60,556 bases of DNA, taken from positions 1 to 60,556 of the forward strand of contig CAMDFK010000023.1 in assembly GCA_945897465.1 (NCBI GenBank), in the 5' to 3' direction. This document shows positions 1 through 60,556 of this stretch, in pieces (the stretch's first letter is position 1; each line of letters opens with the position of its first letter). This DNA is from Limnohabitans sp. Rim8 (lineage in GTDB: Bacteria > Pseudomonadota > Gammaproteobacteria > Burkholderiales > Burkholderiaceae_C). The notes below the pieces were generated by a model. It saw only the letters and a list, made by a program, of their open reading frames with translations, was not told the origin of the DNA and searched no databases. The translations under genes and the position numbers were made by a program.

Positions 1-1
1 C

Positions 2-301
2 GGCACATGGGAGGGCGTGGCCTGGGACGCGATTCCCCTGGCAGCCATGCAAGCCTGGACCGATGATTTCGGCGCACACCGCTTTGGCGGTGTGGAAAGC
101 GCTAACCAGGTATTGGCCCGGGTTACAGACCTGTGGGATGCCGCGCGGCGACGTCCTGATGAACCCCAGGTGTGGATTACCCATGCTGGAGTGGCGCGCG
201 CCGTGCGCTTGCTGTCACAAGGGTTCCGAAGCGTTAGCAGCGCCAGCCAATGGCCTAAGGATGCGCCCAGCTATGGAGAGTGGTGGCGCATTGATTTTTA
301 A
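2..301 (+). CDS. Histidine phosphatase family protein (alpha-ribazole phosphatase-like), 5' truncated by the window
   Basis: The open frame runs in from the window edge and stops at 301, so only the C-terminal part of roughly 100 residues is visible. It begins GTWEG, the conserved mid-protein motif of the phosphoglycerate mutase/histidine phosphatase superfamily, followed by FGGVES and a late ITHAGVARAV segment carrying the second catalytic histidine. These fit alpha-ribazole-5'-phosphate phosphatase (CobC), which removes a phosphate late in cobalamin nucleotide-loop assembly. The N-terminal RHGE motif lies outside the window, and other members of the superfamily share the visible motifs, so the exact substrate is inferred. 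No cobalamin gene is visible downstream; the next gene is a tRNA on the other strand. Confidence 0.6.
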   Translation, partial: GTWEGVAWDAIPLAAMQAWTDDFGAHRFGGVESANQVLARVTDLWDAARRRPDEPQVWITHAGVARAVRLLSQGFRSVSSASQWPKDAPSYGEWWRIDF

Positions 302-653
302 ACCAGCTAAGTGGCAAGGTTGGCTGGAAATTTTGCCTTTTGAAACGCGCCTTACGATGGCCCTGCTACCCGTAACTACTTGCCGATTTCCTCTTTTATT
401 TTGATGCTTTGCACGGTCTGAACAACGAAATTTCATTCAGCTTGGTTCAAAGCCTGTTTTGCCTCAACCCGCAAATTCATGGCTCGGAACCAAGCCCGAA
501 AAAGTCATGAGGTTTTGAGACAAATGGGGTTTGAGACGACTTTTACAGGACGCTGCCGGAGGTCGCAGTCAGGAGCTCAAAGCAAAAAGCCCCGCGTGGT
601 GCGGGGCCTGAGGCTGCCTCAAGGCCTGCTGAGCAGGTTTGAGGTGTTTGTAC
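302..653. other. Gene-free stretch between the phosphatase and tRNA-Ser
   Basis: About 350 bases with no credible protein gene. The only structure I can support is the minus-strand terminator at 583-607. A short open frame starting at 479 crosses the tRNA and has no recognisable protein character. Confidence 0.6.
583..607 (-). terminator. Rho-independent terminator of tRNA-Ser
   Basis: On the minus strand the 7-bp stem GCCCCGC/GCGGGGC (601-607 with 589-595, 5-nt loop) is followed by TTTTTG. It lies about 45 bases past the tRNA 3' end, so it is the natural end of that transcript and perhaps of a lysC read-through. Confidence 0.8.
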
Positions 654-746
654 TGGCGGAAACGGAGGGATTCGAACCCTCGATGAGGCTCTACACCCCA
701 TACTCCCTTAGCAGGGGAGCACCTTCGGCCACTCGGTCACGTTTCC
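654..746 (-). tRNA. tRNA-Ser (anticodon GCU)
   Basis: Read on the minus strand, the sequence starts GGAAACGTG and ends with an encoded CCA at 656-654. It has a T-loop TTCGAAT, a long variable arm as expected for class II tRNAs, and an anticodon loop CTGCTAA giving GCU (plus-strand AGC at 710-712), which decodes AGC and AGU serine codons. The acceptor strands GGAAACG and CGTTTCC pair perfectly. It sits just downstream of lysC on the same strand. Confidence 0.95.
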
Positions 747-764
747 AGTCTTTTAAATTATAGC

Positions 765-2027
765 TCAGGCTTGGTCCAGGTCGAAGGCTTTGTGCAGGGC
801 GCGCACGGCCAGTTCCATGTACTTCTCGTCGATCACGACCGAGGTCTTGATTTCAGAAGTCGAGATCATCTGGATGTTGATGCCCTCTTCGCTCAAGCTG
901 CGAAACATCTTGCTGGCCACGCCCACATGGCTGCGCATGCCGATGCCGACGATGGAGACTTTGCAAATTTTGGCATCGCCCAGCACTTCGACCGCACCCA
1001 GTGAAGGCAGCACCTTTTCCTTGAGCAGGTCAAGGGTCTTGGTGTAGTCGTTGCGGTGCACGGTGAAGCTGAAGTCGGTTTTGCCGTCTTTGCTCAGGTT
1101 TTGGATGATCACATCGACTTCGATGTTGGCATCGGCCACCGCGCCCAAAATTTGGTAAGCGATGCCGGGCTTGTCGGGCACGCCCACCACAGAGATTTTG
1201 GCTTCGTCGCGGTTGAATGCGATGCCGGATACGACGGCTTGTTCCATTTGTTCGTCTTCCTCAAAAGTAATCAGGGTGCCGGATGCGGCTTCTTCGTTGA
1301 TGTCGATGTCCCAAGGCGTGAAGCTCGAGAGCACACGCATGGGCACTTTGTATTTGCCCGCAAACTCCACAGAGCGGATTTGCAGAACCTTGGAGCCCAT
1401 GGAGGCCATCTCGAGCATCTCTTCAAAGCTCACCGTCTGCAGGCGTCGGGCTTCGGGCACCACACGGGGGTCGGTGGTGTAGACACCGTCCACATCGGTA
1501 TAAATCAGGCATTCGTCGGCCTTCATGGCAGCGGCCACAGCCACGGCCGAGGTGTCAGAGCCGCCACGGCCAAGCGTGGTGATGTTGCCGCTGTCGTCCA
1601 CCCCCTGAAAGCCCGTGATGATGACCACCTTGCCGGCATCGAGGTCGCCGCGCACACGCGCATCGTCAATGGACTCAATGCGGGCTTTGGTGAAAGCGTC
1701 GTTGGTCTTGATGGCCACTTGCCAGCCCGCATAACTGACCGAGGGCTGGCCTTCGGCTTGCAAGGCAATGGCCAGCAAGGCAGACGATGCCTGCTCTCCG
1801 GTGGAGGCCAGCATGTCGAGTTCGCGGTTGTAAGCGGTATCGGGCTTGGCGGGCGCCAACTCTTTGGCCAAGCCCAACAAGCGGTTGGTCTCACCGCTCA
1901 TGGCGCTGGGCACCACCACGATCTGGTGGCCAGCACGCGTCCATTTGGCCACGCGCTTGGCGACATTGCGGATGCGCTCGGTCGAGCCCATCGAGGTGCC
2001 GCCGTATTTGTGAACGATCAAAGCCAT
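765..2027 (-). CDS. lysC: Aspartate kinase
   Basis: A 420-residue cytoplasmic aspartokinase that phosphorylates aspartate to 4-phospho-aspartate, the first step toward lysine, threonine, methionine and diaminopimelate. Visible motifs are KYGGTS (7-12), TGEQ (near 77), GRGGSDTS (153-160) and YTDVDGVYTTDPR (176-188), followed by two C-terminal ACT domains from about residue 265 that bind lysine or threonine for feedback control. Length and domain order match the single-function bacterial enzyme. An internal in-frame start giving a separate beta subunit, known in some family members, cannot be judged here. A 167-base gap separates it from tilS upstream; a TACAAT-like -10 box on the minus strand at 2135-2130 suggests its own promoter. 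metK in the same window belongs to the downstream methionine branch. Confidence 0.96.
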   Translation of the reverse strand: MALIVHKYGGTSMGSTERIRNVAKRVAKWTRAGHQIVVVPSAMSGETNRLLGLAKELAPAKPDTAYNRELDMLASTGEQASSALLAIALQAEGQPSVSYAGWQVAIKTNDAFTKARIESIDDARVRGDLDAGKVVIITGFQGVDDSGNITTLGRGGSDTSAVAVAAAMKADECLIYTDVDGVYTTDPRVVPEARRLQTVSFEEMLEMASMGSKVLQIRSVEFAGKYKVPMRVLSSFTPWDIDINEEAASGTLITFEEDEQMEQAVVSGIAFNRDEAKISVVGVPDKPGIAYQILGAVADANIEVDVIIQNLSKDGKTDFSFTVHRNDYTKTLDLLKEKVLPSLGAVEVLGDAKICKVSIVGIGMRSHVGVASKMFRSLSEEGINIQMISTSEIKTSVVIDEKYMELAVRALHKAFDLDQA

Positions 2028-2194
2028 TTTGATATTGAAAAAAGAAGTGAAGCGGCTGGCGGTTTGACAAAGCTTGGGGCTGCCGACATCGTTGAGTTGA
2101 CATGCCCTCTAAGCCCAGCAAAGCCTTTAATTGTAACCACGCGCCTGACGTCAACTTGACCTTCTCAGGGCCTGTCTATAGGGGCGCCCCGAGA

Positions 2195-3184
2195 TCAAGC
2201 AGCCTGCCAAACCAGCCATTGCCCATTGCGCATGGCAAACCCCAGCCCGACTTTGAGGTGCAATCGATGCCCCCGGGTGGTGCAGGCCGCCACTTGGTCC
2301 AGCAGTTCATTGAGCTGCGCAGCGCTGGGCGTGGTGGCGTGGTGCTGCCGCAGCCAATGGCGCAGCACCAGCGCTTGGCGGGCGCGGCTGAGCTGCTGCA
2401 CCGCTTGGACGCGCGGGGGCACGCCCACTTGTGCCAGGTCTTGCGCTGCCACGTCGTTCAACACCTCTTGCGCTTGGGCAGCATGGACGGCGCTGCGGGC
2501 AAAGGTCTCGCGAAAAGCAGGAAAAGCCTCGGCCAGCACGGGCAAGACGCGGGCGCGGATGCGGTTGCGGGTGAACTTCTCGTCGCCGTTGCTGGGGTCT
2601 TCCACCCAGGTTTGGCCCTCAATTTGCAGCCATTCTCGTAAAGCGGCTCCTGGTAAAGCCAGCCACGGGCGGTGCCAGCTCAGGCCCTGCCGCTGCCAGT
2701 GCGCAGGCATGCTGGCCAAACCGGGCAGACCTGCGCCACGCGACAAGGCGATCAACAAGGTTTCGATCTGGTCGTCGGCGTGCTGGGCCAAGGCGACATC
2801 GCGCACCTCGGGCCATTCGCTTTGCACCGCTTCGGCCAGCGCGGCATAACGGGCTTGGCGCGCTGCGTCTTCGGGGCTTTGGCCCGGCGCGTTGCCGGCT
2901 TGCACCCGGCGCACAGCCAGCGGCACCCCCAGCGCTTGGCACAGGGCACGGCAATGCGCCTCAAAACCGTCGGCAGCGGCCTGCAGGCCATGGTGGATGT
3001 GCACCGCCCTCACCTGCCCGGGCCAGCGCCGGGCGCAGGCCAACAGCAGCGCTGTGGAATCGGCCCCGCCGCTGAACGCGACCGCAAAAGGAAGGCCCGG
3101 ACTGAAGTCAGCCAGGGCCTGTTCAGGGTTGGGTGAGCGCTGTGCTGCCATGGGGAAAGCCTTGGGCTGCGCGGCGGGTTTCAC
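2195..3184 (-). CDS. tilS: tRNA(Ile)-lysidine synthetase
   Basis: A 329-residue N-type ATP pyrophosphatase. It attaches lysine to C34 of the tRNA-Ile CAU anticodon, so that the tRNA reads AUA and is charged with isoleucine. The PP-loop motif SGGADS is at 38-43, followed by HIHHGL and the AQHADDQIET segment typical of TilS. The protein is shorter than the E. coli enzyme, so the C-terminal domain is reduced. It is the last gene of a minus-strand operon, 7 bases after accA, and cysS in the same unit keeps the tRNA theme. Confidence 0.95.
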   Translation of the reverse strand: MKPAAQPKAFPMAAQRSPNPEQALADFSPGLPFAVAFSGGADSTALLLACARRWPGQVRAVHIHHGLQAAADGFEAHCRALCQALGVPLAVRRVQAGNAPGQSPEDAARQARYAALAEAVQSEWPEVRDVALAQHADDQIETLLIALSRGAGLPGLASMPAHWQRQGLSWHRPWLALPGAALREWLQIEGQTWVEDPSNGDEKFTRNRIRARVLPVLAEAFPAFRETFARSAVHAAQAQEVLNDVAAQDLAQVGVPPRVQAVQQLSRARQALVLRHWLRQHHATTPSAAQLNELLDQVAACTTRGHRLHLKVGLGFAMRNGQWLVWQAA

Positions 3185-3191
3185 AACAGAT

Positions 3192-4166
3192 TTATTTGCC
3201 CGCTTTGGTGTCGGTGAAGCGGCCGTAACTGTTCAGGCGCTCGTAGCGGCGCTCGAGCAGTTCTTTGGGTTTGAGGTCGGCCACTTGACGCCAGGCATCG
3301 CCCAAAGCGCGTTTGAGAAAGGACACCATCTGGTCGGTGTCGCGGTGGGCACCGCCCACAGGTTCGTTGACGATTTTGTCCACCAGAACCAAGGCCTTGA
3401 GACGGTGCGCCGTGATGCCCAAAGCGTCGGCCGCCACTTCGGCCTTTTCACTGGTTTTCCACAAGATGGAGGCGCAACCCTCAGGACTGATGACCGAGTA
3501 GACCGAGTACTGCAGCATCAACACTTGGTCAGCCACAGAAATGGCCAAGGCCCCGCCTGAGCCGCCTTCACCGATGATGGTGGTGATGATCGGCACTTCG
3601 AGCTGGGCCATCTCAAAAATATTGCGGCCAATGGCTTCGGACTGGCCGCGCTCTTCGGCGTCCATGCCGGGGTAGGCGCCAGGCGTGTCCACAAAGGTGA
3701 AGACGGGCAGCTTGAACTTCTCGGCGGTCTTCATGAGGCGCAGCGCTTTGCGGTAGCCCTCGGGCTTGCTCATGCCAAAGTTGCGCAGCGTGCGCTCTTT
3801 GGTATCGCGCCCTTTTTGTTGGCCCAGCACCATGCAGGCCTGACCATTGAAACGGGCCAAGCCACCGACGATGGACAAATCGTCGGCAAAGTGGCGGTCG
3901 CCGTGCATCTCGACAAAGTCCGTGAAGATGCCGTGGATGTAGTCCAGCGTGTAGGGCCGCTCGGGGTGGCGCGAGATTTTGGTGACCTGCCAGGGGCTCA
4001 GGTCGCTGTAAATGTCTTTGGTCAGTTGCTGACTTTTTTTGCTCAACTGCTCAATCTCGAGGGTGATGTCCACCGCCGACTCGGTCTGTACATACCGCAA
4101 CTCTTCGATCTTGGCTTCGAGTTCGGCAACGGGTTGCTCAAAGTCGAGAAATGTTTTTTTGGCCAA
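3192..4166 (-). CDS. accA: Acetyl-CoA carboxylase carboxyltransferase subunit alpha
   Basis: A 324-residue subunit that pairs with AccD to transfer the carboxyl group from biotin-BCCP to acetyl-CoA, giving malonyl-CoA for fatty acid synthesis. The start region [20 protein letters not shown] is the family's usual N-terminus. [18 protein letters not shown] and [11 protein letters not shown] form the crotonase-fold CoA and biotin binding surfaces. Length is standard. It lies 47 bases after the glycosylase gene and 7 bases before tilS, in the cysS-glycosylase-accA-tilS unit. Confidence 0.97.
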
Positions 4167-4213
4167 GTTGGACTCCTGTCTTCGGGTTACGGGCGGACGT
4201 GCTGTTCAGCCCC

Positions 4214-4864
4214 TCAATACGCCACTGGCACGGGGTCCAGCGAGCGCCAAATATACCAAGTTGCCACGGTGGAATACGGGCTCCAGGCTTGCGCGACCTC
4301 ACGGGCGTCATTGCGGCTGACGGGCTCACCCGAGAAATAGTTGCGGCTGATGCCGTTGATCAGCCCCACATCGTCGAGCGGCAGCACATTGGGCCGCAAC
4401 AGGTGAAAAATCAAAAACATCTCGGCCGTCCAGCGGCCAATACCGCGAATGGCCACCAACTCATCGATGATGGCCTCATCGTCCATCTCCTGCCAGGCCT
4501 GCACCTGCACCTTACCCGAGCCGAAGTGCAGCGCCAGATCGACCAGGTACTCGACCTTGCGGGCCGACAACCCTGCAGCACGCATGTCGTCCACTTTGAG
4601 TTTCAACACAGCGCCAGGCGTCATGCGCTTGGACAGGGCAGCAAACCGGTCCCACACCGATTGCGCGGCCGTGACCGAAATTTGTTGACCCACAATGGAT
4701 CGCGCCAAGGTCACAAAAGCATCGCCCAGGGTCTCCAAAATGGCATCCCCAAATTGGGGAATGAGATTTTTCATGACCCGGTCTTTTTTGGCCAAGTGCG
4801 CGCAGGCCTCTGCCCAGTAAGCGGGCGTGACAGGAATCACCTCCAAGCTGGATCTGAGCGTCAC
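4214..4864 (-). CDS. DNA-3-methyladenine glycosylase II-type (HhH-GPD) protein
   Basis: A 216-residue base-excision glycosylase expected to remove alkylated purines from DNA. It carries the helix-hairpin-helix IRGIGRWTA (139-147) and the conserved acidic pair of LPLDDVGL (161-168), the place of the catalytic aspartate in HhH-GPD enzymes. [18 protein letters not shown] is the usual N-terminal helix of the AlkA-like group. No [4Fe-4S] cysteine cluster is seen, unlike Nth or MutY. Its start overlaps the cysS stop by 4 bases (ATGA), so translation is likely coupled. A second, larger AlkA with an Ada domain is at 46912. Confidence 0.88.
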
Positions 4865-6237
4865 GGGGCGGCCTCCCAGGTCGTTCCTGCGGCCGAGTCT
4901 TTCAGCACGATGCCTTGCGCCAGCAAATCGTTGCGGATGCGGTCGGCTTCGGCAAAGTTCTTGGCCTTTTTGGCGTCGGCCCGAGCCTGAATCTGTGCCT
5001 GAATGGCCGCCTCATCCAAACCGGCCCCCGCCTGCAGGTACACCGTCGGGTCGGTCTGCAGCAAGCCGAGCAAGCCGCCCAGGGCTTTGAGCAGGCCCGA
5101 ACGCTCGGCCGATCCGCTGCGGTTGGCTTCTCCCGCCAGCTCGAACAGCACAGCCACCGCCTCGGGCGTGCCAAAGTCTTCGTCCATGGCGGCCTTGAAA
5201 CGCGCGGCCGAGGAATCGGTCCAGTCGATGTTCACCAGTGCGGGCGGCACGGCTTGCAGCGCGGTGTACAGGCGCTTCAAAGCGCCCTTGGCGTCGTTCA
5301 GGTGCACGTCGCTGTAGTTGAGCGAGCTGCGGTAGTGGCTGCGCACGATGAAAAAGCGCACCGTCTCGGCGTCGAATTCCTTGAGCACATCGCGGATGGT
5401 GAAGAAATTGCCCAGGCTCTTGGACATCTTCTCGTTGTCCACATTGATGAAGCCGTTGTGCATCCAAAAACGCGCCAGAGGCTGGCCGTTGGCGCCTTCG
5501 CTTTGGGCGATTTCGTTTTCGTGGTGCGGAAACTGCAGATCAGCCCCGCCGCCGTGGATGTCAAAGGTCTGGCCCAGCAGCTTGCAGGCCATGGCCGAGC
5601 ACTCGATGTGCCAGCCGGGGCGGCCCGTGCCAAAGGGGCTGGCCCATTTGACGTCTTCGGGCTCGGTGGGTTTGGCGCTTTTCCAGAGGACAAAGTCCAG
5701 CGGGTCTTGTTTGTCGGTCTCCACCGCCACGCGCTCGCCGGCGTTCAACTCGTCGAGTGACTTGCCGGACAACTTGCCGTAACCCGCAAACTTGCGCACC
5801 GAATAGTTCACGTCGCCATTACCCGCACGGTAGGCCAAGCCTTTTTGCTCCAACGTGCCAATCATGCTCAGCATCTGGGGCACGTAGTCGGTGGCGCGGG
5901 GCTCGTGCTGAGGGCGCTCAATGCCCAGCGCGTCGGCGTCCTGGTGCAGCGCATCGATCATCCGGTCGGTCAAACCGCGGATGGTTTCACCGTTTTCCAA
6001 GGCACGTTTGATGATTTTGTCGTCGATATCGGTCACGTTGCGTACGTAGGTGACCTGGTAGCCACTGGCCTTGAGCCAGCGCTGCACCACATCGAAGGCG
6101 ATCATCGAGCGGGCATGACCCAAATGACACAGGTCGTACACGGTCATGCCGCAAACATACATGCGCACATGGCCGGGCTCGGCCGGGGAAAAATCGGAAA
6201 CAGCACGGCTGAGCGTGTTGAAAATGCGCAAACTCAT
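4861..6237 (-). CDS. cysS: Cysteinyl-tRNA synthetase
   Basis: A 458-residue class I synthetase that charges tRNA-Cys. It shows the HIGH-like motif HLGH (38-41), KMSKS at 270-274, and the zinc ligands of the family, C29, C213, H238 and E242, in CGMTVYD, ECSAMA and FPHHENE. Length matches bacterial CysS. It is the first gene of a minus-strand operon followed, with a 4-base overlap, by the glycosylase gene. Confidence 0.98.
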
Positions 6238-6513
6238 GTCAGATCGAAAAAATGGCGGTCAACAAAAGCCGCTTGGGGCGCTGCGCACCCGGGGCCGCTG
6301 GCTCAGGCAACGGCGGCAAAACGGCTCAAAAAAAGCCAGCGCGCACGGGGCTGGCGGCACCTTACGGCACACGGAAAACCGCTGGGGGCTCCGCTACAAT
6401 GGCCGCTCAGTATATCCCCGAGCCAAGGCCTCTGGTGCTCTTTTTGAGCCGGCCTGCGCCACCCCCAGCGGCTCGGTAGCGTCTTTTCCACCCCCCTCTT
6501 TCTTTGGGCACGC

Positions 6514-7020
6514 ATGCGAACCTGGCTCAGTTGGACGGTTTTATTCACCCTGTGGACTTGCAGCCTGGGCGTGCGGGCCGATGTGTACACCGATGTCAAC
6601 GCTTTGGTGCAAAACGGTCAATGGGCGCAAGCCCAGGCTTTGGCCGACGCCAGGCTCAAAACCGTCCCCACCGACCCCCAAATGCGCCTGTTGCTCAGCC
6701 GCATTCAGACCGGCCTGGGCCAAACCCAGGCCGCCATGGCGACGCTGCTCGCCCTGACCCAGTCATTCCCTGAATTGCCCGAGCCGCACAACAACCTGGC
6801 GGTCCTGCTGGTGAAAGAAAATCGCCACGACGAGGCCTTGGCCGCCTTGCAAGCCGCCATCAGGGCACGGCCGGACTACGCGTTGGCCCTGGAGAACCTG
6901 GGCGATCTGCACCTGGCACTGGCCGCGCAGGCCTATACGCGAGCACGACTCGTCACGCCGGCCCAAACCCGTTTGCAAACCAAGCAACTGGCCACCGAAC
7001 AGGCCATGAAAACGCCCTGA
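6514..7020 (+). CDS. Exported tetratricopeptide repeat protein
   Basis: A 168-residue protein that opens with a signal peptide (MRTWLSWTVLFTLWTCSLGVRA, likely cleaved before DVYTDV). The rest is helical TPR repeats: WAQAQALADARLKTVPTDPQ, then LPEPHNNLAVLLVKENRHDE and the following ALENLGDLHLALAAQAY unit. TPR proteins act as binding scaffolds, so no enzymatic role is claimed. Its position between cysS and two cyclophilin genes is, from memory, a recurrent Comamonadaceae arrangement and suggests an envelope-folding or septation role, which is inference. The upstream 276 bases hold a TACAAT box near 6393 but no other gene. Confidence 0.75.
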   Translation: MRTWLSWTVLFTLWTCSLGVRADVYTDVNALVQNGQWAQAQALADARLKTVPTDPQMRLLLSRIQTGLGQTQAAMATLLALTQSFPELPEPHNNLAVLLVKENRHDEALAALQAAIRARPDYALALENLGDLHLALAAQAYTRARLVTPAQTRLQTKQLATEQAMKTP

Positions 7021-7087
7021 ATCAGGACTCACCACGGGTCACATTCTTGGCCCGATTGAACACGCCCAACCTCGACCGACTTCACCC

Positions 7088-7792
7088 ATGACAACACCCC
7101 TTCACACTCGCCGCTGGACAGCCCTGGCTCTGAGCCTGAGCTTGCTCGCCCCTTGGGGCGCTCAGGCACAAAACGCCAGCACGTCCACCAACGCCATCAC
7201 CCCCAAAGTGCGCATCAGCACCACCCTGGGTGACATTGAAGCCGAGCTGTACGCCGACAAGGCCCCCAAAACCGTGGCCAACTTTTTGCAGTATGTGAAC
7301 GACAAGCACTACGAAGGCACGATTTTTCACCGGGTGATTGCGGGCTTCATGGTGCAAGGCGGCGGCTTCGATGCCCAGTACAAAGAAAAGAAGACCCGCC
7401 CTCCGGTGCAGCATGAAGGACGCCAGGCCCTGGCGGGAGGCCTCAAAAACACCACCGGCACGCTGGCCATGGCCCGCACCAACGACCCCCAATCGGCCAC
7501 CGCGCAGTTTTTCATCAACGTGGTGGACAACGCCTTTCTCGACCCCACCCCGATCCCCGACGGTGACCCGGTCGCCAAGTTTCAATACCAGGGCCGTGTT
7601 TACGAAAACGTGGCCCGCGCCCAGCTGCTGAACGCACCCCAATTGTTCGGCTACACCGTTTTTGGCAAAGTCACGTCCGGCATGGACGTGGTCCAAAAAA
7701 TCCGCAACACGCCCACCGGCGCAGGCGGCCCCTTCCCGAGCGATGCTCCCCGCACGCCGGTCGTCATCCAATCCATCACCTTGTTGAAGTAA
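7088..7792 (+). CDS. Periplasmic peptidylprolyl cis-trans isomerase (cyclophilin)
   Basis: A 234-residue PpiA-type cyclophilin that speeds proline isomerisation during folding of exported proteins. The N-terminus has a signal peptide ending [14 protein letters not shown]. The cyclophilin core has [24 protein letters not shown] and [17 protein letters not shown], which contain the catalytic arginine and the FFIN substrate floor. It lies 4 bases upstream of a second, leaderless cyclophilin, so the pair forms a two-compartment duplication. About 67 bases separate it from the TPR gene. Confidence 0.92.
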
Positions 7793-7796
7793 CACC

Positions 7797-8303
7797 ATGA
7801 GCAACCCACAAGTCGAACTGCACATCACCGGCTACGGCGTCATCACCCTCGAGTTGGATGCTGAAAAAGCGCCCAAGTCAACCGAAAACTTTCTGGCCTA
7901 TGTGAACAAGGGCCACTACAACAACACAATCTTTCACCGTGTGATCCCCGGCTTCATGGTCCAAGGCGGCGGCTTTGAGCCCGGCATGGGCCAAAAGCCC
8001 ACCGACGCCACCATCGAAAACGAAGCCAACAACGGCCTGAAAAACGACAAGTACACCGTGGCCATGGCCCGCACCTCGGCGCCCCACTCTGCTTCGTCAC
8101 AGTTCTTCATCAATGTGGCCAAAAACGACTTTTTGAACCACACCGCGCCCTCCATGCAAGGCTGGGGCTATGCCGTGTTCGGCAAAGTGGTCAAGGGCTC
8201 CGAAGTCGTGGACCAGATCGAAGGCGTGAAAACTGGCAACCGCGGCGGCCACGGCGACGTGCCCAAAGACGACGTCGTGATCGAAAAAGCCGTCGTCCTT
8301 TGA
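7797..8303 (+). CDS. ppiB: Cytoplasmic peptidylprolyl cis-trans isomerase B
   Basis: A 168-residue cyclophilin without a signal peptide. [19 protein letters not shown] and [16 protein letters not shown] carry the family's catalytic and substrate-binding residues. It is closely related in sequence to the upstream secreted copy and separated from it by only a few bases, which points to co-transcription and an old tandem duplication. lpxH starts 11 bases downstream. Confidence 0.95.
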
Positions 8304-8314
8304 TGGTCTGAGCC

Positions 8315-9118
8315 ATGTCCGCTGACCCGCGCACCACAGCCCCGAGCCTCGGTCGGTTGACAGCGCCAGCGGCATGGCAAACGGTGGACTTGATCTCGGA
8401 CCTGCATCTGCAGGCCGCCGAACCGGCCACTTTCCAAGCCTGGCGCGATCACATGGTCAGCACGACTGCCGACGCGGTGCTGATTCTGGGCGACCTGTTC
8501 GAGGTCTGGGTCGGTGACGATGCCGTCGAGCATGACCCTTTTTTGCAAAGCTGCGCGCAGGTCTTGCGCCAAACCGCGCAGCGATTGCATCTGGCCTTCA
8601 TGCCCGGCAACCGGGATTTTCTGGTGGGGCCCGCTTTTTTGTCGGGTTGCGGTGTTCACGCCATGAGCGACCCCTTCTTATTGGAGTGGGGAGCGCAGCG
8701 GATTTTGCTCAGCCACGGCGATGCGCTGTGCCTGGACGACAAGGCCTACCAAGTCTTTCGACAGCAAGTGCGGCACACCGATTGGCAAACTCAATTTTTG
8801 GCCAAACCCTTTCACGAGCGCTTGGCCTTGGCCCGCGCCATGCGTGTTCAAAGCGAGTCCCAAAAACACAACGGCGCGGTCTATGCCGACGCCGACGCGC
8901 TGATGGCCTTGAATTGGCTCCACGCCGCCGGGGCCGACCGGCTGGTGCATGGCCACACCCACCGACCTGCAGATCACCCGCTGGGCAAGGGGCTCAGGCA
9001 TGTCATGAGCGACTGGTCCCTTGATCACTTGCCTCACAGAGCCCAAGTTTTCAGAATACAACGTGACGGCCACATGCTTCGCATGGACCTGACTCCGAAC
9101 GCCCCAGACGCAGTCTAG
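8315..9118 (+). CDS. lpxH: UDP-2,3-diacylglucosamine diphosphatase
   Basis: A 267-residue metallophosphoesterase that hydrolyses UDP-2,3-diacylglucosamine to lipid X and UMP on the inner face of the membrane, in lipid A synthesis. The calcineurin-fold metal motifs appear in order: ISDLHL, GDLFEVWVGDD, GNRDFL, SHGDALC and HGHTHRPA. Length is close to the family norm, with a slightly longer N-terminus. It is the last gene of the ppi-ppiB-lpxH run; the next 287 bases hold no gene that I can support. Confidence 0.94.
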   Translation: MSADPRTTAPSLGRLTAPAAWQTVDLISDLHLQAAEPATFQAWRDHMVSTTADAVLILGDLFEVWVGDDAVEHDPFLQSCAQVLRQTAQRLHLAFMPGNRDFLVGPAFLSGCGVHAMSDPFLLEWGAQRILLSHGDALCLDDKAYQVFRQQVRHTDWQTQFLAKPFHERLALARAMRVQSESQKHNGAVYADADALMALNWLHAAGADRLVHGHTHRPADHPLGKGLRHVMSDWSLDHLPHRAQVFRIQRDGHMLRMDLTPNAPDAV

Positions 9119-9405
9119 TTCGCCTTTGGGCCTGAAAAACGCAGCGCGATGCAAAGTCATGGACATTTCGACGGCTGCTTGTCCATGCGCTGAAGCCTTC
9201 GACATCATGAGGCACCGTTGGCATGACCCCCATTCAACGAATTGGGCAATGAATTTAAAGGGTCAAGCCTGGGTCACCCTCTGCGTCCTTGTCACCTGAG
9301 CAGCAGTTCAGCCCGCAAAGACTGATTAAATGGAGGCCGTGAACTCTGCACAACAGCTCAGCCCATTCGGGCGAACCACATCAAGCACTTGAACAGGAGC
9401 CCCAT

Positions 9406-10173
9406 ATGACCTCATCCCTCCAAGGCCAAATCGTCTGGATCACCGGCGGAGGCAGCGGCATCGGGCTCGCTGGTGCAATGGCCCTGGCCCAAGCCGGGGC
9501 ACATGTGGTGATCTCTGGTCGCAACGCCGCCACCAACGCCAGCGCTTTGGCGGCGCTGCAGGCTGTGGGCAGTGCAGAGGCTTTGCTGCTGGACGTGGCC
9601 GACAAGCACGCCGTCAAAGCAGCCGCTCAGCGCATCTTGGACCAACACGGTCGCATCGACATGCTGGTCACCAGTGCGGGCACCAATGCCACGCAGCGCA
9701 ATTTCGACGTGGTCACGCCCGAGGCCTGGGACGATGTGGTGGCCATCAACCTGTCGGGTTTGTTTTATTGTGTGCACGCGGTCTTGCCCGCCATGCGCCA
9801 GCAGCAAAGCGGATTGATCATCAACGTGTCCTCGTGGGCTGGGCTTTACGCATCCAAGCTCACCGGCCCAGCCTACAACGCCACCAAGCGCGCCGTGCTG
9901 GCCCTGACCGAGTCCATCAACATGGAAGAATGCACACACGGCATCCGCGCCACCTCGCTCTTGCCCGGCGAAGTGGCTACGCCCATTTTGGACAAGCGGC
10001 CCGTGCCGCCGTCTGCCGAGCAACGCGGCTTGATGGTGCAGGCCGAAGACATGGGCCAAGCCATCCTGTTTGTGGCGCAAATGCCCGCTCGCACCTGCAT
10101 CAATGAGTTGATCATCTCGCCCACCTTCAACCGCTTTTACACAGGCGGCCTTGAGACACCGCCCAAGCGCTGA
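9406..10173 (+). CDS. SDR family NAD(P)-dependent oxidoreductase
   Basis: A 255-residue classical short-chain dehydrogenase. The cofactor glycine motif GGGSGIG is near the N-terminus, followed by VTSAGTN in the NNAG position, the catalytic serine in INVSSWAG, and YNATK as the Tyr-Lys pair. The substrate cannot be read from sequence. The C-terminal ELIISPTFNRFYTGG is seen in oxidoreductases of sugar and hydroxy-acid metabolism, which is weak evidence. A strong AGGAG lies 8 bases before the start. The DMT transporter gene begins 10 bases downstream, so the two may be co-transcribed. Confidence 0.88.
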   Translation: MTSSLQGQIVWITGGGSGIGLAGAMALAQAGAHVVISGRNAATNASALAALQAVGSAEALLLDVADKHAVKAAAQRILDQHGRIDMLVTSAGTNATQRNFDVVTPEAWDDVVAINLSGLFYCVHAVLPAMRQQQSGLIINVSSWAGLYASKLTGPAYNATKRAVLALTESINMEECTHGIRATSLLPGEVATPILDKRPVPPSAEQRGLMVQAEDMGQAILFVAQMPARTCINELIISPTFNRFYTGGLETPPKR

Positions 10174-10183
10174 GCCAAGCGGT

Positions 10184-11074
10184 ATGAGCCAGCTATTCAG
10201 CGACAACGCCCGTAACCGCCGCATCGGCATTGCACTGGTGACCGTGACCACCTTGATGTTTGCGGCGCTGGATGCATCGGCCAAGTGGCTGGTGCTCACC
10301 TTGCCCGTGATGCAGGTGGTGTGGATGCGCTTTCTCACGCACTCGCTTTTTTCCATCGCCGTGTTTGCCCCGTCAATCAAAGGCGATCTGTTGCGCTGGC
10401 GTCATCCAGGTTTGCAGTTGCTGCGCGGCTTGATGCTGGCCACCATGACAGCGCTGAACTTCTGGGCTTTGCAGTATTTGCAACTGGCCGAAACCGGGGC
10501 GATGCAGTTTTCCGTGCCGATTTTGATTGCCCTCTTGTCGGCCTGGTGGCTGGGCGAGCGGCTGGACGCTAAGCGTTGGCTGGCGATTGCGGTGGGCTTT
10601 GCGGGCGTGCTGGTCATCATCCGCCCCGGCAGCCAAGGCTTTCATCCGGCGATCTTGCTGTCGGCCCTCAATGCCATCTTGTACGCACTCTTCAACATGA
10701 TGACGCGCTACCTGGCCAGCAGCGAAAACCCGGCCACGACGCAGCTGACCTCGGCGGTGGTGGCCACTTTGTTGCTGACGCCAGTGGCGCTGGGACAATG
10801 GCAACAACCCGCCACGCTGCTGGAGTGGTTCGTGATGGCGCTGGCCGGCTTGTGCGGCGGCGTTGGCCACTACTTCGTGGCCGTGGCGCACCGCTATGCC
10901 TCGGCGGCGGTGCTGGGGCCGTTTTTGTACCAGCAAATCCTTTACATGACCTTGCTCGGCTGGCTGGTGTTTGGCCAGGTGCCCGACCTGGCCGTGGTGC
11001 TGGGCGCCTTGGTGGTGGTGGGCAGCGGTCTGTATTTGTTGTGGCGTGAGTTTCAAGGTCAAAGCGAGGCGTGA
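10184..11074 (+). CDS. DMT (EamA) family transporter
   Basis: A 296-residue inner-membrane protein with about ten hydrophobic segments in two EamA repeats, the layout of drug/metabolite transporters. An upstream in-frame codon exists at 10151, but it lies within the preceding gene, so the ATG at 10184 is preferred. LWALQYLQLAETGAMQFSVP-like and GLCGGVGHYFVAVAHRYASA segments are typical. The substrate is unknown; linkage to an SDR and a cyclase hints at metabolite export. A second DMT gene, frameshifted, is at 49022. Confidence 0.85.
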   Translation: MSQLFSDNARNRRIGIALVTVTTLMFAALDASAKWLVLTLPVMQVVWMRFLTHSLFSIAVFAPSIKGDLLRWRHPGLQLLRGLMLATMTALNFWALQYLQLAETGAMQFSVPILIALLSAWWLGERLDAKRWLAIAVGFAGVLVIIRPGSQGFHPAILLSALNAILYALFNMMTRYLASSENPATTQLTSAVVATLLLTPVALGQWQQPATLLEWFVMALAGLCGGVGHYFVAVAHRYASAAVLGPFLYQQILYMTLLGWLVFGQVPDLAVVLGALVVVGSGLYLLWREFQGQSEA

Positions 11075-11202
11075 TCGACCCCAGCCTGCGCCAGATGGGG
11101 CCAAGCGGCTCGCAGTCAGATCGGTGACACACAGCCAAGCACCCAGCGCACAAGATGCATGACAAGCAAATTGCGCTTGGATTGTCATCACAGGAGCTGG
11201 TC

Positions 11203-12264
11203 ATGACTTCTTCTTCCCGATGGAAACACCGCCCGCCGGGCTCGAACTGGGGCGACTTTGGGCCTGACGACCAATGCGGCCGAATGAACCTGTTGACGCC
11301 CGAGAAAGTGCTGCAAGGCATGCAAGAGGTGCGCACAGGACAGACCTTCAACCTGAGCCTGCCGCTGGACTTTCCGGGCGGCAACGTGCTCAACCCCAGG
11401 CGCCTGCCGCCAGTGCTGCGCCCCACATTGCGCGAGGGCAAAGCCAATATGAACTACCAGCTGCTGTGCGACGACCCGGCCTGCACCGATGTGGTGTGTG
11501 ACGACCTGGTCATCCTGCATTTGCAGTACAGCACGCAGTGGGACAGCTTGGCGCATGTGGGCTCGATGTTCGACGCCAACGGCGACGGTGTGCCCGAGCC
11601 GGTGTACTACAACGGCTTTCGCGCAGGCACCGATGTGGTGGGACCCAGCAGTGACACAGGGGCTGGCATTTTTGGTTTCCCTGAAATCGCCCGGGAATCG
11701 ACATCGTCAGCCAAAGCCTTGGGCATCGAGAAGATGTCCGAGCGCTGCGTACAAGGCCGCGCGGTCATGATCGACCTGCATGCCCACCTGGGCCGCGAGC
11801 GGGTGCGGGTGGGCTACGACCTGCTGATGGACATCCTGCAAAAAGACCAAGTGGTGGTGGAGCCCGGCGACATGGTGTGCCTGCACACCGGCTTTGCCCA
11901 GATGCTGCTGGAGATGAACAAACACCCCGACCCACATGCGGTGGAAAACTCGTGCGCCGTGCTGGAGGGACGCGACGAGCGGTTGCTGCAGTGGATCACC
12001 GATTCGGGCCTGGTGGCGCTGATCGCCGACAACTACGCGGTCGAAGGTTTGCCCGCCACACCCCGGCCGGGCAGCTGCGCCGCTTTGCCCTTGCACGAGC
12101 ATTGCTTGTTCAAGCTGGGCGTGCACCTGGGCGAAATTTGGCACCTGACCCCCCTGGCCAACTGGCTGCGCGAGCACGGTCGCCACCGCTTTTTGCTCAC
12201 GGCACCGCCCCTGCGCCTGCCCGGGGCCATTGGCTCACCTGCCACGCCCATCGCCACCGTGTGA
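11203..12264 (+). CDS. Cyclase family protein (kynurenine formamidase-like fold)
   Basis: A 353-residue protein of the cyclase family, metal-dependent hydrolases that include bacterial kynurenine formamidase. It has the variant motif QYSTQWDSLAH, where the standard family has HxGTHxDxxxH. The QWDxxxH form marks a distinct subgroup with undefined substrates, so only a metal-dependent hydrolase is claimed. The ATG at 11203 has an AGGAG about 7 bases upstream and is preferred to the in-frame ATG at 11155. No tryptophan catabolic gene is visible nearby. Confidence 0.82.
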   Translation: MTSSSRWKHRPPGSNWGDFGPDDQCGRMNLLTPEKVLQGMQEVRTGQTFNLSLPLDFPGGNVLNPRRLPPVLRPTLREGKANMNYQLLCDDPACTDVVCDDLVILHLQYSTQWDSLAHVGSMFDANGDGVPEPVYYNGFRAGTDVVGPSSDTGAGIFGFPEIARESTSSAKALGIEKMSERCVQGRAVMIDLHAHLGRERVRVGYDLLMDILQKDQVVVEPGDMVCLHTGFAQMLLEMNKHPDPHAVENSCAVLEGRDERLLQWITDSGLVALIADNYAVEGLPATPRPGSCAALPLHEHCLFKLGVHLGEIWHLTPLANWLREHGRHRFLLTAPPLRLPGAIGSPATPIATV

Positions 12265-12364
12265 GCCTTCGGACAAGTCATTAACTTGGGCAGCGACAAT
12301 CGGGCAGCCGGAAAAAAGTTTCGGGAAAAATGCCGGTCAGTAAATGCCGGTAAGGAAGTGGCCG

Positions 12365-12738
12365 ATGGATTTGCAATTGCTGGACTTTGACTGCAGTGAA
12401 GACCCCGAGGGTGTGGTGTGCTGGGATGCGCTGGCGCAGCCGCAGCCGCGCCATAACGGCGCTTTGCTGCAAGAGGTAGCGCAACTGCTGGCCTGGGCCC
12501 ATGCCTTCGACGCGCAAGGCCCCGGTCCGCTGGAGGAAGGCGCCCATTGGAACTTTGACCTGCATGTCACCCTGTGCCCCGAGGGCTCTGACCCGCAAAC
12601 GGGCCACCTGATCATCGACCTCCAAACGGGCCAGATCACCCTGCCAGCAGCCGATCTGGCGCACCCCCTGACCTTGAGCTTGAGCCTGAGCGGCACGTCC
12701 GGCTTTGCACAGGCCTTCCGCGAACACTGGGGCGCCCC

Positions 12739-12742
<4 letters not shown>
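12365..12742 (+). CDS. Conserved hypothetical protein translationally coupled to chrA
   Basis: A 125-residue soluble, acidic protein with no motif I recognise. It starts MDLQLLDFDCSEDPEG and contains the central patch WNFDLHVTLCPEG. An AAGGAAG Shine-Dalgarno sits 6 bases before the ATG at 12365, which decides against the in-frame ATG at 12344. Its stop overlaps the chrA start by 4 bases (ATGA), which implies coupled expression. Function unknown; a cytoplasmic partner of the transporter is a guess from context. Confidence 0.72.
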
Positions 12743-14112
<1,370 letters not shown>

Positions 14113-14215
14113 ACCGATGCTTTGCCATCAACCGATGGATTGGGCATTTCATGGGCCCAAGGGCAGCCTCACACTTTCTGTGCCTTAATTCACCCCCAGA
14201 ACGCCTGCCCAAGCC

Positions 14216-14551
14216 ATGACACAAGAATTCCAAATCGAGATCCCCACCTCCTTCATGGCGCTTTACGTGCCACCCGGCAAGGTCAAGCCCACGTTAGGCC
14301 AGCGCGATCTGGCCGCGCGTTACGAGCTGTGCGAGGATTTGGCCAACCTGTTGACAGAAAAAGCCGCCAACATGCAGTTCACCCTGGGCATCACCGAAGA
14401 GCTGGTGCTGTCGCAATGCGAGGCCGGTCTGCTAGCAGAGCCTGCCGTGGTCACGCCGGGAGAAGCGCGCTGGGTGGTCTGCCGCCTGGCCGAGTTGTTG
14501 CAGTGGCCGATGAACCCGCTGTCGCAATCGCCTCTCACCCCGTCGTTTTGA
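14216..14551 (+). CDS. Conserved hypothetical protein
   Basis: A 111-residue protein with central ARYELCEDLANLLTEKAANM and a later WVVCRLAELLQWPM segment. I recall short proteins of this type in Comamonadaceae carrying an uninformative chaperone-ATPase label, but no Walker motif is present here, so that name is not supported. No signal peptide or membrane segment. It stops 6 bases before the MATE gene, so the two are probably co-transcribed. Confidence 0.7.
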   Translation: MTQEFQIEIPTSFMALYVPPGKVKPTLGQRDLAARYELCEDLANLLTEKAANMQFTLGITEELVLSQCEAGLLAEPAVVTPGEARWVVCRLAELLQWPMNPLSQSPLTPSF

Positions 14552-14557
14552 CCCCCA

Positions 14558-15922
14558 ATGAGCACCTCCGATCTGCACAGGCTGCTCACAGCCCCCATCT
14601 TGCCCACCTTGCTGCGCTTGGCCGCTCCCAATGTGCTGGCCATGGTGATGACGGTGCTGGTGGGCATGGCCGAGACCTATTACGTGGGCCGCTTGGGCAC
14701 CACCCCCTTGGCGGCCATGGCCTTGGTGTTCCCGTTTGCCATGCTCACCCAAATGATGTCGGCCGGGGCCATGGGCGGGGGCGTCTCGGCCGCCATCAGC
14801 CGGGCTTTGGGCGCCTCAAACTTGGTGCGTGCGCAAAGTCTGGTGCAACATGCCTTGCTCATTGGCTTGGTCACAGGGCTGATCTACAGCGCCCTGTTTT
14901 TGCTGTGGGGCCCGGACTTTTACGCGATGCTGGGCGGGCGGGGTGCGGTGCAGCTGCAGGCGGTGCAATACGGCCAAGTGCTGTTTGCAGGTGCCGTTTT
15001 GGTCTGGCTGCTCAACACACTGGCCTCCATCGTGCGGGGCACTGGAAATATGCGTGCGCCCTCTTTGGCGCTCGTGACAACCGCTGTTTTACAAATCGTC
15101 CTGAGTGGTGCCATGTCACTGGGGGCAGGCCCGTTGCCTGCCCTGGGCATGGTGGGAGTCGCCTTGGGCCACATCTTGGCCACGGCCGCAGGCGTGCTGT
15201 ATTTCCTGTGGTACCTCGTGCGCAGCCAAGGGCGTTTGACGCTGCACCTGCAGGGCTTTGTGATTCAGCGCAGCTTGTTGGCCGACATCTTGCGGGTCGG
15301 GGCCGTGGCCTGTTTATCGCCCGTGCAGTCGGTGCTGGCGATCCTGATTTTTACCGGCCTGCTGGCGCAGCTGGGCACCGAGGCGCTGGCTGGCTACGGC
15401 ATCGGCCAGCGGCTTGAGTTTTTGCTGATTCCCATTGCCTTTGGCATCGGCGTGGCCGCCGTGCCCATGGTGGGCATGGCCATGGGCGCGGGCCAGGTGG
15501 CGCGGGCGCGGCGTGTGGCCTGGGTGGCGGCGGGTCTGTCGGCCCTGAACCTCGGGGTGATCGGTGCGGTGGTCACCCTGGCCCCGGATGTCTGGGCACG
15601 CTTGTTCACCCAAGACGAATTGGTTCTGACCTTTGCCTGGCAATATCTGGTCACTGCCGGACCGACTTTCCCTTTCTTTGGGCTGGGCCTGACGCTGTAC
15701 TTCGCATCACAAGGTGCAGGTCAAGTCATGGGCCCGGTGCTCGCAGGCACGGTACGGCTGGTCTTGGTGGCGGGGGCGGGCTGGTGGTTGGCGCAACACC
15801 AGGGCACGGCAGGCGATTTTTATGGTCTGGTGGCCTGGGCCATGGTGGTCTACGGGGTGGTCACGGCTGCGGCGGTGGCTTTCACGCCATGGGGCCCACG
15901 CCTCGCTGCTGCCAGGTCATGA
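14558..15922 (+). CDS. MATE family multidrug efflux transporter
   Basis: A 454-residue inner-membrane protein with about twelve hydrophobic helices in two bundles, as in NorM-type multidrug and toxin extrusion carriers driven by Na+ or H+. LAAPNVLAMVMTVLVGMAET and TTPLAAMALVFPFAMLTQMM match helices 1 and 2 of the family. The second half has a clear internal repeat, with GTEALAGYGIGQRLEFLLIP. It follows the hypothetical gene by 6 bases. The substrate cannot be predicted. Confidence 0.9.
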   Translation: MSTSDLHRLLTAPILPTLLRLAAPNVLAMVMTVLVGMAETYYVGRLGTTPLAAMALVFPFAMLTQMMSAGAMGGGVSAAISRALGASNLVRAQSLVQHALLIGLVTGLIYSALFLLWGPDFYAMLGGRGAVQLQAVQYGQVLFAGAVLVWLLNTLASIVRGTGNMRAPSLALVTTAVLQIVLSGAMSLGAGPLPALGMVGVALGHILATAAGVLYFLWYLVRSQGRLTLHLQGFVIQRSLLADILRVGAVACLSPVQSVLAILIFTGLLAQLGTEALAGYGIGQRLEFLLIPIAFGIGVAAVPMVGMAMGAGQVARARRVAWVAAGLSALNLGVIGAVVTLAPDVWARLFTQDELVLTFAWQYLVTAGPTFPFFGLGLTLYFASQGAGQVMGPVLAGTVRLVLVAGAGWWLAQHQGTAGDFYGLVAWAMVVYGVVTAAAVAFTPWGPRLAAARS

Positions 15923-16018
15923 GCCGAGCCTGAAAGTCAAAACGGTTAATTCCATCCAATACCCATGAAGCTAGGGTAAACACCAAGCGCCAAGGCAACA
16001 GGGGATGCGCACAATATC

Positions 16019-16033
16019 GTTATTTATAATAAC
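16019..16033 (+). promoter_or_regulatory. Palindromic operator overlapping the -10 box of the hydroxycinnamate operon
   Basis: A perfect dyad, GTTATT-TAT-AATAAC, lies 43 bases upstream of the preferred start of the enoyl-CoA hydratase gene. A consensus -10 box TATAAT (16025-16030) is embedded in it. MarR dimers bind 15-20 bp palindromes of this kind, and the operon ends with a MarR gene (23395), so repression by promoter occlusion is the likely reading. No clear -35 box was found. Confidence 0.6.
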
Positions 16034-16075
16034 TTTATTGACCGCATGAGCATGATCACCCAAGGAACGCTTTCG

Positions 16076-16882
16076 ATGACCTCCTCCAACCACCCGATCC
16101 TCGAACGTGCAGCCGCCAACGGCGTGGCCCTGGAGATGCAAGGCGCTGTGGCCGTGGTGCGGCTGTGCCGCCCAGCCAAGCGCAATGCGCTCAATGACGC
16201 CTTGATCGAAGCGCTGCGTGATGTGTTCCAGAATCTGCCCGCTGAGGCCCGCGCGGCCGTGATCCATGGCGAAGGTGACCACTTTTGCGCTGGACTTGAC
16301 CTGTCGGAGCTCAAAGAGCGCGACGCAGGCGAAGGCATTCACCATTCACGCGGCTGGCATGTGGCCCTCAACGCTGTAGAACAAGGCAGCGTGCCCGTCG
16401 TCTGCGCCTTGCACGGCGCGGTGGTGGGCGGCGGCTTGGAGCTGGCCAGCGCGAGCCACATCCGCGTCGCCGACGACAGCACGTTTTACGCCTTGCCCGA
16501 AGGCACACGCGGCATTTTTGTGGGTGGTGGCGGTTCGGTGCGTGTCCCCAAACTGATTGGCACGGCACGCATGATCGACATGATGCTCACGGGCCGTGTG
16601 TACGACGCACAAGAAGGCGAGCGCGTGGGTTTTGCCCAATACCGCGTGCCTGCCGGCACCGCATTGACCAAGGCCATCGAGTTGGCGACTCGCATTGCCA
16701 CCAATGCCCCCCTGACCAACTTTGCGCTCACACACGCCATGCCTCGCATCGCCGAACAACCTGCAGACCACGGCCTGTTCACCGAGGCCCTGATGGCGTC
16801 GATCGCCCAAGCGGCCCCCGAAGCCAAAGCCCGTGTGCGCGCCTTCCTTGAAGGCAAGGCGGCCAAGGTGCAAAAAAGCTGA
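16076..16882 (+). CDS. Enoyl-CoA hydratase (crotonase family)
   Basis: A 268-residue crotonase that should add water across the double bond of an aryl-propenoyl-CoA. Both catalytic glutamates of true hydratases are present, E122 in GGGLELAS and E142 in ALPEGTRG, with the oxyanion-hole segment CAGLDLSEL. It lacks the EINWGIPPG signature I associate with the feruloyl-CoA hydratase/lyase Ech, which argues for hydration followed by beta-oxidation rather than direct chain cleavage. The ATG at 16076 is preferred because AAGGA lies 9 bases upstream; in-frame ATGs at 16046 and 16052 lack this. First gene of the operon, 13 bases before the CoA ligase. Confidence 0.88.
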   Translation: MTSSNHPILERAAANGVALEMQGAVAVVRLCRPAKRNALNDALIEALRDVFQNLPAEARAAVIHGEGDHFCAGLDLSELKERDAGEGIHHSRGWHVALNAVEQGSVPVVCALHGAVVGGGLELASASHIRVADDSTFYALPEGTRGIFVGGGGSVRVPKLIGTARMIDMMLTGRVYDAQEGERVGFAQYRVPAGTALTKAIELATRIATNAPLTNFALTHAMPRIAEQPADHGLFTEALMASIAQAAPEAKARVRAFLEGKAAKVQKS

Positions 16883-16895
16883 ACTGGAGACGCGC

Positions 16896-18749
16896 ATGAA
16901 CGCCCCCAAATTCCGCCCGCTCAAATTTGGCGTGACCCGTGTCAGCCTGCGCGATGGCGAGCCCGGCACGCGCTACCTGCAAGCCGATCAGGCGCTGCAG
17001 GCGTTTCCGGATCGCCTGACCGACCGCCTGCAACACTGGGCACACACCAAGCCCCATCAAACCTTCATGGCCCGTCGTGTGAAAAACACCGACGGCACGC
17101 TGGGCGACTGGCGGCACATCACCTATGCACAGGCCTGGCAAACAGCGCGCAACATTGCGCTAAGCGTGCTCGACCGGGGCCTGAGCGCTGAGCGCCCGGT
17201 GGTCATCCTGAGTGAGAACAGCCTCGAGCACGCCTTGCTGGCCCTGGGTTGCCTGGTTGCGGGCGTGCCCTATGTGCCCACCTCGCCGCCCTACTCCCTG
17301 GTGAGCGTGGACTACGACAAACTCAAACATGTGTTGCGCACCGTCACGCCCGGCTTGGTGTTTGCCTCGGACGCCCGCTATGCCAAAGCCATCGCCGCCA
17401 CCGTGGGTGAGGACATGGAAGTGGTGATGTGTGAGGGTAATGTGCCCGGCCGCACAGTCACGGCTTTCGACAGCCTGTGCGCCACCGCCGCCACCCCCGC
17501 AGTGGATGCCGCCATGGCCGCCACCGGCCCCGACACCATCGCCAAGTTTTTGTTCACCAGCGGCTCCACCAAACTGCCCAAGGCCGTCATCAACACCAAC
17601 CGTCTGTGGTGCGCCAACCAGCAACAAATGGCGCAGTCCATGCCCGTGCTGGCCGAGCGTGATCTGGTGCTGGTCGACTGGCTGCCTTGGAACCACACCT
17701 TCGGCGGCAACCACAACTTTGGCATGACGGTGTTCCACGGCGGCACGCTCTACATCGACGACGGCAAGCCCACACCGGCCCTGATGCACGAGACCTTGCG
17801 CAACCTGCGCGAGATCGCACCCACCGTGTACTTCAACGTGCCCACCGGTTTTGAAGCGATTGCCCACGCCATGCAAAACGACGACCAGCTGCGCAAAACG
17901 CTGCTGTCTCGCGTGCAAATGTTCTTTTATGCGGGTGCCGCTTTGGCCCAACCCATCTGGGACAGCCTCTACGCCAGCCAAGAGCGTGAAGTGGGCGAGC
18001 GGATTGTCATGGGCACGGGCCTGGGCATGACCGAGTCCGGCCCGTTTGGTATTTTCGTGACCAACCCCTTTGTGCAAGCGGGCGACCTGGGTGTGCCCAC
18101 GCCCGGCCTGGAGCTCAAACTGGTGGACACCGAGGGCAAAACCGAGGTGCGCTACCGGGGCCCCAACATCACCCCCGGCTACTGGCGCAATGCGCAAGAG
18201 ACCACCGACGCATTCGACGAGGAGGGCTTTTTCAAGACCGGCGACGCGGTCAAGTGGATCGACGAAAGCGATGCGCACCTGGGCTTGAAGTTCGACGGTC
18301 GCATTGCCGAAGACTTCAAGCTCGCCACCGGCACCTTTGTGAGCGTGGGGCCGCTGCGGGCCAAGATCATTGCGGCGGGTGCACCCTACATACAAGATGC
18401 CGTGCTGACTGGCATCAACCTCAAAGAAGTCGGGGCCATGATTTTCCCGACCCCGGCGGTACGCGCATTGAGCGGCTTGTCGGCGGACGCCCCTTTGGCC
18501 GAAGTGCTGGGATCGGCCCCGGTGCAAGCCAAGTTTCAGGAAATCCTCAACACCCTGGCCCTCAGCGCCACAGGCAGCGCCAACCGCATTGCCCGCCTGT
18601 GCCTGTTGGCTGAACCGCCCACGATTGACAAGGGCGAGATCACCGACAAGGGCTCGATCAACCAGCGCTCTGTATTGGCCCACCGCGCGGCCACCGTGGC
18701 GGCTTTGCACGAGGGCACCCTGCCCCACATCCTCCAACCCCATGCCTGA
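16896..18749 (+). CDS. Feruloyl-CoA synthase (aryl-CoA ligase)
   Basis: A 617-residue ANL-family ligase that would activate ferulate or a related hydroxycinnamate with ATP and CoA. The adenylate motif FTSGSTKLPKAV lies near residue 220 and MGTGLGMTESGPFG near 375, with GYWRNAQETTDAFDEEGFFKTGD further on. N-terminal RYLQADQAL and LPWNHTFGGNHNFG resemble bacterial feruloyl-CoA synthases rather than short-chain acyl ligases. The ATG at 16896 follows a GGAG. A repeat-filled gap of 195 bases separates it from the thiolase gene. Substrate assignment is by family resemblance and operon logic. Confidence 0.85.
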   Translation: MNAPKFRPLKFGVTRVSLRDGEPGTRYLQADQALQAFPDRLTDRLQHWAHTKPHQTFMARRVKNTDGTLGDWRHITYAQAWQTARNIALSVLDRGLSAERPVVILSENSLEHALLALGCLVAGVPYVPTSPPYSLVSVDYDKLKHVLRTVTPGLVFASDARYAKAIAATVGEDMEVVMCEGNVPGRTVTAFDSLCATAATPAVDAAMAATGPDTIAKFLFTSGSTKLPKAVINTNRLWCANQQQMAQSMPVLAERDLVLVDWLPWNHTFGGNHNFGMTVFHGGTLYIDDGKPTPALMHETLRNLREIAPTVYFNVPTGFEAIAHAMQNDDQLRKTLLSRVQMFFYAGAALAQPIWDSLYASQEREVGERIVMGTGLGMTESGPFGIFVTNPFVQAGDLGVPTPGLELKLVDTEGKTEVRYRGPNITPGYWRNAQETTDAFDEEGFFKTGDAVKWIDESDAHLGLKFDGRIAEDFKLATGTFVSVGPLRAKIIAAGAPYIQDAVLTGINLKEVGAMIFPTPAVRALSGLSADAPLAEVLGSAPVQAKFQEILNTLALSATGSANRIARLCLLAEPPTIDKGEITDKGSINQRSVLAHRAATVAALHEGTLPHILQPHA

Positions 18750-18753
18750 CAAG

Positions 18754-18917
18754 CCATGGATCGCTTCGTTCCTCGCGATGACGGCTCTCGCGACATGGCC
18801 AACGCCATCCTCACCACCATGGCGGGTGAAGCGCGGCCATTGCCCCTGCCCGTCATTGCGAGCGAAGCGCGGCCATTGCCCCTACCCGTCATTGCGAGCG
18901 AAGCGCGGCAATCCATG
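18754..18917. repeat. Interspersed repeat cluster with 36-bp tandem units
   Basis: One inverted copy (18754-18784, core CGCTTCGTTCCTCGCGATGAC) is followed by about 2.9 tandem units of 36 bp (18815-18917), each built on GTCATTGCGAGCGAAGCGC. The last unit ends CAATCCATG, the mirror of the CCATGGATCG at the left end, so the cluster could fold into a long stem. It fills the gap between the CoA ligase and thiolase genes. Related copies are at 20242, 25916 and 51234. Confidence 0.85.
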
Positions 18918-18944
18918 ACCCACTGCTAACCACAAGGAACCACA

Positions 18945-20195
18945 ATGAGCGCTAAAGGATTTTTCAACGCATTTGCCGATGTATGGATGCACGAGGGCGT
19001 TCGCACGCCCATGGTCGATTACTGCGGTGCCCTGGGCCACATCTCGCCCACAGACCTTGGCATCAAGGCCGCTCGCGAAGCTTTGAAGCGTGCAGGCATC
19101 TGCGCCACCGAGATCGGCTCCGTGATCACCGGCAACATGGCGCCTGGTGACTTCGATCAGTTTGTGCTGCCACGCCACATTGGCCTGTACGCAGGCGTCC
19201 CGCAAGAGGTGCCCGCCATCATGGTGCAGCGCATCTGCGGCACCGGTTTTGAGCTGTTTCGCCAAGCGGGCGAGCAAATTCAAGCGGGTGTTTGTGAGGC
19301 CGTGCTGGTGGTCGGCACCGAGAGCATGACGCGCAACCCGATTGCCGCATTTGACCACCGCACCGGCTTCAAGCTGGGCTCGCCTGTGGGCTTCAAGGAC
19401 TTCATGTGGGAAGCCCTGAAAGACCCGGCAGCGGGCATCAACATGATCCAGACCGCTGAAAACCTGGCCAAAAAATACAGCATCACCCGCGAAGAAGTGG
19501 ACCAATTCGCGTCCGACTCGTTTGCCAAGGCCGTGGCCGCGCAGGCCGCAGGTTTTCATGCGGGCGAGATCGTGCCGGTGGTCACCGAAAAATTCGAGCT
19601 CGAAGGCTACATCCCGCGCGGCATCAAGCTGCAAGGCAAAGTCATCGAAGTCAACGCCGACACGCACCCGCGCATCTCGCCTGCCGATGTCTTGGGCAAA
19701 CTCCGGCCCGTGTACGAAGGTGGCGTGCAAACCGGTGGCAACAGCTCGGCCTTGGTCGATGCGGCGGCGGCTTGTGTGGTCACCTCGGGCAGCTATGCCA
19801 AAGCCAATGGCAAGAAACCTTTGGCCCGCGTGGTCGCTGCGGCCGCCGTGGGCGTACCGCCCGAGATCATGGGCATTGGCCCAGCGCCTGCGATTCGCTT
19901 GCTGCTGGAGCGCACGGGTCTCAAGCTGTCTGACATTGGCCGCTTTGAAATCAACGAAGCGCAAGGCGCACAAACCTTAGCTGTGGCCAAAGAGTTGGGC
20001 CTGGATGTGTCCAAGCTCAACGTCAACGGCGGCGCGATCGCGCTGGGCCACCCCCTGGCCGCGACCGGTGTGCGCCTGACCATCACGCTGGCGCGTGAGT
20101 TGCAACGCAACGGTTTGCGTTACGGCATCTCGAGCGCCTGTGTCGGCGGCGGTCAAGGTATTGCGCTGTTGATCGAAAACCAAGAGGCCGCTTGA
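18945..20195 (+). CDS. Thiolase family protein (acyl-CoA acetyltransferase)
   Basis: A 416-residue thiolase expected to cleave a 3-keto-aryl-propanoyl-CoA with CoA, releasing acetyl-CoA and an aroyl-CoA such as vanilloyl- or 4-hydroxybenzoyl-CoA. The nucleophile is C98 in VQRICGTGFE, the late INEAQ and ALGHPLAATG motifs give the conserved His, and ISSACVGGGQG the second cysteine. All catalytic residues look intact. AAGGA precedes the start. Repeat clusters lie on both sides, yet gene order and direction suggest it is still part of the operon. Confidence 0.9.
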   Translation: MSAKGFFNAFADVWMHEGVRTPMVDYCGALGHISPTDLGIKAAREALKRAGICATEIGSVITGNMAPGDFDQFVLPRHIGLYAGVPQEVPAIMVQRICGTGFELFRQAGEQIQAGVCEAVLVVGTESMTRNPIAAFDHRTGFKLGSPVGFKDFMWEALKDPAAGINMIQTAENLAKKYSITREEVDQFASDSFAKAVAAQAAGFHAGEIVPVVTEKFELEGYIPRGIKLQGKVIEVNADTHPRISPADVLGKLRPVYEGGVQTGGNSSALVDAAAACVVTSGSYAKANGKKPLARVVAAAAVGVPPEIMGIGPAPAIRLLLERTGLKLSDIGRFEINEAQGAQTLAVAKELGLDVSKLNVNGGAIALGHPLAATGVRLTITLARELQRNGLRYGISSACVGGGQGIALLIENQEAA

Positions 20196-20241
20196 TGCCA
20201 AAGACCTTTGTGACTGCAACGCGCTCACCGCTGACTCCACT

Positions 20242-20341
20242 CATGGATCGCTTCGTGCCTCGCGATGACATCTTTACCCACATGGCGAGCGCGGCGTGGC
20301 CATCCATCTTTCCCGTCATGGCGAGCGCAGCGTCGCCATCG
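20242..20341. repeat. Interspersed repeat cluster between thiolase and SDR genes
   Basis: Three related segments: an inverted copy at 20242-20269 (CGCTTCGTGCCTCGCGATGAC) and two diverged direct copies at 20281-20306 and 20314-20341 containing CATGGCGAGCGC. It is the same family as at 18754 and again lies between two genes of the catabolic operon. Confidence 0.8.
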
Positions 20342-20382
20342 AAGACACCGCATCCACAGCACACCTACACAAGGACATTGAC

Positions 20383-21147
20383 ATGAACATCCAAGGACAA
20401 GCCGCATTGGTCACCGGCGGTGGCTCCGGACTGGGCGAAGCCACCGCCCGCGAACTGGCCCGCCTGGGCGCCAAGGTCGCGGTGCTCGACCTCAACATGG
20501 ACAACGCCGAGCGGGTGGTCAAAGACATTGGCGGCCTAGCGGTGCATTGCAACGTATCTGACCCGGACAGCATGGCCACAGCCATCGAGACCGCCGCAGC
20601 AGCGCACGGCCCGGCCCGCATCCTGATGCAGATCGCGGGCATTGGCACCGCCAAGCGCGTGGTCGGCAAAGACGGCAACGCCGCCCCGCTGGACGAATTT
20701 GCCAAGGTCATCAACGTCAACCTGATCGGCACTTACAACGCCGCGCGTTTGTTTGCCGCAGCCTGCGCCAAGCTCGACCCCATGGACGACAACGCCCGTG
20801 GCGTGATGGTCTTCACTGCGTCCGTTGCTGCATTTGACGGGCAAGTAGGCCAGCAGGCCTACAGCGCCTCCAAGGCTGGCGTGGTGGGCATGACGCTGCC
20901 CATGGCGCGCGACTTGGCACAACACGGCATCCGGGTGTGCACCATCGCACCCGGCCTGTTCAAGACCCCCCTGTTGGCCAGCTTGCCCGAGCCGGTGCAG
21001 CAGTCTCTGGCCGCCAGCATCCCCTTTCCGGCCCGTCTGGGCAAGCCCAGCGAATTTGCCGAGCTGGCCTGCCACATTGTTCACAACGACCACCTGAACG
21101 GCGAAGTCATTCGCCTCGATGGCGCTTTGCGCATGGCCCCACGTTGA
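20383..21147 (+). CDS. SDR family 3-hydroxyacyl-CoA dehydrogenase
   Basis: A 254-residue short-chain dehydrogenase placed to oxidise the 3-hydroxyacyl-CoA made by the hydratase to the 3-keto thioester. It has VTGGGSGLGEATAREL for NAD binding, an acidic LDLN at the end of beta-2 that favours NAD over NADP, MQIAGIG, the catalytic FTASVAA serine and YSASKAG. It resembles type-2 (HSD10-like) 3-hydroxyacyl-CoA dehydrogenases, including the late FPARLGKPSEFAELACHI. The ATG at 20383 follows AAGGA by 7 bases; the longer frame reaches back into the repeat and is rejected. The thioesterase gene follows after 9 bases. Confidence 0.9.
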   Translation: MNIQGQAALVTGGGSGLGEATARELARLGAKVAVLDLNMDNAERVVKDIGGLAVHCNVSDPDSMATAIETAAAAHGPARILMQIAGIGTAKRVVGKDGNAAPLDEFAKVINVNLIGTYNAARLFAAACAKLDPMDDNARGVMVFTASVAAFDGQVGQQAYSASKAGVVGMTLPMARDLAQHGIRVCTIAPGLFKTPLLASLPEPVQQSLAASIPFPARLGKPSEFAELACHIVHNDHLNGEVIRLDGALRMAPR

Positions 21148-21156
21148 AAGTCAAAC

Positions 21157-21576
21157 ATGAGCAAAACCGTTGTCTACGACGTGCAAGTGGTGTTTGGTGA
21201 CTGCGACCCGGCAGGCATCGTCTTCTTCCCCAATTTTTCCAAGTGGATGGACGCATCGTCCCTGAACTTTTTCATGAAGTGCGGTATTCCGCCTTGGCGT
21301 GAGCTGGTCAAAACGCGCGGCATCGTTGGCACGCCCCTCTTGGAAATCAACACCAAATTCATCCGCACCGCCACTTACGGCGAGACCATCCAAGTGCACA
21401 CCAGCGTGCAGGAGTGGCGCGAGAAAGTGTTTGTGCACAAGCATGTGGTCATGCGTGGTGAGACGGTGCTGTGCGAAGGTACTGAAGTGCGTGCCTTTTG
21501 CATCAAGCACCCGGAAGATCCAGACCGCATCAAAGCCATACCGGTGCCCGAAGACATCAAGGCTTTGTGCAGCTGA
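21157..21576 (+). CDS. Acyl-CoA thioesterase (4-hydroxybenzoyl-CoA thioesterase-like)
   Basis: A 139-residue hotdog-fold thioesterase. VVFGDCDPAGIVFFPNFSKW is the signature of the 4-hydroxybenzoyl-CoA thioesterase/YbgC group, with the catalytic aspartate in DPAG. In this operon it would free vanillate or 4-hydroxybenzoate from the aroyl-CoA produced by the thiolase and return CoA. Related proteins can act on other short or aromatic acyl-CoAs, so the substrate is inferred from context. It is 69 bases ahead of the acyl-CoA dehydrogenase gene. Confidence 0.87.
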   Translation: MSKTVVYDVQVVFGDCDPAGIVFFPNFSKWMDASSLNFFMKCGIPPWRELVKTRGIVGTPLLEINTKFIRTATYGETIQVHTSVQEWREKVFVHKHVVMRGETVLCEGTEVRAFCIKHPEDPDRIKAIPVPEDIKALCS

Positions 21577-21645
21577 GTATTTGGCCCACTCATCTTCACC
21601 ATCTGCTCCATCTGCTCCATATCCATCGCCACAGGCAAGCGCCCC

Positions 21646-23370
21646 ATGATCCCCTACCAGCCCCGCACAGACGACATGCAGTTTGTGTTGTCCCGCGTTT
21701 TGAACGCGCCCACACAGTTGCAAGCCCTGCCCTCTTTTGCCGAGGTGGACGCCGACCTGATGCAACAGGTTCTGGAAGAAAGTGGCAAATTCGTGGCCGA
21801 GGTTGTGGCCCCGCTCAACCGCGATGGCGACGAAATCGGTGCCCAGTGGAAAGACGGCGCGGTCACCATGCCGCCCGGCTTCAAAGACGCTTACAAAGCC
21901 TTTTGGCAAGCGGGCTGGCCCGCCTTGGCTGCCAGCAGCGAAGACGGTGGCCAGGGTTTGCCCAGTGTGCTCGAGGCCATGCTCTACGAAATGCTGAGTG
22001 CAGCCAACCAAGGCTGGACCATGGCGCCGGGCCTGCTGCACGGTGCTTACGAGTGCATCAAGCACCACGCCAGCGACGAACTCAAAGCGCTGTACCTGGA
22101 CAAAGTCGCCACCGGCGAATGGCTGGCGACCATGTGCCTGACCGAGCCGCACGCAGGCTCTGATTTAGGCCTGGCCCGCACCAATGCCTTGCCCCTACCG
22201 AACGGAAAGTACGCCGTCAGCGGCACCAAAATTTTCATCTCGGGCGGTGAACACGACCTCACCGACAACATTGTGCATCTGGTGTTGGCCCGTCTGCCCG
22301 ACGCCCCGCCCGGCCCCAAAGGCCTGTCCTTGTTCCTGGTGCCCAAGTTCTACCCGGACGGCAGCCGCAGCCGCGTGCACTGCGACCGCATCGAAGAAAA
22401 AATGGGCCTGCATGGCAGCCCCACTTGTGTGATGCGTTTTGACGAAGCGGTCTCTTCAATCGTGGGCGAGCCGGGCAAAGGCTTGAATGCGATGTTTTTG
22501 ATGATGAACGCGGCCCGCTTGCATGTGGCCTTGCAAGGCATTGGCCTCTTGGACGCCGCTTGGCAAAAAGCCGATGCCTATGCACAAGAGCGACGCCAGA
22601 TGCGTGCGCCTGGCAAAGGCAAAAGCGCAGGTGAAGCCGACCTGATTGGCGAGCACCCTGCCATGCGCCGAATTTTGGATACACAACGCGCTTGGGTGGA
22701 TGCCGGTCGTGTGCTGGCTTACCGCACCGCGATAGAGCTTGACCTGATCAAACACAGCCCTGATGCCGACACACAAGCAGCCGCCCAGCGTTGGTGCGCC
22801 TTGGTCACGCCGGTCATGAAATCGGTGTTCACCCACCAAGCCTTCCATGGCGGCAGCGACTGCCTGCAGGTCTTTGGCGGCCACGGCTACGTGCGTGAAT
22901 GGGGCATTGAGCAGATCGTGCGCGACGCCCGCGTGACCATGATTTACGAAGGCACCAACGAGATCCAGGCGATCGACCTCTTGGTGCGCAAGGTGCTGGC
23001 CGATGGTGGTGTTGGCATGAACGCGTTGCTCGACACCATCACGGCCGACCTGCCGGCAGGTGCCAAAGCCAGCAAAGCCCACACACCTGCGCAGGCCCGC
23101 CTCCAGACCCTGCGTGCCATCACACAACAAATTGTGCAGGCCGCACCCAAAGACGCGGCGCTGGCCTACCGGGTGGCCGACGACTATTTGCGCGCTGTGG
23201 CGTTGGTGCTGATGGACTGGGCCTGGCTGCGCATCGAAGCAGGCGTACAGGCCGACACCCCCAACGCCGATACACGTTGGCGTGCTCCCGGCCAAGCGTT
23301 GCGCAGTTGGGTGCTGCCTGAATTTCAAATGCGCAGCTTCATCATCGTGCAACAGTGCGTGGCGGCATAA
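21646..23370 (+). CDS. Acyl-CoA dehydrogenase, long form with C-terminal extension
   Basis: A 574-residue FAD enzyme, longer than the usual 380-400 residues because of an added C-terminal helical domain, as in the acyl-CoA dehydrogenase group with an extra C-terminal domain. Visible parts are MCLTEPHAGSDLG for flavin and substrate binding, KIFISGGEHDL, and the catalytic glutamate in MIYEGTNEIQAIDLLVRKVL. In this operon it could oxidise saturated phenylpropanoyl-CoA, such as dihydroferuloyl-CoA, to the cinnamoyl-CoA used by the hydratase, which would widen the pathway to reduced side chains. That role is inference. Confidence 0.9.
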   Translation: MIPYQPRTDDMQFVLSRVLNAPTQLQALPSFAEVDADLMQQVLEESGKFVAEVVAPLNRDGDEIGAQWKDGAVTMPPGFKDAYKAFWQAGWPALAASSEDGGQGLPSVLEAMLYEMLSAANQGWTMAPGLLHGAYECIKHHASDELKALYLDKVATGEWLATMCLTEPHAGSDLGLARTNALPLPNGKYAVSGTKIFISGGEHDLTDNIVHLVLARLPDAPPGPKGLSLFLVPKFYPDGSRSRVHCDRIEEKMGLHGSPTCVMRFDEAVSSIVGEPGKGLNAMFLMMNAARLHVALQGIGLLDAAWQKADAYAQERRQMRAPGKGKSAGEADLIGEHPAMRRILDTQRAWVDAGRVLAYRTAIELDLIKHSPDADTQAAAQRWCALVTPVMKSVFTHQAFHGGSDCLQVFGGHGYVREWGIEQIVRDARVTMIYEGTNEIQAIDLLVRKVLADGGVGMNALLDTITADLPAGAKASKAHTPAQARLQTLRAITQQIVQAAPKDAALAYRVADDYLRAVALVLMDWAWLRIEAGVQADTPNADTRWRAPGQALRSWVLPEFQMRSFIIVQQCVAA

Positions 23371-23394
23371 TCGCGCACTCATCTTTGTGCCGCC

Positions 23395-23976
23395 ATGCCT
23401 CGTCAACCCAAACCTCCACCAGCCTTGAAAACCTTGGGACTCGAGATCACTGCGTCTGGCGCGTCCGCCCCAGAAATTGATTCAGCGACCCAACCCGTTC
23501 AGGCGCGACGGGAACGAGCCTCTCGCGCCAAGCCCGCAGACCCAGCTGTGGACACGGTGGACTCCAGTTATTTACAAACTTTGATGGGCTACAACGCGCG
23601 ACGCGCCGCTTTGAGCATCATTGAGCTGTTTTTGGAGCGACTGGCCCCTTATGGATTGAAGCCCGTGGATTTTTCGGTGATGTCCACCATTCGCCACAAC
23701 CCGGGCGTGACTTCTCGCCAGCTGTGCGCCACGCTCAACCTTTTGCCCCCCAACCTGGTGGGCCTGATCCAGTCACTGGAATCGCGCGGTTTGATCGAAC
23801 GCAAGCCGCACCCCCATGATGGGCGTGCCGTGGGACTGCACGCCACCCCCAAAGGCCAGGCCCTGATGGCCCAAGCCGAACGGACGGCCACCGAGCTCGA
23901 AATCGAAAAAACCGCCAAGCTCACGCCAGCACAGCGCAAGACGCTGCTGGCGCTGCTGCAAAAAATTTACCTTTGA
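23395..23976 (+). CDS. MarR family transcriptional regulator
   Basis: A 193-residue winged-helix regulator. The DNA-binding core is VMSTIRHNPGVTSRQLCATLNLLPPNLVGLIQSLESRGLIERKPHPHDGRAVGLHATPKG, quoted here only to locate it between about residues 97 and 160; the DGR wing turn is clear. About 60 N-terminal residues are hydrophilic and probably disordered. It sits 24 bases after the dehydrogenase gene, as the last gene of the operon. MarR repressors of hydroxycinnamate genes elsewhere release DNA on binding hydroxycinnamoyl-CoA, so it probably acts on the dyad at 16019. Confidence 0.9.
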   Translation: MPRQPKPPPALKTLGLEITASGASAPEIDSATQPVQARRERASRAKPADPAVDTVDSSYLQTLMGYNARRAALSIIELFLERLAPYGLKPVDFSVMSTIRHNPGVTSRQLCATLNLLPPNLVGLIQSLESRGLIERKPHPHDGRAVGLHATPKGQALMAQAERTATELEIEKTAKLTPAQRKTLLALLQKIYL

Positions 23977-24290
23977 CCGCATTCGGCCAACATGTCGATG
24001 CGTTGTTTTAAACACAGCTCTCGGCGCAGGTGTCGGCTTAAGCGTGGCACCCTCGCCCACCAATGCTTGCACCATGGTGTGCTCTTTTTCTGGCAACGGC
24101 CTGGCGCAATGCCCCCGGCCCTGCAACCGTGGCGCTGAATTTTCTGCCCCACCCGATGCATCTGGCTTGAAGCTGAGCCGTCTTCAGCACTGGTCGAAGA
24201 AAACTGACAAGGGCATTGGTATGACATGGGTGACAGCGCCTCAGAACGATGTCTGCCACCATGCTGATTTTTAGCCCACAGGTGTTCACC
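23977..24290. other. Gene-poor gap before the FAH-family gene
   Basis: About 310 bases. Minus-strand frames here include peptides such as RHLRRELCLKQRIDMLAE that look vaguely protein-like, but no complete gene with start, motif and stop can be supported. An alternative start for the next gene (24249) lies at the right end. Confidence 0.4.
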
Positions 24291-25463
24291 ATGCTGCTCA
24301 CACAACTGCCCCAAGACGCTGACCAAGCCTTGCTGATCGGCCGCTTGTGGGTGCCCGACCTTGGCCCCTTTGTGGTGGCCGTCACCCCCGAAGACGTGCT
24401 GGACTTGTCAGACTTGGCCACCACGAGCAGCGCTTTGCTGGAAATACCCGACGCTGCGGCGCAAGTGCGGGCCTGCCTGTCCTCAGGTCAAGCCCAGCGC
24501 TTGACCTCCACCGCCCAGGCTTTGGCCAACAGCGACGAAACCCAGCGCAAAGCCGACCAGCCCTGGTTCATGGCCCCCTGTGACCTGCAAGCGGTCAAGG
24601 CCGCAGGCGTCACCTTCGTGGCCAGCATGCTCGAACGCGTGATCGAGGAGCAAGCCCGAGGCGACGCCAGCCGGGCTGAGGCTGTCCGTGCTGCGGTGGT
24701 AGCGGTCATTGGGGACAACCTGCGCAGTGTGGTACCCGGCTCTCCAGCATCGGCCAAACTCAAAGAAGTCCTTTTGGCCCAGGGCATGTGGTCGCAATAC
24801 CTCGAAGTGGGCATTGGGCCTGACGCTGAAATTTTCACCAAGGCACAACCCATGAGCGCGGTTGGACCTGGGGCCTTGGTGGGCATCCACCCAGGCAGCC
24901 AATGGAACAACCCCGAACCCGAAATCGTCCTGGCCGTCAACTCGAGCGGCCAGGTGGTGGGCGCCACCCTGGGCAACGACGTGAACCTGCGCGACTTCGA
25001 AGGCCGCAGCGCCCTGCTGCTGGGCAAAGCCAAAGACAACAATGCCAGCTGCGCCATCGGGCCCTTCATCCGCTTGTTCGACGAACACTTTGGCATCGAT
25101 GACGTGCGCCAGTGCGAGCTGAGCCTGCAAGTGCAAGGCCCTGAGGGTTTTGTGATGCAAGGCAGCAGTGCGCTGAGCCAAATCAGCCGAGACCCGCTGG
25201 ACCTGGCGGGGCAAGCCATGGGCAAATACCACCAGTACCCGGACGGCATGGTGCTGTTTTTGGGCACCATGTTCGCCCCCACACAAGACCGCCATGGCCC
25301 TGGTCAGGGTTTCACCCATGTCGTGGGCGACGTGGTTGACATTTCGACCCCAAGACTGGGCAACTTGGTCAACCAAGTTACCGCCTCAGACCTCGCACCA
25401 GCCTGGACCTATGGGGTGAACGCACTGATGAAAGACTTGATCAAGCGCACCCAGCTGGCTTGA
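24291..25463 (+). CDS. Fumarylacetoacetate hydrolase family protein
   Basis: A 390-residue protein whose C-terminal two thirds is an FAH fold: EPEIVLAVNSSGQVVGATLG, NDVNLRDFEGRSALLLGKAK and the later HGPGQGF region. The metal site acidic residues of the family are in EPEIV and in the NDV segment. FAH members hydrolyse or dehydrate beta-diketo or 2-keto-3-deoxy sugar acids. The long N-terminal domain and the edd-eda genes nearby make a 2-keto-3-deoxy acid dehydratase (AraD1-like) plausible, which is inference. The start is uncertain: ATG 24249 is 14 codons further up and neither has a strong Shine-Dalgarno. Confidence 0.78.
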   Translation: MLLTQLPQDADQALLIGRLWVPDLGPFVVAVTPEDVLDLSDLATTSSALLEIPDAAAQVRACLSSGQAQRLTSTAQALANSDETQRKADQPWFMAPCDLQAVKAAGVTFVASMLERVIEEQARGDASRAEAVRAAVVAVIGDNLRSVVPGSPASAKLKEVLLAQGMWSQYLEVGIGPDAEIFTKAQPMSAVGPGALVGIHPGSQWNNPEPEIVLAVNSSGQVVGATLGNDVNLRDFEGRSALLLGKAKDNNASCAIGPFIRLFDEHFGIDDVRQCELSLQVQGPEGFVMQGSSALSQISRDPLDLAGQAMGKYHQYPDGMVLFLGTMFAPTQDRHGPGQGFTHVVGDVVDISTPRLGNLVNQVTASDLAPAWTYGVNALMKDLIKRTQLA

Positions 25464-25475
25464 ACTCCCCCAAGC

Positions 25476-25918
25476 TCACTCGTCCAAATTCATCAACTCC
25501 ATCAGTTGAGACATCGTCTCAACGTTCAACTTCATCAGCACATTGCCCTTGTACTGTTTGGCCGTTGGATAGCTGATCCCCATTTTGGCGCTGACTTCTT
25601 TGTTGCCCTAGCCTTTCATCAACGAATCCAGCACTTCACGCTCTCGCGGTGCCAGCCTGGCAAGACACCCGTCTCGCACATGACGTCGTTTGAGTTCTTC
25701 CAAGCGCTTGAGTTCTTTTTGCATGCCAAGCGCAACCGCATCGAGCAGTTCAGAGCGGCTGACCGGTTTGACCAAAAACTGTAATGCCCCCTTCTCCATG
25801 GCCGTGACCGCTTGCTGAACCGTGCTCTCGCCTGAGACAAAAATCACCGCTAATCCCAAGCCCATCTCGTTCAAGCGGGCTTGGACATCCACCCCCGATA
25901 AAGAGGGCAGGCCTCGAT
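25476..25918 (-). pseudogene. FixJ/NarL-type response regulator, truncated and interrupted by a stop codon
   Basis: Reading minus from about 25918, the frame gives receiver-domain pieces (LPSLSGVDVQARLNE, FVSGESTVQQAV, FLVKPVSRSELLDAV) and then a LuxR-type helix-turn-helix. After LAPREREVLDSLMKG comes a TAG at 25610-25608. The same frame continues GNKEVSAKMGISYPTAKQYK and ends with TGA at 25476, which is the rest of the DNA-binding domain. The receiver N-terminus with the phospho-acceptor aspartate is missing, and in its place lies a copy of the interspersed repeat (25916-25990). The gene is therefore damaged twice. No partner histidine kinase is nearby. Confidence 0.82.
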
Positions 25919-25990
25919 TGCCGTGTCGCTTCGCTACTCGCAATGACGGTGTGGATTGCCACTCGCCACAAAGGCTCGCGCTCCCAATGA
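25916..25990. repeat. Interspersed repeat pair at the pseudogene breakpoint
   Basis: Two inverted-orientation members of the family: 25916-25948 (GTCGCTTCGCTACTCGCAATGAC within it) and a more diverged one at 25953-25990 ending CCAATGAC. They start exactly where similarity to the response-regulator receiver domain ends. Confidence 0.75.
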
Positions 25991-26032
25991 CTCGGGTGCT
26001 GTCATGGCCAGCCACGAAGCCATCCAGGCGTT

Positions 26033-26680
26033 CTAACGCGATAAATGACTGGCTTCTCGCGCCATAGATTCAAGGCGCCGCCAATCGCCTTGGGCCAGCG
26101 CGTCGGCAGGTACCAACCAAGAGCCCCCCACGCAAGCCACATTGGTCAAACTCAAAAAGTCCAAGGCGTTGGCTGGGGTGACGCCACCCGTGGGGCAAAA
26201 CTTCACGTCAAAAAACGGACCGCTCCAGGCCTTGAGCATGGCCGGGCCACCCGCTTGCATGGCCGGGAAAAACTTGAGTTCGGTGTAGCCGTCTTCTTGC
26301 GCCATCATGATGTCGCTGCCGGTGGCCACGCCGGGCAAGAGCGACAAACCGTGGTCGCGGCAGGCTTGGCCCACAGCACGGGTGTAACCGGGGCTGACGG
26401 CAAACTGTGCGCCCGCTTTGGCCGCTGCGGCAGCATCAGCCGGGCTGCGCACGGTGCCCGCCCCCACCACCGCGCCGGGCACCTCTTTGGCAATGGCTTC
26501 CATGCAGGCCAGCGCCTGCGGGGTGCGCAGGGTCACTTCGAGCATGCGGATGCCGCCCGCCACCAGGGCGCGGGCCATGGGCACGGCGTGGGCCACATCA
26601 TTGAGCACGATCACGGGGATCACGGGGGCGTCCTGCATCACTTGCAGGGCCGTCAACATTGGGGTGGTGGTTACAGCCAT
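26033..26680 (-). CDS. eda: 2-dehydro-3-deoxy-phosphogluconate (KDPG) aldolase
   Basis: A 215-residue class I aldolase that splits KDPG into pyruvate and glyceraldehyde 3-phosphate, the last step of the Entner-Doudoroff pathway. The catalytic glutamate is in [11 protein letters not shown], followed by VGAGTV, the Schiff-base lysine in ELKFFPA and [10 protein letters not shown] for phosphate binding. Length and motifs are standard. Its start overlaps the end of edd by 10 bases, so both enzymes come from one message. Confidence 0.96.
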
Positions 26681-28512
26681 GTGCAGGCTCCTTCTTCGGC
26701 TTTGAGCGCGTTACGGCGCAGATTGGCAAACAGTTCACGGCCCATGCCCACGCCGTTGGCAGCGCGCAGCTCGGCGGGCATCTGGGCCAGTGGGCGGGCG
26801 GCCCATTCGACCTCGCTCAACAGCACCTGCAGGGTGCCCAACACACCGTCGATCCGGATCAAATCGCCGTCTTGTACTTTGGCCAGCGGGCCGCCGGCTG
26901 CGGCTTCGGGTGAGACGTGGATGGCGGCAGGCACTTTGCCCGACGCGCCGCTCATGCGGCCATCGGTGACCAGCGCCACCTTGTAGCCTTTGCCCTGCAG
27001 CACGGCCAACGGCGGCGTGAGTTTGTGCAGTTCGGGCATGCCGTTGGCTTGCGGGCCTTGCCAGCGCACCACACACACCACATCACGGTCGAGTTCTCCG
27101 GCCTTGAACGCTTGTTGCAATTCTTCTTGCGAATTGAACACGCGGGCTGGGGCTTCGATGACATGAAAGGCTTCCGGCACGGCCGAGATCTTGATCACGC
27201 TGCGGCCCAAATTGCCTTGCAAGAGTTTCAGGCCACCGGTAGCACTGAAGGGGCTGGTCGCGGGGCGCACCACGGTGTCATCTTGGCTGGCCCCCGCGTC
27301 TTGCCAGACCAACTGGCCATTTTGGGCAGACGGGATGCGGGTGAATTCACGCAAGCCGCCGGGGCGCACCGTGAGCACATCGGAATGCATCAAACCCGCA
27401 TCAAGCAACTCGCGGATCACATAGCCCGGGCCCCCTGCGGCCTGAAACTGGTTCACATCGGCGCTGCCGTTGGGGTAGACGCGGGTGAGCAGCGGCACCA
27501 CATCCGACAGGGCCGAAAAATCGTCCCAGTCGATCACAATGCCCGCCGCACGGGCCACCGCCACCCAATGGATCAAATGGTTGGTGGAGCCGCCCGTGGC
27601 CAACAAGGCGACCATGGCATTGACGATGCAGCGCTCGTCGACCAAGCGGCCAATGGGCGTGAAATTTTTATCCTTGACCAGCGCCAGCACGGTGCGGGCC
27701 GCTTCGCGGGTCAGCTCCGTGCGCACGCCTTCGCCCGGGTTGATGAAAGCGGTGCCGGGCACATGCAGGCCCATGGCTTCGAGCAGCATCTGGTTGCTGT
27801 TGGCCGTGCCGTAAAAGGTGCAGGTGCCTTCGCCGTGGTAGGCCTTGGACTCGGCCTCCAGCAGCTCGGGCCTTCCCACCAAGCCCAATGCAGCTTGTTC
27901 GCGCACCTTGGATTTTTCGTTGTTGGACAGGCCACTGGTCATGGGGCCAGCGGGCACAAAAACGGTGGGCAAGTGGCCGAACTGCAAAGCACCAATCAAG
28001 AGACCCGGCACGATCTTGTCGCACACGCCCAGCATCAGGGCCGCGTCAAACACATCGTGGCTGAGCGACACGGCAGTGGCCATGGCGATCACATCGCGGC
28101 TGAACAGGCTCAGCTCCATGCCGGGCGTGCCTTGCGTGACGCCATCGCACATGGCAGGCACGCCCCCGGCCACCTGGGCGGTGGCGCCCCATTTGCGGGC
28201 TTCGTCTTTGATGACATCGGGGTAGTGCTGCAGCGGCGCATGGGCCGAGAGCAGGTCGTTGTAGGCATTGACGATGCCGATGTTGGGCGCACGCGGGGCG
28301 ACCACTTTGATTTTGTCCAAGGCGGTGGCGCGGTTTTTGTCACCCTCGGGCATGGCAGCAAAGGCGTGGGCCACGTTGGCGCATCCTAGGCGCTGGGCAC
28401 CGGGGTCTCGCCCCGACGCCGCGTCGACTTGTTGCAAATAGGCCTGGCGGGTCGGGCGGCTGCGCTCGGCGATGCGGGCAGTGACGGCAGCCACGGTGGG
28501 GTGAATGTTCAT
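26671..28512 (-). CDS. edd: Phosphogluconate dehydratase
   Basis: A 613-residue Fe-S dehydratase of the IlvD/Edd family that turns 6-phosphogluconate into KDPG. Cluster-ligand and active-site segments are seen in [40 protein letters not shown] and [23 protein letters not shown]. The length matches Edd rather than the shorter IlvD. Upstream on its strand are a HexR-like dyad at 28534 and a terminator closing the previous gene, so edd-eda has its own promoter. The pair suggests glucose or gluconate is used mainly through the Entner-Doudoroff route. Confidence 0.96.
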
Positions 28513-28533
28513 GGGTGATGCGCCTGGAGGGTC

Positions 28534-28548
28534 TGTAACAAAATTACA
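28534..28548 (-). promoter_or_regulatory. Putative HexR-type operator upstream of edd
   Basis: TGTAACAAAATTACA is a dyad (TGTAA-N5-TTACA) 22 bases before the edd start. It closely resembles the TGTARTWWWAYTACA-like site of HexR, the RpiR-family regulator of edd-eda in gammaproteobacteria. A wider inverted repeat, GTAACCGCG (28558-28566) with CGCGGTTAC (28589-28597), lies just upstream. No hexR gene is in the window. Confidence 0.5.
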
Positions 28549-28632
28549 CGACAGATGGTAACCGCGTTCCTGCGATTTGGTGCGTTGGCGCGGTTACAGA
28601 CTGGGTACAAGCGACAAGCGACCCCCAATCAG

Positions 28633-28668
28633 GCGCTAAAAAACCCGCCGAGGCGGGTTTTTTAGCGC
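28633..28668 (-). terminator. Bidirectional-type terminator after the small membrane protein gene
   Basis: A perfect 17-bp inverted repeat, GCGCTAAAAAACCCGCC, with a 2-base centre. The GC core CCCGCC/GGCGGG is flanked by six A's and six T's, so it can work in both directions. It ends the transcript of the gene at 28682-28918 and insulates edd. Confidence 0.88.
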
Positions 28669-28681
28669 GTTGTGCGGCGAA

Positions 28682-28918
28682 TCACTTGGGGGCAGAGGCA
28701 TCTGCTGCAGGGGCCGAGGCGTCAGCAGCAGGAGCTGATGCATCTGCTGCTGGGGCGGAGGCTTGAACAGCAGGTGCCGTGGCCGCGGGGGCCGCTGCCG
28801 GTGCAGCTTTTTTGCTCTTGGCAATGCCAAAACCGACAGCCAGGCCCACGGCGAGCACGATCACGGCCACCAAAACGGTCCAGACTACGGGTTGATTGTC
28901 ATCTTGAGGGGTCGACAT
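28682..28918 (-). CDS. Small membrane-anchored protein with Ala-rich tandem repeats
   Basis: A 78-residue protein: a short polar N-terminus (MSTPQDDNQPVVW), one hydrophobic helix (TVLVAVIVLAVGLAVGFGIA, about 14-33), a KSKK positive patch, and an Ala/Pro/Asp tail with three near-identical ASAPAAD units. The charge pattern (KSKK after the helix) suggests the tail faces the cytoplasm if the positive-inside rule holds. GGAGAAA lies 8 bases before the ATG and a strong terminator follows, which supports a real gene despite low complexity. Function unknown. Confidence 0.72.
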   Translation of the reverse strand: MSTPQDDNQPVVWTVLVAVIVLAVGLAVGFGIAKSKKAAPAAAPAATAPAVQASAPAADASAPAADASAPAADASAPK

Positions 28919-28969
28919 GAGGGTTTTCTCCGAAAATAATGCACACATTGTAATGGGGCCCAATTGCAC

Positions 28970-29608
28970 ATGACTGACACACCCGCCGATGCGCCCAGCA
29001 CGGTTGCCGTCGCTGGCCGTGCCACGGCATTTCAGGGCGCTTTGCTTGACCAATTCCGGGCACAAACGGCGGGTCGGGATTTGTGGGTGTTTGGCTACGC
29101 TTCTTTGCTGTGGCGGCCCGAGTTCGAGGCGCAGGAGCAGCACATCAGCCGGGTCTGGGGCTGGCACCGCGCCCTGAAAATGTGGAGCCGCTTGAACCGA
29201 GGCAGCCCCGAGTGCCCAGGCTTGGTCTTTGCCTTGCTGCCCGGCGGCAGCTGCCAGGGCGTGGCCTACCGGGTCGACAGGCGACAAGCCGACGAGGTGC
29301 TGGTGCGGCTGTGGGAGCGCGAAATGCCCATGGACGTCTACACCCCCACCTGGCTGCCGTGCAACACCCCCCAAGGCCCAGTCAAGGCCCTGGCCTTTAC
29401 CCTGCCACGCAGCAGCCCCAGCTTTACCGGACAGTTGCCTGCAGAGACTTACCGGCAAATTTTTCAGCAAGCCTGCGGGCGCTTTGGCACCACACTCGAC
29501 TATGCCCGCCAAACCTACGAGAGCCTGCAGGCCCATGGCATCGAAGACCGGGCGCTGGCGGCCTTGTTGCGCCATGCCGATGAAAAGCACAGCCCTGCTC
29601 AGGCCTAA
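28970..29608 (+). CDS. Gamma-glutamylcyclotransferase (ChaC-like)
   Basis: A 212-residue ChaC-family protein. [17 protein letters not shown] carries the YGSL-like substrate loop (here FGYASL), and the catalytic glutamate is probably in LWEREMP. ChaC enzymes release 5-oxoproline from glutathione in the cytoplasm. ATG 28970 is preferred to the upstream TTG. It is divergent from the small membrane protein, with only 51 bases between the starts, and is followed after 47 bases by pdxH. Confidence 0.85.
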
Positions 29609-29655
29609 GGAGCCGACGCGGCCCGGCGCACACAGCGCCTGCCTATACTTGCACC

Positions 29656-30288
29656 ATGAACATCGCCGACCTGCGCAAGAGCTACGAAAAAGCCGAGCTC
29701 AACGAAAACGCCTCCCACGCTGACCCCTTGCAACAATTTGCGCAATGGCTGCAAGAGGCCATCGCTGCCGATGTGCCCGAGCCCAACGCCATGACTCTGG
29801 CCACCGTGGCCAGCAACCTGCGCCCCAGCACACGGGTGGTGCTGATCAAGGGCTATGACGAGCGCGGCATCGTCTGGTACACCAACTACGACAGCCGAAA
29901 GGGGCAAGAGCTGGCGGGCAACCCATTTGCGGCGCTGCAGTTCCACTGGGTGGAGCTCGAGCGTGTGGTGCGCATTGAAGGCCGTGTAGAAAAAGTCAGC
30001 GATGAACAAAGCGACACCTACTTCCACAGTCGCCCATTGGACTCGCGCATCGGGGCTTGGGCTTCTCCCCAAAGCCAGGTGATTGATGGGCGCACGGTGT
30101 TGGTGACCAACGCCGCCAAATACGCGGCGCAATTCATGCTCAATCCGCCACGCCCACCGCACTGGGGCGGCTACCGCCTGGTGCCCGACAACTGGCAGTT
30201 CTGGCAAGGCCGCAAAAGCCGTTTGCATGACCGGCTGCGTTACACCCAAGTGGGCAGCGGCTGGCTGCGTGAGCGCTTGGCGCCCTGA
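29656..30288 (+). CDS. pdxH: Pyridoxamine 5'-phosphate oxidase
   Basis: A 210-residue FMN enzyme that oxidises pyridoxine- or pyridoxamine-5'-phosphate to pyridoxal phosphate. It has the family segments [24 protein letters not shown] for FMN contact, [37 protein letters not shown] and the C-terminal [14 protein letters not shown]. Length is typical. It stops 7 bases before the convergent hydrolase gene. Confidence 0.96.
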
Positions 30289-30294
30289 ACCGGG

Positions 30295-31218
30295 TCAATC
30301 CTTAGGGCTGAAGGCAGACGCTTCAAACGCCCGGTAAGCCGCCATGAAAGTGTCGATGTCTTCAAAGTACGGCATGGCCCCGGCCTGCATCACCGTCACC
30401 TGCCAGTTGGGCCGATGGCGCACCAGGTCCAGCGCCCGGTAATCGGTGAAGTCACCGCGTGTGCCGTGCACCACCCACACCGGCAGTCGCAGGCTTTCGT
30501 AGACGTTGTGCATGTCGGCGCTGAACAAGCCCCCGCTCAAAAAAGACAAAGGCGCTTGCTCCGCGTTGGGCACATGGGCTGTACGCACCGCATAGGCCCA
30601 CAGCTTTTCGTCAATGTCCTTGCCGCCCCAAGTGCGGCGCAAAAAGTAACGCACCACCGAAGGCCGCGACAGCTGCCGAAACAAAAAGCGCCCCCAAGCC
30701 GGACCCGGGCCGCGCAAAAATCGGTCAAAGCCCGCCATGAAAAAAGTGCTGCCCTCGGGCTTGCGCAGCGACTTGCCGCCCCGAAACCCGGTGGGGCTGA
30801 CCAAGGCCAAAGCGGCGAACAACTCAGGCGTCTGCTGGGCCACGCGGGCCACAAATTCACACGACAAGGACACGCCCATCACCTGCAGCGGCTGGCCCGG
30901 GTGCCGCTCGGCCGCCCATTGCGCCACTTGGCCGATGGCGGCGCACATGTCGCCCAAGGTGTAGGCGCGTGGCCAGCGTTCGCTCAAACCATAACCCGGC
31001 AAGTCGAGGGCGTAGACGGTGTGGTCTTGGCGCAAGGCCTCAAACAAGGGTCTGATTTCGGCCGCCGATGCCAGCGCATTGATGCTGTGCACCAAGAGGA
31101 CGGGTGGGCCGGAGCCGCCCGCATAGACCGCAATGCGGCCAGCAGCCCCGCTCAGGGTATGGAGGTCGGCGTGGAGCGCTGGGAGCAATGGGGGGTTCAT
31201 GGCTGCATGGTAGGGCAT
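30295..31218 (-). CDS. Alpha/beta hydrolase fold protein lacking the catalytic histidine
   Basis: A 307-residue alpha/beta hydrolase. PVLLVHSINA is the oxyanion-loop region and the nucleophile elbow is GVSLS (Ser117), with Ser in place of the usual last Gly. VHGTRGDFTD supplies the acid. The block where the catalytic histidine normally sits reads QAGAMPYFED, with Ala281 (codon GCC) instead of His. Hydrolysis by the classical triad is therefore doubtful unless another His helps. The start could also be the ATG at 31200. No operon partner is evident; AEC transporter follows on the same strand upstream. Confidence 0.8.
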   Translation of the reverse strand: MPYHAAMNPPLLPALHADLHTLSGAAGRIAVYAGGSGPPVLLVHSINALASAAEIRPLFEALRQDHTVYALDLPGYGLSERWPRAYTLGDMCAAIGQVAQWAAERHPGQPLQVMGVSLSCEFVARVAQQTPELFAALALVSPTGFRGGKSLRKPEGSTFFMAGFDRFLRGPGPAWGRFLFRQLSRPSVVRYFLRRTWGGKDIDEKLWAYAVRTAHVPNAEQAPLSFLSGGLFSADMHNVYESLRLPVWVVHGTRGDFTDYRALDLVRHRPNWQVTVMQAGAMPYFEDIDTFMAAYRAFEASAFSPKD

Positions 31219-31246
31219 CGCGCCTTGAGCACAGGGTCAGGCAGAC

Positions 31247-32203
31247 TCATGCAGGCAACAGCGGCAACAAGGCCATGGCCAAAGAAATGCCCAGCATCGC
31301 CATCAAGGTCGACACGGCCACGGCGGCCGTGACGGTGTCCTCTTCCTTGCGATAACGCTGAGAAAACAAAAACACATTGGCCCCAATGGGCAAAGCGGCG
31401 GCCACCACCATCACCGACAAGGCCAAACCGCGCAGCCCCAGAGCCCAGCCCACAGCGAGCATCAGCACAGGATGGAGCACCGTCTTGACGAAGGACAGTC
31501 GCACGGCTGGTGCGAGGTTTTGGCCCATGGGGGTTTGGGACAGCGTGATGCCCACCAGCACCAAAGCGATGGGTCCGAACGCGCTGCCCAGCAATTGAAG
31601 GGGTTTGTCCACCACAGGGTGCAAGCCCCAACCGGTTTGTGCGTACAGCAGGCCGATCAAAATGGGCAACGGCACAGGGTGCAACAAAGCGCTGCGCACC
31701 GCCTGCCCCACCGTGCGCAAAAGCTGCCCTTGGTGTCCTGTGGCTGCAGCCTGTTCCCGGGCCATCTGCAATTCCAACACCACCGTGGCCAGGGTCAGCA
31801 GCACCAGCGCATGCAAAGAAATGAGGGTGAACAACAAAACCTGACCGGCCTGCCCATAAGCCAACCCAATCAGGGGCACACCGATCATCAAGGTGTTGCT
31901 GAAAATACCGGCCAGCGCCAAGACCGAAGCCCTTGAATCACGGCCGTTGGCCACCACCAAAGCACCAAACAAGACGACTGCGACCAAAAAGTACTGGAAC
32001 ACCGGGCGCATGTCCAGACGCTCAAGGTGCACCGAGCTCATGGTGCGAAAAAGCAAAGCCTGGGTCAACACCAAAAAGACCAAGTTGGAAAGATCGCGCA
32101 CCGACTCGGACCGCACCAGCCGGGCACGCCCAGCCACAAAACCTACGCCGATCAACAAGACCACGGGCAGGAGCGACGACAAAACAGGGTGGTCAAAATT
32201 CAT
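31247..32203 (-). CDS. AEC family transporter
   Basis: A 318-residue membrane protein with about ten hydrophobic helices in two five-helix bundles. Features such as GVPLIGLAYGQAGQVLLF and LVGITLSQTPMG match the auxin efflux carrier family, which in bacteria includes malonate and other organic-acid carriers. ALPIGANVFLFSQRY in the second half is a well-conserved AEC segment. The substrate is not predictable. Confidence 0.87.
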   Translation of the reverse strand: MNFDHPVLSSLLPVVLLIGVGFVAGRARLVRSESVRDLSNLVFLVLTQALLFRTMSSVHLERLDMRPVFQYFLVAVVLFGALVVANGRDSRASVLALAGIFSNTLMIGVPLIGLAYGQAGQVLLFTLISLHALVLLTLATVVLELQMAREQAAATGHQGQLLRTVGQAVRSALLHPVPLPILIGLLYAQTGWGLHPVVDKPLQLLGSAFGPIALVLVGITLSQTPMGQNLAPAVRLSFVKTVLHPVLMLAVGWALGLRGLALSVMVVAAALPIGANVFLFSQRYRKEEDTVTAAVAVSTLMAMLGISLAMALLPLLPA

Positions 32204-32272
32204 GGCAGCGATGGTAGGCGCAGGGCATAAGACGCTGGCTCGCCCGGATCAGCTCGGGCACAGGCCCAAACC

Positions 32273-32512
32273 TCAATGGACGTGCTTCATGCCGCAATAT
32301 TTGCCCAGCGCGAGGCCCTTGCAGGCGGCTTGCAGCTCCTTGGTGCATTGGTCCGGTTTTTTGCCAGATTCCAGGCATTTGGCAGCCGCCTCATGGGCTT
32401 CGGCCATGGCGCGGTGGCGGGCAATGTCCTGCTCCACCTCTTTCTTGGAGTGTTGAGCCAAGGCCCCCCAGGACAAGCTCATGGCAGCTAGAAAAAAGAC
32501 AATGTTTTTCAT
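32273..32512 (-). CDS. Small secreted four-cysteine protein
   Basis: A 79-residue precursor. MKNIVFFLAAMSLSWGALA is a textbook signal peptide, likely cut before QHSKKEVEQ, leaving about 60 residues that are helical and charged, with four cysteines (KCLES, QCTKE, ACKGL, YCGMK) and a histidine-ending tail GMKHVH. Two periplasmic disulfides or a metal site are possible. The ATG at 32512 is chosen because the signal peptide starts there; the longer frame adds an unlikely basic leader. Function unknown. Confidence 0.72.
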   Translation of the reverse strand: MKNIVFFLAAMSLSWGALAQHSKKEVEQDIARHRAMAEAHEAAAKCLESGKKPDQCTKELQAACKGLALGKYCGMKHVH

Positions 32513-32587
32513 GGGTTTTTTTGAAGTGATCTGCTTTGCAGTGGCGAGTTTGCAAGCAGGCATCGACCGATGCCTGCTGCGCCATGG

Positions 32588-33121
32588 TCACTCACGCACC
32601 AAGCGCGAAAACGTCTTTTTGAATTTACTCACCTTGGGCGCGGCCACCGCCATGCAATAGCCCTGGTAGGGGTTGCGTTCAAAAAAGTCTTGGTGGTAGT
32701 CCTCGGCCGCACTGTAGTTGTCCAAGGCCAGCACCTCGGTCACGATGGGTTGACCAAAGGCGCGTGCCGCCGCCAACTCGGCGATCAGGGCGCGGGCTTC
32801 TTCTGCCTGCTCAGGGGTGGTGAAGTAAATGCCGCTGCGGTACTGCGTGCCCACGTCGTTGCCCTGACGGTTCAAGGTGGTCGGGTCGTGGATGACAAAA
32901 AAGACTTCCAGCAGCTCGCGGGTGCTGACCTGCGCCGGGTCGTATTCGAGCTTGACCACCTCGTTGTGGCCTGTGCGGCCGGTGCAGACTTCGTCGTAAG
33001 TCGGGGCCTTGGTCTGGCCGTTGCAATAGCCCGACTCCACATCGGTCACGCCGCGCACCTTGACGTAGACCGCCTCGGTGCACCAAAAACAGCCGCCGCC
33101 CAAAACCAGGGTTTGCATCAT
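32588..33121 (-). CDS. msrA: Peptide methionine sulfoxide reductase A
   Basis: A 177-residue enzyme that repairs methionine-S-sulfoxide in proteins, using thioredoxin. The catalytic cysteine lies in LGGGCFWCTEAV near the N-terminus, with GYCNGQ, YDEVCTGRTGHNEVV and the later YHQDFFERNPYQGYC. AAGGAA lies 6 bases before the ATG at 33121; a second ATG follows at once. The long upstream extension of the frame overlaps the LysR gene end and is rejected. Confidence 0.94.
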   Translation of the reverse strand: MMQTLVLGGGCFWCTEAVYVKVRGVTDVESGYCNGQTKAPTYDEVCTGRTGHNEVVKLEYDPAQVSTRELLEVFFVIHDPTTLNRQGNDVGTQYRSGIYFTTPEQAEEARALIAELAAARAFGQPIVTEVLALDNYSAAEDYHQDFFERNPYQGYCMAVAAPKVSKFKKTFSRLVRE

Positions 33122-33149
33122 GTGGGTTCCTTGATCAATAGAGTTTGAA

Positions 33150-34040
33150 TTATCCGTGGGGCAGCAACCCACCTTGCACCGCTTGGACAAAGTCCCCCAG
33201 CGCCGTCTGGTCTCGGTCGCTGCGCCACAGGCAACGGGTGTCGTAACGGGCATCGACCGCGTGCAGCGGCACAAACACCGCGCCCGCTAAGGCCGACTGC
33301 TGCAGGGCTTGCGGCACCAGCGCCACGCCCAGGCCTTGCGAGACCAAGGACACCACACTCAGCCAATGGCGCAACTCGTGCACCACCTGCGGCATCCAGC
33401 CGGCCTGTTCGCACAGCACCAAAATGCGTTCGTGGTAATCGGGCGAAACGGTGCGGGACACCACCACCAAGTCTTGCCCAGCCAGTTCATCCAGCCCCAC
33501 ACTGGCCACCCCCGCCAAGGGATGGCTGGCAGGCAAACACGCCACCAAGGGCTGGCTGGCCACCAGAATCTGCTCAAAACCCGGCGGCACCCGGGGCGTG
33601 TGCACAAAACCCACATCCAGCCGGTCGCGCAGCAATTCAGACAACTGCTCGGACGAGCTGAGCTCACGCAGCACCAGACGCAAACGCGGGTGGCTGGCCT
33701 GAAAACGGCTGAGGATTTGTGGCAGGCCGCAATACAACATGGTCCCGGCAAAGCCGATGTGCAGCTGGCCCGACTGGCCCTCGGCCACATCGCGCGCCTC
33801 ACGCGCTGCCTCGCTCGCCTGCGCCAGCAGGGCGCGGGCCGCCGGCACAAAGGCCTGCCCGGCGGCTGTGAGCTGCACGCCCCGGCTGTTGCGGGTGAAC
33901 AGCTGCGCCCCCACCGAGGCTTCGAGCTGCTGGATGTTCAGGCTGAGCGGCGGCTGCGAGATGGACAGGCGCTGGGCGGCGCGGCCAAAGTGCAGCTCTT
34001 CGGCCAACATCAGGAAATAGCGCAGGTGACGAAATTCCAT
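33150..34040 (-). CDS. LysR family transcriptional regulator
   Basis: A 296-residue regulator with the N-terminal winged helix MEFRHLRYFLMLAEELHFGRAAQRLSISQ (positions 1-29) and PPLSLNIQQLEASVGAQLF, followed by a periplasmic-binding-like effector domain. It is divergent from glutaryl-CoA dehydrogenase with 101 bases between the starts and a dyad at 34055, the standard layout for a LysR activator of the neighbouring gene. The effector is probably a glutaryl-CoA pathway compound, which is inference. The quoted helix is given only as a position guide. Confidence 0.92.
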   Translation of the reverse strand: MEFRHLRYFLMLAEELHFGRAAQRLSISQPPLSLNIQQLEASVGAQLFTRNSRGVQLTAAGQAFVPAARALLAQASEAAREARDVAEGQSGQLHIGFAGTMLYCGLPQILSRFQASHPRLRLVLRELSSSEQLSELLRDRLDVGFVHTPRVPPGFEQILVASQPLVACLPASHPLAGVASVGLDELAGQDLVVVSRTVSPDYHERILVLCEQAGWMPQVVHELRHWLSVVSLVSQGLGVALVPQALQQSALAGAVFVPLHAVDARYDTRCLWRSDRDQTALGDFVQAVQGGLLPHG

Positions 34041-34054
34041 AAATTAAAATAATG

Positions 34055-34077
34055 TATTGATGGATAGGCAATCAATA
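34055..34077. promoter_or_regulatory. LysR-type dyad in the divergent intergenic region
   Basis: TATTGAT and ATCAATA form perfect 7-bp arms around a 9-base spacer, 15 bases upstream of the LysR start and about 65 upstream of gcdH. It contains the T-N11-A pattern of LysR sites and lies where an autorepressing activator would bind. Confidence 0.55.
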
Positions 34078-34141
34078 TTAGACAACTATTCATCTCAAGC
34101 TGACAATTAGCTTCAAGATTTTTTTCACGGAGACACCCCCC

Positions 34142-35329
34142 ATGGCCACCACCAAAAACACCTTCAGCTGGGAAGACCCCTTCAACCTCAGCGCCCAACT
34201 GACCGACGACGAGCGCCAGGTGCAAGAAGCGGCCCGCGCCTACTGCCAGGAACGCCTGTTGCCCCGCGTGAAAGACGCTTTCTTGAACGAAACCACCGAC
34301 GTGGCCATCTTCCGCGAGATGGGCGAGCTGGGCCTTTTGGGTGCCACCATCCCCGAGCAATACGGCGGCGCGGGCCTGAACTACGTCTGCTACGGTTTGG
34401 TCGCTCGTGAAGTCGAGCGCGTAGATTCGGGCTACCGCTCCATGATGAGCGTGCAGTCTTCCTTGGTGATGTTGCCCATCAACGACTTTGGCTCTGAAGC
34501 CCAAAAACAAAAATACCTGCCCAAGCTGGCGCGTGGCGAGTGGATCGGCTGCTTTGGCCTGACCGAACCCAACCACGGCTCGGATCCCGGCAGCATGATC
34601 ACCCGCGCCAAAAAGGTGGACGGCGGCTACAGCATCAGCGGCGCCAAGATGTGGATCACCAACAGCCCCATCGCCGACGTGTTTGTGGTCTGGGCCAAGG
34701 ACGACGGCGGCCAGATCCGTGGCTTCATTTTGGAAAAAGGCTGGAAAGGCCTGAGCGCCCCCGCCGTTCACGGTAAGGTCGGCCTGCGTGCTTCGATCAC
34801 TGGCGAAATCGTCATGGACGAAGTTTTCTGCCCCGAAGAAAACGCCTTCCCTGAGGTGCGTGGCTTGAAAGGCCCCTTCACTTGCCTGAACAGCGCCCGC
34901 TACGGCATCGCCTGGGGTGCCTTGGGCGCCGCCGAAGACTGCTACGCCCGCGCCCGCCAGTATGTGATGGACCGCCAGCAGTTCGGCCGTCCTTTGGCCG
35001 CTAACCAGCTGATCCAGAAGAAACTGGCCGACATGCTGACCGAGATCAGCCTAGGCCTGCAAGGCTGCCTGCGCCTAGGCCGCATGAAGGACGAAGGCAC
35101 CGCTTCGGTGGACCTGACCTCCATCCTCAAGCGCAACAGCTGCGGCAAGGCCTTGGACATCGCCCGCATGGCCCGCGACATGATGGGCGGCAACGGCATC
35201 AGCGCCGAATACGGCGTGGCCCGCCACCTGGTGAACCTGGAAGTGGTCAACACCTACGAAGGCACCCACGACGTGCACGCTCTGATCTTGGGCCGCGCCA
35301 TCACCGGGATTCCTGCTTTCTCAAACTGA
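34142..35329 (+). CDS. gcdH: Glutaryl-CoA dehydrogenase
   Basis: A 395-residue acyl-CoA dehydrogenase that oxidises and decarboxylates glutaryl-CoA to crotonyl-CoA in lysine, tryptophan and benzoyl-CoA degradation. It has [15 protein letters not shown] for flavin and substrate binding, [18 protein letters not shown] and the catalytic glutamate in [21 protein letters not shown]. The THDVH form after the glutamate is characteristic of GcdH as opposed to short-chain enzymes (TNEIQ). AAGATTTTTTTCACGGAG precedes the start. A terminator follows at 35348, so it is a single-gene unit. Confidence 0.95.
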
Positions 35330-35347
35330 TCTGGCTTGCCACCCGCC

Positions 35348-35373
35348 AAAAGGCTGCCCATGGGCAGCCTTTT
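35348..35373 (+). terminator. Terminator of gcdH
   Basis: A perfect 12-bp stem, AAAAGGCTGCCC with GGGCAGCCTTTT and a 2-base centre, 19 bases after the gcdH stop. The flanking A and T runs make it usable from both sides. Confidence 0.88.
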
Positions 35374-35423
35374 ATGTCACAAGCTGGGTGCGCTAACGCC
35401 TTGACGGAGACCGACGCAGACTG

Positions 35424-35443
35424 TATATTACTAACCAGTCAGT
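35424..35443 (+). promoter_or_regulatory. -10 box and TetR-type operator of the efflux operon
   Basis: TATATT (35424-35429) is followed immediately by ACTAACCAGTCAGT (35430-35443), an imperfect dyad of ACTAAC and GTCAGT. Sites with ACTNAC...GTNAGT half-sites are typical of TetR regulators of RND pumps. The operator lies at the expected transcription start, 13 bases before the GTG of the TetR gene. Confidence 0.5.
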
Positions 35444-35456
35444 CATTAAATCACCT

Positions 35457-36101
35457 GTGAACACCCCTGAGCCCATCGCTCCCCACAAACGCGAACGCCG
35501 CAAACAAGACCGCCCGGGTGAACTGCTCGAGGCGGCTTTGGACTTGTTTGTGGAAAAAGGCTTTGCCGCTACGCGCGTCGAAGAGGTTGCCGCGCAAGCT
35601 GGCGTGTCCAAGGGCACGCTTTTTTTGTACTTTCCCAGCAAAGAAGACCTGTTCAAGGCCGTGGTGCGTGAAAACGTGGTCGCCCCCGTCACCCAAGGCG
35701 CGGCCGAGGTGGCGCAGTTTCAGGGCAGCACCAGTGCATTGATCGAGTGGATGATGCTCCAGTGGTGGCGGCGCTATGGTGCGACCAAGGCCTCGGGTAT
35801 TTCCAAACTGGTGATGAGCGAGGCCAGCAACTTTCCAGACCTGGCGGATTTTTTCCGCACCGAAGTCATCATGCCTGCGCACGCCTTGGTACGCAGCGCT
35901 TTGCAACGCGGCATCGACCGTGGGGAGTTCCGTTCGGTGAATGTGGAGCTGACCTTGCACTCGGTCATGTCACCGTTGTTGTTTTTGGTGATGTGGAAGC
36001 ACTCCATGGGGCCTTGCTGCCCCAGCCATGAGCAAATTGATCCTGAAGCCTTCATCTCACAACACGCCCAGTTGCTGGCGCGTGGCCTGTCACAACCTTG
36101 A
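35457..36101 (+). CDS. TetR/AcrR family transcriptional regulator
   Basis: A 214-residue repressor. The N-terminal helix-turn-helix runs from ELLEAALDLFVEKGFAATRV to VSKGTLFLYFPSKEDLFKAV, a clear TetR signature; the rest is a helical ligand-binding domain. The start is a GTG with no good Shine-Dalgarno and only about 20 bases after the predicted transcription start, so leaderless or near-leaderless translation is possible. It is first in an operon with the RND adaptor and pump and most likely represses it. Confidence 0.9.
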   Translation: MNTPEPIAPHKRERRKQDRPGELLEAALDLFVEKGFAATRVEEVAAQAGVSKGTLFLYFPSKEDLFKAVVRENVVAPVTQGAAEVAQFQGSTSALIEWMMLQWWRRYGATKASGISKLVMSEASNFPDLADFFRTEVIMPAHALVRSALQRGIDRGEFRSVNVELTLHSVMSPLLFLVMWKHSMGPCCPSHEQIDPEAFISQHAQLLARGLSQP

Positions 36102-36128
36102 TACAAATCTGATCACAATCGTCTGACC

Positions 36129-37289
36129 ATGAAAAAATCGACCTTATGGATTCTCTCAGCCGTGGCCTTGGCCGCCCTGCTGGCAGGTGGTGCCCGTTGG
36201 GCCAGCCAGCGCCAAGCGGCCAAAGCCCCAGCAGCCCCAAGCGCGGCCGTGGTGCCCAGCATCGAGCTGGCCAACTCCGACGTGTTCATCGCCCGCACAC
36301 AAAGTTTGAGCCAAGGCATCACGTTATCCGGTGCACTCAAGGCCAGCCAAAGTGCCATCATCAAAGCCCGTGTGGCCGGTGAGTTGCAAGAACTCAGCGT
36401 GCGCGAAGGGGACCGCGTGCAGGCCGGTCAAGTGATCGCACGCATTGATCAAACCGAATACCAAGCGCGTGTGCGCCAAGCACAGCAGCAGGCCGATGCG
36501 GCCAAAGCCCAGGTGGACATTGCCCAGCGCCAGTTCAACAACAACCAAGCGCTGGTGAACCAAGGCTTCATCTCCCAAACCGCCCTGCTCACCTCACAGG
36601 CCAGCTTGAACGGCGCCACGGCCACCCACGCTGCGGCATTGGCCGCGCTGGACTTGGCCAACAAGTCACTGGCCGATGCCACGCTGCGCTCGCCGCTGTC
36701 GGGTGTGGTGGCACAACGCCTGGTCCAACCGGGTGAGCGTGTGGCCATTGAGGCCCGGTTGGTCGAAGTCATCAACCTCTCACAATTGGAGCTCGAGGCT
36801 GCCCTGACGGCCGAAGACGCGAGCCTTGTGCGGGTAGGCATGACAGCGCAATTGAAGGTGGAGGGCGTGGACACCCCGATCACGGCCAAAGTTTTGCGCA
36901 TCAACCCCAGCGCTCAAACGGGCAGTCGCAGCATTTTGATGTACTTGGGCATCAAGGGCCGCGAAGGCTTGCGCCAGGGCCAGTTTGCCCAAGGCAGCTT
37001 GGGTACACAAACCGTGCAGGCCATCGCTGTGCCCTTGGACAGTGTGCGCACTGACAAACCCCAGCCTTATGTGCAGGTGGTGCAAGACGGTAAGGTGGTG
37101 CACATCACGGTGCGAACCGATGTGCGCAGCGAAGGCGAGCGGGAAAGCCTGGTGGCGGTGACGGGCGTTGCCGAAGGCACTCAAGTGCTGACGGGCAGTG
37201 TGGGTCCGGTGCGTGAAGGGGTGGTCGTGAAATTCACGAATCCGGCCAGCCCGGTCACACCGGCCAACGCCGTTTCCACAAAGCCATAA
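36129..37289 (+). CDS. RND efflux periplasmic adaptor (membrane fusion protein)
   Basis: A 386-residue HlyD-family adaptor that links the inner-membrane pump to an outer-membrane channel. It has an N-terminal membrane anchor (ILSAVALAALLAGGARW), a lipoyl half-motif with GALKASQSAIIKARVAGELQ, an alpha-hairpin (QAQQQADAAKAQVDIAQRQF) and the returning LADATLRSPLSGVVAQRLV. No lipobox cysteine is present, so anchoring is by the helix. It follows the TetR gene by 27 bases and precedes the pump by 12. Confidence 0.94.
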   Translation: MKKSTLWILSAVALAALLAGGARWASQRQAAKAPAAPSAAVVPSIELANSDVFIARTQSLSQGITLSGALKASQSAIIKARVAGELQELSVREGDRVQAGQVIARIDQTEYQARVRQAQQQADAAKAQVDIAQRQFNNNQALVNQGFISQTALLTSQASLNGATATHAAALAALDLANKSLADATLRSPLSGVVAQRLVQPGERVAIEARLVEVINLSQLELEAALTAEDASLVRVGMTAQLKVEGVDTPITAKVLRINPSAQTGSRSILMYLGIKGREGLRQGQFAQGSLGTQTVQAIAVPLDSVRTDKPQPYVQVVQDGKVVHITVRTDVRSEGERESLVAVTGVAEGTQVLTGSVGPVREGVVVKFTNPASPVTPANAVSTKP

Positions 37290-37301
37290 GGGAACCTCAG
37301 C

Positions 37302-40300
37302 ATGTGGTTCACCCGCGTCAGTCTGCAAAACCCGGTTTTTGCCACCATGGTCATGTTGGCCTTGGTGGTGCTGGGCATCTTCTCTTTCCAGCGCCTGAAA
37401 GTCGATCAGTTCCCCAACATCGATTTTCCGGTGGTGGTCATCACCACCGAATACCCCGGCGCCTCTCCTGAGATCGTGGAGAGTGAAGTCTCCAAAAAGA
37501 TCGAAGAAGGCGTCAACTCCATCGCCGGCATCAGTGCCTTGACCTCACGCAGCTACGAGAACCAGTCGGTGGTGGTCATGGAGTTTCAGCTGCAGATCGA
37601 CGGCCGCAAAGCGGCCGAAGATGTGCGCGAAAAAGTCGCCTCACTGCGCCCCTTGCTGCGCACCGAAGTCAAAGAACCTCGGGTGCTGCGCTTTGACCCA
37701 TCCAGCCGCGCCGTGTGGTCGCTCGCGGTCATCCCCGAGGGCAACCAACTCAATGCGGTGGAGCTGACCAATTGGTCCGAGCAGGTGCTCAAAAAACGCC
37801 TCGAAAACGTGCGCGGTGTGGGCTCGGTCAGTTTGGTGGGCGGCAGCAAGCGCGAGATCAACTTGTACCTGCAACCTGCCCACATGGAAGCGCTGGGCGT
37901 CACCGCCGATCAAGTGGTGGCCGCCGTGCGTAATGAAAACCAGGACTTGCCGGTGGGCGCGATCCGCTCGCTCCAACAAGAGCGCATCGTGCAAATCAGC
38001 TCGCGCATGGAGCGGCCTGAGGACTTTGGCCGGATCATCGTGGCCCGCAAAAACGGCACCCCTATTCGCCTGTCGCAGGTGGCCACGGTGCAAGACGGTG
38101 CGCAAGAGCTCGAGAATCTGGCCCTGTACAACGGCCAGCGCACGCTCTTGATGTCGGTGCAAAAGTCGCAAGACGAGAACACCATCCAAGTGGTGGACGG
38201 CCTGATCAAGGCCGTGGCCGAGTTGCAGAGCCAGCTGCCACCCGGCGTCAAGCTCGAGCCCATCACCGACGGCTCGCGACCCATCCGCGTGTCGGTCAAC
38301 AACGTGCGCCAGACCTTGATCGAGGGGGCCATCCTCACGGTGTTGATCGTATTTTTGTTCCTCAACTCTTGGCGCTCCACGGTCATCACGGGCCTGACGC
38401 TGCCGATCTCGCTGATCGGCACCTTCATGTTCATGCAGATGTTCGGCTTCACCATCAACATGATCACGCTGATGGCTTTGAGTCTGTGTGTGGGTCTGCT
38501 GATTGACGACGCGATTGTGGTGCGCGAGAACATCGTGCGCCATGTGCAAATGGGCAAAAGCGCCTACCGCGCGTCACTCGAAGGGACACAAGAGATTGGT
38601 TTGGCCGTGCTGGCGACCACCTTGTCCATCGTGGCCGTGTTTTTGCCGATTGGTTTCATGGAGGGCATCATCGGCAAGTTCTTTCACGAGTTCGGCATCA
38701 CCATCGTGGCGGCCGTGATGATCTCGATGTTTGTGAGCTTCACACTCGACCCCATGTTGTCCAGCATCTGGCATGACCCGGCCATTGACGCTCATGGCAA
38801 GCAGCAAGCCCCAGTCAGTTGGTATGACAAAACGATTGGCCGCGTGACCGGCTGGTTTGACCGGGGCACCGATCGCTTGGCCGATGGCTACCAGGGCATC
38901 TTGCGCTGGTCGCTGGTGCACAAAAAATCCACCGTTTTTTTGGCGCTCGGCATTTTTGTGGCGAGCGTGTTCATGGTCCGTTTGCTGGGCACCGAGTTTG
39001 TGCCCAAGGCCGATTTTTCAGAGACCTCGCTCAAATTTGAAACACCGGTGGGCACTTCGCTCGAGGCCACCGAAGCCAAGACGCGCCAGGTCGAAGCCAT
39101 CCTGCGTGACTTTCCGGAGGTGCGCTACACCCTCAGCACCATCAACACCGCCAACGCGCAGGGCAAGAACAACGTCAACCTGTACATCCGTCTGGTGGAC
39201 CGCAAAAACCGCAACCGCAACGCCGACCAAATGTCGGCCGTGCTGCGCGAGCGCCTCAAGCAGGTGCCTGGCATCACGGTGACCCATGCCGGTTTGCTCG
39301 ACGCGATTGGTGGCAACAAACAGGTGGAGTTCTCTCTGCAAGGCCCGGACCAAAAAGAGCTGGAGCGCTTGGCGCTGATGGCGCTGGCGAAGGTGCGGGA
39401 CATCCCCGGCTTGGTGGACTTGGACTCCAGCGTCAAGCCCAACAAACCTGTCATCGGCGTGGAAGTCTTGCGAGATACGGCCTCGGACTTGGGCCTGGGC
39501 ACAGCGCAATTGGCAGGTCCCTTGCGCACCTTGGTGGCCGGGCAGACCGTGGGCAACTGGCGGGCTCCAGACGACCAGACCTATGACGTGAAGGTGCGCT
39601 TATCGCCCGAGGCCCGTAACAGCCCTCAAGATCTGGAGCGCCTGCCATTCATGGTGACGCCCGCGGCCGACGGCAGCCCGCGCATTGTGCGATTGGGACA
39701 AGTGGCCCGGATCACCGAGACCACCGGCTCCAACCAAATCAACCGCCGCGACATGATGCGGGAGGTGGCCTTCAACGCCAACGTATTTGGCCGCTCGGCG
39801 GGTGAGGTCTCAGCGGATGTACGCCAAGCCATGGACAGCTTGAACCTGCCGCCGGGCTACCGATTCAGCTTCGGCGGATCGACCAAAAACATGGCCGAAT
39901 CCTTTGGCTACGCCTTGTCCGCCCTGGCCATGGCTGTGATCTTCATCTACATGATTTTGGCCAGCCAGTTCAAGAGCTTCCTGCAGCCCCTGGCGCTCAT
40001 GACCTCACTGCCGCTGACCTTGATTGGCGTGGTGCTCGCCCTGCTGGCGTTCCGCTCGACCTTGTCCATGTTCTCCATCATCGGGGTGATCATGCTCATG
40101 GGCTTGGTGACCAAAAACGCCATTTTGTTGGTGGACTTTGCCATCCGCGCCCGAGAGGACGGTCTGGAGCGCAGCGAAGCCCTGCTGCTGGCGGCCAAGG
40201 TGCGTTTGCGCCCCATTTTGATGACCACTTTGGCCATGATTTTTGGCATGGTGCCACTGGCCTTTGCACTGACCGAGGGTTCCGAGCAACGCGCACCCAT

Positions 40301-40457
40301 GGGCCAAGCGGTCATTGGCGGGGTCATCACCTCCTCGCTCCTGACCCTGGTGGTGGTGCCCGTTGTGTACTGCTACATGGACGATCTGGCCCAATGGCTT
40401 CGCGCCAAAGCAGGTCTTGCGCCGGTCCGTCGAGAACAGGTCACGCCCGCCCCTTAA
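37302..40457 (+). CDS. RND efflux pump permease (HAE1 family)
   Basis: A 1051-residue inner-membrane proton antiporter with twelve transmembrane helices and two large periplasmic loops. It starts [19 protein letters not shown], and helix 4 has [13 protein letters not shown], the paired aspartates of the proton relay. [20 protein letters not shown] and [16 protein letters not shown] mark the second half. Length and motifs fit multidrug exporters of the AcrB/MdtB type, rather than the heavy-metal CusA type. The substrate is unknown. The outer-membrane TolC partner is three genes downstream. Confidence 0.95.
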
Positions 40458-40500
40458 AATCAAGCCTCATCCAAACAAGAACCCGCTGGAGAAAAAAAAC

Positions 40501-41160
40501 ATGGATCTGAACCAGGCCCGCTTCAACATGATTGAGCAGCAAATCCGTCCTTGGGAAGTGCTGGACCCGCAAGTGTTGGCCCTGCTGTCCACCGTGCGCC
40601 GTGAAGACTTTGTACCCATGGCGCACAAGGCCTTGGCTTTTGTGGACATGGACATCCCGCTGGGCACAGCCCCCAACCAAGTCATGTTGGCCCCTCGTGT
40701 ACAAGCCCGTTTGCTGCAAGACTTGGCTGTGCAAAAAACCGACAAGGTCTTGGACATCGGCACCGGTTCGGGCTTCATGGCGGCTTTGCTGGCCCACCAG
40801 GCCGCCAGCGTGCTGAGCTTGGAGATCGACTCGGCTTTGGCCGCTCAGGCCCAAACCAATTTGCAAAAAGCGGGCGTGAGCAACGCGGTCGTGCGCTGCG
40901 CCGATGGCAGTGCCGGTGCACCCGCTGACGGTCCGTTTGACGCCATGGTCATCAGTGGCTCGGTGGCTGAAGTGCCTGCCGCCTTGCTGCAGCAGTTGAG
41001 TGTGGGGGGTCGCCTTGTCACCATCGTGGGCGACGAGCCGATGATGCGGGCCACCCTCATCACCCGCACAGGCACGAACAGCTGGACCACCACCGAGCCC
41101 TGGGACTGCAACGCCCCCCGCTTGTCGGGTTTTGCCGAACCCTCACGCTTCAAATTCTGA
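40501..41160 (+). CDS. Protein-L-isoaspartate O-methyltransferase family protein
   Basis: A 219-residue SAM-dependent methyltransferase of the PCMT family, which repairs isoaspartyl residues. VLDIGTGSGFMAALLAH is SAM motif I, and the N-terminal MIEQQIRPWEVLDPQVLALL plus REDFVP are typical of the beta-proteobacterial subgroup next to tolC. The residues ALVFVDMDIPLG sit where Pcm has its active-site loop. This subgroup is not the survival-linked pcm near surE, so the substrate may differ. GGAG lies 10 bases before the ATG at 40501. Confidence 0.85.
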   Translation: MDLNQARFNMIEQQIRPWEVLDPQVLALLSTVRREDFVPMAHKALAFVDMDIPLGTAPNQVMLAPRVQARLLQDLAVQKTDKVLDIGTGSGFMAALLAHQAASVLSLEIDSALAAQAQTNLQKAGVSNAVVRCADGSAGAPADGPFDAMVISGSVAEVPAALLQQLSVGGRLVTIVGDEPMMRATLITRTGTNSWTTTEPWDCNAPRLSGFAEPSRFKF

Positions 41161-41167
41161 CATCGCC

Positions 41168-41497
41168 ATGCAGCAACTCCACCCTGCCCAAATCGCTGAA
41201 TGGGCCAGCCAACAGGCCCAGCGCCCCGTCTTGCTTGATGTGCGCGAGGGCTGGGAAGTGCAAACGGCCAGCGCCAAACCCGAAGGCTTGGACCTGTTGC
41301 ACATGCCCATGCAAACCATTCCAGCACGGCTGCACGAAATGGACAAAACCCGCCCCATTGCCTGCTTGTGCCACCACGGTGGACGCAGCATGCAGGTGGC
41401 CAACTTTTTGATCCAGCACGGCTTTGAGGTGGTCAATGTGGCCGGGGGCATACATGCCTGGTCCGCACAAGTGGATCCCAGCATACCGGTGTATTGA
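41168..41497 (+). CDS. Rhodanese-like domain protein
   Basis: A 109-residue single-domain sulfurtransferase. VLLDVREGWEV is the first CH2 motif and the active-site loop is CLCHHGGRSMQ, with the catalytic cysteine before HHGGR, a variant of CxxGxR. Such proteins move sulfane sulfur or act in redox control. It starts 7 bases after the methyltransferase and ends 50 bases before tolC. The ATG at 41168 is used; the frame extends into the upstream gene. Confidence 0.88.
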   Translation: MQQLHPAQIAEWASQQAQRPVLLDVREGWEVQTASAKPEGLDLLHMPMQTIPARLHEMDKTRPIACLCHHGGRSMQVANFLIQHGFEVVNVAGGIHAWSAQVDPSIPVY

Positions 41498-41547
41498 GTC
41501 CACCTTCAAACCGTTCCAGGACAGATATTTTTTAACAAAGACCCGCC

Positions 41548-42861
41548 ATGAAACTGCGTAACCTGCCCCTGACTTTGGCCTTGATGGCCGCCTTTGCAGG
41601 CACAGCACAAGCCCAAAGCTTGGCCACACTCTACGAAGCGGCCAAAAGCCACGATGCCACCTTCAAGGCGGCCCAATCGCAATACAAGGCTGCTCAGGCC
41701 AAGGCCGACCAAGCCAGGGGCTTGCTGCGCCCCACCGCAGGCCTGGGCGGCAATTTGTCGGAATCCTCCTTGAGCAATCTGTCAAATGCAGCGGGCAGTG
41801 GGGAATTTGGCACCCGCAGTTTGTCCCTCAATGCCAGCCACCCCCTCTACCGGCCAGCCAATCAAATCACCTTTCAACAAGGCCTCAAACAGGAAAACTT
41901 GGCCCTGGTGCAGCTCAAAGTTGCCGAGCAGGAACTGATTTTGAGACTGAGCCAAGCCTACTTTGATGTTTTGACATCTCAGGAAAGCCTGAATTTCGTC
42001 AAAGCCCAAAAGTCGGCCGTGTCCGAACAGCTCGCGGCTGCCAAGCGCAACTTTGAAGTGGGCACTGCCACCATCACCGACACGCGCGAAGCCCAGGCCC
42101 GCTTTGACCTGGTCACCGCTCAAGAGATCGCTGCCGAAAACGATTTGCGCATCAAAAGGCTGGCCCTCGACGAGACCGTCGGTCTGCGTGATGTGAGTCC
42201 CAAAGCCTTGCTTGGTGAAGTGCAGATGGAAGATCTGCAAAAAGGCAGCATCGATGCATGGGTGACCCAATCGGCCCAAGACAATGGCCAACTGGTTCAG
42301 GCCCGCATCGCACTGGAATTGGCTCGCCTAGAAATCACCAAAGCCAAGGCCGCCGAGCGACCCACCGTGGACTTGGTGGGCAGCTACGGCATGACGCGTT
42401 ACCGCAATGGCGCCACATCCCAACAGGACACCAACGTCGCCACCGTTGGCCTGACCTTCAACTACCCGCTGTACACCGGCCAATCCACTCAGAACCGCAT
42501 TCGCGAAACCGTGGCGCTGGAGGACAAAGCCCGCAATGACTTGGAAGCTGCTCAACGCAGTGTGGCGCAAGCGACCCGTGCCGCATTCCTCGGACTCCAA
42601 TCCGGCCTGAGTCAGGTCCATGCCTTGAAGGCGGCTGAAGCCTCCAGCCAAAGCGCTTTGGACGCCAACAAACTGGGCTACCAAGTGGGCGTGCGCATCA
42701 ACATCGATGTGCTCAACAGCCAAAGCCAGCTTTTCCAGACCAAGCGCGATTTGGCCAAGGCCCGCCACGATGTCTTGCTCGGCCAGTTGCGTCTGCTTCA
42801 GGTCAGCGGAACCCTCAAAGCCAACGATCTGCAAGACATCTCCCGCTTGCTCCAAAAATAA
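41548..42861 (+). CDS. tolC: TolC family outer membrane efflux channel
   Basis: A 437-residue precursor. The signal peptide MKLRNLPLTLALMAAFAGTAQA is followed by LATLYEAAKSHDATFKAAQS, the usual start of TolC, and two homologous halves of alpha-helical barrel with beta-strands (SLSNLSNAAGSGEFGTRSLS in the first, GSYGMTRYRNGATSQQDT in the second). Length fits TolC. It completes the tripartite pump whose other parts are at 36129-40457, and converges on waaA. Confidence 0.94.
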   Translation: MKLRNLPLTLALMAAFAGTAQAQSLATLYEAAKSHDATFKAAQSQYKAAQAKADQARGLLRPTAGLGGNLSESSLSNLSNAAGSGEFGTRSLSLNASHPLYRPANQITFQQGLKQENLALVQLKVAEQELILRLSQAYFDVLTSQESLNFVKAQKSAVSEQLAAAKRNFEVGTATITDTREAQARFDLVTAQEIAAENDLRIKRLALDETVGLRDVSPKALLGEVQMEDLQKGSIDAWVTQSAQDNGQLVQARIALELARLEITKAKAAERPTVDLVGSYGMTRYRNGATSQQDTNVATVGLTFNYPLYTGQSTQNRIRETVALEDKARNDLEAAQRSVAQATRAAFLGLQSGLSQVHALKAAEASSQSALDANKLGYQVGVRINIDVLNSQSQLFQTKRDLAKARHDVLLGQLRLLQVSGTLKANDLQDISRLLQK

Positions 42862-42919
42862 GCGGGCGACACGCTCAGGCCAGGGACCACGTCAGGGCAC
42901 CTGGTGTCTTGGCAAGGAC

Positions 42920-44254
42920 TCAAATCCGTCCTGCCAAGGCCTGGGCGTATCGCATGGCAGCCCCCCGACTTTGGGCCACCAACTCCAGCCCTTTTTGGCG
43001 GGCGCTGGCCATTTCAGCGGGCTGACGCAACCACGCCCACACCTGGTCCAATGCACTGTCCATGTCGCTGACGCGCATTGCAGCCCCGACTTGCTGGGCG
43101 TTTTGGGCGGCCTCTGCAAAGTTGAAGGTGTGGGGCCCCATGATGACCGGGCAGCCAAAGGCGACGGCCTCGATCAGGTTCTGACCGCCCAAGGGCATGA
43201 AGCTGCCCCCCAGCAAAGCCATATCGGCGCTTTGAAAATACACCGGCATCTCGCCCAGGCTGTCACCCAAGCAAACGGTCAATGGCTCGGACGGGACCTG
43301 CAAAGGTGGTCCCACATCCCAGCTGGAGCGACGCACAACCGCCAGTCCCTGCGCTGTCAGCCAGGCATGGATGCCGTCAAAGCGCTGCGGGTGCCTGGGC
43401 ACCAGCAACCACACCACGCCCGCAGCCTTCAAATCAGTCAGTCGATCGGTATTGCCCATCAAGGCCTGCAGCCACAAAGCCTCTTCGCCTTCGCGGCTGC
43501 TGGCCAGCATGACCACCGGACGGGGCGTGCCGTGGTGCTGCCAGCGCTGGCGCCAAACTTGGGCCAAGGCCTGTGCGTCAGGCTGAGCCGGCACATCATA
43601 TTTGAGGTTGCCCAAGACCGCCTGCACCGTCGCGCCCAGTTGCTCCAAGCGTGCGCCGTCATCCGGGCTTTGCGCCAACACGGCCATCAAACGGCGGTAG
43701 GCCGGGCCGGACAGCCATGACCAGCGCAAAGCCGAGCGCAGCGACTTGTCGTTGAGTCGGGCATTGGCCAGCGACAAGGGCACCTGCGCCTGCACACAAG
43801 CCTGCACCAGCGCAGGCCAGACCTCGGTCTCCATCAGGATGCCCAGTTGAGGCCGGTGGTGCTGTAAAAAACGCCGGGTGGCCTCGGGCGTGTCCCAAGG
43901 CAGCCAGGCCTGCGCATCGCCTGGGCGCAGCAAGGCCTGCCCCTGCGCCCAACCGGTGGCGGTGCTGTGGGTCAGCAGCAAACGCATGCCGGGCCGAACA
44001 TCGCGCAAGGCCTCGATCAAAATGGCCGCCGCTCGCGTCTCCCCCAAGGAGACGGCATGCACCCAAATGCGCCCGGGCTCAGGCGCCACGCCCTCATAAA
44101 AGCCAAAGCGCTGAGGCATGTGGTCCAGATAACCGGGCTCTTGTTGGCCGCGGCGGCGCAGTTTTCGGCGCAGCAGCGGCTGCAAGGCCCGCATCACCAG
44201 GCCGTAGGCCAAGAGAGTCAGGCGTTCTGCCCAGGTCATTCCCTGCCCCATCAA
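42920..44254 (-). CDS. waaA: 3-deoxy-D-manno-octulosonic acid (Kdo) transferase
   Basis: A 444-residue GT30 enzyme that adds Kdo to lipid IVA at the cytoplasmic face of the inner membrane. It has an N-terminal membrane segment, IWVHAVSLGETRAA with the catalytic glutamate, and GQNLIEAVAFGCPVIMGPHTFNF in the C-terminal domain. The ATG at 44254 overlaps the TGA of the upstream glycosyltransferase by 4 bases, which fixes the start. Together with lpxH in this window it belongs to lipid A-core synthesis. Confidence 0.95.
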   Translation of the reverse strand: MMGQGMTWAERLTLLAYGLVMRALQPLLRRKLRRRGQQEPGYLDHMPQRFGFYEGVAPEPGRIWVHAVSLGETRAAAILIEALRDVRPGMRLLLTHSTATGWAQGQALLRPGDAQAWLPWDTPEATRRFLQHHRPQLGILMETEVWPALVQACVQAQVPLSLANARLNDKSLRSALRWSWLSGPAYRRLMAVLAQSPDDGARLEQLGATVQAVLGNLKYDVPAQPDAQALAQVWRQRWQHHGTPRPVVMLASSREGEEALWLQALMGNTDRLTDLKAAGVVWLLVPRHPQRFDGIHAWLTAQGLAVVRRSSWDVGPPLQVPSEPLTVCLGDSLGEMPVYFQSADMALLGGSFMPLGGQNLIEAVAFGCPVIMGPHTFNFAEAAQNAQQVGAAMRVSDMDSALDQVWAWLRQPAEMASARQKGLELVAQSRGAAMRYAQALAGRI

Positions 44255-45333
44255 CGCGGGGCACCCTGGTCAAACAACTGCTGGTAGACCTGTCCAATGC
44301 CTTCGGCTTCTTTGGACAAGGAGAATAATTGCGACACACGCGCCTGAGCGGCCTGGCCCCTCAGAACTGCAGCGGGCAAGTCGGCCAGGACCAGTCGCAC
44401 CGCTGTGGCCAGACCCGGGGCGTCGCCCGTGTCGACCAACTCGCCGTTGACGCCCGGCAGCACCAGTTGCTCAAAGGCTCCGGTGCGTGAACACACCAAG
44501 GCACAGCCGGTGGCTGCGGCTTCGAATGGGGTCAGGCCAAAAGGCTCGTAGCGCGGGCAGGCCACACAAAGCAGGCAACGCTGGTACCACCGATGCACCT
44601 CGCCAGCGGGCACTTCGCCCAGAAACACGATGCGCTCGGACAACCCCGCCTGAGCGATTTTGTCGATCAGGGCCTGTTGGTAAGCCTGGTGCTGAGGCTG
44701 GGCCAGCCCTGCAATCACGGCTGTGGCGCCAGGCAGGTGTGGCAGCGCCTCGATCATGGCGTCGACAAACACATCGCTGCCTTTGTCGGGCCGCACCCGG
44801 CCAAACACGCCAATACCGTACTGCCCGGGCAAGCCGGAATCGGCCCAGGCCTTGAGCTTGTCAGGGGGCGGCGCAAAGCGAGACAGGTCAATGCCATGGG
44901 GCACCACGGCGGTGCTGTTGGGCACAAAAGAAGCCGCCAGCGGCGTGGTCGAAATGACCGCATCCATTTTGGAAATCAACCAGCGTGGAAAACGGCCATG
45001 CAAATGCTGAGCCGCCGAAGTAAAAACCAGTTTAATCGGCAGCCGCAACACATCCCGCGCAAAGATCGCCGCCATCATTTCCGGATCACGCCGAACGTGC
45101 CAGATTCGGAATGCCCGACCCTTTGGTGGCTTGCGCGACAATGCCATCGCCTGCCCCAATGTCATGCCGTCGATGCCGTTGGACATGCGCGTGCCACAAA
45201 AGCCCAAGCGCCATTGCTGGGCCTGCAAGGGCACAAGCGCATTGATGGTGGCAGAAACACCGGTGTACCTCTGCTTCAAATTGAGCACGACCACCTCGGG
45301 ATCAGGGCTCAGCAAAGGGTGAAGGGCGCTCAT
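44251..45333 (-). CDS. LPS core glycosyltransferase (GT4 family)
   Basis: A 360-residue GT-B glycosyltransferase. The N-terminus VVLNLKQRYTGVSATINALVP resembles LpcC-type core mannosyltransferases, and the donor-binding E-x7-E motif is EPFGLTPFEAA. GVFGRVRPDKGSDVFVDAM is the nucleotide-sugar loop. It is directly upstream of waaA with a 4-base overlap and downstream of a phosphohexomutase gene, so it probably adds the sugar next to Kdo. The sugar identity is inferred. Confidence 0.88.
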   Translation of the reverse strand: MSALHPLLSPDPEVVVLNLKQRYTGVSATINALVPLQAQQWRLGFCGTRMSNGIDGMTLGQAMALSRKPPKGRAFRIWHVRRDPEMMAAIFARDVLRLPIKLVFTSAAQHLHGRFPRWLISKMDAVISTTPLAASFVPNSTAVVPHGIDLSRFAPPPDKLKAWADSGLPGQYGIGVFGRVRPDKGSDVFVDAMIEALPHLPGATAVIAGLAQPQHQAYQQALIDKIAQAGLSERIVFLGEVPAGEVHRWYQRCLLCVACPRYEPFGLTPFEAAATGCALVCSRTGAFEQLVLPGVNGELVDTGDAPGLATAVRLVLADLPAAVLRGQAAQARVSQLFSLSKEAEGIGQVYQQLFDQGAPR

Positions 45334-45353
45334 AAAACTTTTGGAAAGACTGA

Positions 45354-46757
45354 TCAGTGCGCCGCCGCCTGAATCTTGGCATCGGGCTTGACCGAGCGCA
45401 ACAGCGTCAACATCTCATTTTCAATGCGATGAAGCGCCGCTTCGGTCTGACCCTCAAACCGCAGCACCAGAACAGGCGTGGTGTTGGACGCGCGGATCAG
45501 GCCAAAACCATCGGGCCAGTCCACGCGCAATCCGTCGATCGTGAAAACTTTGGCGGGTGCCTTGAAGGCATCACCCGCCAGCACCTGCAAGGCGCTGGTC
45601 ACGCTGTGGGGCTCGCCCTCGGCGCAGGCCACATTCAACTCGGGCGTGCTGAAGCTGGTGGGCAAGGCGTTGAGCACCGCGTTGGCGTCTGGGGCTTGGC
45701 TGACAATCTCCAGCAAACGGCAGCCTGCGTAAGTACCGTCATCAAACCCGTACCAGCGCTCCTTGAAGAAGATGTGCCCGCTCATCTCGCCGCCCAAGGG
45801 GGCCTGCCCCCCTTCGGCCTCGATGGCCCGCATCTGGGCCTTGATGAGCGAGTGCCCGGTTTTGTACATCAGGGGTTGCCCGCCAGCCGCTTCGATGGCC
45901 GGGGCCAAGCGCTGTGAGCACTTCACGTCAAACAAAATGGTGCCGCCGGGCACGCGGCTGAGCACGTCTTGCGCAAACAGCTGCATCTGGCGGTCGGGGT
46001 AAATGTTGTTGCCGTCTTTCGTGACGATGCCCAGGCGGTCGCCGTCGCCGTCAAAGGCCAAGCCCAACTCGGCACCGCTGGTTTTCAGGGCGTTCATCAG
46101 GTCTTGCAGGTTTTCTGGCTTGCTCGGGTCAGGGTGGTGATTGGGAAAGTTGCCATCGACTTCGCTGAACAACTCGATCACCTCGCAGCCCAGGGCGCGA
46201 AAAATACCGGGGGCCGAAGCGCCAGCAATCCCGTTGCCCGAGTCAACAACGATCTTCATGGGGCGTGCCAACTTAATGTCACCCACGATGCGCTGCGAGT
46301 AATCGGCCAGCACGTTCAGCTGCGTGACGCTGCCGCCACCTTGCAACTGCCAGGTCTCGGCTTCGATCCTCTGGCGCAGGCCCTGGATTTCGTCGCCGTA
46401 AATGGCGCGGCCGCCCAGCACCATCTTGAAGCCGTTGTAGTCCTTGGGGTTGTGGCTGCCCGTGACCTGGATGCCGCTTTGGCAAACGGTGCTGGCCGCA
46501 AAGTAAAGCATGGGCGTGGTGGCCAAGCCGATGTCGATCACCCGAATGCCTGCGGCCACCAATCCGCGAATCAGCGCCGCAGACAGATCCGGACCGCTCA
46601 AGCGCCCATCACGCCCCACAGCCACCGTGCTTTGGCCTTGGGAAAGGGCATGTGTGCCAAAGGCCCGACCCAAGCCTTCGGCCACAGCTTCGTTCAGGGT
46701 GGAGGGCACCACGCCACGGATGTCGTAGGCTTTGAAGATGGAGGGGGTCACTTGCAT
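45354..46757 (-). CDS. Phosphomannomutase/phosphoglucomutase
   Basis: A 467-residue alpha-D-phosphohexomutase of the AlgC type, which interconverts mannose or glucose 6- and 1-phosphates for surface polysaccharide. The phosphoserine loop is VTGSHNPKDYNGFKM, the metal loop is DGDGDRLGIV, and the sugar loop is GGEMSGHIFF. A C-terminal GLRVDWPDGFGLIRASNTTP forms the phosphate site. The ATG at 46757 is chosen over an upstream TTG. It feeds the glycosyltransferase and waaA downstream. Confidence 0.93.
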   Translation of the reverse strand: MQVTPSIFKAYDIRGVVPSTLNEAVAEGLGRAFGTHALSQGQSTVAVGRDGRLSGPDLSAALIRGLVAAGIRVIDIGLATTPMLYFAASTVCQSGIQVTGSHNPKDYNGFKMVLGGRAIYGDEIQGLRQRIEAETWQLQGGGSVTQLNVLADYSQRIVGDIKLARPMKIVVDSGNGIAGASAPGIFRALGCEVIELFSEVDGNFPNHHPDPSKPENLQDLMNALKTSGAELGLAFDGDGDRLGIVTKDGNNIYPDRQMQLFAQDVLSRVPGGTILFDVKCSQRLAPAIEAAGGQPLMYKTGHSLIKAQMRAIEAEGGQAPLGGEMSGHIFFKERWYGFDDGTYAGCRLLEIVSQAPDANAVLNALPTSFSTPELNVACAEGEPHSVTSALQVLAGDAFKAPAKVFTIDGLRVDWPDGFGLIRASNTTPVLVLRFEGQTEAALHRIENEMLTLLRSVKPDAKIQAAAH

Positions 46758-46911
46758 GGAAAAAACCAATCAAAAGCCATCAGGCTGGGTGGATGAAATG
46801 ATCCCCACATTGTAGGCGGCTAGGACATACAAACCAGGGCATCACCAGGGGTCCGGAAACAGCACAAACCCACCGCTCATTCGCCCCCGTTTGCCGATAA
46901 CATGACCGGTG

Positions 46912-48498
46912 ATGCGCACCCTTACAACGCCACCCAACTCACCCGCAAGCCCTGACGCTGGCCTGGACGCGCAGCGCTGCTACCAAGCCATGGCAGACAA
47001 GGATGCGGCGTGGGACGGGCTTTTTTTCATCGGCGTGACCTCCACCGGTATTTATTGCCGCCCTGTTTGCCGGGTGAAACTGCCGCGCCAAGCCAACTGC
47101 CGCTTTTTTGAAACAGCCGCTCTGGCCGAGGCACATGGCTTCAGGCCCTGCCTGCGCTGCCGCCCGGAACTGGCCCCCGCTCGCCGATTTTGGTCCACCA
47201 CCGATGCCCAGGCGGTGCTGGCCGAATCCGCGGCCCAACAGCTGCAATCGGCCATTCAGCAAGGCCTCAAGCCGCCAAGCATGACGGCATTGGCGGCGCA
47301 ACTGGGCGTGAGCGACCGGCACCTTAGGCGCCTGTTTTTGCGCCATTGGCAGGTCTCGCCCCTGCAATACCTGCAAACCCAACGTCTGCTGCACGCCAAA
47401 CAGTGGCTGCAAGACAGCCCCCTGTCGGTGGCCCATGTGGCCCGTGCCAGTGGTTTTGGCTCAGCCAGGCGCCTGTACGCGGCATTTGCCCAGCATTACC
47501 AACTCAGCCCGGGGCAAGTTCGCACCACCAACCCACCGCTGCGCAAGGCCACCCAGACCGGCACCGCGCTGGTATTGCCCTACCGCCCGCCTTGTCAAAT
47601 CGCCACGCTTTGGCAGTTTCTGAGAGACCGCAGCTTGGGTGGCATGGAAAGCTGGGAGGGTCAAGGCCCGGACGCCGTGTTGCGCAGAACGGTGCGCTGG
47701 CCTCTTGCAAGCCAAGCCATCTCGGGGTGGCTGGAGGTCCGCTGGGACCGCACACAAGCCGTGGTGCACCTGCGGGTCAGCGCCTCGTTGGACCCCGTGT
47801 TGCCCCAGGTGGTGGCGCAGGTGCGTGACTGGCTCGACCTGGACGCCGAGCCCGCACGCATCGCACAGGTCATTGGGCGTGATTTTCCAGAGGCCCTGGG
47901 CCAACGTTTGCCCGGCTGCCTGGATGGTTTTGAGCTGGCCGTGCGGGCCATTTTGGGCCAGCAAATCAGCGTCAAAGCCGCCCGCACCCTGGGGCAAAGG
48001 CTGATCAACACCCTGGGTGAGCCCTGCACCACCCCCTGGCCCGAGCTGAACCGCACCTTCCCCAGCCCGACCACTCTGGCGCGAGAAGAAAACGCCGCAC
48101 GCATGGGCAGCCTGGGCTTGGTGCGGCAACGTCAAAAAGCCATCCAGGCCTTGGCACGGGAGGTCGAATCTGGCCACCTGGACCTCAGTCCCCAAGCCCA
48201 ACTGGAGCCCACCTTGCAGGCGCTCATGGCCTTGCCCGGCATCGGCCCGTGGACGGCCCACTACATCGCCATGCGAGTTCTGCGCTGGACAGACGCTTGG
48301 CCCGTGCAGGACGTGGCCTTGCAAACCGCCTTGGGCGTGCGTCAGCACCCACGCCCCACCCAAGCCCTGGAAGCCTTGGGCCAAGCCTGGCGGCCCTGCC
48401 GCAGCTATGCCCTGATCGCGGCTTGGCATCGCCTGGCGCCTCAACCAGAACCCTCCGATCACCCCGAGCTCCACGGCCACAACGCCCACACACCATGA
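46912..48498 (+). CDS. alkA: Ada-type regulatory domain fused to DNA-3-methyladenine glycosylase II
   Basis: A 528-residue fusion. Residues 20-90 form an Ada zinc domain with the four ligand cysteines C49, C53, C80 and C83, of which C49 is the methyl-phosphotriester acceptor. Residues 100-185 are an AraC-type helix-turn-helix (LGVSDRHLRRLFLRHW, SVAHVARASGFGSARRLYAAF). The rest is AlkA, with a QQISVKAARTLGQRL helix, the hairpin LPGIGPWTAHYIAM and catalytic Asp in AWPVQDVAL. It should sense methyl damage, activate transcription and excise 3-methyladenine. The ATG at 46912 or the GTG before it is the start. The ogt gene overlaps by 4 bases. Confidence 0.92.
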   Translation: MRTLTTPPNSPASPDAGLDAQRCYQAMADKDAAWDGLFFIGVTSTGIYCRPVCRVKLPRQANCRFFETAALAEAHGFRPCLRCRPELAPARRFWSTTDAQAVLAESAAQQLQSAIQQGLKPPSMTALAAQLGVSDRHLRRLFLRHWQVSPLQYLQTQRLLHAKQWLQDSPLSVAHVARASGFGSARRLYAAFAQHYQLSPGQVRTTNPPLRKATQTGTALVLPYRPPCQIATLWQFLRDRSLGGMESWEGQGPDAVLRRTVRWPLASQAISGWLEVRWDRTQAVVHLRVSASLDPVLPQVVAQVRDWLDLDAEPARIAQVIGRDFPEALGQRLPGCLDGFELAVRAILGQQISVKAARTLGQRLINTLGEPCTTPWPELNRTFPSPTTLAREENAARMGSLGLVRQRQKAIQALAREVESGHLDLSPQAQLEPTLQALMALPGIGPWTAHYIAMRVLRWTDAWPVQDVALQTALGVRQHPRPTQALEALGQAWRPCRSYALIAAWHRLAPQPEPSDHPELHGHNAHTP

Positions 48499-49025
48499 CA
48501 CCCATCCTGACCCAGATCTACAACAGCCCCTTGGGACCAATGACTCTGGCCGCTTCAGACCTGGGGCTGTGCGGTGTCTGGTTTGAAGGCCAGCGGCATG
48601 GCCCCAGCGTTGAACGCCTGCGCGGCTGGACAAGCGTGACCACACACCCGCTGCTGCAAGAGGCCAGCGCGCAATTGCAGGCCTATTTTGTCGGTGATCT
48701 GAACCGCTTTGATCTGCCCCTGGACCTGTCGGCAGGCACCCCATTCCAGCAATCTGTTTGGCAGGCTTTGCTGCACATCCCGTCTGGCCACAGCCAAAGT
48801 TATGGCGATCTGGCCCGGCAGCTGAACAAGCCCAAGGCAGTCCGGGCGGTGGGTGCTGCCGTGGGGCGCAACCCGGTGAGTATCATCGTGCCCTGTCACC
48901 GCATCTTGGGCGGTGGTGGTCAACTCACGGGCTATGCAGGCGGGCTGTGGCGCAAACAGGCGCTGCTCCAACTGGAAGGCCTCCCCATCGCCTTGCCCTT
49001 CTCTGACTCCCTCTTTCCCAAATGA
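48495..49025 (+). CDS. ogt: Methylated-DNA-protein-cysteine S-methyltransferase
   Basis: A 176-residue suicide repair protein that takes the methyl group from O6-methylguanine onto its own cysteine. GTPFQQSVWQALLHIPSGHS and the active-site IIVPCHRIL with the acceptor cysteine are clear, and GLWRKQALLQLEG closes the domain. The ATG at 48495 overlaps the alkA stop (ATGA), and the gene itself overlaps the next start by 4 bases. In many bacteria this domain is fused to the Ada regulator; here it is a separate protein. Confidence 0.95.
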   Translation: MTPILTQIYNSPLGPMTLAASDLGLCGVWFEGQRHGPSVERLRGWTSVTTHPLLQEASAQLQAYFVGDLNRFDLPLDLSAGTPFQQSVWQALLHIPSGHSQSYGDLARQLNKPKAVRAVGAAVGRNPVSIIVPCHRILGGGGQLTGYAGGLWRKQALLQLEGLPIALPFSDSLFPK

Positions 49026-49917
49026 CCACTTCTCACTCCAAAGGCTGGCTGGCCGATTTTCTGATCCTGGCCGCCATTTGGGGTTCGTCCTTTTTGTTCA
49101 TGCGCTTGGCCGCTGTGGAGTTGGGGCCGCTGCCCACGGCCGCCATCCGGGTGGCGATTGCAGCGACTTTTTTGCTGCCCATCATGCTGGCCAAAGGCCA
49201 CTGGGGCGAGTTGCGCCAGCACTGGAAGCCGGTGCTCTTTGTTGGGGCGCTCAACAGCGGCATCCCGTTTGCCTTGTATTCGTTTGCGGTGCTGCACATC
49301 TCTACCGGCTTTTCCTCCATCTTGAACGCCACAGTGCCCTTGTTTGGCGCAGTCGTCGCTTGGCTTTGGCTGGGGGACAAGCCCACCGTGTCGCGCACAG
49401 TGGGTCTGGCCATTGGCTTTGGTGGCGTGGTGCTGCTGGCAGGTGGGCAAGCCAGCTTCAAGCCCAACGACTCGGGCATCGCCCCAGCTTGGGCGGTGGC
49501 CGCTTGCCTGGCCGCGACCACCTGTTATGCCTTCGCCGCGAGTTTCACCAAAAAACACATCCCCAGCCTGCCGCCGCTGGTCACCGCCACAGGCAGCCAG
49601 ATCGGGGCCACCCTGGTCTTGGTCTTGCCCGCGCTGTGGTATCGCCCCGATCACTGGCCCAGCACCTCGGTCTGGTGGTCCTTGCTGGTGGTAGGGGTGC
49701 TGTGCACAGGCGTGGCCTACATCCTGTACTTCAAGCTGATCGAGAACTCCGGACCCGCAAGGGCGCTGACGGTCACTTTTTGGTGCCGGTGTTTGCCATC
49801 GTTTACGGTGTGCTGTTTTTGGGCGAGAGCGTGACGGCCTGGATGCTGCTATGCGGCGCGGTAATTCTCACGGGTACGGCCCTGTCCAGTGGTCTGGTCA
49901 AGCTGCCGGGGCGGTGA
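49022..49917 (+). pseudogene. DMT (EamA) family transporter, frameshifted near the C-terminus
   Basis: The first frame gives ten hydrophobic segments of an EamA exporter (ending GPARALTVTF) and then runs into WCRCLPSFTVCCFWARA and a stop at 49834. The correct continuation, LVPVFAIVYGVLFLGESVTAWMLL..., is in the next frame and ends at 49917. The switch is at a run of five T's (49777-49781); six T's would restore the protein. It is either a real single-base loss or a sequencing error. About 28 residues with the last helix are affected. Coupled to ogt by a 4-base overlap. Confidence 0.85.
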
Positions 49918-50950
49918 CTCGCGGGTGAATGTGCACCCGCTGCTCACGCTGGACCACATCCCTGGCCCTGAGCTGCCCGCAGCCCCCATCCACGTCCTGC
50001 CCCGCTGACTGCCGCAGCTTGGTCAACACCCCTCGCTGGTGCAAGGTGCGGGCGATTTCGGCGGCACGCTCCCAGCTGGGGCGGGCATAGGGCAAATCGG
50101 GCACCGCGTTGTAGGGAATCATGTTCATCAGCGCGTATTTGCCCTTGAGCAAGCGCACGATGCCGTCGATTTCTTCGGCACTGTCGTTCACGCCCTCGAT
50201 CAGCGTCCACTGGTACTGGATCGGGTAGCCCGTCGCACGGGCATAGACCTCGCCCGCCTCGACCAAATCTAGTGGATCAAAGCGCGGGGCACGCGGTAAC
50301 AGTTGCGCACGCAAGTCCGCCCGCGTGGTGTGCAGTGACAGCGCCAGTGCGGGTTTGACGCGGCCCTGCGGCAAGCGCTCGAACACCCGCGCATCGCCCA
50401 CGGTGGAGAACACCAAATTCTTGTGCCCAATGTTGCCCACCGTGCCCAGCAGGTCGATGGCTTCCATGACGGCGTCGAGGTTGTGCGCGGGCTCGCCCAT
50501 GCCCATGAACACCACTTTTTTGACCGGCCTGAGCGTGCGGGCCAAGGCCACTTGCGCCACGATCTCTGCGCTGCCCAACTGCCGAATCAAACCTTCGCGC
50601 CCGGTCATGCAAAACACGCAACCTACGGCGCAACCCACCTGGGACGACACACACAGACCATCACGCGGCAAGAGCACACTTTCCACCGTCTGACCGTCTT
50701 GCAGGCCCACCAACAAACGGGCCGAGCCGTCTTGGCCCGGGTGCTGCTCGCGCAGCATGACCAGGCCGCTCAGTGTTTGGGTGAGCGCTGGCAAGGCCTC
50801 GCGCACGGCAGTGGGCATGAAGCTCTCCAGCGGTCTGCGGCCACTGTCCTGTGGCTTGGCTTGGGCCCACAGGCGCAGCACGCGCTGTTCGTGCCGCTCG
50901 TTGGCCCCCAAAGCACGCAAGTGGTCGCGGATGTCCTGAACGCTGTGCAT
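49898..50950 (-). CDS. RlmN/Cfr-like radical SAM RNA methyltransferase
   Basis: A 350-residue radical SAM enzyme. The cluster ligands are C107, C111 and C114 (CAVGCVFC), and the two extra cysteines needed for methyl transfer in RlmN and Cfr are present as C100 (LCVSSQVG) and C324 (VDGGCGQL). MGMGEPAHN and ALALSLHTT also match. It should methylate C2 of an adenosine in 23S rRNA or tRNA. The N-terminal domain is shorter than in RlmN, and the RlmN gene of betaproteobacteria usually sits by ndk and pilF, so this is probably a paralogue. The 3' end overlaps the convergent transporter by 20 bases. ATG 50950 is used. Confidence 0.85.
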   Translation of the reverse strand: MHSVQDIRDHLRALGANERHEQRVLRLWAQAKPQDSGRRPLESFMPTAVREALPALTQTLSGLVMLREQHPGQDGSARLLVGLQDGQTVESVLLPRDGLCVSSQVGCAVGCVFCMTGREGLIRQLGSAEIVAQVALARTLRPVKKVVFMGMGEPAHNLDAVMEAIDLLGTVGNIGHKNLVFSTVGDARVFERLPQGRVKPALALSLHTTRADLRAQLLPRAPRFDPLDLVEAGEVYARATGYPIQYQWTLIEGVNDSAEEIDGIVRLLKGKYALMNMIPYNAVPDLPYARPSWERAAEIARTLHQRGVLTKLRQSAGQDVDGGCGQLRARDVVQREQRVHIHPRVTAPAA

Positions 50951-50969
50951 CGGCTTCAAAAATGGGGTT

Positions 50970-51191
50970 TCAGTAATGGGGCGGAATTTCGTCACGCAGG
51001 TTGCGCATCTCAGCACTGCCGCCAGATTCGGGCAGGCGATCCCGCATCTGGCGCAGCTCTTGAATCAGCGCGTCAATTTGCTGCTGCTGGCGGTACACCT
51101 GTGCATTGAGCTGGTCCAGCAGGTCTTCGGTGAAGCCCGCCTTGATTTCCAAGTCAACCAAGCGGTTTTCAATCGGGGTGGGAATGTTCAT
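50970..51191 (-). CDS. slyX: SlyX family protein
   Basis: A 73-residue protein that is one long coiled coil: LVDLEIKAGFTEDLLDQLNAQVY with heptad-spaced hydrophobics, then a Q-rich stretch, and the conserved C-terminal RDEIPPHY. The ending PPHY is the SlyX hallmark. Function is unknown beyond linkage to FKBP-type isomerases in enterobacteria. It lies 19 bases upstream of the RlmN-like gene, so the two may share a transcript. Confidence 0.9.
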   Translation of the reverse strand: MNIPTPIENRLVDLEIKAGFTEDLLDQLNAQVYRQQQQIDALIQELRQMRDRLPESGGSAEMRNLRDEIPPHY

Positions 51192-51233
51192 GGGTTGTAT
51201 TGGACATGATTTTGAAACCCCTGAAAAAAGTCA

Positions 51234-51323
51234 GATCGCCACGCTTCGCTCGCGATGACGTATCACCTTGTGCAGGCGGTGACGTTTTGAATGTCATTGC
51301 GAGCGAAGCGCGGCAATCTATGG
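51234..51323. repeat. Interspersed repeat pair between slyX and metK
   Basis: An inverted copy (51234-51260, CGCTTCGCTCGCGATGACG within) and a direct copy (51293-51323, GTCATTGCGAGCGAAGCGCG within) face each other across 32 bases and could form a stem of about 25 pairs. Same family as at 18754, 20242 and 25916. Confidence 0.85.
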
Positions 51324-51361
51324 ATACCCGAGTGCCCCATGAACCCATTTTGCGCGTTGGA

Positions 51362-51367
51362 TATAAT
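51362..51367 (+). promoter_or_regulatory. metK -10 box
   Basis: A perfect TATAAT. Transcription would start near 51374, so the riboswitch-like pseudoknot would begin at the very 5' end of the RNA. No convincing -35 hexamer was found. Confidence 0.6.
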
Positions 51368-51373
51368 TGACTC

Positions 51374-51430
51374 ATCGCCGAGTTATCTGAACTACTTGCA
51401 GGGCGATTCATAAAACCTGCTAAAGCGTTC
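51374..51430 (+). ncRNA. SAM-II-like riboswitch aptamer in the metK leader
   Basis: The RNA can form an H-type pseudoknot. P1 pairs TCGCC (51375-51379) with GGCGA (51402-51406). P2b pairs GCAG (51398-51401) with CTGC (51417-51420). P2a pairs GAAC (51389-51392) with GTTC (51427-51430). Between P2a and P2b lie TACTT and TAAAGC. The order P1, loop, P2a, internal loop, P2b, A-rich loop with ATAAAA, then GCTAAA is that of SAM-II, whose ligand site uses the conserved GCUAAA. SAM-II is best known in alphaproteobacteria. It lies directly upstream of the SAM synthase gene. All three helices are perfect by eye; no folding or covariance run was made. Confidence 0.6.
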
Positions 51431-51433
51431 GCC

Positions 51434-51494
51434 AGGCTCCGGGTTATCAGGGTCGGCAACGCCGACAAACCCCTGAAACCTTAGGAGCTTTTTT
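51434..51494 (+). terminator. Expression-platform hairpin holding the metK ribosome-binding site
   Basis: A long hairpin: GCTCC (51436-51440) with GGAGC (51484-51488), GGTT with AACC, TCAGGG with CCCTGA, and TCGGC with GCCGA around an AAC loop. The 3' arm ends in six T's (51489-51494), just before the metK ATG. GGAGC is the Shine-Dalgarno of metK, so the same stem would both terminate transcription and hide the ribosome site. Confidence 0.7.
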
Positions 51495-51495
51495 C

Positions 51496-52677
51496 ATGTC
51501 CAGCAATTTCCTCTTCACTTCGGAGTCCGTCTCTGAGGGTCATCCCGACAAGGTCGCCGACCAGATCTCTGACGCGATCCTCGACGCCATCTTCACGCAA
51601 GACCCCCGCAGCCGCGTGGCCGCCGAAACCCTGACCAACACCGGTTTGGTCGTTTTGGCGGGTGAGATCACCACCAACGCGCATGTTGACTACATCCAGG
51701 TCGCCCGCGACACCATCAAGCGCATCGGCTACGACAACACCGACTACGGCATCGACTACAAAGGCTGCGCGGTCATGGTTTGCTACGACAAGCAATCCAA
51801 CGACATCGCCCAAGGCGTGGACCACGCTTCTGACGACCACCTGAACATCGGCGCGGGCGACCAAGGCCTGATGTTCGGTTATGCCTGCAGCGAAACCCCT
51901 GAGCTGATGCCCGCCCCCATCTATTACGCCCACCGTTTGGTCGAGCGCCAGGCCCAGCTGCGCAAAGATGGCCGCCTGCCCTTCTTGCGCCCTGACGCCA
52001 AGAGCCAGGTGACCATGCGTTATGTGGACGGCAAGCCCCACAGCATCGACACCGTGGTGCTCTCTACACAACACAGCCCCGACCAGTCCGAAACCTCGAC
52101 CAAGATGAAGGCCAGCTTCACCGAAGCCATCATCGAAGAGATCATCAAGCCCGTGCTGCCCAAAGAGTGGCTGCAAGACACCAAGTACCTGATCAACCCC
52201 ACAGGCCGCTTCGTCATCGGCGGCCCCCAGGGTGATTGCGGTTTGACGGGCCGCAAGATCATCGTGGACACCTACGGCGGCGCATGCCCCCACGGTGGTG
52301 GCGCGTTTTCGGGTAAGGACCCTTCCAAGGTGGACCGCTCTGCTGCTTATGCCGCACGCTATGTGGCCAAAAACATTGTGGCCGCAGGCTTGGCCACCAA
52401 GTGCCAAATCCAAGTGGCTTACGCCATCGGCGTGGCACGCCCCATGAACATCACGGTGAACACCGAAGGCACAGGCGTGATCTCTGACGATAAGTTGGCC
52501 GCTTTGGTCGCCGAGCACTTTGATCTGCGCCCCAAAGGCATCATCCAGATGCTCGACTTGCTGCGCCCCATCTACAGCAAGACCGCCGCGTATGGTCACT
52601 TTGGTCGCGACGAGCCCGACTTCACTTGGGAGCGCACCGACCGCGCTGCCGCTTTGAAGGCCGCTGCAGGCCTGTAA
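51496..52677 (+). CDS. metK: S-adenosylmethionine synthase
   Basis: A 393-residue enzyme that makes SAM from methionine and ATP. It begins [23 protein letters not shown] (1-23), with the ATP loop SEGHPDK, and shows [12 protein letters not shown], the later [20 protein letters not shown] and [16 protein letters not shown], all highly conserved. It is a single-gene unit with an AGGAG 8 bases upstream, a structured leader and a strong terminator at 52702. Feedback by SAM through that leader would close the loop on its own product. Confidence 0.98.
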
Positions 52678-52701
52678 GCCACCCAGCTTTGGGCTGACCC
52701 G

Positions 52702-52731
52702 ACCGCTCAACATCTGTTGAGCGGTTTTTTT
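52702..52731 (+). terminator. Terminator of metK
   Basis: An 11-bp perfect stem, ACCGCTCAACA with TGTTGAGCGGT and a 2-base centre, followed by a T run through 52731. It starts 25 bases after the metK stop and reaches the convergent amidase gene end. Confidence 0.92.
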
Positions 52732-54214
52732 ACGCCTGTGAATCCTTGCTCACATGCACCTGAGGCACGCGCCCCGCGTGCCACTGCCCGCCCAAGGCGC
52801 GTTCGATCTGAGAAGCCAATTGCAACAACAGGCCGTCGTTGGCCTGTTTGGCCTGCGCATGGATGCCCAAGGGCAAACCGTTTTCTTGCCAAGCCATGGG
52901 CATGGAAATGCCCGGCATGCCGCACAGATTGGTCAGCGGGGTATAGGCAAAGTTGCACCACAGGTGGTTGAACCAATCGAGCACCGACGGGTTGTCGCTG
53001 GTCGTCAAATATTCCACCGTGCCAATTTTGGGTGTAGGCAAAGCGGTGATGGGCGTGAGGATGATGTCCCAGTCTTCAAAGAACTGACCAAACGCCCGCG
53101 AGGTGGTGTTAAATACCGCCTGCATACGGGCCCGCTCGGTGAAGCTGGTGTTCAGGCCCATCTCCCAGATCTTGATGTTGATCGGCTCCACCAAGTCCGC
53201 TGGTGGGCGCGTCAGACCCCGCGGGGTCAACAAGTTGGAAATCGTCTGCGCGAAGTTGCTGATGTAGCAAGTGGTTTGCGCATCAAACGCAGCCCGGAAA
53301 TCCACCTCGGGCAAGGCCCAGTCCACCTGGTGGCCCAATCCCTCCAGAAAGCGCCCCACCCGCTCCAGCTCAGCCACAAAATGCGGCACGGCCCGAAAGT
53401 CGCCCCACTCGTGCGATAGCGCAATGCGCAAGCGCGGCGGATCTCGCCCGATCAACTGGCTGTAAGGCTCTGCGGGCATCCAATACGGCATGAACTCGCC
53501 CGGCGCACCACCCCGGCAATGGTCCACAAAAGCGGCCGTGTCACGCACTGTGCGACTTTGGCAGCCCTGCGTGGAGACCAGCCCGGTCAGGTCCGACGCA
53601 GCAGGCGCGATCGAGAACACCCCGCGTGAAGGTTTTAAGCCGATGTTGCCGTTGGCCCCGGCCGGGATGCGGATGGAGCCGCCGCCGTCGGTGGCGTGCG
53701 AAAGCGGCAACACGCCCGCAGCCAATGCCACGGCTGTACCGGCGGACGAGCCGTAGCTGGTGTACTCGGGGTTCCAGGGGTTGCGGGTCACATACACCGC
53801 CGGGTTTTCGGCCGAGCTGCACACCCCAAACTCGGGTGTGGTGGTGCGGCCGATGATGTTCAGGCCAGCACGGCGCATTTGTCCAGTGAGGAAAGTGTCT
53901 GCCGTGGCGCGGTTGCCGCACATCATCAAGGAGCCCATCTCCTGCAGGCGCCCCTTAAGGGTTGGCCCCAAGTCCTTCATGAAAAAAGGCACCCCTGCAA
54001 ATGGCCCCTCAGGGTTCAGTCCATCTTTGAGCGGGTCGGCCAACACATCGTCAAACACCTCGACCACCGCCTGCACCGCCGGATTGATCAGGGCCACCCC
54101 GGTCGCAGCCTGCTGGGCCAGCTCGGCAGGGGACACATCGCCCCGCCGCACGCATTCGGCCAAGCCCACTGCGTCATGTTGCACCCACTCTTGCCAAGTC
54201 ATTGCCAAAGTCAT
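52730..54214 (-). CDS. Amidase (amidase signature family)
   Basis: A 494-residue amidase. The Ser-Ser-Lys triad is visible: the Lys in FFMKDLG, a Ser in the DGGGSIRIPA loop and the nucleophile Ser in GSSAGTAVALAAG. Members hydrolyse amides, including nylon oligomers and aryl amides, or act in GatA; no gatB or gatC is nearby, so a metabolic amidase is more likely. The start is uncertain among ATGs at 54223, 54214 and 54202; AAGG lies 9 bases before 54214. The terminator of metK overlaps its stop by 2 bases. Confidence 0.88.
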   Translation of the reverse strand: MTLAMTWQEWVQHDAVGLAECVRRGDVSPAELAQQAATGVALINPAVQAVVEVFDDVLADPLKDGLNPEGPFAGVPFFMKDLGPTLKGRLQEMGSLMMCGNRATADTFLTGQMRRAGLNIIGRTTTPEFGVCSSAENPAVYVTRNPWNPEYTSYGSSAGTAVALAAGVLPLSHATDGGGSIRIPAGANGNIGLKPSRGVFSIAPAASDLTGLVSTQGCQSRTVRDTAAFVDHCRGGAPGEFMPYWMPAEPYSQLIGRDPPRLRIALSHEWGDFRAVPHFVAELERVGRFLEGLGHQVDWALPEVDFRAAFDAQTTCYISNFAQTISNLLTPRGLTRPPADLVEPINIKIWEMGLNTSFTERARMQAVFNTTSRAFGQFFEDWDIILTPITALPTPKIGTVEYLTTSDNPSVLDWFNHLWCNFAYTPLTNLCGMPGISMPMAWQENGLPLGIHAQAKQANDGLLLQLASQIERALGGQWHAGRVPQVHVSKDSQA

Positions 54215-54357
54215 CGCCACCATCCTTGCTCTTGCATCTGTGTATTTCACGCCAAAGTCTGAACGCGCCCGTTCACAGTTCAAATCATTTTGCAGCGCTT
54301 GATAAAACACTCATGTACCGAAGGCGACCTGTGATTTGAGTCCCCCAAAAGGCGAAA

Positions 54358-54385
54358 AAAAACCAACCCCGAAGGGTTGGTTTTT
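54358..54385 (-). terminator. Terminator, probably the original ssrA terminator left outside the islet
   Basis: AAAAACCAACCC and GGGTTGGTTTTT make a perfect 12-bp stem with a CGAA loop, A and T rich on both sides. It lies 8 bases beyond the displaced copy of the ssrA 3' end at 54393, as an ssrA terminator would before the islet came in. It may also serve the amidase side. Confidence 0.78.
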
Positions 54386-54392
54386 CCTTTAT

Positions 54393-54414
54393 TGGTGGAG
54401 CTGGGGGGATTTGA
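54393..54414. repeat. Displaced ssrA 3'-end copy (left attachment-type repeat)
   Basis: Twenty-two bases identical to the tmRNA 3' end (56375-56396), beginning TGGTGGAGCTGG. Outside this identity the two sites diverge at once. A direct repeat of a tRNA or tmRNA 3' end is the classical footprint of a tyrosine-recombinase integration. Confidence 0.85.
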
Positions 54415-54582
54415 GATTTCCAATATAAATTAAATTTCGCCCCATTTTTCGCCCTTATTCTTGAGTTCCCCCTGTTTTTGTGAATGATGGCTGGTTTGAG
54501 TTGAGTCCTCGGTAACCCTCTTCCTGGTCAGTTGTCGATAGCAGTCGACGCTATTTACGGCTGATGCACGACAACTCATCAA

Positions 54583-54993
54583 TCACTGGGCTGTTTGAAC
54601 CCAGTTCTCAACTTCAAGCGCAGGCACCCGTGCGATCTCCCCCATGTTGTTCGTCACCAGCACTAGGCCCTCGCTGCGAGCGTGCGCTGCAATGTGCATG
54701 TCGTTCACACCGATAGGCTGGCCGTGTTTTTCCAAGGCGGCGCGAATGGCGCCGTAATGCTGCGCGGCCTTGGGGCCATAGGGCAAAACTTGTAGGCGAC
54801 TGCAAAAGTCTTCGATGGCCGCCAGGTTCTCGCTCACGCGACTGCTTTTCTCCGCACCGTGCAAGAGTTCGGCGAGGGTGATGGAGGAAATGGCCATGCG
54901 GCTGGCGTTGGCGTTGAAACTGGCAAGCACCTCGACGGGCCGCCGCTTCAACACGTAGATGACGATGTTGGTGTCCAGCAGGTATCGCAGCAT
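54583..54993 (-). CDS. VapC family PIN-domain toxin
   Basis: A 136-residue ribonuclease toxin. The PIN acidic residues are in LLDTNIVIYV (Asp7), TLAELLHG (Glu) and NDMHIAAHA (Asp); the fourth position is VTNN, common in VapC. It likely cleaves tRNA or rRNA when free of its antitoxin. The A of its ATG at 54993 is the last base of the antitoxin stop codon (TGATG), so translation is coupled. It is the last gene of the islet before the displaced ssrA copy. Confidence 0.93.
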   Translation of the reverse strand: MLRYLLDTNIVIYVLKRRPVEVLASFNANASRMAISSITLAELLHGAEKSSRVSENLAAIEDFCSRLQVLPYGPKAAQHYGAIRAALEKHGQPIGVNDMHIAAHARSEGLVLVTNNMGEIARVPALEVENWVQTAQ

Positions 54994-55226
54994 CAGAGCG
55001 CCTCCCGCTCCGGCTGGTGCTGGGTAGCGCGCTCGGGCAGGAAATCGTCGCTCACAGTTGGGCCACCCAGAAAGAAGCTGTCCCAGGTTTGGCCTAGGGG
55101 GGAGATGATGCGCTCTTGACCTTTCACGCGTATCTCTACCTTTTGGACACCCTCGGGTAGACGCACGTCCAAAGGCAGGCGAACGGCCTGTGTACGGTTA
55201 TTGACGAAAACAGTACCGATGGACAT
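54993..55226 (-). CDS. VapB-type antitoxin (AbrB/VagC fold)
   Basis: A 77-residue antitoxin with an N-terminal swapped-hairpin AbrB-like domain (VFVNNRTQAVRLPLDVRLPE) that binds DNA, and a C-terminal tail with DSFFLGGPTVSDDFLPER that would block VapC. GGGAGG lies 5 bases before the ATG. The palindrome at 55253 is its likely operator. Overlaps the toxin by one base. Confidence 0.88.
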   Translation of the reverse strand: MSIGTVFVNNRTQAVRLPLDVRLPEGVQKVEIRVKGQERIISPLGQTWDSFFLGGPTVSDDFLPERATQHQPEREAL

Positions 55227-55252
55227 GGTGACCTCCCAAGGAAATGTATATA

Positions 55253-55267
55253 GCCATTGTATATGGC
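55253..55267 (-). promoter_or_regulatory. Operator palindrome of the vapBC pair
   Basis: GCCAT-TGTAT-ATGGC, a perfect dyad 27 bases before the antitoxin start. It overlaps a direct repeat of TGTATATRGC (55245-55254 and 55258-55267). Fits VapB autorepression. Confidence 0.5.
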
Positions 55268-55386
55268 ACTTCCGTGGTGATCAATTGTGCGATTTACAAT
55301 GACCTCGGCTCCGCTACAACTGACACTTATACGACCAAAATTCCCGAAAATACCAACAAAATCAATAACTTATGACTCGTTGGCAT

Positions 55387-55716
55387 TTAAGAGAAAAGCT
55401 CTGAGTGAGTCCCGCTACGCACAAACACCACCAAGCCAGCTTTACCCGAATCATCAAGTCTGTAGATCAGTAGGAAATCACCGCCTACATGGCACTCACG
55501 ATGGCCTAGCCAATCGCCCGTCAAGGGATGGTCTAGCCACTCGGGGGGTAGCGGCCCATTGTTCTCAACCAGAAGCAACATGGCCTTTTTCAGTCCATTC
55601 ATGCCGTACCGACCTGAATGCGAAAGACGCTGCCAATCCTTTAGAAATTCTCTGGTGTAGTCCGAAGCCCGAGGCAGTTTTGTCTGCTTACTTGCGGCTG
55701 GCTTCTTCGAGGTCAT
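55387..55716 (-). CDS. RelE/YafQ family toxin
   Basis: A 109-residue mRNA interferase-type toxin. A basic N-terminus (MTSKKPAASKQTKLPRASDY) precedes the RelE fold, with DHPLTGDWLGHRECHVGGDF and the C-terminal FVRSGTHSELF carrying the histidine used by YafQ. It would cut mRNA on the ribosome. Its start overlaps the antitoxin end by 29 bases. No better internal start is seen. Confidence 0.9.
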   Translation of the reverse strand: MTSKKPAASKQTKLPRASDYTREFLKDWQRLSHSGRYGMNGLKKAMLLLVENNGPLPPEWLDHPLTGDWLGHRECHVGGDFLLIYRLDDSGKAGLVVFVRSGTHSELFS

Positions 55717-55969
55717 TCAACAGCGCGTCAGCAGTTGCAAAACGAGCGCGGCGGCTCTGAACAATCTGATCAGCCTCAGCGATGGCCGCACGACTGGTTT
55801 CATTCGGAGCTTTGAGCGCGAATGGCAGTTCTTTGTCCGCAACGACACGAGTCAGGAACACGCGAACGGCATCCGAAACAGTCAGCCCCATAGAGCTAAG
55901 CGTCTCAGCAGCTTGCGCTTTGATTTTTTCGTCCACCCGAACGTGAACCATTGTGGTGGTAGCAGCCAT
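55688..55969 (-). CDS. RelB/DinJ family antitoxin
   Basis: A 93-residue antitoxin with a ribbon-helix-helix start (MVHVRVDEKIKAQAAETLSS) and SDAVRVFLTRVVADKELPFAL, the DinJ signature. An AGGAGG lies 5 bases before the ATG at 55969, which decides against the in-frame ATG at 56002. It pairs with the YafQ-type toxin that overlaps its end. First gene of the islet operon, with a dyad at 55989. Confidence 0.9.
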   Translation of the reverse strand: MAATTTMVHVRVDEKIKAQAAETLSSMGLTVSDAVRVFLTRVVADKELPFALKAPNETSRAAIAEADQIVQSRRARFATADALLNDLEEASRK

Positions 55970-55988
55970 GATTGCCTCCTGAGCCATT

Positions 55989-56015
55989 GTATTGAGATAC
56001 ATTGTAACTCAATAC
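55989..56015 (-). promoter_or_regulatory. Operator dyad of the relBE-type pair
   Basis: GTATTGAG and CTCAATAC, perfect 8-bp arms 11 bases apart, 20 bases upstream of the antitoxin start. Fits binding of a ribbon-helix-helix RelB/DinJ dimer pair and autorepression. Confidence 0.6.
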
Positions 56016-56328
56016 GCTGGTTGGGCTAGAGCGCGGCCGTCATCCATCCTAAGCGCCAAGCCATCCCCAAGAAATTCGATTTTTTCCCTGCGTATCAAGA
56101 ACAAAACAAAGCCGACAACGTGGTTTTTTCTAATATTTACGGACTTCTCACACCTGGAGTCAGCGGTGCTGTTCGTTCTTGAATCTGCTCTTAGCTTCAG
56201 TCTTCAAGGCCTGCATAGGAACGCGAGAAAAATACGTTTTTCGAATGGGGCAAATGAACCCGACTGCGCAAACCGCGCCTGCAAGGCAATGCCTAGGAAG
56301 GCCCAATCACAGTGGCGTTCGCACAAGT
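56016..56328. other. Gene-free part of the islet
   Basis: About 310 bases between the second antitoxin operator and the ssrA terminator. No gene, motif or integrase remnant could be recognised on either strand. Confidence 0.5.
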
Positions 56329-56363
56329 AAAAGGCCACCAGGTGGTTATCCCTGGCGGCCTTT
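56329..56363 (-). terminator. Present terminator of ssrA
   Basis: AAAGGCC-A-CCAGG pairs with CCTGG-C-GGCCTTT around an 8-base loop, with one mismatch, 12 bases beyond the tmRNA 3' end on the minus strand and followed by T's. As part of the islet it would replace the original terminator at 54358. Confidence 0.8.
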
Positions 56364-56374
56364 AAATTTGCATA

Positions 56375-56396
56375 TGGTGGAGCTGGGGGGATTTGA
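56375..56396. repeat. Reconstituted ssrA 3' end (right attachment-type repeat)
   Basis: The copy of the 22-bp direct repeat that lies within the functional tmRNA (acceptor and T-arm region). The matching copy is at 54393-54414. Confidence 0.85.
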
Positions 56397-56763
56397 ACCC
56401 CCGTCCATAAGCCTTTTTCGTACAGTTCTACATGTGTAGTCGTCTGATTTGATTCTCGCCGAATGCGCCGCGCAGCGACACGCTGAACACCCAGCCAGCA
56501 CCCTTGTTTCTCACACCACCCCAAGGTACCCGAGGTGATGCCAGCCCATATGTTTTACCTTGCAGCCAGGACTTTGAGGGGTTTAACCCCCTCATCACCC
56601 TGACCCAGCCTATCGGCCAACTGTTGCAAGGCTCACCGGATTAAGCGGCGAGTGCGAAACGTTCGTCGTTTGCAGTTAGTTTTTTTTCCGAAGTTTTACG
56701 AGGATCAGAACCTCGACATGCCCTGCCACGCGTCCGAACCCATGTCGAAACCAGTGCAGCCCC
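56375..56763 (-). ncRNA. ssrA: Transfer-messenger RNA
   Basis: A one-piece tmRNA of 389 nt that rescues stalled ribosomes. The 5' end GGGGCTG pairs with CAGCTCC before the encoded CCA at 56377-56375; a T-arm TTCAAAT is present. The tag frame (56673-56641) reads ANDERFALAA then TAA, preceded by the A-rich resume region. It is a single-piece form, not the permuted two-piece type. The last 22 bases are duplicated at 54393. Confidence 0.97.
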
Positions 56764-56775
56764 TCAAGGCCTATT

Positions 56776-57441
56776 TTAGGCCTTGTTCAGGTATTTCAAG
56801 AGCGCCATGGGCGAATCGATGTGCAAATGGGCTTTCCAGCGCGAAATATCGGTCTGTTGACCCAAATAACCGTAGGTGGCGGCCACCGTGCCCATGCCAG
56901 CGGCCAAACCGGCCACGATGTCGCGCTCGTCGTCGCCCACATAAACGCACCGGGCCGGATCGACCGACAAACGGCGAGCCGCTTCGAACAAAGGCTCAGG
57001 GTGCGGCTTGGCATGTGGCGTGGTGTTGCCACTGACGATGGCACCCGCCGAAGAAAACAAAGGCATGGCGGCCGTCAACGGGTCTGTGAATCGGCTCGAC
57101 TTGTTGGTCACCACACCCCAAGGTAGGCCTTGCCCAAGCAGCGCTGAAATCATCTCGACCACGCCGTCAAAAATTCGGGTGCGCTCTGTCATGCAGTTTT
57201 CGTAGTTGACGAAGAACTCTTCTTTCATCGCCTCGAACTCGGCGTGCTCGGGCGTCATGCCAAAGGCGATGCCCAACATGCCCCTGGCCCCTGCACCGGC
57301 CATGTGGCGGTAATGCTCCAGTGGAAAGGAGGACATTCCACGGTCCACCCGCATTTTGTCGGCCGCAGCACCCAAATCCGGGGCGCTGTCGATCAGGGTG
57401 CCGTCCAGGTCAAATAGGACGGCTTGGATGTCTTTGAACAT
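56776..57441 (-). CDS. gph: Phosphoglycolate phosphatase-type HAD hydrolase
   Basis: A 221-residue HAD phosphatase that removes phosphate from 2-phosphoglycolate. FDLDGTLIDSAPDL carries the nucleophile aspartate, VTNKSS the second motif, and KPHPEP plus VGDDERDI the third and fourth. The partner gene order ubiG-gph is common in betaproteobacteria. ATG 57441 lies 2 bases after the ubiG stop. Confidence 0.93.
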   Translation of the reverse strand: MFKDIQAVLFDLDGTLIDSAPDLGAAADKMRVDRGMSSFPLEHYRHMAGAGARGMLGIAFGMTPEHAEFEAMKEEFFVNYENCMTERTRIFDGVVEMISALLGQGLPWGVVTNKSSRFTDPLTAAMPLFSSAGAIVSGNTTPHAKPHPEPLFEAARRLSVDPARCVYVGDDERDIVAGLAAGMGTVAATYGYLGQQTDISRWKAHLHIDSPMALLKYLNKA

Positions 57442-57443
57442 GA

Positions 57444-58154
57444 TCAGGCTTTCCGGCAGGCCAGCAAGTAATTCACGCTCGTGTCTTGGCTGAGCCAATA
57501 GCGTTTGGTGAAGGGGTTGTATTCCATGCCCTTGAAACCTTGGGCATCAAGCCCGGCTTCGCGTGCCCAGGTGGTCAACTCGCTCGGCTTGATCAGGCGG
57601 GCAAACTCATGCGTGCCTTTGGGCAACAATTTGAGGATGTATTCGGCCCCCACAATGGCAAACAGAAAAGACTTGGGGTTGCGATTGAGCGTAGAAAAGA
57701 ACACCCAACCACCGGGCTTGACCAATTGGGCACAGGCTTTGACCACCGAAGCGGGATCGGGCACGTGCTCGAGCATTTCCATGCAGGTGACCACATCGAA
57801 CTGCTCGGGCTGCTCGGCAGCCAGGGCCTCGGCGCTGACTTCGCGGTACTGCACCCCTTGCGTGCCTGCTTCGAGCGCATGCAACTGGGCGACTTTGAGG
57901 GATTTGGTGGCCAGGTCCACGCCCAGCACCTGCGCCCCCTTGCGGGCCATGGCGTCGGCCAGAATGCCGCCGCCGCAACCAATGTCCACCACGTTCAAGC
58001 CTGTCAAGGGCACCAGGGCGTTGATCCACTCCAGACGCAGTGGGTTGATTTGGTGCAGGGGACGGAATTCGCTTTCAGGGTCCCACCAGCGGTGGGCCAG
58101 ATCGGAAAATTTGGCCAGCTCGGCCGGATCGACATTGGAATGAATGGTGCTCAT
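57444..58154 (-). CDS. ubiG: Ubiquinone biosynthesis O-methyltransferase
   Basis: A 236-residue SAM methyltransferase for the two O-methylation steps of ubiquinone. SAM motif I is [20 protein letters not shown], with [19 protein letters not shown] at the start and [21 protein letters not shown] later, all typical of UbiG. ATG 58154 opens [16 protein letters not shown]; the longer frame upstream is rejected as it crosses the ompA terminator. Lies between gph and ompA. Confidence 0.96.
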
Positions 58155-58203
58155 GGTGTTGGATTGTCGGTGAACACGCCTCAGTGCATGAGCGACAGAC
58201 GAA

Positions 58204-58228
58204 AAAAAGCCCCATTGCTGGGGCTTTT
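58204..58228 (-). terminator. Terminator of ompA
   Basis: On the minus strand AAAAGCCCC and GGGGCTTTT pair around a 6-base loop and are followed by further T's. It lies 19 bases after the ompA stop and upstream of ubiG. Confidence 0.9.
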
Positions 58229-58246
58229 GGCTCATCCTTGAGTGGA

Positions 58247-58927
58247 TTACTTGTTGGCGCGTGTGCCCACAACTTCGATTTCCACGCGGCGGTTCTTGGA
58301 ACGGCCAGCAGCAGTCTTGTTGTCAGCAACTGGCTGCTTCTCGCCCTTGCCTTCGGTGTAAACGCGGTTCTTTTCGATGCCCTTGGACACCAAATAGGCC
58401 TTGACAGCGTCGGAGCGCTTGACCGACAGCTTCTGGTTGTAAGCATCAGCGCCCACGGAGTCGGTGTGACCCACTGCGATGATGACTTCCAGGTTGATGC
58501 CCTTGACCTTGCCCACCAGATCGTCCAACTTGGCTTTGCCTTCGGCCTTCAACACGGACTTGTCAAAGTCAAAGAAAGCGTCAGCAGCGTAAGTCACTTT
58601 GGTGGCAGCTGCTGGAGGCAATGCAGGAGCAGCAGCTCTAGGCGCTGGTGCGGGGGCAGCAGCTGGTGCTGGAGCTGGTGCAGGTGCTGGTGCTCGTGCT
58701 GGAGCAGCAGCTGGAGCTGGTGCAGCTTTTGGAGCCACGATGGCGCCATCGCAACCAGGCGCTGCTGTGGCAGGCGTCCAATTGGCATCGCGCCAGCACA
58801 ATTCTTGGGTGCCGTTTTTCCAGGCGTCGCCGGAAGCGTTGCGCCAGTTGTCAACAGATTGAGCACCGGCGGCTGTTGCGAGAGCTGCGGAGGCAATCAA
58901 CATCGCTACTTTGTTGAATTTGTTCAT
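58247..58927 (-). CDS. OmpA family outer membrane protein with Ala-Pro linker
   Basis: A 226-residue precursor. A signal peptide (ending AALATAAGA) is followed by a short unique domain ([18 protein letters not shown]), then a long Ala-Pro linker (about 63-110) and a C-terminal OmpA domain with [20 protein letters not shown] and [20 protein letters not shown], which binds peptidoglycan through the conserved Asp and Arg ([12 protein letters not shown]). There is no beta-barrel, so it is a periplasmic anchor more like Pal than OmpA itself. Two cysteines (CWRD, GCDGA) may form a disulfide. Strong AGAGGAAG before the ATG suggests high expression. Confidence 0.92.
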
Positions 58928-59157
58928 GGTCTTCCTCTAGAGAGATAAAGCCGCAGACTCGCTGCGAAAAAATGACGATTCAGATGACCTTCACCTGATT
59001 CGTTGGGTTTTATTGTGCCATAGACAAGAAACGCATTCGTGAATCGGCGCACGCACGTGACAAGCAAACCCCCGATGAATGAGAAATGTTGCATATACGC
59101 GACACGCTCTTGCACCTAAAATGCATGTTTCAAAGTGCCAATTCCTTCCTTCTATAT

Positions 59158-60556
59158 ATGACACAGTTCGCCAAAGAAACACTGCCCATCAGTCTGGAAG
59201 AGGAAATGCGGCGCAGCTACCTCGATTACGCCATGAGCGTGATCGTGGGCCGAGCACTGCCCGATGCGCGTGACGGCCTCAAACCCGTGCACCGTCGGGT
59301 CTTGTTCGCCATGCACGAGTTGAACAACGACTGGAACCGCCCTTACAAGAAATCGGCCCGTATCGTGGGTGACGTGATTGGTAAATACCACCCACACGGC
59401 GACCAGTCGGTCTACGACACCATCGTGCGCATGGCTCAGGACTTCTCCATGCGCCACATGTTGGTGGACGGCCAGGGCAATTTTGGCTCGGTGGACGGCG
59501 ACAACGCGGCCGCGATGCGTTACACCGAAATCCGCCTGGCCAAGATCGCCCACGAGATGCTGGGTGACATCGACAAAGAAACCGTCGACTTTGGCCCCAA
59601 CTACGACGGCTCCGAAAAAGAGCCCTTGGTGCTGCCCTCGCGCCTGCCCAACTTGCTGATCAACGGCTCTGGCGGTATCGCGGTCGGTATGGCCACGAAC
59701 ATTCCGCCACACAACCTGAACGAAGTGGTGGACGCTTGCTTGCACTTGCTGCGCAACCCCGAAGCGTCGATTGACGAACTGATGGAAATCGTGCCCGCAC
59801 CCGACTTCCCGACGGGCGCCATCATTTACGGCATGACGGGCGTCAAGGACGGCTACCGCACAGGCCGCGGCCGTGTGGTCATGCGGGCCAAGTGCCATTT
59901 TGAAGACATCGACAAAGGCCAGCGCCAGTGCATCGTGGTGGACGAGCTGCCCTACCAGGTCAACAAAAAGACCTTGCAAGAGCGCATGGCCGAGTTGGTG
60001 CACGAGAAGAAAATCGAAGACATCAGCCACATTCAGGACGAGTCTGACAAGTCGGGCATGCGCTTGGTGATCGAGCTCAAGCGCGGTGCGGTGCCCGAAG
60101 TGGTGTTGAACAACCTCTACAAGCAAACCCAGCTGCAAGACACCTTCGGCATGAACATGGTGGCCCTGATCGACGGGCAGCCCAAGCTGTGCAACCTGAA
60201 AGATCTGATCCAGGTCTTCTTGCAGCACCGCCGCGAAGTGGTGACACGCCGCACGGTGTTTGAGCTGCGCAAAGCCCGCGACCGTGGCCATGTGCTGGAA
60301 GGTTTGGCCGTGGCTTTGGCCAACATCGACGACTTCATCGCGATCATCCGCGGCGCTCCCACACCGCCTGTGGCCAAGGCCGAGCTGATGACCCGCGCTT
60401 GGGACAGCCAGATGGTGCGCACCATGCTGACCCGCGCACGCGATGACGGCTCGGTGGTGAACGCCGACGACTACCGGCCCGAAGGTCTGGAGCGCGAATA
60501 TGGTTTGGGCCAAGACGGCTTGTACCGTTTGTCTGAGACCCAAGCGCAAGAGATTT
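59158..60556 (+). CDS. gyrA: DNA gyrase subunit A, 3' truncated by the window
   Basis: The first 466 residues of Gyr[21 protein letters not shown] leads into the 5Y-CAP domain; the catalytic tyrosine is Y122 in [11 protein letters not shown], with numbering equal to E. coli. The quinolone region reads [11 protein letters not shown], so position 83 is Gln rather than the Ser of E. coli, with D87 kept. No Shine-Dalgarno is seen in the CCTTCCTTCTATAT before ATG 59158; a TAAAAT box lies at 59117-59122. The gene runs off the right edge. Confidence 0.97.

Follow-up and report, generated by a model that had tools for sequence, protein, structure and literature searches.

A SAM-II-related pseudoknot and a predicted translational switch in the metK leader of Limnohabitans sp. 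Rim8 and other Burkholderiales

The window analysed here is a whole stretch of 60,556 nucleotides from Limnohabitans sp. Rim8 (assembly GCA_945897465.1, contig CAMDFK010000023.1). It contains metK, which encodes S-adenosylmethionine (SAM) synthetase, preceded by a leader whose features are collected in Table 1. The initial annotation of this DNA described a TATAAT box, three helices in H-type pseudoknot order with GCTAAA in the ligand position, and a separate hairpin with the metK Shine-Dalgarno sequence in its 3' arm. On re-reading, all of these are present, the helices at the coordinates given for them, and our reading adds one P1 pair, A51374-T51407, beyond 51375-51379/51402-51406. The TATAAT box predicts a transcription start near 51374, which is the 5' end of P1. 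The region 51432-51512 folds with -29.7 kcal/mol, consistent with the separate hairpin, and the T run overlaps the end of this hairpin. A consensus scan found no sigma-70 promoter and no terminator (0 of each), so it is by reading and by RNAfold alone that the promoter and the terminator were called. Between metK and the upstream gene, the window also contains an imperfect inverted repeat (51211-51339) that resembles an intergenic palindromic repeat and draws microRNA matches below the cut-off. Rfam microRNA and snoRNA matches were under their cut-offs and came from unrelated groups, and they were set aside. A tmRNA and a tRNA gene were found at the Rfam cut-off on the minus strand (56375-56763 and 657-746).

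Table 1. Coordinates of the features of the metK leader in the window, with the basis of each assignment.
Feature	Position	Strand	Basis and remarks
-10 box TATAAT	51362-51367	+	Read in sequence; similar spacing by eye in many same-genus leaders
SAM-II-type aptamer, pseudoknot P1/P2a/P2b	51374-51431	+	Pair counts; R1, R2 and RF00521 scores
P1 5' strand	51374-51379	+	Partner 51402-51407; both sides change at 5 of 6 pairs
P1 3' strand	51402-51407	+	Read in sequence; pair counts on 39 leaders
GAGTTA, third strand of pocket	51380-51385	+	RF00521/R2 alignment, base counts
U10 equivalent, G here	51382	+	Numbering by motif alignment
P2a 5' strand GAAC	51389-51392	+	Pairs with GTTC 51427-51430; G-C and A-U both common at one pair
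Pocket UU and P2b 5' strand GCAG	51396-51401	+	GCAG at 51398-51401, pairing with CTGC 51417-51420 (sequence reading); pair counts, 39 and 86 leaders
P2b 3' strand and pocket bases CTGCTAAA	51417-51424	+	GCTAAA at 51419-51424 (sequence reading); pair counts, 39 and 86 leaders
GCGTTCGCC: P2a 3' strand (51427-51430) and predicted antisequestor 5' strand	51425-51433	+	Folding, shuffle test
GGCTCC, anti-Shine-Dalgarno strand	51435-51440	+	Pairs with 51484-51489; folding, shuffle test
GGCAACGC, predicted antisequestor 3' strand	51455-51462	+	Folding, shuffle test
Predicted sequestor hairpin enclosing the ribosome site	51434-51490	+	Folding; GGAG (51484-51487) in 3' arm
Shine-Dalgarno AGGAG of metK	51483-51487	+	Read in sequence
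Run of six T, possible lineage-specific terminator tail	51489-51494	+	Read in sequence; counts in leaders
metK, S-adenosylmethionine synthetase, controlled gene	51496-52677	+	Start codon 51496

The three helices covary across metK leaders. For this analysis, metK genes and their upstream DNA were taken from relatives, and leaders were picked with a pattern that required GAGTTA, TTGC and CTAAAG and that found 135 of 150 loci. The 67 dereplicated leaders have these letters by construction, and so does alignment A1, which contains 39 of the 67; the remaining 28, most of which have long third-loop inserts, were excluded. In A1, 96.1% of the cells in 14 pairs are standard pairs, compared with 26.2-51.9% for slid partners. 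Both sides change at 9 of the 14 pairs, amounting to 78 cells over the 39 leaders. Mononucleotide shuffles gave 27.3 such cells (sd 5.1), with 0 of 500 as high as 78, and slid versions gave 2-12. Variants include GAAC/GTTC to GAC/GTC in P2a, and GCAG/CTGC to GCGG/CCGC and GCGA/TCGC in P2b; in one leader (L087), P1 differs at several pairs at once. Because the 39 leaders had been picked by a pattern with fixed letters, we recounted the pairs on 86 model-matched leaders. Here 1015 of 1032 cells over 12 pairs are paired, and A-U and G-C are both frequent in P2a and P2b. We note that these 86 are full-length matches to a model (R1, see below) that was itself built from pattern-selected leaders; L040, which is cut off, and L037, which has a long insert, were left out. 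An alignment of related metK leaders had been proposed as a check on the pseudoknot, with a lack of covariance named as the outcome that would speak against it. What we found is covariation above both shuffled and slid controls. The helices are short (4-6 pairs each), and one may ask whether a pseudoknot could arise by chance in a conserved leader. The covariation lies far above the controls and, within the family, the model matches 132 of the 133 good genomes; we therefore regard chance as practically negligible.

The element is related to the SAM-II riboswitch. The search with the Rfam SAM-II model (RF00521) that had been suggested earlier gave a mixed result: the leader matches with its motifs in register, and its score of 18.2 bits does not reach the Rfam gathering cut-off of 36 bits. 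In the loci of 12 relatives, 10 of which carry the element, RF00521 listed no SAM-II at E 1, and the SAM-V model gave no match at E 1 either. The SAM-V and SAM/SAH (RF01727) models had no match in the leader at E 10. Two further models were used: R1, made of metK leaders only, and R2, made of 20 canonical SAM-II loci. The window site scores 71.1 bits under R1, which also finds 20 of 20 canonical SAM-II loci (E 1.4e-10 to 1.3e-04). Over the whole window, R2 has a sole match at 51372-51437 (32.9 bits, E 2.7e-07). When offered 40 of the 81 metK loci, R2 finds 36 (E up to 1; weakest E 0.043), with no match in L032, L033, L034 and L049. These reciprocal matches lead us to the view that the metK leader element is a SAM-II relative, one which, judged by sequence comparison, is below the Rfam cut-off and lacks one pocket base. 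A conserved branch escapes the standard SAM-II model. The leader is highly conserved in sequence, and such conservation could also mark a binding site at which a protein or a small RNA, and not a riboswitch, controls metK. We consider this very improbable, since the leader retains the pocket bases and the order of helices known from a proven metabolite aptamer, and the profiles match SAM-II in both directions.

RF00521 itself matches at or above its cut-off in 26 of 150 genomes of the order. Twenty fetched RF00521 loci (L151-L170) precede mainly metX/metZ and, once each, a metH-like gene, metK (L158) and a small gene starting with MFDC (L170). By eye, the aptamer is followed by a hairpin and a T run in most of these 20 loci. 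In the window genome, the best RF00521 match (C41:8811-8936, 22.4 bits) is not like a methionine-gene leader and was treated as chance. Downstream gene names in the RF00521, phylum-wide, small-gene and metX loci were read from translations, except for those tested with Pfam.

Thirteen pocket bases of SAM-II have been called completely conserved (PMC3764141), and our list of pocket bases and triples follows that paper. None of the 86 model-matched metK leaders departs from U11, U12 or U20-C23, and 85 of them keep G42-A47; the exception has GCCAAA, so U44 is C there. The metK leaders therefore keep the sulfonium-side U11 and U21, the adenine contact U44 and the amino-acid contact A47. The position of U10 is different: G is found in 83 of 86 metK leaders, U in 2 and A in 1, and U in 20 of 20 canonical leaders. 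The window has G and departs from SAM-II at this base. A change at a base called invariant may suggest that the ligand of the G10 subtype is a different SAM-cycle compound (for example S-adenosylhomocysteine, methionine or decarboxylated SAM), as with variants of other riboswitch classes; a SAM-I variant binding spermidine instead of SAM has been published (PMC10853860). We think that such a change of ligand is improbable, because the four contacts listed above are kept apart from the single U44 exception, 2 of the 86 metK leaders have U10, and G10 and U10 aptamers share their position before the same kind of small gene. This gene starts with MYDC or MFDC, and the 15 aptamers counted before it comprise 5 with G10 and 10 with U10; three further such loci (L226, L232 and L233) were missed by the counting pattern. 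As both bases occur before the same small gene, G10 is probably compatible with the same ligand as the U10 aptamers.

The window genome has a second aptamer of this kind. Upstream of metX (L283, on contig C6) lies a diverged SAM-II-like aptamer of the U10 type, followed by a terminator-like hairpin and a T run. Under R2, this metX leader scores 25.9 bits over part of the model, and the metX match contains one internal TGA. With a U10-type metX leader and a G10 metK leader, one genome holds both types. We tentatively raise the possibility that the metK leaders are a functionally distinct SAM-II subtype, in which G10 and the translational platform would give SAM synthetase a response unlike that of the metX/metZ switches, either by a different SAM set-point or by another SAM-cycle ligand. 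If true, one genome would run two tuned versions of one aptamer. The natural U10 to G substitution could also test how SAM-II reads the adenine of SAM.

Downstream of the pocket, the leader can form two alternative structures. GCGTTCGCC (51425-51433), with GCGTT[C]GCC as the paired form, is complementary to GGCAACGC (51455-51462) with one bulge, and we call this predicted helix the antisequestor. The antisequestor segment pairs with downstream sequence better than with shuffled DNA, with a mean z of -1.52 over the 67 dereplicated leaders and p<=0.05 in 23; a repeat of the test gave -1.55 (n=65), and four control windows further upstream gave mean z from -0.26 to 0.11. For the window alone the value is not significant (z -1.44, p 0.075), and the signal is that of the whole set. 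The partners change together among leaders, as GCGTTCGCC/GGCAACGC, GTCGCAG/CTGCGGC and GCGTCGCGCCC/GGGTGCAACGC. The initial annotation had instead offered an antiterminator of CCGAG with CTCCGG. That pairing was dropped, as its segment has a mean z of 0.01 over the 67 leaders and the 51425-51433/51455-51462 helix is better supported. The competing structure is the sequestor hairpin. Pairing of the Shine-Dalgarno sequence with upstream bases has a mean z of -1.4, with p<=0.05 in 25 of 65 leaders and z -2.99 in the window, and its partners vary as well (GGCTCC/GGAGCT, AGACTCCAA/TTGGAGTCT and CTGCTCC/GGAGCAG). The tests of the Shine-Dalgarno sequence and of the P2a strand used 65 of the 67 leaders, as L101 and L138 have no recognised Shine-Dalgarno sequence.

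When the P2a strand is unavailable, the probability that the Shine-Dalgarno sequence is paired is 0.85 versus 0.67 in shuffled sequences, and it is above shuffled in 54 of 65 leaders. Before the Shine-Dalgarno sequence is made, the P2a strand is paired with a probability of 0.77 versus 0.62, higher than shuffled in only 47 of 65; the window has 0.74 versus 0.70. The antisequestor probability is below 0.5 in 10 of 65 leaders, and that of Shine-Dalgarno pairing in 4 of 65. For window transcripts running from 51421 to ends at 51464-51476, the free minimum-energy fold is the antisequestor (-17.5), and the part from 51434 onward alone gives -7.6 to -13.2. At transcript end 51480, the sequestor hairpin has replaced the antisequestor. 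The full-length transcript (51421-51512) has a free fold of -31.2 with the sequestor, compared with -22.0 when the antisequestor is forced. Since the full-length fold favours the sequestor, the ON state must be kinetic: the full-length fold gives no switch by itself, and the growing-transcript view does. As modelled, the two sets of folds fit a kinetic switch.

These observations suggest the following mechanism. When SAM is low, GCGUUCGCC just after the pocket would pair with GGCAACGC once the latter is transcribed, and this antisequestor would keep CUCC (51437-51440) from the Shine-Dalgarno sequence, so that metK is translated. When SAM is bound, the pseudoknot would hold GUUC in P2a and block the antisequestor; CUCC would then pair with GGAG (51484-51487), and translation of metK would stop. 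In the genus of the window, the same hairpin ends at the T run and may also terminate transcription.

This last point bears on a different account, in which control is transcriptional: SAM would cause transcripts to end at the T run, and the antisequestor would serve as antiterminator. The window has a strong hairpin ending at six T, a T run of at least 5 is found in 41 of 42 leaders of the window's sequence group (not dereplicated), and canonical SAM-II aptamers in the order are mostly followed by terminator-like hairpins by eye. Over the dereplicated set the picture differs, as a T run of at least 5 between the Shine-Dalgarno sequence and the start codon occurs in 5 of 65 leaders and Shine-Dalgarno pairing is above chance. 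The consensus scan lists no terminator, and the T run doubles as the spacer between the Shine-Dalgarno sequence and the start codon. We consider transcriptional control unlikely as the main mechanism, and the T run is possibly a lineage-specific addition to translational control. The hairpin had earlier been proposed both to terminate transcription and to block translation; a separate hairpin that can hide the Shine-Dalgarno sequence is supported across the set, and termination as a general mechanism is not supported.

We believe it is highly likely that the metK leader acts as an OFF riboswitch that senses SAM and belongs to the SAM-II superfamily, namely a translational, metK-linked subtype of Burkholderiales, for which we infer the ligand, the direction of control and the kinetics. 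The SAM-II homology, the covariation of the aptamer helices and the set-wide, above-chance pairing of the antisequestor and of the Shine-Dalgarno sequence were computed. Function as a SAM OFF switch appears well supported by structure and homology.

Comparison with known systems places the element close to SAM-II. It shares with RF00521 the H-type order of P1 and P2a/P2b, the GA.UU, UUGC and GCUAAA pocket motifs, the association with methionine/SAM genes and the two-way profile homology. It differs in its score below the cut-off, in G10, in its place before metK and in its platform, which lies separately downstream and apparently uses the P2a 3' strand a second time. The SAM-II riboswitch of Sinorhizobium meliloti metA, where SAM down-regulates translation through the Shine-Dalgarno sequence (PMC9373788), and that of Sargasso Sea metX are alike in translational down-regulation. 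In the metX aptamer, P2a itself covers the ribosome site (PMC6061858), whereas in the metK element the hairpin is separate and the Shine-Dalgarno sequence lies ~50 bases after P2a. SAM-V has nearly the same pocket and fold as SAM-II and is also translational (PMC6061858), but its Rfam model has no match in the metK leader at E 10. The SAM/SAH motif (RF01727) also lies directly upstream of metK, but it is described from Rhodobacterales only in PMC2864571 and has no match in this leader.

The initial annotation described SAM-II as mainly alphaproteobacterial and the present arrangement as unusual for a betaproteobacterium. The idea that SAM-II is foreign to this group is not supported, as Barrick and Breaker (2007) already reported SAM-II in beta-proteobacteria, with terminators (PMC2258182), and Bordetella bronchiseptica appears in a figure legend of a 2005 paper (PMC1273637). 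A metXZ RNA element described by Leyn and colleagues in 2014 (PMC4239095) shares beta-proteobacteria and the pathway with the metK element, and differs in its terminator platform and U10. Our RF00521 matches before metX/metZ fit its description, and those listed attain the Rfam threshold for SAM-II; judged by description, the 2014 element thus looks like SAM-II. The same survey, as far as its text was available, leaves beta-proteobacterial metK without a known regulator (PMC4239095). A metK-type SAM-II of Burkholderiales was not found in the portion of the open-access literature searched.

Tandem SAM-II aptamers, with the terminator type first and the ribosome-site type second, were reported in 2022 (PMC9481103), and the sole metK mention in the available text of that paper is a SAM-I/preQ1-II case. 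A like pairing of aptamers is found in relatives' loci before the small MYDC/MFDC gene, mostly with a MATE-like transporter; the window metK differs in having a single aptamer. The small gene has ~95-115 codons (L186, L192, L193, L196, L223-L234, L240 and L241) and, in the four cases run against Pfam, no match. Upstream of it lie one or two SAM-II-type aptamers, the terminator type preceding the ribosome-site type, and most loci continue with a MATE-like transporter (identified as MatE by Pfam in L193 and by eye elsewhere). Other contexts were also met. In the window's family, a U10-type aptamer precedes a gene of ~140 codons with an MHGLA or MHELA start and no assigned function (L284-L287), with a similar layout of antisequestor and Shine-Dalgarno sequence by eye. 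L235 has an HD-domain gene (Pfam) downstream of two aptamers, and a second, divergent metK comes next. A different family of the class (f55) has a U10-type aptamer in front of a gene of 102-106 codons, function unassigned (L213 and L215-L222).

The element is widespread among relatives of the window genome. By R1, it is upstream of metK in 76 of the 81 metK loci examined, which is the methionine/SAM-gene context of SAM-II; these loci are the closest MetK relatives and thus an uneven sample. R1 found no element in the other five (L063, L075, L077, L094 and L104). The sampled metK loci include Variovorax, Acidovorax, Polaromonas, Cupriavidus, Ralstonia, Paraburkholderia, Bordetella, Achromobacter, Massilia and Polynucleobacter. 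In the family of the window genome, R1 matches 144 of 150 genomes at E 0.001, and all but one of the 133 good ones; genome counts are model matches, not each confirmed at metK. The window genome has a single R1 match at E 0.1. In the other families of the order, with one genome each and DNA searched 340-400 bases upstream, the metK leader has the element in 12 of 47 and lacks it in 35 of 47. At the level of the phylum, E 0.01 matches occur in 51 of 349 genomes, 22 of which belong to the same family or order; the loci read from f55 have, as given above, U10-type aptamers before a different gene. We conclude that this is a real, overlooked SAM-II subtype that is near-universal in the family of the window genome.

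The strand common to P2a and the predicted antisequestor offers a testable account of how SAM-II may exert control ~50 bases from the ribosome site. From its sequence, the metK leader very probably places SAM synthetase under feedback control, and the element would supply a metK regulator for the family of the window genome and for part of its order.
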